Of a DNA stretch of 35,260 nt, positions 1-35,260 are shown one piece after another. The stretch comes from Fibrobacterota bacterium (lineage in GTDB: Bacteria > Fibrobacterota > Chitinivibrionia > Chitinivibrionales > Chitinispirillaceae). The position numbers were made by a program, and so were the translations under genes. The stretch spans positions 1 to 35,260 of the forward strand of contig PLTF01000072.1 in assembly GCA_003164335.1 (NCBI GenBank), given 5' to 3'. The first letter of the stretch is position 1. Every line of letters begins with the position of its first letter. The notes beneath the pieces are model-generated. The model was not told where the DNA came from, searched no databases, and saw nothing but the letters and a program-made list of their open reading frames with translations.

Positions 1-8
1 TTTCCGCT

Positions 9-127
9 TTTCCAGTGTGTTTTCTACCTAATGTGAGCGTTGCGGGAGTGGGTGAGTCGGAGACGCGGCTTTGCGCGGCTCCGACCAGGGGAAACCCGCG
101 CAGCGAGGTTTCCCCACCTGAGCAGTA
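9..127 (+). repeat. Modular stem-loop repeat, copy R1
   Basis: This copy opens with the family's edge motif TTTTCTACCTAATGTGAGCG. Two hairpins follow: stem B at 56-62/79-85 (GTCGGAG with CTCCGAC) and stem C at 88-96/107-115 (GGGGAAACC with GGTTTCCCC). It ends with ACCTGAGCAGTA at 116-127, which matches the ends of copies near 11107 and 31720. The variable stem A seen in R2, R4 and R5 is missing here. Similar copies are found at 3110, 6371, 8486, 10902, 15894, 31720 and 35181. Confidence 0.85.
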
Positions 128-166
128 TCTAATCTTTTATCCTTTAAATAAAAATTATATATCCCC

Positions 167-196
167 TTGACTTTCATCCTTCATCTATTGGATATT
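167..196 (+). promoter_or_regulatory. Possible sigma-70 promoter for the HU-family gene
   Basis: TTGACT at 167-172 is a good -35. An 18-bp spacer leads to GATATT at 191-196, a modest -10; TATTTA at 193-198 is an alternative. The AT-rich stretch 130-200 lies between repeat R1 and the gene. The start codon at 235 has a GAGGGG ribosome-binding site about 10 bases upstream. Confidence 0.4.
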
Positions 197-234
197 TATA
201 GTGATTTCATGACTTTATCAGAGGGGCTATCAGT

Positions 235-549
235 ATGAACACGACAAAACACGACCTCATTGCGCAGGTTGCCGACCAGACCGGGCTGACCCAATCCGAC
301 ACCAAAATTGTGGTGGAGGAGCTTCTTGAGACCATTTCGAAGTTTCTCGAAGAGCAGAACAGCATCGAGATCCGTGGGTTCGGAACCTTCTATGCAAAAA
401 TGCGCAAGCCCCGTCCGGCTCGGAACCCCAAGACCGGGGAGGTCGTGCCGCTCAATCGCCGTCTCGTGCCGCTCTTCAAATATTCCGGGGACATGAAAAA
501 GAAAATCGTCGATGCACTGCTCGACCGGAAACCGGTCGTTGCCGATTAG
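235..549 (+). CDS. HU/IHF-family DNA-binding protein
   Basis: This 104-residue protein has the HU/IHF fold: an N-terminal helical dimerisation body (TKHDLIAQVADQTGLTQSD), the IRGFGTF turn, and the beta-arm with RPARNPKTGE, whose proline intercalates into DNA. The family bends DNA as homo- or heterodimers and organises the nucleoid. HU and IHF cannot be separated from this sequence alone, so no symbol is given. The length is slightly above the usual 90-95 residues because of a short C-terminal tail (DRKPVVAD). The ATG start follows a GAGGGG ribosome-binding site. It is a single gene downstream of repeat R1, and no partner gene adjoins it. A weak 7-bp inverted repeat (566-572/580-586) lies after the stop. 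Confidence 0.93.
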   Translation: MNTTKHDLIAQVADQTGLTQSDTKIVVEELLETISKFLEEQNSIEIRGFGTFYAKMRKPRPARNPKTGEVVPLNRRLVPLFKYSGDMKKKIVDALLDRKPVVAD

Positions 550-625
550 CGGTACCATACCCGGGATCCGGCTGTCCCGGCCGGATTCGCAGTTGAATAC
601 CAGTAGTCAATTATTTTCTTAATCC

Positions 626-655
626 TTGAACCCACACCAAAGCAAGTTGTATAAT
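626..655 (+). promoter_or_regulatory. Sigma-70-type promoter for the small membrane ORF
   Basis: TTGAAC at 626-631 and a perfect TATAAT at 650-655 are separated by 18 bp. They lie just ahead of the strong ribosome-binding site AAGGAGGT at 663-670 that serves the ORF starting at 678. The short distance implies a leader of roughly 15 bases. Confidence 0.65.
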
Positions 656-677
656 TTTCGACAAGGAGGTTTGTAAA

Positions 678-815
678 ATGCTGAAAATCGTTCGTATTGT
701 CGCTATCACCGTTGCCCTTGTTGCCCTCGCCTGGATCATCAAGGAGATGTTCGGTACAACAGCCGAAAAAAGATCCGAAGACATGGTCCAGAAAATAAGG
801 ATGAATGGAGTGTGA
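678..815 (+). CDS. Small single-pass membrane protein (45 aa)
   Basis: An ATG at 678 sits behind an almost perfect Shine-Dalgarno (AAGGAGGT, 663-670, about 7 bases upstream) and a TTGAAC-N18-TATAAT promoter. Together these make translation very plausible despite the size. The product starts MLKIVRIVAITVALVALAWI, a positively charged N-terminus followed by one hydrophobic helix (about residues 4-21). A charged, probably amphipathic, tail follows (KEMFGTTAEKRSEDMVQKIR). No family is recognised. The protein likely sits in the inner membrane with its charged tail on one side. Its position between the HU gene and tRNA-Leu gives no functional clue. Confidence 0.65.
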   Translation: MLKIVRIVAITVALVALAWIIKEMFGTTAEKRSEDMVQKIRMNGV

Positions 816-893
816 GGTGAAGTCGGCATGTATCTTTCTTCGTATCTGCCGTCGTTATCCCCTGAAAGCATCCCCGGCTGAACTACGCTGACG

Positions 894-945
894 CCGCTGC
901 CGTGTCCGGGCTCCCCACAATATGAGAGGGAGCGCTTCTCAGCGG
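894..945. other. Nested inverted repeats, possible terminator or cruciform
   Basis: An outer stem CCGCTG/CAGCGG (894-899/940-945) encloses an inner stem GCTCCC/GGGAGC (910-915/928-933). There is no clean T-tract, so termination after the small ORF is only a possibility. The region 946-1004 leading to the tRNA is AT-rich. Confidence 0.3.
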
Positions 946-1004
946 TCGCGGCAGTATTGTATATTTTATGTCCATTTTTTCCGTGTCACCCCGGAACCGT
1001 TTTT

Positions 1005-1088
1005 GCGGAAGTGGTGGAATTGGTAGACTCGCTAGGCTCAGGACCTAGTGGGCGCAAGCCTGTGGGGGTTCGAGTCCCCCCTTCCGCA
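1005..1088 (+). tRNA. tRNA-Leu (anticodon CAG)
   Basis: The acceptor arms GCGGAAG and CTTCCGC pair, with discriminator A at 1088. The anticodon stem CTAGG/CCTAG (1032-1036/1044-1048) closes the loop CTCAGGA, giving anticodon CAG at 1039-1041, which reads CUG. A long variable arm (GGGC-GCAA-GCCT) is typical of class II tRNAs, and the T-arm is GGGGG-TTCGAGT-CCCCC. The 3' CCA is not encoded, so it must be added by the CCA enzyme. No integrase or element is attached to its 3' end. Confidence 0.97.
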
Positions 1089-1126
1089 TTTCATCCTCCC
1101 TGCCGCCGGCATCGAAGCGTGCGATA

Positions 1127-3061
1127 ATGCAGAGTCACCGCTCTCCGATTGAAGTACTCCCCCTGCCGGTGGTTGAAAAAATCGCCGCTGGCGAGGTCAT
1201 TGAGCGGCCGTCATCGGTCCTCAAAGAGCTGGTCGAAAATTCAATCGATGCCGGCGCCACCGCAATCGAAGCGTTTATCGAGGGTGCGGGTTTTTCACGG
1301 ATCAGGATCGCGGACAACGGATGGGGCATGTCCGAACCCGACCTTTCCCGCTGTCTCCTGCGGCATGCCACCAGCAAAATCAGGACAAGCGACGACCTCT
1401 TCGCCATCACAACCATGGGCTTCCGCGGCGAGGCGCTCGCGAGCATCGGGGCGGTCAGCAGGTTGACTCTGGCGACATCGGCGGACGCGGACGGCCTCGG
1501 GAACGAAATAACCTGCGACGGCGGCGTGCATGGCCGGGTCAATCCGGTTGCGCACGGCCAGGGCACGACGATTGATGTCCGGGATCTGTTCTATAACGTG
1601 CCTGCCCGGAAAAAATTCATGAAGAGTCAGCGCAGCGAGCAGATGGCTTCGGTCAGGGTCATGGAGCAGCTTGCCGCCGCCTATCCCGCCATTCATTTTT
1701 CGCTCTTCGCCGATGGAGCAAAGCTCCTCGATTATTCGCCGGTTACAACGGTGCCCGACCGGATCGCCCAGATAGCCGGAACAATATTTGTTAAGGAACT
1801 CGTCGCCTGCCGGGGCTCGCGTCCCGGGCTTGAAATGGCCGCCTGGATCTCCAGTCCGGAAATCGTCCATACCCGGCCCCGCTTCCAGAACCTCTTTGTA
1901 AACCTCCGGCGCGTGGACAGCGATACGGTCACCCATGCGATCCGGGAGGCATTCGGCCGGTATCTGACCCACAGCTACCGCCCGTCGTTTTTCTGTTTTC
2001 TCACGGTCGATCCCGCGACGATCGACGTCAATGTGCACCCGACGAAACAGCTCGTAAAATTCGACGACGAGCGCGCGCTGTTCGGATTCGTTTTCCATGC
2101 GGTGCAGAAGGGCCTCGAAAGCAGCCTCATTGCCCCATCGGATATTATTGCCGGAAAATCCGGCAGTTTGCCGGAGGCGGAGAGGCCCGCGGTTCCATCC
2201 GGCGATCCTGCGTTGTCCGTGGGCAGGGGAGCTTCCCCGGATGCAAAGCAGGAGTCGCTCAGCTTCCCCGGTGCGCGACGGTTTTCGCTGTTCTCTCCGG
2301 GAAACGGAGATGTGGCGGAAATGGAAACGGTGACCGGCGGGAGCGAGTCGCAAGGCACCGCGGCGATTGAACCGGTGCCGCCCGCTGCCGGATTTACCAA
2401 GGTGAATGAAACCGTTATCCCCTTTCCCGTGCCCGGCAGTGTCGGCGGGGAAATGGCGAAAGCCCTGGTGGACCGCGAAACCGCCTGGGACCTCATCTCC
2501 TGCTACCAGATCCATGAGCTGTATATTCTTGCGCCGATAAAAAACGGTATCCTGCTCATCGACCAGCATGCGGCCCACGAGCGGGTCCTCTACGAGCAGG
2601 CGCTCGACGAGGTCGGCCGCGGACGCGCGGCATCGCAGCAGCTGCTCTTCCCGGTTGTCATCGAGCTCGCTGCGGCGGAAAAAAATGTCGTGCTCTCGGG
2701 CCTGAACTTCTTTTCATCCTTCGGGTTCGAGGTGAGCGATTTCGGCGGCGGGGCGGTTGCGGTTTCGGCCATACCCTTCTTCATGCGGACATCGGATGCC
2801 GAGGATACCGTCCGTACCATGGTCCGCTACCTTCTCGATGACAAGGACCGCGATTTTTTCCACGAAACGGCGAAGCGGTTTGCAGCTGCGTTTGCCTGCG
2901 GCGCCGCGATGAAGGCGGGCAAGAAGCTTTCGCAGGAGGAGATGAACGCACTGGTAAACAGCCTCTTCGCGACGAAGAGCCCGTACACGTGTCCCCATGG
3001 GAGGCCGACTCTAGTAAGAATTTCTCTCGATGAGCTGGGCAGGAGATTTTTGAGGATGTAA
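1127..3061 (+). CDS. mutL: DNA mismatch repair protein MutL (endonuclease type)
   Basis: The 644-residue protein has the GHKL ATPase core at its N-terminus: VVEKIAAGEVIERP, KELVENSIDAGA with catalytic Glu34 and Mg-binding Asn38, then DNGWGM and TMGFRGEALASI. A transducer domain follows, then a low-complexity linker (about 340-430) and the C-terminal dimerisation domain. That domain carries DQHAAHERVLYE (479-490), which is the DQHA(X)2E(X)4E metal site of nicking MutL proteins, plus ACGAAMKAG and CPHGRPT (from 622). MutL couples MutS mismatch recognition to strand incision. These motifs predict intrinsic nicking without MutH and Dam methylation. No mutS is in the window. The ATG at 1127 places IEVLPLPVVEKIAAGE at the usual position, though no strong ribosome-binding site is visible. 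Confidence 0.97.
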   Translation: MQSHRSPIEVLPLPVVEKIAAGEVIERPSSVLKELVENSIDAGATAIEAFIEGAGFSRIRIADNGWGMSEPDLSRCLLRHATSKIRTSDDLFAITTMGFRGEALASIGAVSRLTLATSADADGLGNEITCDGGVHGRVNPVAHGQGTTIDVRDLFYNVPARKKFMKSQRSEQMASVRVMEQLAAAYPAIHFSLFADGAKLLDYSPVTTVPDRIAQIAGTIFVKELVACRGSRPGLEMAAWISSPEIVHTRPRFQNLFVNLRRVDSDTVTHAIREAFGRYLTHSYRPSFFCFLTVDPATIDVNVHPTKQLVKFDDERALFGFVFHAVQKGLESSLIAPSDIIAGKSGSLPEAERPAVPSGDPALSVGRGASPDAKQESLSFPGARRFSLFSPGNGDVAEMETVTGGSESQGTAAIEPVPPAAGFTKVNETVIPFPVPGSVGGEMAKALVDRETAWDLISCYQIHELYILAPIKNGILLIDQHAAHERVLYEQALDEVGRGRAASQQLLFPVVIELAAAEKNVVLSGLNFFSSFGFEVSDFGGGAVAVSAIPFFMRTSDAEDTVRTMVRYLLDDKDRDFFHETAKRFAAAFACGAAMKAGKKLSQEEMNALVNSLFATKSPYTCPHGRPTLVRISLDELGRRFLRM

Positions 3062-3071
3062 ATTAGGATTT

Positions 3072-3107
3072 AAATTCAAAGGCAAATGCAAATTCAAAGG
3101 CAAAGTC
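3072..3107. repeat. Two tandem 18-bp units next to repeat R2
   Basis: AAATTCAAAGGCAAATGC (3072-3089) is followed directly by AAATTCAAAGGCAAAGTC (3090-3107), 16 of 18 positions identical. The pair fills the gap between the mutL stop and repeat R2 and looks like local slippage duplication. Confidence 0.7.
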
Positions 3108-3109
3108 AA

Positions 3110-3258
3110 AATGTGAGCGTTGCGGGAGGGGAAAGGCGTCTGCCGAAGGCGGACATCGCCTTCCCCTTCCGCAGGAAGGGGTGTGGCTGAAGACGCGGCT
3201 TTGCGCGGCTTCAGCCCAGGGGGAACCCGCGAAGCGAGGTTCCCCCCTCAAAGGCACT
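3110..3258 (+). repeat. Modular stem-loop repeat, copy R2
   Basis: It begins at AATGTGAGCGTTGCGGG. It contains stem A (GGGGAAAGGCG near 3127 pairing with CGCCTTCCCC near 3160, with an inner TCTGCC/GGCGGA hairpin), stem B GGCTGAAG/CTTCAGCC (3185-3192/3209-3216) and stem C GGGGGAACC/GGTTCCCCC (3219-3227/3238-3246). It ends CTCAAAGGCACTTAT, matching the AGAGGCATTTGAT edge of other copies. Compared with R1, pairs in stems B and C change on both sides. Confidence 0.85.
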
Positions 3259-3284
3259 TATACAACAACAAAAGTAAATCAACA

Positions 3285-4610
3285 ATGCCAAAATCCGTTG
3301 CTTTACATTCTATCGGATGCCGCACGAACCAGGAAGAGGTCGCCCTGCTCCGCGCTGCGCTCACCCGGACCGGCTTCAGGGTCGTCGAAGACCTGGAAGC
3401 CGCCGACATCATCGTCCTCAACACCTGCTCGGTCACGGGTCACACCGAATCGAAAATCACGCGCCTCATCGGGGCGCTCTCCCGGAAGTCGCCTGAAGCA
3501 AAAATCCTCGTTACCGGCTGCATGGCCGAGCGGAGGCGTGCGGAATTTCTCAAGGCCCCGAATGTGGCATGGGTGGTCGGCAACGGCTGCAAGGAAACCA
3601 TTCCGGCCATCCTTCGCGAGAGCCATGGCGGGCTTTTTCTCAGGGAACTTGCAGCGACGCCGCTGCCTGCGGCTGCCGCTCCGGAGCCGCCCGGGGTCGG
3701 CGGCCGTACAAGGCATTTCCTGAAAATCCAGGAGGGGTGCGACCGCCGCTGCGCCTACTGCATCGTGCCCTTCCTGCGCGGGCCGTCGCGATCGACCGGT
3801 GCAGACGATATCGAGTGCTCGCTGCGGGCGGCTCTTGACGCAGGGTACAAGGAGATCGTGCTCACCGGCACCCACATCGGCCACTACCGCGATGGGGAAA
3901 AGCCGGGCCTTCTCCCGCTTATCGAGCGGCTCCTCGGCGTGGCAGGCGACTTCCGGCTGCGGCTGAGTTCACTTGACGGAGAGGAGCTGACCGACCGTTT
4001 CCTATCCATGCTCGGGGAGGGCGGGAAGCTGTGCGATCACCTGCATGTCAGCCTGCAGAGTCTTTCCGAAGAGGTCTTGCGTCTCATGAACCGACCCTGT
4101 TCCGGGCTTGACGCTCTTGTCGGGCGCCTGGCCTCATTCAGGCAGCGGTATCCCGCTGCCGGTCTCGGGGCCGATTTCATCGTCGGGTTTCCCGGAGAAA
4201 CCGATGCGCAGTTCGAGGAAACGCTGGCGAATGCCGGGAAGATAGGCTTTTCCTATGCCCATATTTTCCGGTACTCCTCCCGGCCCGGAACCGCGGCGGC
4301 GGCCATGCGCGGCATGGAGGTGCCCGAGGCGGAGAAGCGGAGTCGCAGCGACCGGTTGCGCGAAGTAGTCGCGAAAAGCGCCCGGGCATTCGGTGAGCAG
4401 CAGGTCGGCGCAATGCGGAGGATCATTACCGAGGGGGATTCTGCGAAGGGGATAACCGCAAATTACCTCCGGGTGGACCTCTGCGGTATTTCGGCTCTTC
4501 CCAATTCGTGGCTTGATGTTATAATAGAAGAATCTGTCTCAGGAGGCAGACAGTTCACAGCGCATTCTCTTCACGCCGCGAGGAATCATGAATCAGCCAC
4601 TGCAGGATGA
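3285..4610 (+). CDS. mtaB: tRNA t6A37 methylthiotransferase MtaB
   Basis: The 441-residue protein has the methylthiotransferase layout. An N-terminal UPF0004 domain holds cluster-binding Cys12 (HSIGCRTNQEE), Cys48 (NTCSVT) and Cys79 (VTGCMAE). A radical SAM domain holds Cys152, Cys156 and Cys159 (EGCDRRCAYC), and a short TRAM-like C-terminus follows. The GCxxNQ pattern and length fit MtaB, which adds a methylthio group to t6A at position 37 of ANN-decoding tRNAs, better than MiaB or RimO. The ATG at 3285 is preferred because upstream in-frame codons lie inside repeat R2. The C-terminus overlaps the next gene by 23 bp, suggesting translational coupling. The last residues (HAARNHESATAG) are not conserved-looking. 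Confidence 0.88.
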   Translation: MPKSVALHSIGCRTNQEEVALLRAALTRTGFRVVEDLEAADIIVLNTCSVTGHTESKITRLIGALSRKSPEAKILVTGCMAERRRAEFLKAPNVAWVVGNGCKETIPAILRESHGGLFLRELAATPLPAAAAPEPPGVGGRTRHFLKIQEGCDRRCAYCIVPFLRGPSRSTGADDIECSLRAALDAGYKEIVLTGTHIGHYRDGEKPGLLPLIERLLGVAGDFRLRLSSLDGEELTDRFLSMLGEGGKLCDHLHVSLQSLSEEVLRLMNRPCSGLDALVGRLASFRQRYPAAGLGADFIVGFPGETDAQFEETLANAGKIGFSYAHIFRYSSRPGTAAAAMRGMEVPEAEKRSRSDRLREVVAKSARAFGEQQVGAMRRIITEGDSAKGITANYLRVDLCGISALPNSWLDVIIEESVSGGRQFTAHSLHAARNHESATAG

Positions 4611-5484
4611 TTACGCAAGAAAAGTAAGCGAACGGTATCGTCGCGTCATCGAAAACATCGAAAACCTGCCCGCCCTGCCGGAAATCGTTACCCGGCTTCT
4701 CGAAGTGGTCAATGCGCCGGATACCTCGGCCGACGATGCCTCCCGGCTCATCGAGCGGGATCCCGCCCTGACCAGCAAGGTTATCCGGCTCGCCAACAGC
4801 GCCTTCTACGGGATGCCCCGGTCGGTTTCATCGGTATCCAGTGCGATCGTGATCCTCGGATTCAACGTCATCCGCTCGGTCGTCCTGTCGGCCTCCATCA
4901 TGAAGATGTTCGCCGACCCGTCGAAACAGACCGTGAACCGTGATCACTTCTGGAAGCATTCGGTCATTACCGCCATTGCGGCGAAGGAACTCGTGCGGCA
5001 CCTGCTGAGCTTCAAGTTATACGACCCCGAAGGCGCGTTTTGCGCCGGTATCCTGCACGACATCGGTAAATTGATTTTCAATGAGTACCTTTCCGCCGAT
5101 TACCGCGAGGTGTGTCAATACAGCCGCGACCATGAGATGCCGTTACTCGATGCCGAAACGCTGATGCTCGGGATCAATCATGCCGAAATCGGCCGGATAC
5201 TGGCTGACAAATGGGCGCTGCCGCTGGACCTCGAACTGAGCATGGTATTCCATCATTACCCCGACCGTTCGGAAGAAATCGTCGATTTTATCAATATCAT
5301 CCATCAGGCGGACCATATTGCCCACGAGGCCGGCGCAGGGCTGTTCGAAGAGGAGTCCGTTACTCCGGAATGGGCCGAAAGCCGGTCGCAGCTCCATGTC
5401 GACGACGGTGTGCACGACCGCATCTGCGAGCTGTGCGTTGCCGCGGCCACCGGCCCGGTCGAATATCTTTCCATAGTCCGGTGA
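4588..5484 (+). CDS. HDOD-domain signalling protein 1
   Basis: This 298-residue protein is built around an HDOD domain (about residues 20-220). It opens with NLPALPEIVTRLLEVVNAPDTS and ERDPALTSKVIRLANSAFYG, and carries HDIGK in CAGILHDIGKLIF, then LGINHAEIGRILADKW and MVFHHYPD. HDOD proteins are HD-superfamily relatives used in bacterial signal transduction, often tied to cyclic-di-GMP, motility or DNA-uptake control. Many are non-catalytic scaffolds, but here the HD pair is retained. No partner output domain is attached. The start overlaps the end of mtaB, and a second HDOD gene follows after 36 bp, so the pair is probably co-transcribed. Confidence 0.9.
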   Translation: MNQPLQDDYARKVSERYRRVIENIENLPALPEIVTRLLEVVNAPDTSADDASRLIERDPALTSKVIRLANSAFYGMPRSVSSVSSAIVILGFNVIRSVVLSASIMKMFADPSKQTVNRDHFWKHSVITAIAAKELVRHLLSFKLYDPEGAFCAGILHDIGKLIFNEYLSADYREVCQYSRDHEMPLLDAETLMLGINHAEIGRILADKWALPLDLELSMVFHHYPDRSEEIVDFINIIHQADHIAHEAGAGLFEEESVTPEWAESRSQLHVDDGVHDRICELCVAAATGPVEYLSIVR

Positions 5485-5520
5485 TCCCCGGGGGTCGCCG
5501 GGAGCCGCTCCTGGAGGATC

Positions 5521-6429
5521 GTGGACGCTTCGGTATTAGTAAGCAGGATTGCAACGCTGCCGACGCCCGGCTCGGTGATGCAGACGGTTATGGCCCTGTC
5601 CGGGAGCCCCGAGGTCTCGCTTGACAAATTAACTTATGCCGTCAGGCACGATCCCGCGATAGCCGTGCGGATCCTGCGGGCCGCAAACGGCTACTCCACC
5701 GATTTCCCTTTCCGGATCTCCTCGATTCCCAATGCGGTCGATTTTCTCGGAACCAACCGGGTTTGCTCGCTCCTGCTGCATTCGAGCCGCCTCTCGGGCG
5801 AGAACCCTTCGCCATTCCCCTCATTCTTTATGCTTGAAAGATTCTGGCAACATGCGGTGCTCGTTGCGCTCATCGCCGGGTCGATCGGCCGGCACCTGCA
5901 GCGGTACGACGCTCCGGACGAAGAGGAACTCTTTACCGGAGGGCTTCTCCATGACATCGGGAAACTCGCCCTCGCAGCCGGGGGCGGCGGAAGTCTTGAA
6001 GCGGCTCGCCTGAGGAGCGTCGGCGAATCGCTGCCGTTTTACCGGGCCGAAAATGAGTCGCCGCACACCGTGGTCGGGGCGCTGCTGCTGCAGTCATGGC
6101 ATCTCCCGCCCGAACTGCAACAGGCGGCAGGGGGGCACCATGATCCTGCCGTTGGCGCCAACCGCTTTGCCTCGGTCATTCACCTCGCCGATGTCATGGC
6201 TCATCTCATGGGCTATCCGGTGTTCGCAGGGGAGACCTATCCTCCTGTTGACGCGGCGGCTCTTGCGGCGCTCCCGCTGCCTCCGGAAAGGCTGAAGCTT
6301 ATTGCCGGGGATGCGATTGGTAAGCTCCAGGAGCTTGAAGGATTTTACGGTTTTACCGGACCTTGTGCTAGTGCCCTTGGTGGGGAAACCCGCGAAGCGA
6401 GGTTTCCCCCTCATGGGCATTTGATCTAA
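5521..6429 (+). CDS. HDOD-domain signalling protein 2, C-terminus encoded by a repeat
   Basis: This is a second, diverged HDOD protein of 302 residues. It starts at a GTG with GGAGG just upstream; the next in-frame ATG at 5578 would remove the conserved RIATLPTPGSVMQTV segment. Markers include RHDPAIAVRILRAANGYS, NAVDFLGTNRV, GGLLHDIGKLAL (HD pair kept) and SWHLPPELQQAAGGHH. The normal fold seems to end near residue 283 (EGFYGFTGP). The final residues ALGGETREARFPPHGHLI and the stop codon come from repeat R3, so the native C-terminus was probably replaced. Tandem HDOD genes may have arisen by duplication, but identity between the two is low by eye. Confidence 0.88.
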   Translation: MDASVLVSRIATLPTPGSVMQTVMALSGSPEVSLDKLTYAVRHDPAIAVRILRAANGYSTDFPFRISSIPNAVDFLGTNRVCSLLLHSSRLSGENPSPFPSFFMLERFWQHAVLVALIAGSIGRHLQRYDAPDEEELFTGGLLHDIGKLALAAGGGGSLEAARLRSVGESLPFYRAENESPHTVVGALLLQSWHLPPELQQAAGGHHDPAVGANRFASVIHLADVMAHLMGYPVFAGETYPPVDAAALAALPLPPERLKLIAGDAIGKLQELEGFYGFTGPCASALGGETREARFPPHGHLI

Positions 6430-6430
6430 G
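6371..6430 (+). repeat. Modular repeat, copy R3 (stem C only)
   Basis: Stem C GGGGAAACC/GGTTTCCCC lies at 6382-6390/6401-6409, with flanks TGCCC (6372-6376) and GGGCA (6415-6419) also complementary, giving a nested hairpin. The edge GGGCATTTGATCTAA matches the AGAGGCATTTGATTTAA edge of R5. It lies inside the reading frame of the second HDOD gene and contributes its tail and stop. Confidence 0.8.
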
Positions 6431-6481
6431 CCAAACATTACTAATTCATATTAGATCCGTGAGACATTGTATTTTTAGCGC

Positions 6482-7390
6482 ATGAATTTCTTCAGCCGCC
6501 TTAAAGAGGGCCTCAGCAAGACCCGATCGCAGATTGCCGCCATTGTCGGCCTTAAAACCGAATTTGACGAACAGTTCTACGAATCGCTCGAAGAAGCCCT
6601 CGTCGCCGCGGACATCGGCCTCGGTCTTTCCCAGTCAATAATCGACCGGCTCAGGCAGGAGATAAGGAGCCGGGGGCTCAAAACCTCAGCCGATGCCTTT
6701 GGTGCGCTCAAGAAACTTCTCGTTGCGGATTTGACCTTTGCATCTCCCGCCATTGCTCCGGCAAAGCCGTGGGTGGTGCTGGTGGTCGGCGTCAACGGCG
6801 TGGGAAAGACCACGACGATCGGCAAGATTGCCGCCTCGTTCGCCGCGCAGGGAAAAAAGGTAATGCTCGGCGCCGGCGATACCTTCCGGGCGGGAGCCAT
6901 AGAGCAGCTGCGGATCTGGGCCGACCGGACCGGCTCGGACTTTGTCGGCCAGCACGAAGGCGCCGATGCGGCCTCGGTGGCCTTCGACGCGCTCGAAGCT
7001 GCGCGCAATCGCAATGTGGACGTCCTGATGCTTGACACCGCGGGGCGGCTGCACAACAAAGTCAACCTCATGAACGAGCTGGACAAGATCATCCGCGTGA
7101 TCCGGCGGCATACGCCGCTTGCGCCGCATGAAATTCTACTGGTGATCGACGCCACGACCGGCCAGAACGCGCTCAGACAGGCGGAGGTGTTCCACCGTGC
7201 CATCGGGCTCACCGGGCTGGTTATTACCAAGCTCGACGGCACGGCAAGGGGCGGCATAGCGCTTGCCTTGGCCGGCGAGCTCAAGATCCCGATCAGGAAG
7301 ATCGGCGTGGGCGAAGGCCTCGACGATCTCCAGGATTTTGTACCGCACGACTACGTCGAGGCGATGTTCGGGGACCTCGGCAAATCCTGA
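6482..7390 (+). CDS. ftsY: Signal recognition particle receptor FtsY
   Basis: The 302-residue SRP GTPase has a short N domain (residues 1-95) and a G domain. The motifs are [15 protein letters not shown] (G1), [17 protein letters not shown] (G3), [10 protein letters not shown] (G4 region) and [14 protein letters not shown] at the C-terminus. FtsY docks the SRP-ribosome complex at the inner membrane and hands nascent chains to SecYEG. It lacks the long acidic A domain of enteric FtsY, as in many other bacteria. The start ATG at 6482 has no clear Shine-Dalgarno. It lies 50 bp beyond repeat R3, so the upstream sequence may be shaped by that insertion. Confidence in identity is very high. Confidence 0.96.
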
Positions 7391-7418
7391 TCGTACCATC
7401 AGCAATCGACAGCCTGAA

Positions 7419-8087
7419 ATGAAAGAAAAGATCCTGTTTTCATGGAGCGGCGGGAAAGATTCCGCCCTTGCCCTGCACACCCTGCAGCAGGACGGCGGGT
7501 TTGAAATTGCCGCACTGTTCACCACGGTAACGGCTCCGTACGACCGGATAAGTATGCACGGCGTCCGGGTCGCGCTTCTCGAAAAGCAGGCAGCCTCGCT
7601 TGGCCTCGCGCTTGAGAAAATCACCATTGGCAGCAACTGCGGATTTAACGAATGGGAAGAAAAGATCGCAGCCGTGTTGCTGCGCCATAAAGTTGCGGGC
7701 ATCACCGCGGTCGCCTTTGGCGATATCTTCCTCGAAGATTTGAAAAAATACCGCGAGGAAAATCTTGCGAAAATCGGTTTGAAGGGAGTCTTCCCGATCT
7801 GGAAACAGGAGAGCGGAGCACTTGCAAAGCGGTTCATCGACCTGCAGTTCAAGGCAGTCATCACCTGCGTCGACGGCAAAAAGCTCGACGGGAAATTCTC
7901 CGGGCGGGACTATGACGCCGCCTTACTGAAGGATCTGCCTGCGGATGTCGATTGCTGCGGAGAAAACGGCGAGTTCCATTCGTTTGTCTATGCGGGACCG
8001 AACTTCAATAAAGCTGTTTCTTTCAGTAATGGCCCGGTGGTATTGCGCGATAAGCAGTTTTATTTTTGCGACCTTATACCCGACTGA
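7419..8087 (+). CDS. Dph6-like PP-loop ATP pyrophosphatase
   Basis: The 222-residue protein has an N-terminal PP-loop SGGKDS (residues 10-15) of the adenine nucleotide alpha-hydrolase fold. It also has KITIGSNCGFNEWEEKI, TAVAFGDIFLEDLKKYRE, VFPIWKQESGALAKRFI and CCGENGEFHSFVY, the hallmarks of the diphthine-ammonia-ligase-like family (TIGR00290 type). In eukaryotes and archaea relatives amidate diphthine on EF-2. Bacteria have no diphthamide, so the substrate here is unknown, though adenylation of a carboxylate is likely. The ATG at 7419 places the PP-loop at the usual distance; upstream in-frame codons overlap ftsY. It follows ftsY by 28 bp and may be in the same transcript. Confidence 0.85.
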   Translation: MKEKILFSWSGGKDSALALHTLQQDGGFEIAALFTTVTAPYDRISMHGVRVALLEKQAASLGLALEKITIGSNCGFNEWEEKIAAVLLRHKVAGITAVAFGDIFLEDLKKYREENLAKIGLKGVFPIWKQESGALAKRFIDLQFKAVITCVDGKKLDGKFSGRDYDAALLKDLPADVDCCGENGEFHSFVYAGPNFNKAVSFSNGPVVLRDKQFYFCDLIPD

Positions 8088-8185
8088 AGATCTCAATCGC
8101 CCTGTATTAACATCCGACTGCAGTAGTAATTTCCTTGTCATGGATGTCGATGACCTCAGAAATCGCCAGAAAACGCGGCTCTGTT

Positions 8186-8392
8186 TCATTTTGAGAGCTT
8201 ATTCAATGACTTACGATGCTTCTGGGACATCTTTCGGTACGCTTCAGCAGCGGACAGCGGCTTTAAGAAAAGTCCATCCTTTTCCTGGGTAATCTCAAAG
8301 GCGGCGTTATCGTCGATGTGAAGCAGTTCAAGAATTGGCTTGTCGAGGACAATCCCACGGCTGTTTCCGATTTTTTGCAGATGCTTGATCAT
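8186..8392 (-). CDS. AbrB/MazE/SpoVT-family DNA-binding protein
   Basis: The 68-residue protein begins MIKHLQKIGNSRGIVLDKPI, the swapped-hairpin beta-barrel motif of AbrB/MazE DNA-binding domains (IGNSRGI...I...LL). A basic C-terminal helix follows (YRKMSQKHRKSLNKLSK). Such proteins act as antitoxins or stand-alone transition regulators and usually repress their own promoter. No toxin-like ORF lies on either side in the same orientation: only about 98 bp separate its stop from the PP-loop gene, and repeat R4 lies upstream. So it is an orphan antitoxin or a free regulator. It has an AAGGAG ribosome-binding site, a 17-bp-spaced promoter, and a 19-bp palindrome over the expected transcription start. 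Confidence 0.82.
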   Translation of the reverse strand: MIKHLQKIGNSRGIVLDKPILELLHIDDNAAFEITQEKDGLFLKPLSAAEAYRKMSQKHRKSLNKLSK

Positions 8393-8408
8393 GATCCGCT
8401 CCTTTGAA

Positions 8409-8427
8409 GTTAGAACATTGTTCTAAC
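8409..8427 (-). promoter_or_regulatory. Palindromic operator in front of the AbrB-like gene
   Basis: GTTAGAACA (8409-8417) and TGTTCTAAC (8419-8427) are perfect 9-bp inverted arms around one central base. The site starts 4 bp downstream of the -10 and spans the predicted transcription start, so binding would block initiation. Autoregulation by the AbrB-like product is the simplest reading. Confidence 0.7.
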
Positions 8428-8431
8428 AATA

Positions 8432-8460
8432 AATATACGTCTGAACGGGAAAATATGCAA
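8432..8460 (-). promoter_or_regulatory. Promoter of the AbrB-like gene
   Basis: On the minus strand, TTGCAT (8455-8460) and TATATT (8432-8437) are separated by 17 bp, a good sigma-70 layout. They drive transcription toward the AbrB-like gene starting at 8392. Confidence 0.6.
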
Positions 8461-8485
8461 TTTTTCAGGGAGAGGGACTAGAAAA

Positions 8486-8720
8486 ATCTTTGGTGGTGAA
8501 GGAACCGAGCTTATAAAAAAGACCTTTGGCTGGCGAACCGGACTTAATGCAAATGCCCTTGGTGGGGGAACCGCTTAGGCGGTTCCCCCTGGGCTGAAGC
8601 CGCGAAAGGCACGCGTCTTCAGGCACACTCCTTCCTGCGGAAGTGGGCGGCGATGTTTGCCTTTGGCAAACGCTCTCCCCCTCCCGCAACGCTCACAATA
8701 GGTAGAAAACACAGGGAAAG
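8486..8720 (-). repeat. Modular stem-loop repeat, copy R4, with extra tandem units
   Basis: In opposite orientation to R1/R2, this copy has three successive, diverged TTGGTGGGGGAACC-type units spaced about 34 bp (near 8489, 8523 and 8558). The last forms stem C GGGGGAACCGC/GCGGTTCCCCC (8564-8574/8579-8589). Then comes stem B CTGAAG/CTTCAG (8594-8599/8617-8622), an inner TTTGCC/GGCAAA hairpin (stem A region, near 8655-8670), and the edge CGCTCACAATAGGTAGAAAACACAGGG in sense with R6. Together with the AbrB promoter and the sequence up to 8865, it occupies the long gene-free stretch 8393-8972. Confidence 0.85.
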
Positions 8721-8773
8721 GCTATTTTCGATTCCAGTTTTTCACTTTTAACTTGATACTTGTCACTTTCCTT

Positions 8774-8804
8774 CCCCGCAATGCTCCCGTTAGGTTGAAA
8801 GAAA
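8774..8804 (-). repeat. Edge fragment of the repeat family
   Basis: CCCGCAATGCTCCCGTTAGG followed by TTGAAAGAAAA resembles the terminal CCCGCAACGCTCACATTAGG-TAGAAAAC of R1, R4 and R6. It lies about 55 bp beyond R4 in the same orientation and appears to be a worn remnant of another copy. Confidence 0.6.
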
Positions 8805-8826
8805 ATGAAGATTTAGGCCAATAAGA

Positions 8827-8849
8827 ATCGTGTTCTGACGGAACACGAT
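8827..8849. promoter_or_regulatory. Perfect 9-bp inverted repeat upstream of the LamG gene promoter
   Basis: ATCGTGTTC (8827-8835) and GAACACGAT (8841-8849) are separated by TGACG. The site ends 15 bp before the -35 element at 8865, where an activator would sit. A hairpin terminator is less likely because no T-run follows on either side. Confidence 0.5.
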
Positions 8850-8864
8850 AAATTCGCTCAAGCC

Positions 8865-8894
8865 TTGACTCTGATCCTTTACGTTATTTATTAT
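8865..8894 (+). promoter_or_regulatory. Promoter of the LamG/Fn3 secreted-protein gene
   Basis: TTGACT (8865-8870) and TATTAT (8889-8894) with an 18-bp spacer form a good sigma-70 promoter. This explains why the TTG at 8865, though in frame, is not a start codon. The leader would be about 70 bases long. Confidence 0.6.
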
Positions 8895-8972
8895 AAAAAA
8901 CGAGATAATCCTTACCTGTTCCCAGAGCAGGAATACTGTGCCGGCAAATTCTGTCACGAGAAGGGAGACCGT

Positions 8973-10823
8973 ATGAAATGGTTAGTGAAATTCATTTTAT
9001 CCTTCTTTTCATTGATTATGCTGTCAGCAGTGATGCAGCTTGCCGATGCACAGCAGAGTGTTGTGGCATACTGGTCGTTTGATTCGATGGTGGGCGATAC
9101 GTTCAAGGATATTTCCGGCAATGGGTACAATGCGATTGTGACAGGGACCGGAGTCGGGCTGGCGAGTGGGATAAAAGACAACGCTGTAGAATGCCCGATA
9201 GGGGGTGGATATGATATTGCAGTTGCCAATTCGGCGAACACCTTCGTCATGAATCATTTCAGCATTGAAGCCTGGGTGTCCATGGACGCCGTTCTTACCT
9301 ACAATCAGCAGCATATATTGAATTTTCAAAATACGACGGGGAGTAGTCGCAATGGGTATGCCTTAAACCTCTATAATGGAAGTCCGACTATAAGCTTTTC
9401 CTCTTTTGACGGAACGGTTTGGGTTAATTGCACAGCAGGGCAAATCATTCAAGCAAATACATGGTACCATTTGGTCGGTACTTTCGATAGTCTTAATTGG
9501 CGAATCTATCTCAATGGAGTTCTACAAGCAACATCGGCGGCAATGGGTGGAATTAATCCTCCCGGCGCTAACGCCAATATAGGATGTAAAAGGTCATCTA
9601 CTGGAGATTTCAGCTATTATTTAGGTGGAAAAATAGATGAACTTAAAGTATACAATTTCACCTTGCCAGCCGATTCAATTCTATCGCATTACCAGCTCTA
9701 TGCTCCTCCTCCCGGGTTGGTATCCCCTGCTAACAGCGCAGTTAATCAGGCGCTGACTCCCACCCTTACCTGGAGCTCCATTAACGGGGCATCATATACT
9801 CTGCAGGTTTCAACCAATTCTACATTTTTAACGACAATCATCGCTCAAACCGGCATTGTCGCCCTATCCTCGACAATAGCAGGTCTGGAGGATAGCACCG
9901 GCTATTATTGGCATGTAAACGCGACATCCTCTGCCGGCACCAGTAACTGGTCCGGCATATGGAATTTTACCACGGTACCGCAATTACCAGACATACCAGT
10001 ATTGGCTTCCCCATTAGATAGTACCTTGAATCAGCCGTTATCATTGTATTTAATCTGGAGTGTGGCTAATCATGCGGCTTCATACTCTTTGCAAGTATCG
10101 ACTTTGTCAATATTCTCCTCAACAGTCTCGAATCAATCAGGATTGACTTCAAATATAGCCATGGTCAATAGTCTTTCTAATAATGCAGTCTACTACTGGC
10201 GGGCAAATGCAGCCAACCCTGCCGGGACATCTCTATGGTCGGGCATATGGAGATTTAGCACTGCTTTTACCCCTCCTAATGTACCGGTTCTCCTTTCACC
10301 TGCGACCGGGACCATCGGCCAGCCGAATTCATTGAATGTTTATTGGAGTGCAGCAAACCTTGCAACAATGTATTCCCTGCAGGTTTCAACTTCATCGGCA
10401 TTTTTAACTACCATAGCCAACCAATCCGGAATAACCGGAGAATCTACCGCAATAAATGGTCTGCCTAATGATGCAGAGTTCTATTGGAGGGTAAATGCAT
10501 CCAATTCGGGCGGAACAAGTGGTTGGTCAAACGCCTGGAGTTTTATCGTCGGTCTTACTTCAGCTTCACTTTTAAAAAAAGATAATTTTGAACCGACTTT
10601 GTCTTTTAAGAATGGATTAATTTCATACTCTTTGAATCATCAATGTCCTATAGACATCAGAATTTACAACATCCTCGGCAGAAAAATATTTGAACTCAAT
10701 CGGTTTCAATCGCCAGGGAGTTACTCATTCTCCATACCGAGTCTTAAGCTATCCTCTGAACTGTATATTGTCCATTTTAAGGCGGGCACCCTGGAGAGAC
10801 AAATGACTGTATTGGGAAAATAA
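8973..10823 (+). CDS. Secreted LamG / fibronectin-like repeat protein with sorting-type tail
   Basis: The 616-residue protein starts MKWLVKFILSFFSLIM, a Sec signal peptide with likely cleavage after ADA (residue 26). Residues 30-215 form a LamG/concanavalin-like domain (VAYWSFDS, AWVSMD, YALNLYNG, WYHLVGTFDS, KIDELKVYN), usually a carbohydrate or ligand binder. Three repeats of about 93 residues follow (around 247, 338 and 435), each with a SP..... QP...L.WS...A..YSLQVST core and YYW..NA.N.AGTS.WS...F. The last 80 residues (IRIYNILGRKIFEL...GSYSFSIP...YIVHF) resemble type IX sorting tails. The ATG at 8973 has AAGGGAGA upstream. The second half is noticeably AT-richer than neighbouring housekeeping genes. 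Likely cell-surface adhesin or polysaccharide-binding protein. Confidence 0.85.
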   Translation: MKWLVKFILSFFSLIMLSAVMQLADAQQSVVAYWSFDSMVGDTFKDISGNGYNAIVTGTGVGLASGIKDNAVECPIGGGYDIAVANSANTFVMNHFSIEAWVSMDAVLTYNQQHILNFQNTTGSSRNGYALNLYNGSPTISFSSFDGTVWVNCTAGQIIQANTWYHLVGTFDSLNWRIYLNGVLQATSAAMGGINPPGANANIGCKRSSTGDFSYYLGGKIDELKVYNFTLPADSILSHYQLYAPPPGLVSPANSAVNQALTPTLTWSSINGASYTLQVSTNSTFLTTIIAQTGIVALSSTIAGLEDSTGYYWHVNATSSAGTSNWSGIWNFTTVPQLPDIPVLASPLDSTLNQPLSLYLIWSVANHAASYSLQVSTLSIFSSTVSNQSGLTSNIAMVNSLSNNAVYYWRANAANPAGTSLWSGIWRFSTAFTPPNVPVLLSPATGTIGQPNSLNVYWSAANLATMYSLQVSTSSAFLTTIANQSGITGESTAINGLPNDAEFYWRVNASNSGGTSGWSNAWSFIVGLTSASLLKKDNFEPTLSFKNGLISYSLNHQCPIDIRIYNILGRKIFELNRFQSPGSYSFSIPSLKLSSELYIVHFKAGTLERQMTVLGK

Positions 10824-10839
10824 TCAGGCAAATTTAAGG

Positions 10840-10852
10840 TTACTACTCAGGT
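10840..10852 (+). repeat. Left terminal motif of repeat R5
   Basis: TTACTACTCAGGT is the exact terminal motif of R7 (31720-31732). It is the inverse, with one mismatch, of ACCTGAGCAGTAA at 11107-11119. With that partner it brackets a 280-bp unit containing R5. Confidence 0.7.
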
Positions 10853-10901
10853 AGATCCTTCGAAAAAATATAACCCTCACACGGTATTGATTTGCGGTTC
10901 T

Positions 10902-11120
10902 GCTTTTCCCGTGTTGTTTCGACCTAATGGGAGCGTTGCGGGGGTGCGAGGGCGCCCTGCTGAGCTTTTGCGAGGCAGGCATCGCCTCGCACCTCCGCAG
11001 GAAAGGGTGTGCCTGAAGACGCGTGCTTTTCGCGGCTTCAGGCCAGGGGAAACCATTTTTAAATGGTTTCCCCACCAGAGGCATTTGATTTAAGCTCGAT
11101 TTCCCCACCTGAGCAGTAAT
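10902..11120 (+). repeat. Modular stem-loop repeat, copy R5 (most complete)
   Basis: The order is edge CGACCTAATGGGAGCGTTGCGGG; stem A (GGTGCGAGG near 10943 with CCTCGCACC near 10985); stem B GCCTGAAG/CTTCAGGC (11011-11018/11036-11043); stem C GGGGAAACCATTT/AAATGGTTTCCCC (11046-11058/11061-11073). The conserved CCAGAGGCATTTGATTTAA follows, then a second TTTCCCCACC unit ending ACCTGAGCAGTAA (11107-11119). The stop codon of the bioH-like gene lies in the loop of stem C. Confidence 0.88.
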
Positions 11121-11874
11121 CTCTATCGTATCCATTCCCACCAAACTCCCTTACCCTTCCATTAACCGCCTCATCCCCATTCCGCCAGAAAAACGCATGC
11201 CCCCCGTCAAATTCTTCTATATCCGCTCCCAGCTCCTCCGCAAATCTTTTTCCTGCCTTAAACGGCACAATTAAATCCTCCCGGCCATGCACGAACAGCA
11301 CCGGGCAGGGGAGGGGAGTTACCGGCAGCACGCTCGCCTGTTCGAGGAAGTGCAGTCCGTCTATGAGCAGGCTTTTTGAGTAGCTATTTTCTTTAATAGC
11401 CTTTGATTTCTTCCCCTCTCCATTCGTGGAGAGGGGACCGAGGGGTGAGGCGATTGGTATTATAATTCCGCACTGCTCATAAAACTTCCCCAGCACCTCC
11501 TCAGGCTCTACCATCAGTTTTTCCCGCATCGCCTTTAGCACTCCCGGCTTTTGCCCGATCGGAAACCCCGGTCTCCGGCAGAACGACGGGGTTGCGGAGA
11601 GGAGCAGCGCGGATGTGGGTTTCAGCTGTTTTGCGGCGGCATAGGCCATGATCGCCCCGGTAGACCAGCCCGCGATGCGGAACGGCTGATTTTCCGCATG
11701 CCGGTTGACGATATCCGCGACCGCCGATTCCCAGTCGGGCCGCAGCTTTGCATCGAGGACGAGCGACGGCATGAGGTTATTGACATCGATGAAAACAGCT
11801 TCCGGGCCGACAATGCGGGCGAGGATGCCGGGCGGAAACGCCCAACCGCCGAGTACTATGCAGCGCTCAGCCAT
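11059..11874 (-). CDS. BioH/BioG-like alpha/beta hydrolase (pimeloyl-ACP esterase)
   Basis: The 271-residue product starts MAERCIVLGGWAFPPGIL. It has the nucleophile elbow AGWSTGAIMAYA (GxSxG with Trp), the acid region PVLFVHGREDLIVPFKAGKRFAEEL and the histidine motif EFDGGHAFFW, so it carries a complete Ser-Asp-His triad. GWS at the elbow and position at the end of a bioC-bioD-bioA-bioF operon point to hydrolysis of pimeloyl-ACP methyl ester, the job of BioH, BioG and analogues. Which subfamily is not decided here, so no symbol is given. The start overlaps bioF by 8 bp. Its last 18 or so residues (YCSGGEIELKSNASGGETI) and stop are encoded by repeat R5, indicating replacement of the native end. 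Confidence 0.78.
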   Translation of the reverse strand: MAERCIVLGGWAFPPGILARIVGPEAVFIDVNNLMPSLVLDAKLRPDWESAVADIVNRHAENQPFRIAGWSTGAIMAYAAAKQLKPTSALLLSATPSFCRRPGFPIGQKPGVLKAMREKLMVEPEEVLGKFYEQCGIIIPIASPLGPLSTNGEGKKSKAIKENSYSKSLLIDGLHFLEQASVLPVTPLPCPVLFVHGREDLIVPFKAGKRFAEELGADIEEFDGGHAFFWRNGDEAVNGRVREFGGNGYDRDYCSGGEIELKSNASGGETI

Positions 11875-13015
11875 GGCCGGATTTCCAGTCTGCAAGGGCA
11901 GCAATTACCGCTGTTTCCTGGTCGGGCGTGAAGGCTAAGGTAAGCGAAAAGCGGATGCGGGCGGTGTGCGGCGGGACCGTTGGAGGCCGCACGGCCGGAG
12001 CGTCGATGCCGCGCCTGGCAAGGAAGGCAGAGAGCGCCAGCGCCTCGGCGTCGTCACTCACGAGGCAGGGGACGATCTGGGTGGTCGAGGCGAGCGTATC
12101 GAAGCCAAGGCCGTGGAGCTTGTCGCGGAAGGAGGCGGCTCTCGCGAGGAGCGTCGCGCCGAGTTGCGGGTTGGCGCGGAGGTAGCGAACCGCCGCGAGG
12201 TCGAAGGCGATGACCGACGCCGGAAGCCCGGTGGAGTAGATGAGGCTCCGGCTGTGGTTGACAAGATAATCCCGCAGCAGCGCGCTCCCGGCGAAGAACC
12301 CGCCGAGGCCTGCCACTGCCTTGGAGAGGGTGCCCATGCGGATGTCGATGGCCGCGGCAACACCGGACTCTTCGGCGAGGCCGCTGCCGTTTGCCCCGAG
12401 AATGCCGGTTGCATGGGCTTCGTCGACCATGACGCAGGCATTGTGTTTTTTCGCACACTCGACGATGTCAGCGAGCGGCGCGCGGTCGCCGTCCATGCTG
12501 AAGACGGTGTCGGTGACGATGATTTTTTCCGGAGCGGCAGAGGCTGCCAAAAGCCTTGCCAGGTCGGCCATATCGTTGTGGCGGTAGCGTGCAAGCTTAG
12601 CTCCGGAGAGGCGGATGCCGTCGATAATCGAGGCGTGGTTGAGCCGGTCGGCGAAAATCCCGGTGCTCCTGGTCGCGATTGCCTGCAGGATGCCGATATT
12701 GGCGGCGTAGCCGGAGTTGAAGAGCAGTGCAGCACCGGCGTTTTTCCACTGTGCAAGCTCGCCTTCCAGTTCGCGCGCTAAAGGCGAGGTATTGCGGATA
12801 AGCCGGGAGGCCAGGTTGCCGTACGCGACACCCGCGGCAAGGCGTCCCGCCTCGGCTGTCACGGCGGCATTGTCGTGCAGGGCCAGGTAGCTGTTCGTCG
12901 CAAGGTCGATGCGTTTCGGCGAGGTGCCCGGGGGTTCGGGAATGGCGCGCAGGAGATGCAATGCGCGCCTTTCGTCAAGCTCGCGGGATATCCGGTCAAA
13001 TATGGGGAGTGACAT
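11867..13015 (-). CDS. bioF: 8-amino-7-oxononanoate (KAPA) synthase
   Basis: The 382-residue PLP enzyme of the alpha-oxoamine synthase family shows NSYLALHDN, NSGYAANIGIL, DRLNHASIIDGIRLSGA, VTDTVFSMDGDRAPL, MVDEAHATGILG (Asp of the PLP site) and TLSKAVAGLGGF (Schiff-base Lys). It condenses pimeloyl-ACP with alanine to give KAPA. The ATG at 13015 (MSLPIFDRISRELDE) is chosen because GAGGAGG lies 6 bases upstream; upstream in-frame codons lie inside bioA. It overlaps bioA by 20 bp and the hydrolase gene by 8 bp, so all are probably one transcript. Confidence 0.95.
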   Translation of the reverse strand: MSLPIFDRISRELDERRALHLLRAIPEPPGTSPKRIDLATNSYLALHDNAAVTAEAGRLAAGVAYGNLASRLIRNTSPLARELEGELAQWKNAGAALLFNSGYAANIGILQAIATRSTGIFADRLNHASIIDGIRLSGAKLARYRHNDMADLARLLAASAAPEKIIVTDTVFSMDGDRAPLADIVECAKKHNACVMVDEAHATGILGANGSGLAEESGVAAAIDIRMGTLSKAVAGLGGFFAGSALLRDYLVNHSRSLIYSTGLPASVIAFDLAAVRYLRANPQLGATLLARAASFRDKLHGLGFDTLASTTQIVPCLVSDDAEALALSAFLARRGIDAPAVRPPTVPPHTARIRFSLTLAFTPDQETAVIAALADWKSGHG

Positions 13016-14342
13016 GGAAAACCTCCTCGATTGATCGATGCAATATTCCGAACATCTCGTCAATTTCCGATTCCGTAATGACAAAGGCCGGAAAGAAATA
13101 GACCACATCGCCGAGAGGACGCACCAGGAGCCCGTTCGCAAGCGCCGCCTGCGCAACCGAAAAGCCCACCCGCAAGGCGGGCGGGAACGGCTCCTTCGTT
13201 TTTCTGTCCTTCACGAGCTCGATAGCGCCGATGAGCCCGATTGACCGGATGTCGCCGACCGCCTCGTGGTCGCGGAAGCCCTCTAACCCGGCGCGGAAAT
13301 GCGCGGTTACTTTTTCGAGCGATTCCGGGATGCGGTGCTCCTTGAGGAGCTCCATGGTGGCGCAGGCCGCAGCTGCGGCAATCGGGTTGCCGGTAAAGGA
13401 GTGGCCGTGGTAAAGGATGCGCCCGGAGCCGGGGATACCCCTGAACTCCCCGTAAATGCGCTCCTTGACCGCCGTGATACCCATGGGCGCGAAGCCGCCG
13501 GTCAACCCTTTGGCCAGGCACATGATGTCCGGGACCTGCCCGATATGGTCGCAGGCGAACATCCTGCCGGTGCGGCCGAACCCGGTGGCGACCTCGTCGG
13601 CAATCGTGAGCACGCCGTAGCTTTCGCAGAGCGCAAAGATTCGCCGGAGCACCTTGGGCGGATACACCCGCATGCCCGCCGCGCCCTGGAGTAAAGGCTC
13701 GAAAATGCAGCCTGCCATGGTTTCCCCGCACTCGTCGAAGAGCTTCGCGAGCGAGTCCATGCACTCGGCTTCGCAGGTCGCTGCCTCTTTACCGGCAGGG
13801 CAGCGGTAGCAATAGGGCGAATCGACCGCATGGTGCTTCCTGAACCGCTCATGGAACAGCGTATGATATGCGGGTATCGAGCTGACCGACATGGCGCCCA
13901 GCGTGTCGCCATGGTAGCCGCTGCCGAGGCCGACGAAGGCCGAGCGTTTACTGCCGCGCAGGGCATGGTACTGCAGGGCGATCTTGAGCGCCGCCTCGAC
14001 CGCGGTCGAGCCGTCGTCCGAATAGAAAATGCGGGTCAGCTCTGCCGGCAGGAGGTCGGCGAGATGGGCGGTGAGGCGCATGGTGGGTTCGCTGACGAAG
14101 CCTGCCATGAGCACATGATCGAGGCGGCCCGCCTGTTCCCGCACCGCGGCCACGATCCGGGGATGGCAGTGGCCGAAGCTGCTCACCCACCACGATCCCA
14201 CCGCATCCATGATCCGGCGCCCGGTGTTGTCGTAGACGTAAAGTCCCGACCCGCGTTCGACGATCCGCGGCGGGTAGTCTCGCATGTCGCTGTCGTAGGT
14301 AAAGGGCAGCCAGAGCCGGTCAAAGCCGTTTGAATAAGGCAT
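12996..14342 (-). CDS. bioA: Adenosylmethionine-8-amino-7-oxononanoate aminotransferase
   Basis: The 448-residue class III aminotransferase has LWLPFTYDSD at the N-terminus, SWWVSSFGHCHPRI (substrate Trp pair typical of BioA), YSDDGSTAVEAALKIALQY, GLGSGYHGDTLGAMSVS, ADEVATGFGRTGRMFACDH (PLP Asp), CLAKGLTGGFAPMGI (PLP Lys) and YHGHSFTGNPIAAAAA. BioA transfers the amino group of SAM to KAPA, giving DAPA. It overlaps bioD by 23 bp upstream and bioF by 20 bp downstream. Confidence 0.96.
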   Translation of the reverse strand: MPYSNGFDRLWLPFTYDSDMRDYPPRIVERGSGLYVYDNTGRRIMDAVGSWWVSSFGHCHPRIVAAVREQAGRLDHVLMAGFVSEPTMRLTAHLADLLPAELTRIFYSDDGSTAVEAALKIALQYHALRGSKRSAFVGLGSGYHGDTLGAMSVSSIPAYHTLFHERFRKHHAVDSPYCYRCPAGKEAATCEAECMDSLAKLFDECGETMAGCIFEPLLQGAAGMRVYPPKVLRRIFALCESYGVLTIADEVATGFGRTGRMFACDHIGQVPDIMCLAKGLTGGFAPMGITAVKERIYGEFRGIPGSGRILYHGHSFTGNPIAAAAACATMELLKEHRIPESLEKVTAHFRAGLEGFRDHEAVGDIRSIGLIGAIELVKDRKTKEPFPPALRVGFSVAQAALANGLLVRPLGDVVYFFPAFVITESEIDEMFGILHRSIEEVFHVTPHI

Positions 14343-15015
14343 CGCAGAATCCCCTCACGCCCTCGTCGCATACGGCGTCGTGTTCCAGTTCGAGAAATTC
14401 GGTCGCAGGCGCATGCTCCTGGATGACGCGGACGATATCATGGTAAATGTAATTCTCCGGCATCGCGTGTAAGTTGTTCAGGACGATGCCCGCAACCGGG
14501 ATAGCGCGGCGGGCCAGCGCCTCAAACGTGAGGAGCGTATGGTTCAAGGTCCCGATGCGGGGTTCGGTGACCACGACTGCCGGGATCTGCAGGTGGAGCA
14601 TGAGATCGGCCATGGTTGCGGTATCGGAGAGCGGCACCAGGACGCCGCCCGCCCCTTCGATGATCGTTACCGACTTCTTGTCGGCCAGGCCCTTGAATTT
14701 TTCACGGATATGGTCGATCGATATCGTTACCCCGGCGCGCGCGGCGGCAAGCTGGGGCGAGCAGGCGGGCTCGAAGCGGTACGGCACGCTGCTGTCGAAA
14801 TCCTGGTCGGCAATTTTCCCGCTTGCAAGGACGAAAGCCAGGTCCGGAACCGCAAAGACGCCTTTCGCGTGCGTACAGCCGGTCTGCACCGGCTTCATGT
14901 AGTGCACAACATGCGAGGCAGCGAAGCCTTCGGCGAGGATGCGGCTGACGTAGGTCTTGCCGATACCGGTGTCGGTGCCGGTGATAAAGAGGCCGCGATA
15001 CTTTTGATTTGGCAT
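14320..15015 (-). CDS. bioD: Dethiobiotin synthetase
   Basis: The 231-residue P-loop enzyme shows FITGTDTGIGKTYVSRILAEG (Walker A), YMKPVQTGC, and EGAGGVLVPLSDTATMADLM, followed by VVVTEPRIGTLNHTLLT and GIVLNN. BioD carboxylates DAPA to dethiobiotin with ATP. The start at 15015 (MPNQKYRG) has AAAGGA upstream and lies one base past the bioC stop. An earlier in-frame ATG at 15045 would lie inside bioC and is disfavoured. Confidence 0.95.
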   Translation of the reverse strand: MPNQKYRGLFITGTDTGIGKTYVSRILAEGFAASHVVHYMKPVQTGCTHAKGVFAVPDLAFVLASGKIADQDFDSSVPYRFEPACSPQLAAARAGVTISIDHIREKFKGLADKKSVTIIEGAGGVLVPLSDTATMADLMLHLQIPAVVVTEPRIGTLNHTLLTFEALARRAIPVAGIVLNNLHAMPENYIYHDIVRVIQEHAPATEFLELEHDAVCDEGVRGFCDALFKRL

Positions 15016-15016
15016 C

Positions 15017-15862
15017 TTATAATCCTTTCTTACATATCCCCACAATCGCCTTATAAGTCAATGGCACTCCATTCTCCGTCCGGAAACGCTCCTCATAGGA
15101 CCGGCAGAAGTCCGCGAGTTTGCCTCTTGTTAATGAAGGCCCTTCCGTCCCGGTCCCGCCGATCGCGTTGATGCTTTTCAGGTTCGCTTTCGCATCCGCG
15201 GCAAATACGGTATGGGTGACCGGTTCATAGGAAATATGGTCAAATCCCGCCGCCCGGAGAGAAACTTCAAAATCGCCCGGGCTGGGGCAGCGTACCGGCG
15301 AGGGCAGCCCGTAGAGCGCTCGCGTGGCCGACAGCTCGGCGAATGAGCCTTCGACGAATACCGAAAAAATCAGGCGGCCACTGGGTTTGAGCACTGCCGC
15401 AATCTCGCTCAGTGCGGCGGCAGGGGAGTCGAGCCACTGCAGGACCGAGGCCGCGATTGCCCCGCGAAAGGTCTGCGGCCTGAACGGGAGGTGTTCCACG
15501 TCCGCGGCCAGGTGCAGGAACGGTTCGCCGGTGTTCGTCCGTCCGGCAAGCGCGCCGAAGGCGAGATCGATGCCCACGATCCTGCTCTTTATCCCGGCAT
15601 CGCGGCAGAGGTCGGCAAGCAGCCCGGTGCCGCACCCCACGTCGATAAGGCTGCCCCCAAGCTGCGGATTGTCCGCTTCGCAGGCGGTGATGAGACCGAC
15701 TATTCGCGCGACCAGGTCGGCCTGGACCACGGCATGCTGCCGGTAGGTCGCAGCCTTGCGTCCAAATGAGCGGGCTATGCGCAGCTTTGAGGGAATTTTA
15801 ATTTGGCTAGCCGGTATTTCGGCTTTTTGAGGGGGGAGCGGATCAGGGACGGGGAGGGACAT
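15017..15862 (-). CDS. bioC: Malonyl-ACP O-methyltransferase BioC
   Basis: The 281-residue class I SAM methyltransferase shows the BioC entry pattern SKLRIARSFGRKAATYRQHAVVQ, motif I LIDVGCGTGLLADL, motif II GIDLAFGAL, then DVEHLPFRPQTFRGAIAASVLQW and a C-terminal TYKAIVGICKKG. BioC methylates malonyl-ACP to disguise it for fatty-acid elongation, which starts pimelate synthesis. It is first in the operon. No Shine-Dalgarno is obvious before the ATG at 15862, and the N-terminal 25 residues are proline-rich and not conserved-looking. Promoter and BirA operator sequences were not recognisable upstream; repeat R6 lies 32 bp away. Confidence 0.92.
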   Translation of the reverse strand: MSLPVPDPLPPQKAEIPASQIKIPSKLRIARSFGRKAATYRQHAVVQADLVARIVGLITACEADNPQLGGSLIDVGCGTGLLADLCRDAGIKSRIVGIDLAFGALAGRTNTGEPFLHLAADVEHLPFRPQTFRGAIAASVLQWLDSPAAALSEIAAVLKPSGRLIFSVFVEGSFAELSATRALYGLPSPVRCPSPGDFEVSLRAAGFDHISYEPVTHTVFAADAKANLKSINAIGGTGTEGPSLTRGKLADFCRSYEERFRTENGVPLTYKAIVGICKKGL

Positions 15863-15893
15863 TTTGAAGAGGAAAAATACTTAATACTAAAGC

Positions 15894-15939
15894 TTTTGGT
15901 GGGGAAATTGCTCACATTAGGTAGAAAACACAGGGAAAA
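15894..15939 (-). repeat. Modular repeat, copy R6 (internally deleted)
   Basis: TTTTGGTGGGGAAATT is joined directly to GCTCACATTAGGTAGAAAAC and ACAGGGAAAA. The two conserved edges of the family are thus retained while the hairpins between them are lost. It is inverted relative to R5, so the two copies flank the biotin operon. Confidence 0.75.
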
Positions 15940-16216
15940 TCTCAATATTGATGGATGGCTTTGCAGGGGCGACCCGCGGTCGCCCAGTTCTAACATTCGA
16001 AAAAATCACTTTCTGAACGGTGATTCTCATGATTTTCGTGATTACTGTGATGATGAATAAAGGAAATCAAAAAAATCAAGGGAATCATAGTCCAACGCTC
16101 TCAGAGGGAAGCTTCGCTGATGACTTGCAATGGCAAACAGTCAAAGTGCATTTTTGTCGTATCATAAGGATCCATTAAGTACAGTGCTTTTATTCGAATA
16201 AAGAGAGGGACTTCAA
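15940..16216. other. Gene-free stretch between bioC and the ATPase gene
   Basis: After R6, the only clear structure is an 8-bp hairpin GGGCGACC/GGTCGCCC (15967-15974/15978-15985, 3-base loop). This kind of GC-rich dispersed hairpin is seen in many genomes. Around 16000-16090 there are several short, diverged GATT/AATCA words. A weak promoter candidate for the ATPase gene is TTGTCG (16154-16159) with TAAGTA (16176-16181). Confidence 0.4.
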
Positions 16217-17467
16217 ATGATCCATAGAGAAGATGAAAAAATATCGATCGTACCATATTTCAGCCATCTGACTGTGGAAGGGTTTCGGCGATTACGGAAT
16301 GTGAGTATTCCCTTAAAACGGCTGACGGTAATGATAGGTGCAAATGGTGTTGGAAAAACCTCAATCCTCGATATTATTGATCTCCTGGCTACATCCGCAA
16401 ATGCAGGACTGAACAAGCAAATCAATGATCTATCGGGAATCAAGGCGATTCTAACTATTGACCGGGCAAAAGAATTGACGCTAGGCCTTAAGATGCCTGT
16501 TTCAGGGTATGATCCGCTCAAATATGATTTGACAATAGAACCAAATGGCAATGGATATTCAATTGCTTTCGAACAATTAATACAAGCACGTCAGCCTTAT
16601 CCGGTTCCATTTAAATATATAGATTCCTCTTACGATAGCATTACCTACTACGATATTGAAAAAAGAGGGTTTGCTCATCCCAATATTCCTAAAAATAAGC
16701 GAACAAACAGTGGGTCGCTCAACCAAGGCGAGGAAAAGCCTATCCGTCCTACCTGGGATCATAATCCCTTTGAAACATCTTTATCCCAAGTTCCAAGGAT
16801 GTATAAGGAACCTGAGGATTTCAGAAAGCACTTAAGTTCATCGACGTTTTATCATGTACTTAATGTAGATCCTCGTGCACCGGTTCGACTACCGCAACCC
16901 ATGCGCCCGGCGGAATTACCGGGAAAAAATGGGGAAGATATTGTCTCATGCCTTTTTTCCCTGCGGGAAACAAATCGCGATCGGTTTGAAATGGTCGAAG
17001 ACACCCTGAAGGCGGCATTCCCAGGGTTTGAGCGGCTGGACTTTCCACCAGTAGCAGCGGGAACTCTCGCCATGACCTGGAAGGATAAAAACTTTACATC
17101 CCCACTCTATATGCATCAGCTTTCGGAAGGATCTCTTCGATTTCTTTGGCTGATTACTTTGTTGCAAAGCCCTGGACTAACTACGGTGACTCTTCTGGAT
17201 GAACCGGAAGTGAGTTTACATCCGGAATTACTGAGTATTTTGGCTGATCTTTTTAGAGAAGCATCTTCTCGGACCCAGATTATCATAGCGACCCATTCAG
17301 ATCGTCTTATCAATTTTTTAAAACCTGAAGAAGTTCTTGTGATGGATTTAGATGAGGATGGAACCACCTCAGCGAAATGGGCTGACACGTTGGATATTGA
17401 AAAATGGCTTGAGGAATATTCGCTTGATGAAATATGGCGAACGGGACGTATGGGAGGCCGTGCATGA
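16217..17467 (+). CDS. AAA15/OLD-type ATPase of a two-gene defence-like module
   Basis: The 416-residue ABC-like ATPase of the OLD/RecF class opens with FSHLTVEGFRRLRNVSI. It has Walker A GANGVGKT (41-48), a signature-like LSEGSLRFLWLI (from 302), Walker B VTLLDEPEVSLHP (D328, E329) and an H-loop IIIATHSDRL (His360). There is no fused TOPRIM nuclease as in classic OLD. Instead the next gene, joined by an ATGA overlap, supplies a TOPRIM-like DUF4276 protein. Such split pairs resemble PARIS, RloAB and AbiL anti-phage modules. The gene is clearly AT-richer than flanking genes, suggesting transfer. The start ATG has GAGAGGGA upstream. Defence function is inferred from architecture only. Confidence 0.85.
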   Translation: MIHREDEKISIVPYFSHLTVEGFRRLRNVSIPLKRLTVMIGANGVGKTSILDIIDLLATSANAGLNKQINDLSGIKAILTIDRAKELTLGLKMPVSGYDPLKYDLTIEPNGNGYSIAFEQLIQARQPYPVPFKYIDSSYDSITYYDIEKRGFAHPNIPKNKRTNSGSLNQGEEKPIRPTWDHNPFETSLSQVPRMYKEPEDFRKHLSSSTFYHVLNVDPRAPVRLPQPMRPAELPGKNGEDIVSCLFSLRETNRDRFEMVEDTLKAAFPGFERLDFPPVAAGTLAMTWKDKNFTSPLYMHQLSEGSLRFLWLITLLQSPGLTTVTLLDEPEVSLHPELLSILADLFREASSRTQIIIATHSDRLINFLKPEEVLVMDLDEDGTTSAKWADTLDIEKWLEEYSLDEIWRTGRMGGRA

Positions 17468-18072
17468 AAATAGCCATTATGGTAGAGGGAAAAACGGAGA
17501 AGGTTTTTATGCCTTTCCTGCGAGAATTTCTGCAAGCTCGATTAGCAGGGCAAATGCCAAAGCTTGATACCGATCGCTTTGATGGTCCCATTCCCAAAGG
17601 CGCAACGCTCAAGAGAAGAGTTGAAATTTTGCTGTCTGGAAAAGATCCTGCAGACGCGGTCATTGCTTTAACTGATGTCTATACCGGGACATCAGATTTT
17701 ATTAACGCGCAGGATGCAAAAAATAAAATGCAAGCCTGGGTTGGTAATAATTCGCAATTTTACCCCCATGCAGCCCAGTATGATTTCGAAGCATGGTTAC
17801 TTCCATATTGGAGCGAAATAAAAAAAAGAGCCGGAAGCAATCACACACAACCTTCTGGAAGTCCCGAAAACGTTAACCATAATAAGCCTCCATCGAAGAG
17901 GTTACAAGAGGTTTATCGTACGGGCTCTAAGAAAAGGTCTTACGTAAAAGAACGTGAGGCTGCAGGAATCCTTCGTGGGAAAAATTTGATGATTGCCATT
18001 GTCGCCTGCAATGAGCTGAAAGCCTTTATCAATACTATTCTTAGTCTATGCAATAGCGCGCCGATACCTTGA
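17464..18072 (+). CDS. DUF4276-family TOPRIM-like protein, partner of the ATPase
   Basis: The 202-residue protein begins KIAIMVEGKTEKVFMPFL, a TOPRIM-type glutamate motif (Glu8, Glu12). ALTDVYTG (Asp71) follows in the position of the TOPRIM DxD strand, then YDFEAWLLPYW (106-116), typical of DUF4276. A single clear Asp in the second motif, with Val-Tyr after it, leaves metal-dependent cleavage uncertain. The start overlaps the ATPase stop (ATGA), so the two are translated as a unit. By analogy with other ATPase/TOPRIM pairs it may be the effector released or activated by the ATPase on infection. It is AT-rich, as is the partner. No third gene is attached downstream. Confidence 0.8.
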   Translation: MKIAIMVEGKTEKVFMPFLREFLQARLAGQMPKLDTDRFDGPIPKGATLKRRVEILLSGKDPADAVIALTDVYTGTSDFINAQDAKNKMQAWVGNNSQFYPHAAQYDFEAWLLPYWSEIKKRAGSNHTQPSGSPENVNHNKPPSKRLQEVYRTGSKKRSYVKEREAAGILRGKNLMIAIVACNELKAFINTILSLCNSAPIP

Positions 18073-18348
18073 TATATTTCGATTAATTCGCTGGCTGCCA
18101 ATGTCTTCGGCCGGGCCGGAAAGATCACGACGCGCGCACTACGCTCAAAGCCTAATCCTCGCAAGAAGAAAAACTAAGGCGCCTCATTTTTGAAAGTGGA
18201 TAATAATTATTTTACCGAGGATGTTAATAAAGGGTCGCTGGTTGACAAAAAACCATTATATAAATACACGACTACGGCAAAGATGATAGTGAAGACGCTG
18301 GGGTAATGGAAGTGCCGCCTGCGATGCCTTCAGAATCCGGAGACACCC

Positions 18349-19311
<963 letters not shown>

Positions 19312-19462
19312 CAGCCATCAGGGGATATTATAGAGAAGTTTCTCGGCCAGGAAATACTGGAAGAAATGTCGAACCGGAGAATTGAACAGGCACAGCGAGC
19401 GCATTACTAATAATTCCTCTTCTATCTGCAATCCTCTTTGAGGTAAAACCGTCAACTGGGAG

Positions 19463-19530
19463 CCGTATGCGGGAAATCCGCCTTTACGGTTCGGAGGGAG
19501 GGGGAATGAGTGATCATCTCTCCCTCCCCC
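19463..19530 (+). ncRNA. Probable group II intron 3' remnant (domains V and VI)
   Basis: GAGCCGTA pairs with TACGGTTC around an inner GCGG...CCGC stem with a GGGAAAT tip, matching the highly conserved domain V of bacterial group II introns, including the AGC triad and the closing GGTTC. A purine-rich GGAGGGAG (19493-19500) pairs with CTCCCTCC (19520-19527), as expected of domain VI. The inner loop lacks one expected base and the bulge reads CTT, so it looks degenerate. No reverse transcriptase ORF or 5' intron half is present, and the RND gene ends immediately after on the other strand. Confidence 0.55.
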
Positions 19531-19554
19531 TGCCCGAGCTGCAATCAAATTACC

Positions 19555-22500
19555 TCAATTTATAACCGAGGACTTACTTTGGCTGGTACCTTCCACTTCT
19601 TCCCGCCTCATCTTCCGCTTCTCCTTATGGTTTTCCCAGGCATAGTAGAAGGTCGGGGTTACAATGAGAACGAGGAGAGTATTGAAGAACAGGCCCCAGA
19701 AGATGGCCCAGGCCATCGGCGCCCACCACTGAGTCGTTTCGGACCGCGTCACAAAGCCCAAATGGAGGAAATCGATGCCCACGCCGGTTGCGATGGGGAG
19801 AAGGCCGATCATGGCGGTGATGGCGGTTAAAAGCACCGGGCGTAGCCGGGTTGCGCCGCCCTCAATAACCGCGTCCTCTACGGACCGGCCGCTTTTCCGC
19901 AGCCGGTTCATGAAATCTATGAGCACGATGCTGTTTTTGGCCACAACGCCGGCAAGGGCAATAATACCGACGCCGCTCATGAGAATGGCGAAGGTAACAT
20001 TCGTAAGGCCTGCCGCCCCGTTGGTCAGGAAATTAACAAAGGCGTAGAACTTGTTGATGATGAGCAATCCCCAGAATACGCCCCCGAGCGACAGGATAAT
20101 ACCGATAAGGATCAGGAACGGCTGGAACAGCGAGTTGAACTGGAATACCATGATAAGGAAGACCAGGGCAATGGCGATTAAAAACGCCTTGACAAGAAAA
20201 TCCTGCGATTCGGACTGCATGCGATTACCGCTTCCCGGTCGGATCGAATAACCCAGGGGGATGTTCATTTTGTTCACGTCGGCCATGGCAAGCGATTTCG
20301 GCCCGCGTTCGTCCTTCTGGCCCGGTGCCAGCTCGGCGGTCACCATGATGGTCCGCTTGCCGTCCACATGCTTGATGGACGCGATATTGGCTCCCTGGCT
20401 GACAACGGCGACGCTCGATAACGGTGCCTGCTTTTCGTCCTTGAATACCATGAGTTCGCTCAGGCCGTTGAGGTTTTCGCGTGCGACCGGGTTGAGCCGG
20501 ACCATGATTTTGTATTCATCTTTTCCAACACGGTATTTCCCCGCCTCATACCCGTATATCGCCCCGCGGACGGCCGAGGCGACGTCATAGGTGGAGAACC
20601 CGAGGCGCTTTGCCTGTTCGCGATCGACGTCGATCCTGATCTCGGGCCGGGCCGGATCATAATCCGTAGTAACATTGGTCAATCCGTGAATGGTCCGGAG
20701 CCTTGCCTTCAGCGAGTCTGCAAGCTGGCTCAGCTGGGAATAATCGTCGCCGGTGACTTCGAGCTCGACCGGTTTGCCGGTGGGCACGCCGTTCTCCTGT
20801 TTTATGACCTGAAGCTTCCAGCCGGGCAGCTGGGCCGGCAGGGTATCCTCAAGCCAAGCCATCGTTTTGTAAGCCGACACCTTGCGCACCTCGTAATCCT
20901 TGAACACGATATCCAGGTAACCTTTATTGCTTTCAGCTTCGCTGCTCGACATCCGAGAAGACTTGCCCGAGCCGACGATGGCCACGATCGATTGGACCGA
21001 GGCCCGGTTAGCCGGCATCGCCATGCAGATTTTTTCAGGGACCTGGAGCGTGGCGTCGGTGATGGCGATTTCCTGGGAGAGCGGACCCTCTATCTGGACC
21101 GAAACGACGTCCGGTTCACTTATCGGAAAGAATACGACGCCGGGACCGAATTTTCCATAGGCGATAATTCCCGAAATCACGAACAGGATGCAGGCGACCG
21201 CCAGCAACCAGGGATGATGGAGTACGCCCTTGAGCGTCGAGCGATATAAATCCTTGAACCGTTCGAACCCGCCCTTTGACCCGCCTTCGATTTTGCTTGC
21301 ATCCGAGGTGGTCATGGTGAGCGAGGCGAATACCGGGTTGAAGATAAAGGCGACAAAGAGGGAACCGGACAGGGTTATGCCGACGGTAATGGGGAGGTAT
21401 TTCATGAAATCGCCCATGATGCCGGGCATCCAGAGAACCGGGGCAAAGGCGGCAACGGTAGTGAGCGTTGCGGTAAACACCGGGATCATGACTTCGCGCG
21501 TTCCGTCAAGAGCCGCCTGGAAGCGGTTTTTCCCCATCTGCAAATGCCGGAAAATATTTTCGACCACCACGATGCCGTCGTCGACCAGCATGCCGAGCGC
21601 CATGACCAGCGAAAAGAGCACGACCATGTTGAGCGTTACGCCCATATAGCTCAGGACGATCAACCCGATAGCCATGGAAAAGGGGATCGCCGTGGAGATG
21701 AATATGGAATTCCGGACTCCGAGAAAGAAACTCAAAACCAGGAGCACCAGCAGGATGCCCATGAGGAGGTGGTTCTGCAGTTCATCCACCATTTGACGGA
21801 TGCTCTTTGACGTGTCGTAAGTTATTTCATAATGGGTGCCCGCGGGCCAGCGGGGTTGTTCCTGCGCAAGGATAGCTTTGGCCTCATCGATGATCCGGAC
21901 GATATCCTCACCCGTGCGTTTAGCTATTGTCAGGGTAAGCGAAGGCTTACCGTTGATACGCGAAATAGATTGACGATCGCGTGTGTAGGTGTAGGCAACC
22001 TTCGCGACATCCCTGACGCGGATAATTTTATCGTTGAGCGAACGCACCACGAGATCGTTGAACCGGTCGGGATCCGTCAGTTCGCCGGTTACCTTGATCG
22101 AAAAGCGGAAGCCCGAGGCGATGAGCGTTCCGCCGGGGATATTCGTATGCTGCGTCGAAATCGCCTTCGAAACATCGGCCAGGGTGAGGCCGTACTGCTG
22201 CAGGAGCGCCGGGTCGGCATCGATGGCGACCTCCTTGTCCTGCTTACCCTGGATTTTGACTTCAAGAACCCCGGAAATCTTCTCCATGCGGTCCTTGAGG
22301 TTGTCCGCAAGCGCTTCGAGGCGCCCGATATCGTAATCGGACGAAAGCGCAATGTTGATAATGGGGATGGACGAGAAATTGAGCTCCTGGGTTATCGGCG
22401 CATCGGCATCGACCGGCAGGTCGGGCTTGGCCAGGTCGACTTTGTCTTTGACCCGGCGCAAGGCATCCTCTACCTTTACCGAAGGGTTGAATTCAAGGAA

Positions 22501-22767
22501 AATATTGGAGAAGCCCTCGTCGCTGGAACTCGTCATCTGCTTGACTCCGTCGATGCCGTCAAGCTTATCTTCGATTTTCTGGGTGATGAGATTTTCCACC
22601 TCCGGCGGGTTGGCGCCGCGGTAGACGGTGGTCACGTAGATATAGGGAATTTTTATTTCCGGAAACGATTCCCGGCGCATGCCGGCGAAACTCACCAGGC
22701 CGCTTACGAAGAGAATCACCGCCAGGACGATCACCGATACCGGATTTTTAAGTGCAAATTTGGTCAT
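19555..22767 (-). CDS. RND efflux pump inner-membrane transporter (AcrB/HAE-type)
   Basis: The 1070-residue protein has the RND layout: TM1 (10-30), a periplasmic loop with Arg-rich FPEIKIPYIYV and PPEVENLITQKIED, TM2-6, a second loop, and TM8-12. Proton-relay residues are present: GMLVDDGIVVVEN in TM4 (double Asp near 395) and VAKNSIVLIDFMN in TM10 (Lys near 942). It would export drugs, lipids or other amphiphiles by proton antiport, in a complex with the two preceding genes. GGAGGG lies upstream of the ATG. It is the last gene of a tetR-tolC-MFP-RND operon. The substrate cannot be told from sequence. Confidence 0.95.
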   Translation of the reverse strand: MTKFALKNPVSVIVLAVILFVSGLVSFAGMRRESFPEIKIPYIYVTTVYRGANPPEVENLITQKIEDKLDGIDGVKQMTSSSDEGFSNIFLEFNPSVKVEDALRRVKDKVDLAKPDLPVDADAPITQELNFSSIPIINIALSSDYDIGRLEALADNLKDRMEKISGVLEVKIQGKQDKEVAIDADPALLQQYGLTLADVSKAISTQHTNIPGGTLIASGFRFSIKVTGELTDPDRFNDLVVRSLNDKIIRVRDVAKVAYTYTRDRQSISRINGKPSLTLTIAKRTGEDIVRIIDEAKAILAQEQPRWPAGTHYEITYDTSKSIRQMVDELQNHLLMGILLVLLVLSFFLGVRNSIFISTAIPFSMAIGLIVLSYMGVTLNMVVLFSLVMALGMLVDDGIVVVENIFRHLQMGKNRFQAALDGTREVMIPVFTATLTTVAAFAPVLWMPGIMGDFMKYLPITVGITLSGSLFVAFIFNPVFASLTMTTSDASKIEGGSKGGFERFKDLYRSTLKGVLHHPWLLAVACILFVISGIIAYGKFGPGVVFFPISEPDVVSVQIEGPLSQEIAITDATLQVPEKICMAMPANRASVQSIVAIVGSGKSSRMSSSEAESNKGYLDIVFKDYEVRKVSAYKTMAWLEDTLPAQLPGWKLQVIKQENGVPTGKPVELEVTGDDYSQLSQLADSLKARLRTIHGLTNVTTDYDPARPEIRIDVDREQAKRLGFSTYDVASAVRGAIYGYEAGKYRVGKDEYKIMVRLNPVARENLNGLSELMVFKDEKQAPLSSVAVVSQGANIASIKHVDGKRTIMVTAELAPGQKDERGPKSLAMADVNKMNIPLGYSIRPGSGNRMQSESQDFLVKAFLIAIALVFLIMVFQFNSLFQPFLILIGIILSLGGVFWGLLIINKFYAFVNFLTNGAAGLTNVTFAILMSGVGIIALAGVVAKNSIVLIDFMNRLRKSGRSVEDAVIEGGATRLRPVLLTAITAMIGLLPIATGVGIDFLHLGFVTRSETTQWWAPMAWAIFWGLFFNTLLVLIVTPTFYYAWENHKEKRKMRREEVEGTSQSKSSVIN

Positions 22768-22781
22768 TGCCGATTCCCTCC

Positions 22782-23849
22782 TTAATAATGGACTCTGGTT
22801 CCTTCGCTTACCTGAAAAGCGCCGGTGACGATGAGCAGATCGCCTTGCGATAACCCTTCGGCAACCATGGTACTGTCGCCCGAATTTGCCCCGATGCGAA
22901 CGATTCTTTGCCGGGCAACGCCGTTTTCCACGACCATCGCCGCAATTCCATTCTGCAATCGCACCAGCGCGGTGGAGGGAATGACGATTGCCTTGTCATA
23001 CCGACGGCGGAGAATGCCGGCGCGACCTACCATACCCGGCCGCAGGCTTCCATCCCGGTTAGGCACCACGATCCTGGCGGTCACGGTCCGCGACCGGGAA
23101 TCCACAGCAAGGTCGCAGCTCGCGAGCCTTCCCTCATAGACATGTTCCGGATGTTGCAACAAGCGGAACTGCGTCGGCATCCCGGGCGAATAGCTGAATG
23201 CTTCGGTTTCCGGAATGGCAATCACGGCTTCCAGTTCGTTGATCCTGGATACCCGGAGGGTGGCCGCACCGGGCGTTACCGTCTGAAATTTATCGATTTG
23301 CCGACTCGTGACAATGCCGTCGAATGGCGCCTGGCACTGTGCGTCGGCAAGCGTCCGCGTTGCAGCTGCAAGCGCCACCCGCGCGTTTTGATAGGCAAGA
23401 TTCGCGGCATCGAGCGTGGCACGACCGACCGAGCCTTTTTCAACGTTCACCTTGGCGCGTTCGAGGTCGCCGCTGGTCACGTCTACCTGCGCCCTGGCTG
23501 CTTCGTATGACGCTTCGTACCGGTCTCCGTCAATATCGCACAGCGCCTCACCCGCTTTAAATCTTGTGCCGACCTCCTTGAGCCAGTTTACACGGCCTCC
23601 CATGGAAGGTGCGGTGAGCGTGGCGTCCTCGATGCCGCGCAGTTCGGCCGAGTAGCTGCCCCAGTCCTCGAAGGACCGTTCCTGGACATTGGCGACAACG
23701 ACCGAAACGCCGCCGGAATCTGCGGCCGATGGTGCCGCTTCCGCAGCAGCGTGTCCTTTTCCCCGGCACCCCCCCGTTCCGGCGCAGAGCGCCGCGCATA
23801 ATGCGGCAGCGGTCAGGGTGAGCGCAACTTTTTTTCCCGGAATTGTCAT
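22782..23849 (-). CDS. RND pump periplasmic adaptor (membrane fusion protein)
   Basis: The 355-residue HlyD/AcrA-family adaptor has an N-terminal signal/anchor (VALTLTAAALCAALCAG) followed by GGCRG, a weak lipobox, so it could be lipidated. A barrel-sandwich half MGGRVNWLKEVGTRFKAGEALCDID follows, then an alpha-hairpin (YEASYEAARAQVDVTSGDLERAKVNVEKG), the second lipoyl half CQAPFDGIVTSRQIDKFQTV, and a beta-barrel PGMVGRAGILRRRYDKAIVIPSTAL. It bridges the inner-membrane pump and the outer-membrane channel. It overlaps the channel gene by 4 bp (ATGA) and is 14 bp ahead of the pump gene. Confidence 0.94.
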   Translation of the reverse strand: MTIPGKKVALTLTAAALCAALCAGTGGCRGKGHAAAEAAPSAADSGGVSVVVANVQERSFEDWGSYSAELRGIEDATLTAPSMGGRVNWLKEVGTRFKAGEALCDIDGDRYEASYEAARAQVDVTSGDLERAKVNVEKGSVGRATLDAANLAYQNARVALAAATRTLADAQCQAPFDGIVTSRQIDKFQTVTPGAATLRVSRINELEAVIAIPETEAFSYSPGMPTQFRLLQHPEHVYEGRLASCDLAVDSRSRTVTARIVVPNRDGSLRPGMVGRAGILRRRYDKAIVIPSTALVRLQNGIAAMVVENGVARQRIVRIGANSGDSTMVAEGLSQGDLLIVTGAFQVSEGTRVHY

Positions 23850-25336
23850 GGTTCCTCCTGATGTATGGTAACGATGTCTTTTCCCATTGCAACGAGCAGC
23901 GCAGCCCTGCTGCGTAATCGCCGGTATTGTGCATTGGTCAATCCAAGCTCGGCCTGCTGCAGCGTTTCGTCGGCAAGAAGCAGGTCGGCAAACTTTCCGC
24001 TGCCCTGTTTGAAATCGCTGTTGGTCAGATCGTAACTCTCCTGCGCAGAATGAAAGGACTCCTCCGATGCGGCAAAGTTACTGTCCGCCGCATTGCACTC
24101 GGCAATCGCCGAGCGGATCTCAATTTCAACGCCCTTGGTCACCTGGTTATAAAGGATATCGTACTTTTCCGCATTGGAAAGGTATTGGGCCGCTTTGGAA
24201 CTGCTCGAAAAACCGTCGAAGAGTGTCCATTGGGCGCCCAGGCCCACGGTCCAGTTGGTTGTTCCGGGCGCATCCTTGAAAAGCGATTCGCTTGTATTAA
24301 ACTTTGAATATCCGACCGATCCCAGAGCGGAAATGGAGGGGAGGTAGTTGGCCCGGTAGATTTTGGCACCGTTTTTATTCGCTTCGGAAATGAGTCGGAG
24401 CGCCTTGAGGTCCTTGCGATCCGCAAGCGCGGTTTTAACTGCTTCATCGGCCTGCGGCAGGGGAGCGCTGACGAGCGCGGCGGGGAGGGCAGCCGTATCG
24501 AGCGGTGTGGAATCGGTAAGACTCCTGCCCATGAATGAGTTTAAATTCATACGCGCCGTAAAGGCATCCCGCCTGGCGATGATGGCGGTTGCATTCTGTT
24601 GCGCGACATCGGACTTTACCGCGAGAATCTGCTGCCTGCTGCCTGAGCCAAGCTCAAAATTTCTCTCCTGAAAGGCATTGACCTCTTTTTTTCGGGCAAC
24701 GGCATTCTCCGCAATGTCCCCCTTTTTTTTTGCGATGACGGCATTGGAAAAGGCGTCGAAGGCCGCCAGCTGCAGGGTCTGTATCTCTCTTGTATAGTTG
24801 TTGCGCGTCGATTGGTCGTATTGATGGGCGATCTTGATCGCCGTACCGATTTTACCGAAGGTATATATTGGCTGCGTAACATTCAGGCTTGTACTGTAAG
24901 TCAAGGAAGTTATCGGTTTGGATAATTCCGATAGAATACTGTACAATTCGGCTACAGAATCAAATGATTGTGAAGCGGCGCCTGTTACCTGCGCCTGTTG
25001 CTTTACCTGCTTGGCAATGGTACTCGCGTTTTCTGCCGAACCGACATCGGTTTCCGCGTTTGAACCGGAACTTGAGCCGGATCCCGAACTCCCGAAAAGA
25101 GAAGCACGACTCTCCACAGCGGACGCTGAGACGGAAACGGTGGGATAGGCGTGCGACCATCCCTGCTTCACATTTTCCTCGGATTTCCTGATCGTCTGCC
25201 GCATCATCTTTGTCGAGTCGCTGTTTGTGCAAACCTCCCGTATCGCCTGTTCAATCGTAATTCCCTGCGAAAAAGTTCTTCCCGATAAACACAGGATGAT
25301 TCCGCACGAGACAACGTACCGCAATTGCGTTCTCAT
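23846..25336 (-). CDS. TolC-family outer-membrane channel
   Basis: The 496-residue protein has a signal peptide (VVSCGIILCLSGRTFSQ) followed by ITIEQAIREVCTNS and ENVKQGWSHAYPTVSVSAS, the TolC-like entry. It has two repeats of long coiled-coil helices with beta-strand blocks (LNVTQPIYTFGKIGTAIKIAHQYD, WTVGLGAQWTLFDGFSSSSKAAQY). A Ser/Gly-rich insert (GSSGSGSSSGSNAET) and following helix lengthen the first extracellular region, making it larger than usual TolC proteins. It overlaps tetR and the adaptor gene by 4 bp each. A 9-A, 5-G run in the coding strand (plus-strand T9 at 24723-24731) could slip. Confidence 0.92.
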   Translation of the reverse strand: MRTQLRYVVSCGIILCLSGRTFSQGITIEQAIREVCTNSDSTKMMRQTIRKSEENVKQGWSHAYPTVSVSASAVESRASLFGSSGSGSSSGSNAETDVGSAENASTIAKQVKQQAQVTGAASQSFDSVAELYSILSELSKPITSLTYSTSLNVTQPIYTFGKIGTAIKIAHQYDQSTRNNYTREIQTLQLAAFDAFSNAVIAKKKGDIAENAVARKKEVNAFQERNFELGSGSRQQILAVKSDVAQQNATAIIARRDAFTARMNLNSFMGRSLTDSTPLDTAALPAALVSAPLPQADEAVKTALADRKDLKALRLISEANKNGAKIYRANYLPSISALGSVGYSKFNTSESLFKDAPGTTNWTVGLGAQWTLFDGFSSSSKAAQYLSNAEKYDILYNQVTKGVEIEIRSAIAECNAADSNFAASEESFHSAQESYDLTNSDFKQGSGKFADLLLADETLQQAELGLTNAQYRRLRSRAALLVAMGKDIVTIHQEEP

Positions 25337-26019
25337 AGTACTCCCCGTGATTGTTCTTGGGTACGGGACGATGCCCCGACCGCGCGATAGCCAAGCCCGT
25401 TTGCCATGAAAGAAAGAAGCTGATGTATCTCCTGCCCGGCATTGCCCATTTTACCGTTGAGCTTCCATTGAAAGAGAATGCCCCGGACAAGAGCGCTGAG
25501 GTAGTTTGCCAATTGCAGGTCCTCTAACGGGCTGGTGATCTCTCCGCGCTGCCTGGCATCGTGAATAAGAGCTATTTGCAGGTCCAGGAGACGGTGAAAT
25601 TTTTCAGGCAACTCTTCAAGGAGCCGGCGGTGGTTCTCGGTAATTTTATTCCGGTCTAAGCTGCAGGCTGATTGGAAATTTGTCACCGACAGCAGCAAAG
25701 CAAAATTCTCTCCTAAAAAGGAAAATGTCGTTTCCAGCATAATTTCAAGATTCTTAATGAAGCTCAGAGCCGGGTTAATCGCACTGGATAGCTGCTGGCA
25801 TAGCCTTTCAAGATCGCGGATTGCCAGGCTGAGAAAAATTTCTTCCTTATCCGAATAATATGTGTACAATGCCGCCTTGGAAAAGCCCGCCGCCACGGCG
25901 ATATCTTCGAGTCGTGCCTCGGAAAAGCTGCTGTTCGAGAACACTTTGCGGGCAGCGTTCAAAATCAAACCGCTTTTTGCTTCCCGGATTGCCTGCTCTC
26001 GCATGACTTTTGGATCCAT
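25333..26019 (-). CDS. TetR-family regulator of the efflux operon
   Basis: The 228-residue protein has an N-terminal TetR helix-turn-helix (ILNAARKVFSNSSFSEARLEDIAVAAGFSKAALYTYYSDKEEIFLSLA) and a long C-terminal ligand-binding domain. It is the first gene of the efflux operon and overlaps tolC by 4 bp, so it controls its own transcript. Ligand is unknown. A 14-bp palindrome (TAACTTCGAAGTTA) and a well-spaced promoter lie directly upstream. The ATG at 26019 has GAGGG about 8 bases upstream. Confidence 0.93.
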   Translation of the reverse strand: MDPKVMREQAIREAKSGLILNAARKVFSNSSFSEARLEDIAVAAGFSKAALYTYYSDKEEIFLSLAIRDLERLCQQLSSAINPALSFIKNLEIMLETTFSFLGENFALLLSVTNFQSACSLDRNKITENHRRLLEELPEKFHRLLDLQIALIHDARQRGEITSPLEDLQLANYLSALVRGILFQWKLNGKMGNAGQEIHQLLSFMANGLGYRAVGASSRTQEQSRGVL

Positions 26020-26044
26020 ATTGTGCCCTCAAAGGTTATATTGC

Positions 26045-26058
26045 TAACTTCGAAGTTA
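26045..26058 (-). promoter_or_regulatory. TetR-type operator of the efflux operon
   Basis: TAACTTCGAAGTTA is a perfect 14-bp palindrome touching the downstream edge of the -10 hexamer of the tetR promoter. Binding of the TetR-family protein would block initiation, giving autorepression of the whole operon. Confidence 0.7.
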
Positions 26059-26086
26059 ATATAATAAATGCAAAGTCAAATTGCAA
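26058..26086 (-). promoter_or_regulatory. Promoter of tetR-tolC-MFP-RND
   Basis: Read on the minus strand, TTGCAA (26081-26086) and TATATT (26058-26063) are separated by 17 bp, an AT-rich sigma-70 promoter ahead of the tetR start at 26019. The remaining gap to the liaF-like gene holds a run of eight G (26120-26127) and nothing else recognised. Confidence 0.6.
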
Positions 26087-26255
26087 ACATTATATTTAAT
26101 TGATTGGAAATCCTCTCCAGGGGGGGGTGATAAACGAATGTGCAAGAATACCGAATGATTAGAAACTTGAAGGCTCAAGAAATGTTCTTCCGGCATATGG
26201 ACATTTTATTTTCCGGAGTGCATACTCTTAAGTTCAACCTTAGATAGGAGGCAGA

Positions 26256-26816
26256 GTGAAAATGGGATTTCTTTTTTCCGGGCTATTCTGGGGAATTATT
26301 CTTATATTTCTCGGCGTTACGGTGATTATCAATCTTATTTTCCATGTTCATATCCCCCTTTTCAGGATAATTTTTGCCCTGCTGTTGATTTACCTCGGCT
26401 TTCGGGTCATGCTGGGAGGCAATTGGGGAGGGCATTCCCACTGCAGGAGCGCGGGAAATGCAATAATGTTCAGCGATGCGACTATTGCTTCAGACTCGGG
26501 TGATGGGGAGTACAGCATTATATTCGGCAAGGGGGTAGTCGAGGCGGGGTCGATTTTCGGCGCCGATACCCGGCGGCGATCGCTGCGTATCAACACGGTA
26601 TTCGGTTCTACCCTGGTTAGAATTCCAAGGAATATTCCCATAGCTATCCGGGCCTCTTCGGCATTCGGCGGAATTACGCTTCCTGATGGATCGACGACTG
26701 CATTTGGCGAGACGATCTATAGAAATGGAGCTTGCAGAGCAACTGCCGATGAATCGGCAATCTGCACGGTCAATGTCAGTGCGGTTTTTGGAGCGTGCCG
26801 AATTGAGGAACGTTAA
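26256..26816 (+). CDS. LiaF/YvqF-like membrane protein
   Basis: The 186-residue protein has two N-terminal transmembrane segments (GLFWGIILIFLGVTVIINLIF and FRIIFALLLIYLGFRVMLG). A C-terminal beta-rich domain follows, with repeated short strands (YSIIFGKGVVEAGSIFGADT, SLRINTVFGSTLVRIP, IRASSAFGGITLPDG). This is the LiaF/cell-wall-active-antibiotic response pattern. In Firmicutes LiaF restrains envelope-stress sensing; in Gram-negatives similar proteins are uncharacterised. GTG at 26256 follows GGAGG by 5 bases; ATG at 26262 is an alternative. It is divergent from tetR and so could share an envelope-stress theme, but that is speculative. A strong palindrome follows the gene at 26867-26908. Confidence 0.75.
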   Translation: MKMGFLFSGLFWGIILIFLGVTVIINLIFHVHIPLFRIIFALLLIYLGFRVMLGGNWGGHSHCRSAGNAIMFSDATIASDSGDGEYSIIFGKGVVEAGSIFGADTRRRSLRINTVFGSTLVRIPRNIPIAIRASSAFGGITLPDGSTTAFGETIYRNGACRATADESAICTVNVSAVFGACRIEER

Positions 26817-26866
26817 GCCGAATCGCTACAGCAAGCGAATTACCGGTAATTCTTGCCATCTTATTT

Positions 26867-26908
26867 ATTGAAACTCCCCGTAGCATGCATGCTGCGGGGA
26901 GTTTCAAT
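26867..26908. terminator. 42-bp near-perfect palindrome after the liaF-like gene
   Basis: Arms ATTGAAACTCCCCG-TAGCATG and CATGCTG-CGGGGAGTTTCAAT (21 bp each, one mismatch that is a U-G wobble in RNA) join without a spacer. In RNA this makes a very stable hairpin 50 bp past the stop. No T-tract follows, so factor-independent termination is possible but not canonical. Confidence 0.55.
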
Positions 26909-27114
26909 TCTCTGCAATCTGCCTGATGGCCTTTTCGCCGAAAAAACGTTGACCGCCTGTGATAAACCATATTTCTTGAACAGCGCAGGTAACGACCCTG
27001 TAACCTTCTATTTCGCAGGTGTTTAGGGCCTTGATGAGATAGAAAATTATAGTATCGACTCAAGGATGCAAATACTTTCGGTACTTCTGAAAAAATGTAG
27101 TAATTTTATAAAGG
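26909..27114. other. Gene-free stretch before the sigma-54 promoter
   Basis: Nothing coding is supported here. Two GCAGGTG/GCAGGTAACG-like words occur near 26983 and 27014, and the sequence is AT-rich from 27030 on. The position suits an upstream activator site for the sigma-54 promoter, but no clean dyad was found. Confidence 0.3.
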
Positions 27115-27130
27115 TGGCACGCAATTTGCA
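27115..27130 (+). promoter_or_regulatory. Sigma-54 (RpoN) promoter of the VWA protein gene
   Basis: TGGCACG (27115-27121), four bases, then TTGCA (27126-27130) matches the RpoN consensus at every strongly conserved position. GG (27116-27117) and GC (27128-27129) are exactly 10 bases apart. Transcription would start near 27140, about 105 bases before the ATG. The leader can fold GGGTTTT (27162-27168) against AAAACCC (27197-27203). Confidence 0.78.
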
Positions 27131-27245
27131 CTTTTGTTTCCAGGGAAAAGATACCCATTGAGGGTTTTAAAATCTACGGCTTTGCTGTTCTGCGAAAAAA
27201 CCCAAAGAGAAGGGGGGCTTTTCTATGCGCCTTAACGGAGGGATA

Positions 27246-30200
27246 ATGCAGCAAAAAATACTGAATTGCGCTTTTATTCTGGCTTTGGTTGTTTGCGGAT
27301 CCTCATTTGCCGTCACCGTGGGGAAGTTCAGCTATCTTGGAGCTCCGGAAGATTATAACGGGGATACCATGAAGGTGAACGACACCATCGTTGCAATGTC
27401 GAATCAGATTTTTGTTAAAAACCAGACGATTACCAGCGCAATCCCGGATACCCCGTGTGTTTTTTTTGTTATCGACAACTCGTCCAGCATGAGTTATTAC
27501 AATTTTGATGGCAACCATCCCCTGAGCGATTCTCTCGGATATCGTTTCAAAGTCGCCAACGCATTGATCGATACGCTCTACAAGCATTATCCCTCGGCTC
27601 AGGTCGGTATCGCCGTCTTTGATTCCGGACTCGATTACAACGTGTCTACCGACCCTACCGTCATGACCGCCTGTCCCGCACCCTACAACACGTCGGGTCT
27701 GGGAGCCTATATGAAGCTCCTCACCCTGAACGGCTCCTATGAGGGAACCACCGGGCTTGCCCTGGCGCATAAGTACCTGCATGATTCACTGTACGCTCTT
27801 AGTACCGCCAATCAATATCAGGGCCAGACCAAATACTACGACCTTGTGTATAACGCGCATAAATTACGAGGCAATACCAATATCGACATCGGCTTTACAG
27901 CTGCTAAAAATGCGATGCTCCTGGCAACGCACCCGAAGCAGGATCGGTATGTCATCTTCCAGTCCGACGGGGCTTCGAATTGCTGCGGAACCACTACCTG
28001 GAACTTCATGAATCCGGGCGACTCGATGCCTACCACCTATACCATTTATTACAACAGAATTCCCGCCGACTCCGTCGCCGATATCGACAGCATGACGAAA
28101 ATGAATACCAACATCCGGAATGACGGGTACTCGGTCAACAACCCCCGAAGCACGTTATATCCCTTTTTAATCAGTTCCTATTCTTCACTCCTGACCTTTT
28201 TAATGAATAACGTTTATACGGCGATCGCCACCTCGACCCTTGCCGGACCGGCAAGCATTACGATCGGAACCCAGACTGCCACCTCATGGGTCGATTCGTC
28301 TTTTACCTTCAACAACCTGTTCCCGCTCACCGGAGCGTTTACGCCATTCACCTACGATATTAGTTACGCAATTGCGATAAACGGTACCGTCTTTGCCGAT
28401 ACTACCCACGTCATCAATTTCGAGGTAGCACGGATACCGGGCCAGGCCATCGATACCACGCAATTCCAGATCCAGCGATGGGACCGGTCGCTCGTATGCC
28501 GGTATAACGGGGAGGTAGTTTCGGCGATTACCGACCAGATGGATTCGATAGAATTGCGGTTCGGCTTCTCCCCCGGAACGGCAAATTACAGTTACAGTAC
28601 GGTAAAGGTGCAGCTGTCCACCACCACCGGCCCGCAGACCGACAGCGAGGTTTATACGCTCTCGCGTATCGGGACAACCGATACCTTCTCGGTAAAATTC
28701 AAAGATACCACGCTCATTCCTTCGGTGAAGGGCGACGGCATTCTGGAACACTCTTCCCCCATTGATACCATCGTCGCAGTATTCAAGAATCGTGAGACGC
28801 CCCAGCTTCCCATGGATACCCTGCGGTTTGCCTGCCCGGTTTATGTTTCACCCGGGCAAATATTTCTATCGGTCATTAATGACACCATTTATGCCGGCGA
28901 TACCGCTACCATTTCCGGCTGGGTAGCGACCGCCAGGGGCGATACGCTCCCGTCGCTCCGCAACTCCATTTCCTGGACGCAAAACCCGCCTGTTGACCCC
29001 GGTGATGCCCTTATCGGCGCAACCGGCGGTACGACTCGCTTTACCGCGACCCAGGCCTTCGATTCCACCGGCAACTATCGCAGGATTCCCATCATGGCCT
29101 CGGTGGTCAATCCCTACAACACCGCCAGGACCGTAACGGCCACGGCCTATGTCGTCGTTCTGCCGCGACCTTCCGGATACAGCATCGGGGTCGAACGATA
29201 TTCAGACACCGCTCTGTCCAGTAATAACATCCTCACCGGCCGGTCGAACTTTTACTGGGTCGCAGCAGGGTTACCAACCATCCCCATGAATTCGCAGATC
29301 GATACCCTCTATACATATGCCGTGGTTCGCGATACCTTCGGGAACTATATCCGGTTGACCGATTCGGCCACTTCCTGGACCGCGCTCAATCCCGACACGG
29401 TCGGCGCCCAGGTGAAGAGTGCAAAGGGTATTGTAAATTTCGGTCTTATTTCACGCGTCAATGGCGTCTCTTCAGGAAGCGGGGCGGTAGTCGTTACCGA
29501 TACCTCGTGCCGCCGGCCCGATACGGTGCTTGTCCAGCTTCACTCGGGTTCGCTGGTTGCGATAGGCCTGTTTAGCGCCGCCGACACGGTCCATCCTATC
29601 GATACTCTCAGTTTGAGTACCGACCAGTCGATTAACCTGCTGGTCCAGGGAGAGTATTCCGGAGCGCCTGCGACGTGGGTCCAAATCCCCGCACTGTGGA
29701 GCATGGCGCCCAACCCGGATACGCTCAAATTTACCGTCCCGGTTCCTGCAGTTAACGCCATTACCTGGACCTGCACCCCGCTTACTGCGGGACATGCGCT
29801 CCTTACCCTGAGCTCTGCAGGGCAGTCGGTGACCATACCGGTGATTATAACGGCTTCCAGTGTTGACACCGTACATCTTGTCCTGGTAACCAATCCGGAT
29901 TCCTGCTTTGCGGGTCGACCCATTAAGCTCGCAGCTTCGATCGGCAATACCCATGGGCTCCTTCCCGGTTCGTCGGTGCAGTCGAGCGTTTACCACGATT
30001 TTCTCAATAACAACCTGCGCCCCGAATTCCTGCCCTGGCTGATCGTCAATGGCGGAGCGACTCCGGACTCGCTGGATAAACCGCTGCAGGAGTCGTTTTC
30101 CAACGGTACGGATACCCTGTACCTGGTGCTGTACTATGCACCGGGGTCGCCCGACAGCCTGCACCGGATTCAGCTGACGCTGAGCAGCGTCCTTCAGGCG

Positions 30201-31703
30201 ACGACGGTTCCCTTCAGGCTCCATCCCGCCATCATCGATTCCCTGCAGATTGAGGATACCAACGGAGTGCATCTCATCGATACGGTCATCCTGTCGCAGA
30301 CGAATCCAAGCGATTCCCTGCTTGCGCGCGGTTTCGACAAGTATGGAAATCCGGTCAACCTCGATTCGAGTGCCGGGGCGATCCTGAATTCCACCATCTG
30401 GTCGGCGGAAGGTTCCATTCCGCAACCGGCGGTCTCTACGGGAGCCGACATTTATTACACCGCCTCAGCGGTGCGGGCCATCCAGACCGGCAGTGTCTGG
30501 GCCACGCTGGTCACCGACTCCGCCACACTTCGGACCTCGGTACCGGTTAAGGTACTGCCGTCTCTTCCGTATCTTGTTTCCGCCATTACCCGGGACCGGA
30601 TCGGGGGCATTTACGATTCGTCCGACGGCTTGATTGACGAGATAGACTGCTACTTTAATACCGCGGTGAACATCACGAGCGCGGATTATGTCTATTTCTC
30701 GGCGGTCTACGGCACGGATACCCTGAAAGTCACCGGCATTACGCAGTTGAGCGACAGCGCCTATGCGCTCTCGATTCACGACTCCTTGACCAACCTGAGC
30801 GTGCCGCAAACATCCTGGAAACCTGCCGTAACGATCAATAACCTGCCGGTTACGATCAACGGCTCTGTTGTGGCGGCAGACGGGTGCGCCCCGGTGGTCT
30901 GGCAGGTGATCAAACATGCCAACGGGCCGAGCCACCAGAACGATGTCGTCGAGGTGCTTTTCAGCGAAAACATCTTCAACCGGTCGGGCGGACAATTTAC
31001 GACTGCCAACCAGCCCTCCCAGACCCTGATGGCATATACCCTGACCCCGACGGGGTATGTCGCGATCGATTCCATGTTCAGCAATATTGTCGGGTTCAAC
31101 AGCAACCAGCCCGACAGCGTTCTGTTTTTTACCATGAGCAACGGGGCCAATCTGACCGACACGGATTATGTCAACATCGTGACGCCGAATTGCCTGATCC
31201 AAGATCAACACGGCAATGTTCCTCCGGAAGACAACCATCGCTGCCGGGTGACGATTACCGGCAATGCGATCAGCCTGGTAACCTTTCCTAATCCGAGCAA
31301 AGGTATCTTCACGCATCATACTTCGAGCGGGAACAACGGCGATATCGATTTTTTCGACCAGCCGCAGGCATCGCAGTGGGTCCAGCAGGATAATGCAGGA
31401 TTCATCCTGCAACTGCAAGGGGTCAACTGGCCGCAGATCGGCACCGGGAACGTCGGTGCGCACCTGGAGATTTACGATATCGTCGGCAACATGGTTAACT
31501 CCGCGCAAACCGACAACCTGCTCAGGAAAAACGTGCAGGGCAGTTCAAATGTGACCAGTGTGTCAATCTATTGGAACGGCGGAAACCGCAAGGGAATGCT
31601 TACCTCTCCGGGGATTTATCGCGCGGTCGTCTCCATCACCTATCCGGCCAATACCCTTAACTATAAGAATGCCCGGCTGATAACAAAACTCGGAGTCCGA
31701 TAG
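27246..31703 (+). CDS. Large secreted VWA-domain protein with sorting-type C-terminus
   Basis: The 1485-residue protein has a signal peptide (ILNCAFILALVVCGSSFA). A VWA domain spans about 70-320, with an intact MIDAS DNSSS (Asp77) and FQSDGASNCCG near 239. About a thousand residues of Thr/Asp/Val-rich beta-sandwich repeats follow (many xGDTxxxxGW and DTL strands). The tail LEIYDIVGNMVNS...GIYRAVVSITYP resembles type IX sorting or FlgD-Ig domains. It is probably a surface or extracellular metal-dependent adhesin or filament component. The ATG at 27246 is favoured over 27225 because GGAGGG lies 3 bases upstream and the signal peptide starts there. Transcription is predicted to be RpoN-dependent. 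No operon partner. Confidence 0.85.
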   Translation: MQQKILNCAFILALVVCGSSFAVTVGKFSYLGAPEDYNGDTMKVNDTIVAMSNQIFVKNQTITSAIPDTPCVFFVIDNSSSMSYYNFDGNHPLSDSLGYRFKVANALIDTLYKHYPSAQVGIAVFDSGLDYNVSTDPTVMTACPAPYNTSGLGAYMKLLTLNGSYEGTTGLALAHKYLHDSLYALSTANQYQGQTKYYDLVYNAHKLRGNTNIDIGFTAAKNAMLLATHPKQDRYVIFQSDGASNCCGTTTWNFMNPGDSMPTTYTIYYNRIPADSVADIDSMTKMNTNIRNDGYSVNNPRSTLYPFLISSYSSLLTFLMNNVYTAIATSTLAGPASITIGTQTATSWVDSSFTFNNLFPLTGAFTPFTYDISYAIAINGTVFADTTHVINFEVARIPGQAIDTTQFQIQRWDRSLVCRYNGEVVSAITDQMDSIELRFGFSPGTANYSYSTVKVQLSTTTGPQTDSEVYTLSRIGTTDTFSVKFKDTTLIPSVKGDGILEHSSPIDTIVAVFKNRETPQLPMDTLRFACPVYVSPGQIFLSVINDTIYAGDTATISGWVATARGDTLPSLRNSISWTQNPPVDPGDALIGATGGTTRFTATQAFDSTGNYRRIPIMASVVNPYNTARTVTATAYVVVLPRPSGYSIGVERYSDTALSSNNILTGRSNFYWVAAGLPTIPMNSQIDTLYTYAVVRDTFGNYIRLTDSATSWTALNPDTVGAQVKSAKGIVNFGLISRVNGVSSGSGAVVVTDTSCRRPDTVLVQLHSGSLVAIGLFSAADTVHPIDTLSLSTDQSINLLVQGEYSGAPATWVQIPALWSMAPNPDTLKFTVPVPAVNAITWTCTPLTAGHALLTLSSAGQSVTIPVIITASSVDTVHLVLVTNPDSCFAGRPIKLAASIGNTHGLLPGSSVQSSVYHDFLNNNLRPEFLPWLIVNGGATPDSLDKPLQESFSNGTDTLYLVLYYAPGSPDSLHRIQLTLSSVLQATTVPFRLHPAIIDSLQIEDTNGVHLIDTVILSQTNPSDSLLARGFDKYGNPVNLDSSAGAILNSTIWSAEGSIPQPAVSTGADIYYTASAVRAIQTGSVWATLVTDSATLRTSVPVKVLPSLPYLVSAITRDRIGGIYDSSDGLIDEIDCYFNTAVNITSADYVYFSAVYGTDTLKVTGITQLSDSAYALSIHDSLTNLSVPQTSWKPAVTINNLPVTINGSVVAADGCAPVVWQVIKHANGPSHQNDVVEVLFSENIFNRSGGQFTTANQPSQTLMAYTLTPTGYVAIDSMFSNIVGFNSNQPDSVLFFTMSNGANLTDTDYVNIVTPNCLIQDQHGNVPPEDNHRCRVTITGNAISLVTFPNPSKGIFTHHTSSGNNGDIDFFDQPQASQWVQQDNAGFILQLQGVNWPQIGTGNVGAHLEIYDIVGNMVNSAQTDNLLRKNVQGSSNVTSVSIYWNGGNRKGMLTSPGIYRAVVSITYPANTLNYKNARLITKLGVR

Positions 31704-31719
31704 TTTTATTGAAAATTCG

Positions 31720-31771
31720 TTACTACTCAGGTGGGGAAACCATGAAATGGTTTCCCCACCAGAGGCACCAA
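31720..31771 (+). repeat. Modular repeat, copy R7 (stem C), upstream of ybeY
   Basis: Terminal TTACTACTCAGGT is followed by a 14-bp perfect stem GGTGGGGAAACCAT/ATGGTTTCCCCACC (31730-31743/31747-31760, 3-base loop) and the family edge AGAGGCACCA. AGAGG at 31761-31765 is placed to act as the ribosome-binding site of ybeY. Confidence 0.83.
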
Positions 31772-32212
31772 ATGTCTAAGAAGAGCCTAAATCCGCTTCG
31801 AGTTTACCGGCGTACCAAATGTTCAGCGATGACGGATACCGAGCTTCGGAAGTGCGCTTTCAGAATTTATAAACAGGAGCACGTCGACACCGCCCGGGCC
31901 GTGTCGCTGGTCTTCTGCTCAGACTATATCATTCGCTCCCTCAATGCCCGGTACCGGCATATCGACCGGGCCACCGATGTGCTCTCCTTCGGCTTCGATG
32001 ATCCCGACCTCCTCGGAGAAATCTATATATCCGTTGAGCGGGCAGCGGTGCAATCCCGCCGGTTCGGCTCCTCCCTGCGGGAGGAAGTTCTGCGGCTTTT
32101 TATCCATGGCCTCTTCCATTTACTGGGCTATGATCATGAAGCGGAGGACGACCGGGCAACAATGGAACAAAAGGAACGGCTATGCCTCGCCGCAGCCGTC
32201 GATCCTCGCTGA
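31772..32212 (+). CDS. ybeY: Endoribonuclease / rRNA maturation factor YbeY
   Basis: The 146-residue UPF0054 metalloprotein has ARAVSLVFCSDYIIRSLNARYRHIDRATDVLSFGF and the zinc motif HGLFHLLGYDHEAEDD (HGxxHxxGYDH). YbeY takes part in 16S rRNA 3' processing and ribosome quality control. The ATG at 31772 is preferred; in-frame starts at 31709 (TTG) and 31742 (ATG) would translate repeat R7 into an unusual N-terminus. The usual genomic partners phoH and era are not adjacent. The stop is 93 bp ahead of etfB. Confidence 0.93.
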   Translation: MSKKSLNPLRVYRRTKCSAMTDTELRKCAFRIYKQEHVDTARAVSLVFCSDYIIRSLNARYRHIDRATDVLSFGFDDPDLLGEIYISVERAAVQSRRFGSSLREEVLRLFIHGLFHLLGYDHEAEDDRATMEQKERLCLAAAVDPR

Positions 32213-32305
32213 TACGGTGAACGATTCCCCGATTGAAGCTCCCAAAAACTATTTTTTATCGCTTTAGGCCTTTTTTGCAACCTTTCTGTATAAAGGAGTT
32301 TTGCC

Positions 32306-33097
32306 GTGAATATTGCAGTCTGCATCAAGCAGGTACCGGGAACGACGCAGGTGAAGATCAACCCCGAAACGGGAACGCTCATGCGCGACAGCGTAGAAGC
32401 TGTTGTCAATCCATTCGACGAATATGCTATTGAAGAGGCGCTGCGGGTAAGGGAGCGGATGGGCGGCGGACTGGTCAAGGTGATCACCATGGGCCCGCCG
32501 CAGGCGGAGGTCGCCCTGCGGTATGCCATTTCTCTCGGGGCCGACGAGGCGTACCTGGTAACCGATCGGGCCTTTGCCGGCTCCGACACCTGGGCCACCT
32601 CCTATACGCTGGCGAGAGGAATCAAGGCGATCGGGGCGGTCGACCTGATTATCTGCGGCAAACAGGCTATCGACGGCGATACCGCGCAGGTCGGGCCGGG
32701 AGTTGCGGAAATGCTCGGACTGCCGTTTGTCGCATGGGTCAGGAAAATCGAGGAGGTTACGGAAAAATCCATCAGGGTGCAGCGTCTCATGGATGAGGGT
32801 CACGACGTGGTTTCCATGCCGCTCCCCGGCCTGATAACGGTTGTCAAGGAAATCAATACGCCCCGCATGGCGTCCCTCAGGGGAAAAATCAAGGCGAAAT
32901 CGGCTAAGATCGTCACGCTCAATGCAGAGGCCTTATCTGCCGACAAGGATAAAATCGGTCTTACCGGAAGCCCGACGCAGGTCTTGCGCTCGTTTGTGCC
33001 GGTGCGCAAATCCGGCGGCGAAAAGGTCTCCGGCGAGGTAAGCACCCTGGTAACGAAAATCGTATCAACCGTCAAAGAACTCAACGTCATAAAATAA
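32306..33097 (+). CDS. etfB: Electron transfer flavoprotein beta subunit
   Basis: The 263-residue protein begins NIAVCIKQVPGTTQVKINPETGTLMR and has VNPFDEYAIEEALRV, VKVITMGPPQAEVALRYAISLGADEAYL, DLIICGKQAIDGDTAQVGPGVAEMLG and PGLITVVKEINTPRM, the EtfB signature regions. With EtfA it shuttles electrons between dehydrogenases and the quinone pool or ferredoxin. The GTG start is preceded by AAAGGAG, 7 bases away. It is 9 bp from etfA, so one operon. Confidence 0.95.
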   Translation: MNIAVCIKQVPGTTQVKINPETGTLMRDSVEAVVNPFDEYAIEEALRVRERMGGGLVKVITMGPPQAEVALRYAISLGADEAYLVTDRAFAGSDTWATSYTLARGIKAIGAVDLIICGKQAIDGDTAQVGPGVAEMLGLPFVAWVRKIEEVTEKSIRVQRLMDEGHDVVSMPLPGLITVVKEINTPRMASLRGKIKAKSAKIVTLNAEALSADKDKIGLTGSPTQVLRSFVPVRKSGGEKVSGEVSTLVTKIVSTVKELNVIK

Positions 33098-33106
33098 GCG
33101 GAGATT

Positions 33107-34312
33107 ATGGGAATAAAAGTCAATCTTGAAAAATGCATAGGATGCCGTCTTTGCGTGAAGGCCTGCGCCCTCAATGCAATTGAAGTTATCAACAAGAAAG
33201 CGGTCATCGATACCGCAACGTGCAACCTTTGCGCCGCCTGCATCGAAGCCTGCAGGAAATATGAGGCGATTACGATAACCAAGGACGGCGCGAAGCGGGG
33301 AGTCGAGGTTGCCGATTACCGGAATGTCGCGGTATTCATCGAGCAGCACAAGGGAGAAGTGGCCGGCGTTTCCTTTGAAATGCTCGGGGAGGGAAGAAAG
33401 CTCGCGGACAGCCTGGGTGAAAAGCTCTTTGCGGTATGCATGGGCGGCAATATGCGGGCTGCAGCCGAAGATCTCATCCACTACGGTGCCGATTCCGTCT
33501 ACTATTTCGACGGGGAGGACCTGGTCCATTTCACCGATGACCGGTATGCCACGATCATGGCCGACTTCGTCTTCGCCGTAAAACCCGCGATTGTCCTGGC
33601 CGGGGCGACCGCAATCGGGCGATCGTTCATCCCCAAGGTCGCGGCGCGCGTCTACGGCGGCCTCACCGCCGATTGCACCAAGCTTGAGATCGATACGGAA
33701 AAGCGCCTGCTCCTCGGAACGCGGCCCGCCTTCGGCGGCAACCTGATGGCAACCATCATCTGCCCGGATCACCGCCCGCAGATTGCCACGGTGCGCCATA
33801 AGGTAATGAAGCCGGCGCAGAAGGATCCCGGCCGCACCGGAGAATTTCTGGTAAAGCGGATCGAGAAGGACCAGATCCCCGAGCGGACCTCGATTGTCGA
33901 CATAGTCAAGGAGATCGAGTCGACGGTCAACATTGCCGAGGCGGACATCATCGTTTCCGGCGGCCGCGGGCTGCAGAATCCGGATAACTTCAAACTGCTC
34001 CGCGATCTCGCCGCATCGCTCGGCGGGGCGGTCGGGGCAAGCCGGGCAGCGGTTGACGCCGGCTGGATACCCTATTCGCACCAGGTCGGCCAGACGGGCA
34101 AGACCGTCTGTCCCAAGCTGTACATCGCCTGCGGCATCTCCGGGTCGGTCCAGCATATGGCGGGGATGCAGTCGAGCGAATACATCATTGCCATCAACAA
34201 GGATCCGGCGGCCGATATATTCCAGATAGCCAACCTCGGCATCGTCGGCGACCTTCTGCAGGTAGTCCCGGAGTTGACGAAAGCTTTCACCAGGAGAGCG
34301 GAGGGTGCATGA
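33107..34312 (+). CDS. etfA: Electron transfer flavoprotein alpha subunit with N-terminal ferredoxin
   Basis: The 401-residue protein fuses an N-terminal two-[4Fe-4S] ferredoxin domain to EtfA. Cys10, 13, 16 and 20 ([11 protein letters not shown]) and Cys39, 42, 45 and 49 ([11 protein letters not shown]) form the two clusters. The C-terminal FAD domain shows [45 protein letters not shown] and [21 protein letters not shown]. The fusion is typical of anaerobic or bifurcating ETF variants, though bifurcation needs proof. No dehydrogenase or FixC/FixX is next to it. It overlaps hisG by 4 bp (ATGA). Confidence 0.95.
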
Positions 34313-35178
34313 AAGTTTCACTTGGTTTACCGAAAGGAAGCCTTGAAGAGGCCACGATCGCCTTGTTTATCAAGGCGGGGATCCATATCAGGAAAGGGGA
34401 ACGCTCCTACTTCCCGACCTGCGACGATCCGGAGCTCGATCTCATCGTCATGCGCCCCCAGGAGATTCCGCGCTACGTCGAGCAGGGCATCCTCGATGCC
34501 GGCATTACGGGCCAGGACTGGACAAAGGAAAATAACGCCAAAGTCGTGGAGGTGACTGAGCTTGCCTACAGCAAGAACTCGCGGGCGAAATGCAAGTGGG
34601 TCCTTGCCGTCCCCGAGGATTCGCCGTTCAAAAGGCCCGAGGACCTGAGCGGCAAGCGGATTGCCACTGAACTGGTCGAAACGACCAAGCGGTACTTCAG
34701 GAAGAAGAACATACCGGTCAAGGTTGAGTTTTCCTGGGGTGCAACCGAAGTCAAGCCCCCGCGCCTGGTCGACGCAATCGTAGACCTTACCGAAACCGGT
34801 TCCTCGCTGCGGGCCAACCGGCTCAGGATCATCGATGTGATCGGGGAGACCACGACCGTGCTCGTTGCCAATAAGGCTGCCTGGAACGAGGAGGAAAAGC
34901 GTCATAAGCTCGAGAACCTTACCACGCTGCTTCTCGGGACCCTGGCCGCAGAGAACTATGTCGGCCTCAAATGCAATGTCAAGGAAGAGGACCTTGTCAA
35001 TGTTATCAAGGTTCTTCCTGCGCTCCATAACCCGACGGTGTCGGCCCTTAACGAAAAGGGGTGGTGCGCGGTCGAGACCTTCATCCTTTTCCAGGAAGCG
35101 AAGCATGTGATCCCGAAACTTAAAAGGGCCGGGGCTTCGGGGATTGTGGAATACCAGGTAAGTAAGGTAATTCCATAA
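34309..35178 (+). CDS. hisG: ATP phosphoribosyltransferase, long form
   Basis: The 289-residue protein is HisG of the long class, with a C-terminal regulatory domain. It shows [77 protein letters not shown] and a C-terminal ACT-like segment ([26 protein letters not shown]). It catalyses the first, histidine-inhibited step of histidine synthesis. Overlap with etfA by 4 bp is unusual; no other his gene is in the window. Repeat R8 follows 2 bp after its stop. Confidence 0.96.
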
Positions 35179-35180
35179 AG

Positions 35181-35260
35181 ATTTGGTGGGGGAACCAGGC
35201 TTAAATCCAATGGTTCTGATGGGGGAACCGCCTACGGCAGTTCCCCCTGGCCTAAAGCCG
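35181..35260 (-). repeat. Modular repeat, copy R8 (runs off the window)
   Basis: Two TTGGTGGGGGAACC-type units (35183 and 35219) are followed by stem C GGGGGAACCGCC/GGCAGTTCCCCC (one mismatch) and CTGGCCTAAAGCCG, the start of stem B. The orientation is that of R4. The copy continues past the end of the sequence. Confidence 0.8.

What the first reader, a model, noticed from the sequence alone, without database searches (positions are those of the whole stretch)
27115..27245. Near-perfect sigma-54 promoter in front of a giant VWA surface protein
TGGCACG-N4-TTGCA with GG and GC 10 bases apart matches the RpoN consensus. RpoN control of a 1485-residue extracellular protein implies signal-activated surface remodelling through an enhancer-binding protein. 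The 105-base leader can form a GGGTTTT/AAAACCC stem.
Basis: partly seen in the sequence, partly recalled or inferred. Interest (0 to 1): 0.55.

Follow-up and report, generated by a model that had tools for sequence, protein, structure and literature searches.

The report
Sigma-54 promoter before VWA surface gene
A textbook sigma-54 (RpoN) switch really does sit in front of a giant secreted von Willebrand A-type protein gene of an uncultured Chitinispirillaceae-like bacterium, in a genome with the matching sigma factor and activators, but what signal it answers is unknown and the arrangement was not found in relatives.

Summary
Window 27115-27130 (+) reads TGGCACG-CAAT-TTGCA, 12 of 12 to the sigma-54 -24/-12 consensus. 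It lies in an intergenic stretch after a 19-pair hairpin, 94 and 115 nt before two in-frame ATGs of a VWA gene; a second strong hairpin follows that gene. It is more than chance: 7 exact sites in the genome against 1 for the reversed pattern, 79 against 19 over 24 family genomes, and sites with at most one mismatch fall outside ORFs in 27 of 41 cases against 3 of 35. The genome has one rpoN and 9 proteins with the activator loop motif. So a real sigma-54 promoter is likely. The wider reading, signal-activated surface remodelling, is untested: no activator site was found, and 0 of 60 fetched upstream regions of homologues have a site with 11 or more matches. Other sites precede flagellar, thioredoxin, peroxiredoxin, chaperone, ferritin and outer-membrane genes. 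The leader stem exists but the whole leader folds no better than chance. Ordinary in kind, locally new in target.

The parts
27115..27130 (+). sigma-54 type -24/-12 promoter element TGGCACG-CAAT-TTGCA
   Evidence: 12 of 12 to consensus; 7 exact in genome against 1 reversed control; context test
27141..27245 (+). predicted leader from the inferred +1 (27141) to the second ATG; holds a 7-bp stem 27162-27168/27197-27203
   Evidence: inferred by spacing; stem; whole leader z -0.41
27225..31703 (+). ORF for giant secreted VWA protein; start at 27225 (1492 aa) or 27246 (1485 aa)
   Evidence: VWA_2 5.4e-6 on the N-terminal 553 aa, just over the cut-off; matches in 37 of 60 genomes searched, own included
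26867..26908 (+). 19-pair hairpin (one G-U pair) after the upstream LiaF-like gene, probably a terminator that isolates the unit
   Evidence: -32.9 kcal/mol, z -10.2, 0 of 200 shuffles as good; not reported by the terminator scan, which asks for a T run
31730..31760 (+). hairpin after the stop codon of the VWA gene, before ybeY; probable 3' end of the unit
   Evidence: -29.7 kcal/mol, z -5.8, 0 of 200 shuffles as good; not reported by the terminator scan
26256..26816 (+). upstream gene, weakly LiaF-like membrane protein; not part of the promoter unit
   Evidence: LiaF-like_C E 0.0018 below cut-off; LiaF_C_term 2.2e-4 below cut-off

Best explanation
It is a genuine sigma-54-dependent promoter for a stand-alone gene bounded by two strong hairpins. 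RNA polymerase with RpoN binds 27115-27130 and stays closed until one of the genome's AAA+ enhancer-binding proteins remodels it, giving a transcript from about 27141 that encodes an exported VWA-domain protein, probably an adhesin-like or scaffolding cell-surface protein. Shown: motif, context, enrichment, rpoN, activators, VWA residues. Inferred: use of the site, start point, export, function of the protein. Unknown: which activator and which signal. The placement looks specific to this lineage, as if one member of a large secreted VWA family had been brought under a pre-existing sigma-54 network that otherwise serves motility, redox and chaperone genes.
For: Exact 12 of 12 site, next best in the intergenic stretch 8 of 12. 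Exact sites 7 against 1 in the genome and 79 against 19 in 24 family genomes. 5 of the 7 exact sites in the genome, this one included, lie outside ORFs within 250 nt upstream of a same-strand gene. Sites up to 1 mismatch: 27 of 41 outside ORFs against 3 of 35 control. Single rpoN, DBD E 6.7e-59, 479-aa frame with ARRTVAKYRE box; 9 of 15 Sigma54_activat hits carry a G[AS]FT[GD]A loop. Other sites precede genes long tied to sigma-54 (recalled): a rod-binding FlgJ-like gene and, in relatives, flagellins and FlgB (named by eye). No sigma-70 type site in 26700-27300. VWA family and MIDAS residues.
Against: 0 of 60 homologue upstream regions have a site of 11 or more of 12; the best, 10 of 12, is in L136. 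The nearest homologue (same genus, 48% identity) has only a TGGCATTTTTGTTGTT string without the -12 GC (read), lies in another gene neighbourhood (beside a pyruvate:ferredoxin oxidoreductase-like gene, named by eye), and its genome shows no enrichment of sites (15 against 30 reversed at up to 1 mismatch). No dyad upstream of the site beats shuffles (34, 87 and 54 of 100 shuffles as good in three nested regions). The activator-site-like repeat found at five other promoters is not here. No expression data. The exact count 7 against 1 alone is p 0.07 by a two-sided binomial; the case rests on location and on the family.
Confidence: 0.85

Rival explanations
1. Chance match: the string is a coincidence and the gene is read from an unrecognised housekeeping promoter of this phylum.
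For: About 1 exact site is expected by composition; reversed control gives 1; homologues lack the site; the sigma-70 scan uses a consensus that may not fit this phylum.
Against: A chance exact site would most likely fall inside a gene (3 of 35 control sites outside ORFs), so an exact chance site on the right strand and at the right distance is expected about 0.1 times per genome (1.04 x 3/35), against 5 seen among the 7 exact sites.
Confidence: 0.1
2. RpoN binds, but as a poised or blocking site: no activator acts here, or it overlaps another promoter.
For: No activator site could be found.
Against: Single site, correct spacing to the gene, no second promoter-like element in the stretch. Activator sites are often unrecognisable without knowing the activator (recalled).
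Confidence: 0.05
3. The leader hairpin is the regulatory element (riboswitch or thermometer), the promoter being secondary.
For: Stem 27162-27168/27197-27203; 47-nt piece z -2.35.
Against: Whole leader z -0.41; no Rfam family there at gathering score; no homologous leader in hand to test covariation.
Confidence: 0.04

Closest known systems
Sigma-54 (RpoN) -24/-12 promoters with bacterial enhancer-binding proteins
   Same: Consensus, spacing, rpoN, activators with GAFTGA-type loops, flagellar and other typical targets in the same family of genomes
   Different: Target is a giant VWA protein; activator and its site not identified
Sigma-54 as controller of the bacterial exterior (Francke et al. 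2011, PMC3162934; passages read)
   Same: An exported protein under a sigma-54 site; two outer-membrane beta-barrel genes also have near-consensus sites
   Different: The theme there is EPS, LPS, flagella, lipoproteins and wall precursors; 'von Willebrand', 'extracellular protein' and 'fibrobacter' do not occur in its main text
Sigma-54 control of heat-shock proteins in Bacteroidota and Planctomycetota (PMC12316311; passages read)
   Same: DnaK, GroES and small-HSP-like genes follow sigma-54 sites here too (partly named by eye)
   Different: 'fibrobacter' and 'thioredoxin' do not occur in that main text; here thioredoxins, peroxiredoxins and ferritin-like proteins join

Membership tests
Sigma-54 promoter | GG and GC ten bases apart within TGGCACGN4TTGCW | tested here: met
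   12 of 12
Sigma-54 promoter | rpoN in the genome | tested here: met
   one copy, E 6.7e-59; RpoN box in a 479-aa frame
Sigma-54 promoter | Enhancer-binding proteins with GAFTGA-type loop in the genome | tested here: met
   15 Sigma54_activat hits, 9 of 15 with G[AS]FT[GD]A
Sigma-54 promoter | Activator binding site upstream of this promoter | tested here: inconclusive
   no dyad better than shuffles; shared repeat of five other promoters absent
Sigma-54 promoter | Transcription from about 12 nt after the GC, dependent on RpoN | not testable with these tools
   needs RNA
Sigma-54 promoter | Conservation of the site before homologues (supporting, not defining) | tested here: not met
   0 of 60 upstream regions with 11 or more of 12
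VWA-domain protein | VWA profile match over cut-off | tested here: met
   PF13519 27.4 bits against 27 on the N-terminal 553 aa; below cut-off (24.2) on the whole protein; 9 of 12 aligned sequences match PF13519 at E 0.001
VWA-domain protein | MIDAS residues DxSxS, T, D | tested here: met
   D77, S79, S81, T211, D241 invariant in 12 of 12; the reading as MIDAS is recalled
T9SS-type sorted surface protein | C-terminal sorting domain over cut-off | tested here: not met
   Por_Secre_tail E 0.017, 15.8 bits against 27

The most novel reading that the evidence does not exclude
In this Chitinispirillaceae-like lineage sigma-54 runs a broad motility, redox and chaperone programme, and one member of a large family of secreted VWA proteins has been captured by it in this lineage only, so that the cell changes its surface together with swimming and stress state, for instance when it attaches to or leaves a particle.
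Probability: 0.3. Interest if true: 0.5.

Novelty: new member of a known kind. Interest (0 to 1): 0.28.

Why it matters
Searches of the held library for Fibrobacter with rpoN, and for Chitinispirill with sigma-54, gave no paper on a sigma-54 regulon in this phylum, judged by title and start of abstract. The promoter itself is of a well-known kind.

Tried and rejected
Conservation footprint: 60 upstream regions of N-terminal homologues were fetched and scanned. They come from the listed matches that start near the protein's N-terminus; the match list was itself cut, some listed homologues that start after about residue 35 were left out, and at least seven regions are shortened by contig ends. 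No conserved site.

Congener without rpoN: G001 gave no rpoN hit, which first looked like loss; but it has five strong activator hits and is 82% complete, so missing assembly is as likely. Not used as evidence.

Activator site: dyad search, repeat search and pairwise comparison with 28 other upstream regions gave nothing beyond chance for this promoter. A match of 13 of 16 at similar offset with L029 is no better than many other pairs; a 14 of 16 match with L282 lies in the upstream hairpin.

Leader stem as a regulatory RNA: whole leader no better than shuffles; no Rfam match there.

Solved-structure search with the VWA alignment A1: 0 matches at E 0.01. No structure prediction was run.

Organism: the VWA protein query found no titled relative; a MiaB-like query gave Chitinispirillaceae MAGs as the best two of 80 loci (50% and 47%). 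The family name is therefore by nearest neighbour.

Full report
What is there. The intergenic stretch between the upstream LiaF-like gene (26256-26816) and the VWA gene (27225-31703) has a 19-pair hairpin at 26867-26908 and then one striking element, TGGCACG-CAAT-TTGCA at 27115-27130. It matches the sigma-54 consensus at 12 of 12 scored positions; the next best 16-mer in 26909-27224 scores 8. A sigma-70 type scan of 26700-27300 found nothing, with 0.9 expected by chance. A second hairpin, 31730-31760, follows the stop codon and precedes ybeY (the family of ybeY), so the gene looks like a single transcription unit. The terminator scans reported neither hairpin, so calling them terminators is inference.

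Is it more than chance. In the window alone the number of sites with up to two mismatches equals expectation (11 against 11.17). In the 3.81-Mb genome there are 7 exact sites against 1 for the reversed pattern, with 1.04 expected from the window's base composition. In the 24 genomes of the family together there are 79 against 19 (my sum of its rows; p 7e-10); two of the 24 (G007, G009) have none on either count and the congener G001 has 0 against 1. With one mismatch allowed the raw counts in the own genome are 41 against 35, so counts alone say little, but location separates them: outside ORFs 27 of 41 against 3 of 35, and within 250 nt upstream of a same-strand gene 22 of 41 against 3 of 35. 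The ORF caller in that script is crude (longest ORF first) and calls some likely promoter sites coding, such as L004, L008 and L018, so the contrast is if anything understated.

Machinery. One rpoN copy, with a 479-aa frame that holds an ARRTVAKYRE box near its end. Fifteen Sigma54_activat hits, 12 of them with E below 1e-29; nine of 15 carry the G[AS]FT[GD]A loop. One activator gene (C103:5953-6453) lies beside a thioredoxin gene with a near-exact site (L027). The nearest activator on the window's own contig is at C86:94173, about 67 kb from the site. rpoN is found in 56 of 60 genomes searched, own included.

What else has such sites. Pfam on 20 downstream proteins of own-genome sites (20 chosen of 41 sites) named thioredoxin (2), a rod-binding plus transglycosylase FlgJ-like protein, NADH dehydrogenase chain 3, AhpC/TSA peroxiredoxin, ferritin-like (2), outer-membrane beta-barrel (2), HSP70, FtsH, DoxX, PRC-barrel, DUF2934, a weak IS200-like transposase and a weak Kelch hit; four had no Pfam family. 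Two small membrane proteins are Thivi_2564 family. In relatives, 53 of 72 exact sites have a likely start codon with Shine-Dalgarno-like sequence within 330 nt; by eye (names recalled, no call) about 24 of the 53 are flagellar (flagellins, FlgB-, FlgJ-, FlgG- and FlgK-like) and others look like small heat-shock proteins, GroES, DnaK, thioredoxin, peroxiredoxins and NifH; 19 of the 72 had no such start. So the network is real and mixed; it is not a surface-protein regulon as such.

The protein. 1492 or 1485 aa. The N-terminal 553 aa match VWA_2 just over cut-off; DxSxS, T and D of the metal site are invariant in 12 of 12 aligned sequences. The middle has no Pfam family at E 1; the C-terminus has a sub-threshold sorting-domain hit. 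Matches at E up to 0.001 occur in 37 of 60 genomes (own included), all within the same order; many match only the VWA part or only the C-terminal half or so. Homologues are multi-copy in many genomes.

What speaks against the larger story. None of 60 upstream regions of homologues has a site of 11 or more matches; best values are 10 (one) and 9 (four), while the antisense control reaches 9 (two). In the congener the homologue stands beside a different gene and lacks the site. No activator site was found for this promoter, and the repeat CACAAAYARGAA that stands 51-53 bases before five other GGCAYG elements in this genome, with no match for the reversed pattern, is not in this stretch. The signal is therefore unknown.

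Literature. Francke et al. 2011 (PMC3162934, passages) argue that sigma-54 mainly controls the cell exterior; PMC12316311 (passages) reports sigma-54 enrichment before heat-shock genes in Bacteroidota and Planctomycetota. Neither main text contains 'fibrobacter'. The description of Chitinispirillum alkaliphilum (PMC4814513, passages) reports flagellated cells that attach to chitin and later detach; that is the only basis for the attachment idea in the novel case, and it concerns another organism. A search joining Chitinispirill with sigma-54 gave no paper, and Fibrobacter with rpoN gave nine, none on a Fibrobacter regulon by title and abstract start.

Verdict. A genuine sigma-54 promoter is the best reading (0.85). 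Its biology beyond that is open. New member of a known kind; interest 0.28.

Noticed in passing
L008, L018, L019, L277, L364 (G000:C160:35412, C81:18395, C81:21229, C134:45327, C148:28110): A shared element CACAAAYARGAA 51-53 bases before five sigma-54-like GGCAYG elements, none for the reversed pattern; a likely activator site of one enhancer-binding protein, ahead of Thivi_2564 membrane proteins, a ferritin-like protein and others. In the 59 other genomes only two single hits.
   Followed up: partly
L168-L195, L320-L363: In this family exact sigma-54 sites stand before flagellin, FlgB, FlgJ, small HSP, GroES, DnaK, thioredoxin, peroxiredoxin and NifH-like genes (named by eye): a mixed motility and stress network.
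   Followed up: partly
L007 and L011 (G000:C149:14726 and C14:611): Two near-identical promoter regions with nearly the same NuoA-like start, one exact site and one with one mismatch; a duplicated or strain-variant nuo operon start.
   Followed up: no
window 19458-19531 (+): Rfam group II intron match, 42.3 bits against 40; the preceding ORF 18349-19311 is DUF1186, not a reverse transcriptase.
   Followed up: no
G010, G015, G020, G021, G023, G040 rpoN: The Sigma54_DBD match is split in two pieces with extra sequence between them, as if the RpoN DNA-binding domain of genus g10 and of one other genome carried an insertion.
   Followed up: no
window 8865-10823 (+): Another large, probably exported protein with laminin-G and fibronectin III domains and a sub-threshold T9SS tail.
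   Followed up: no
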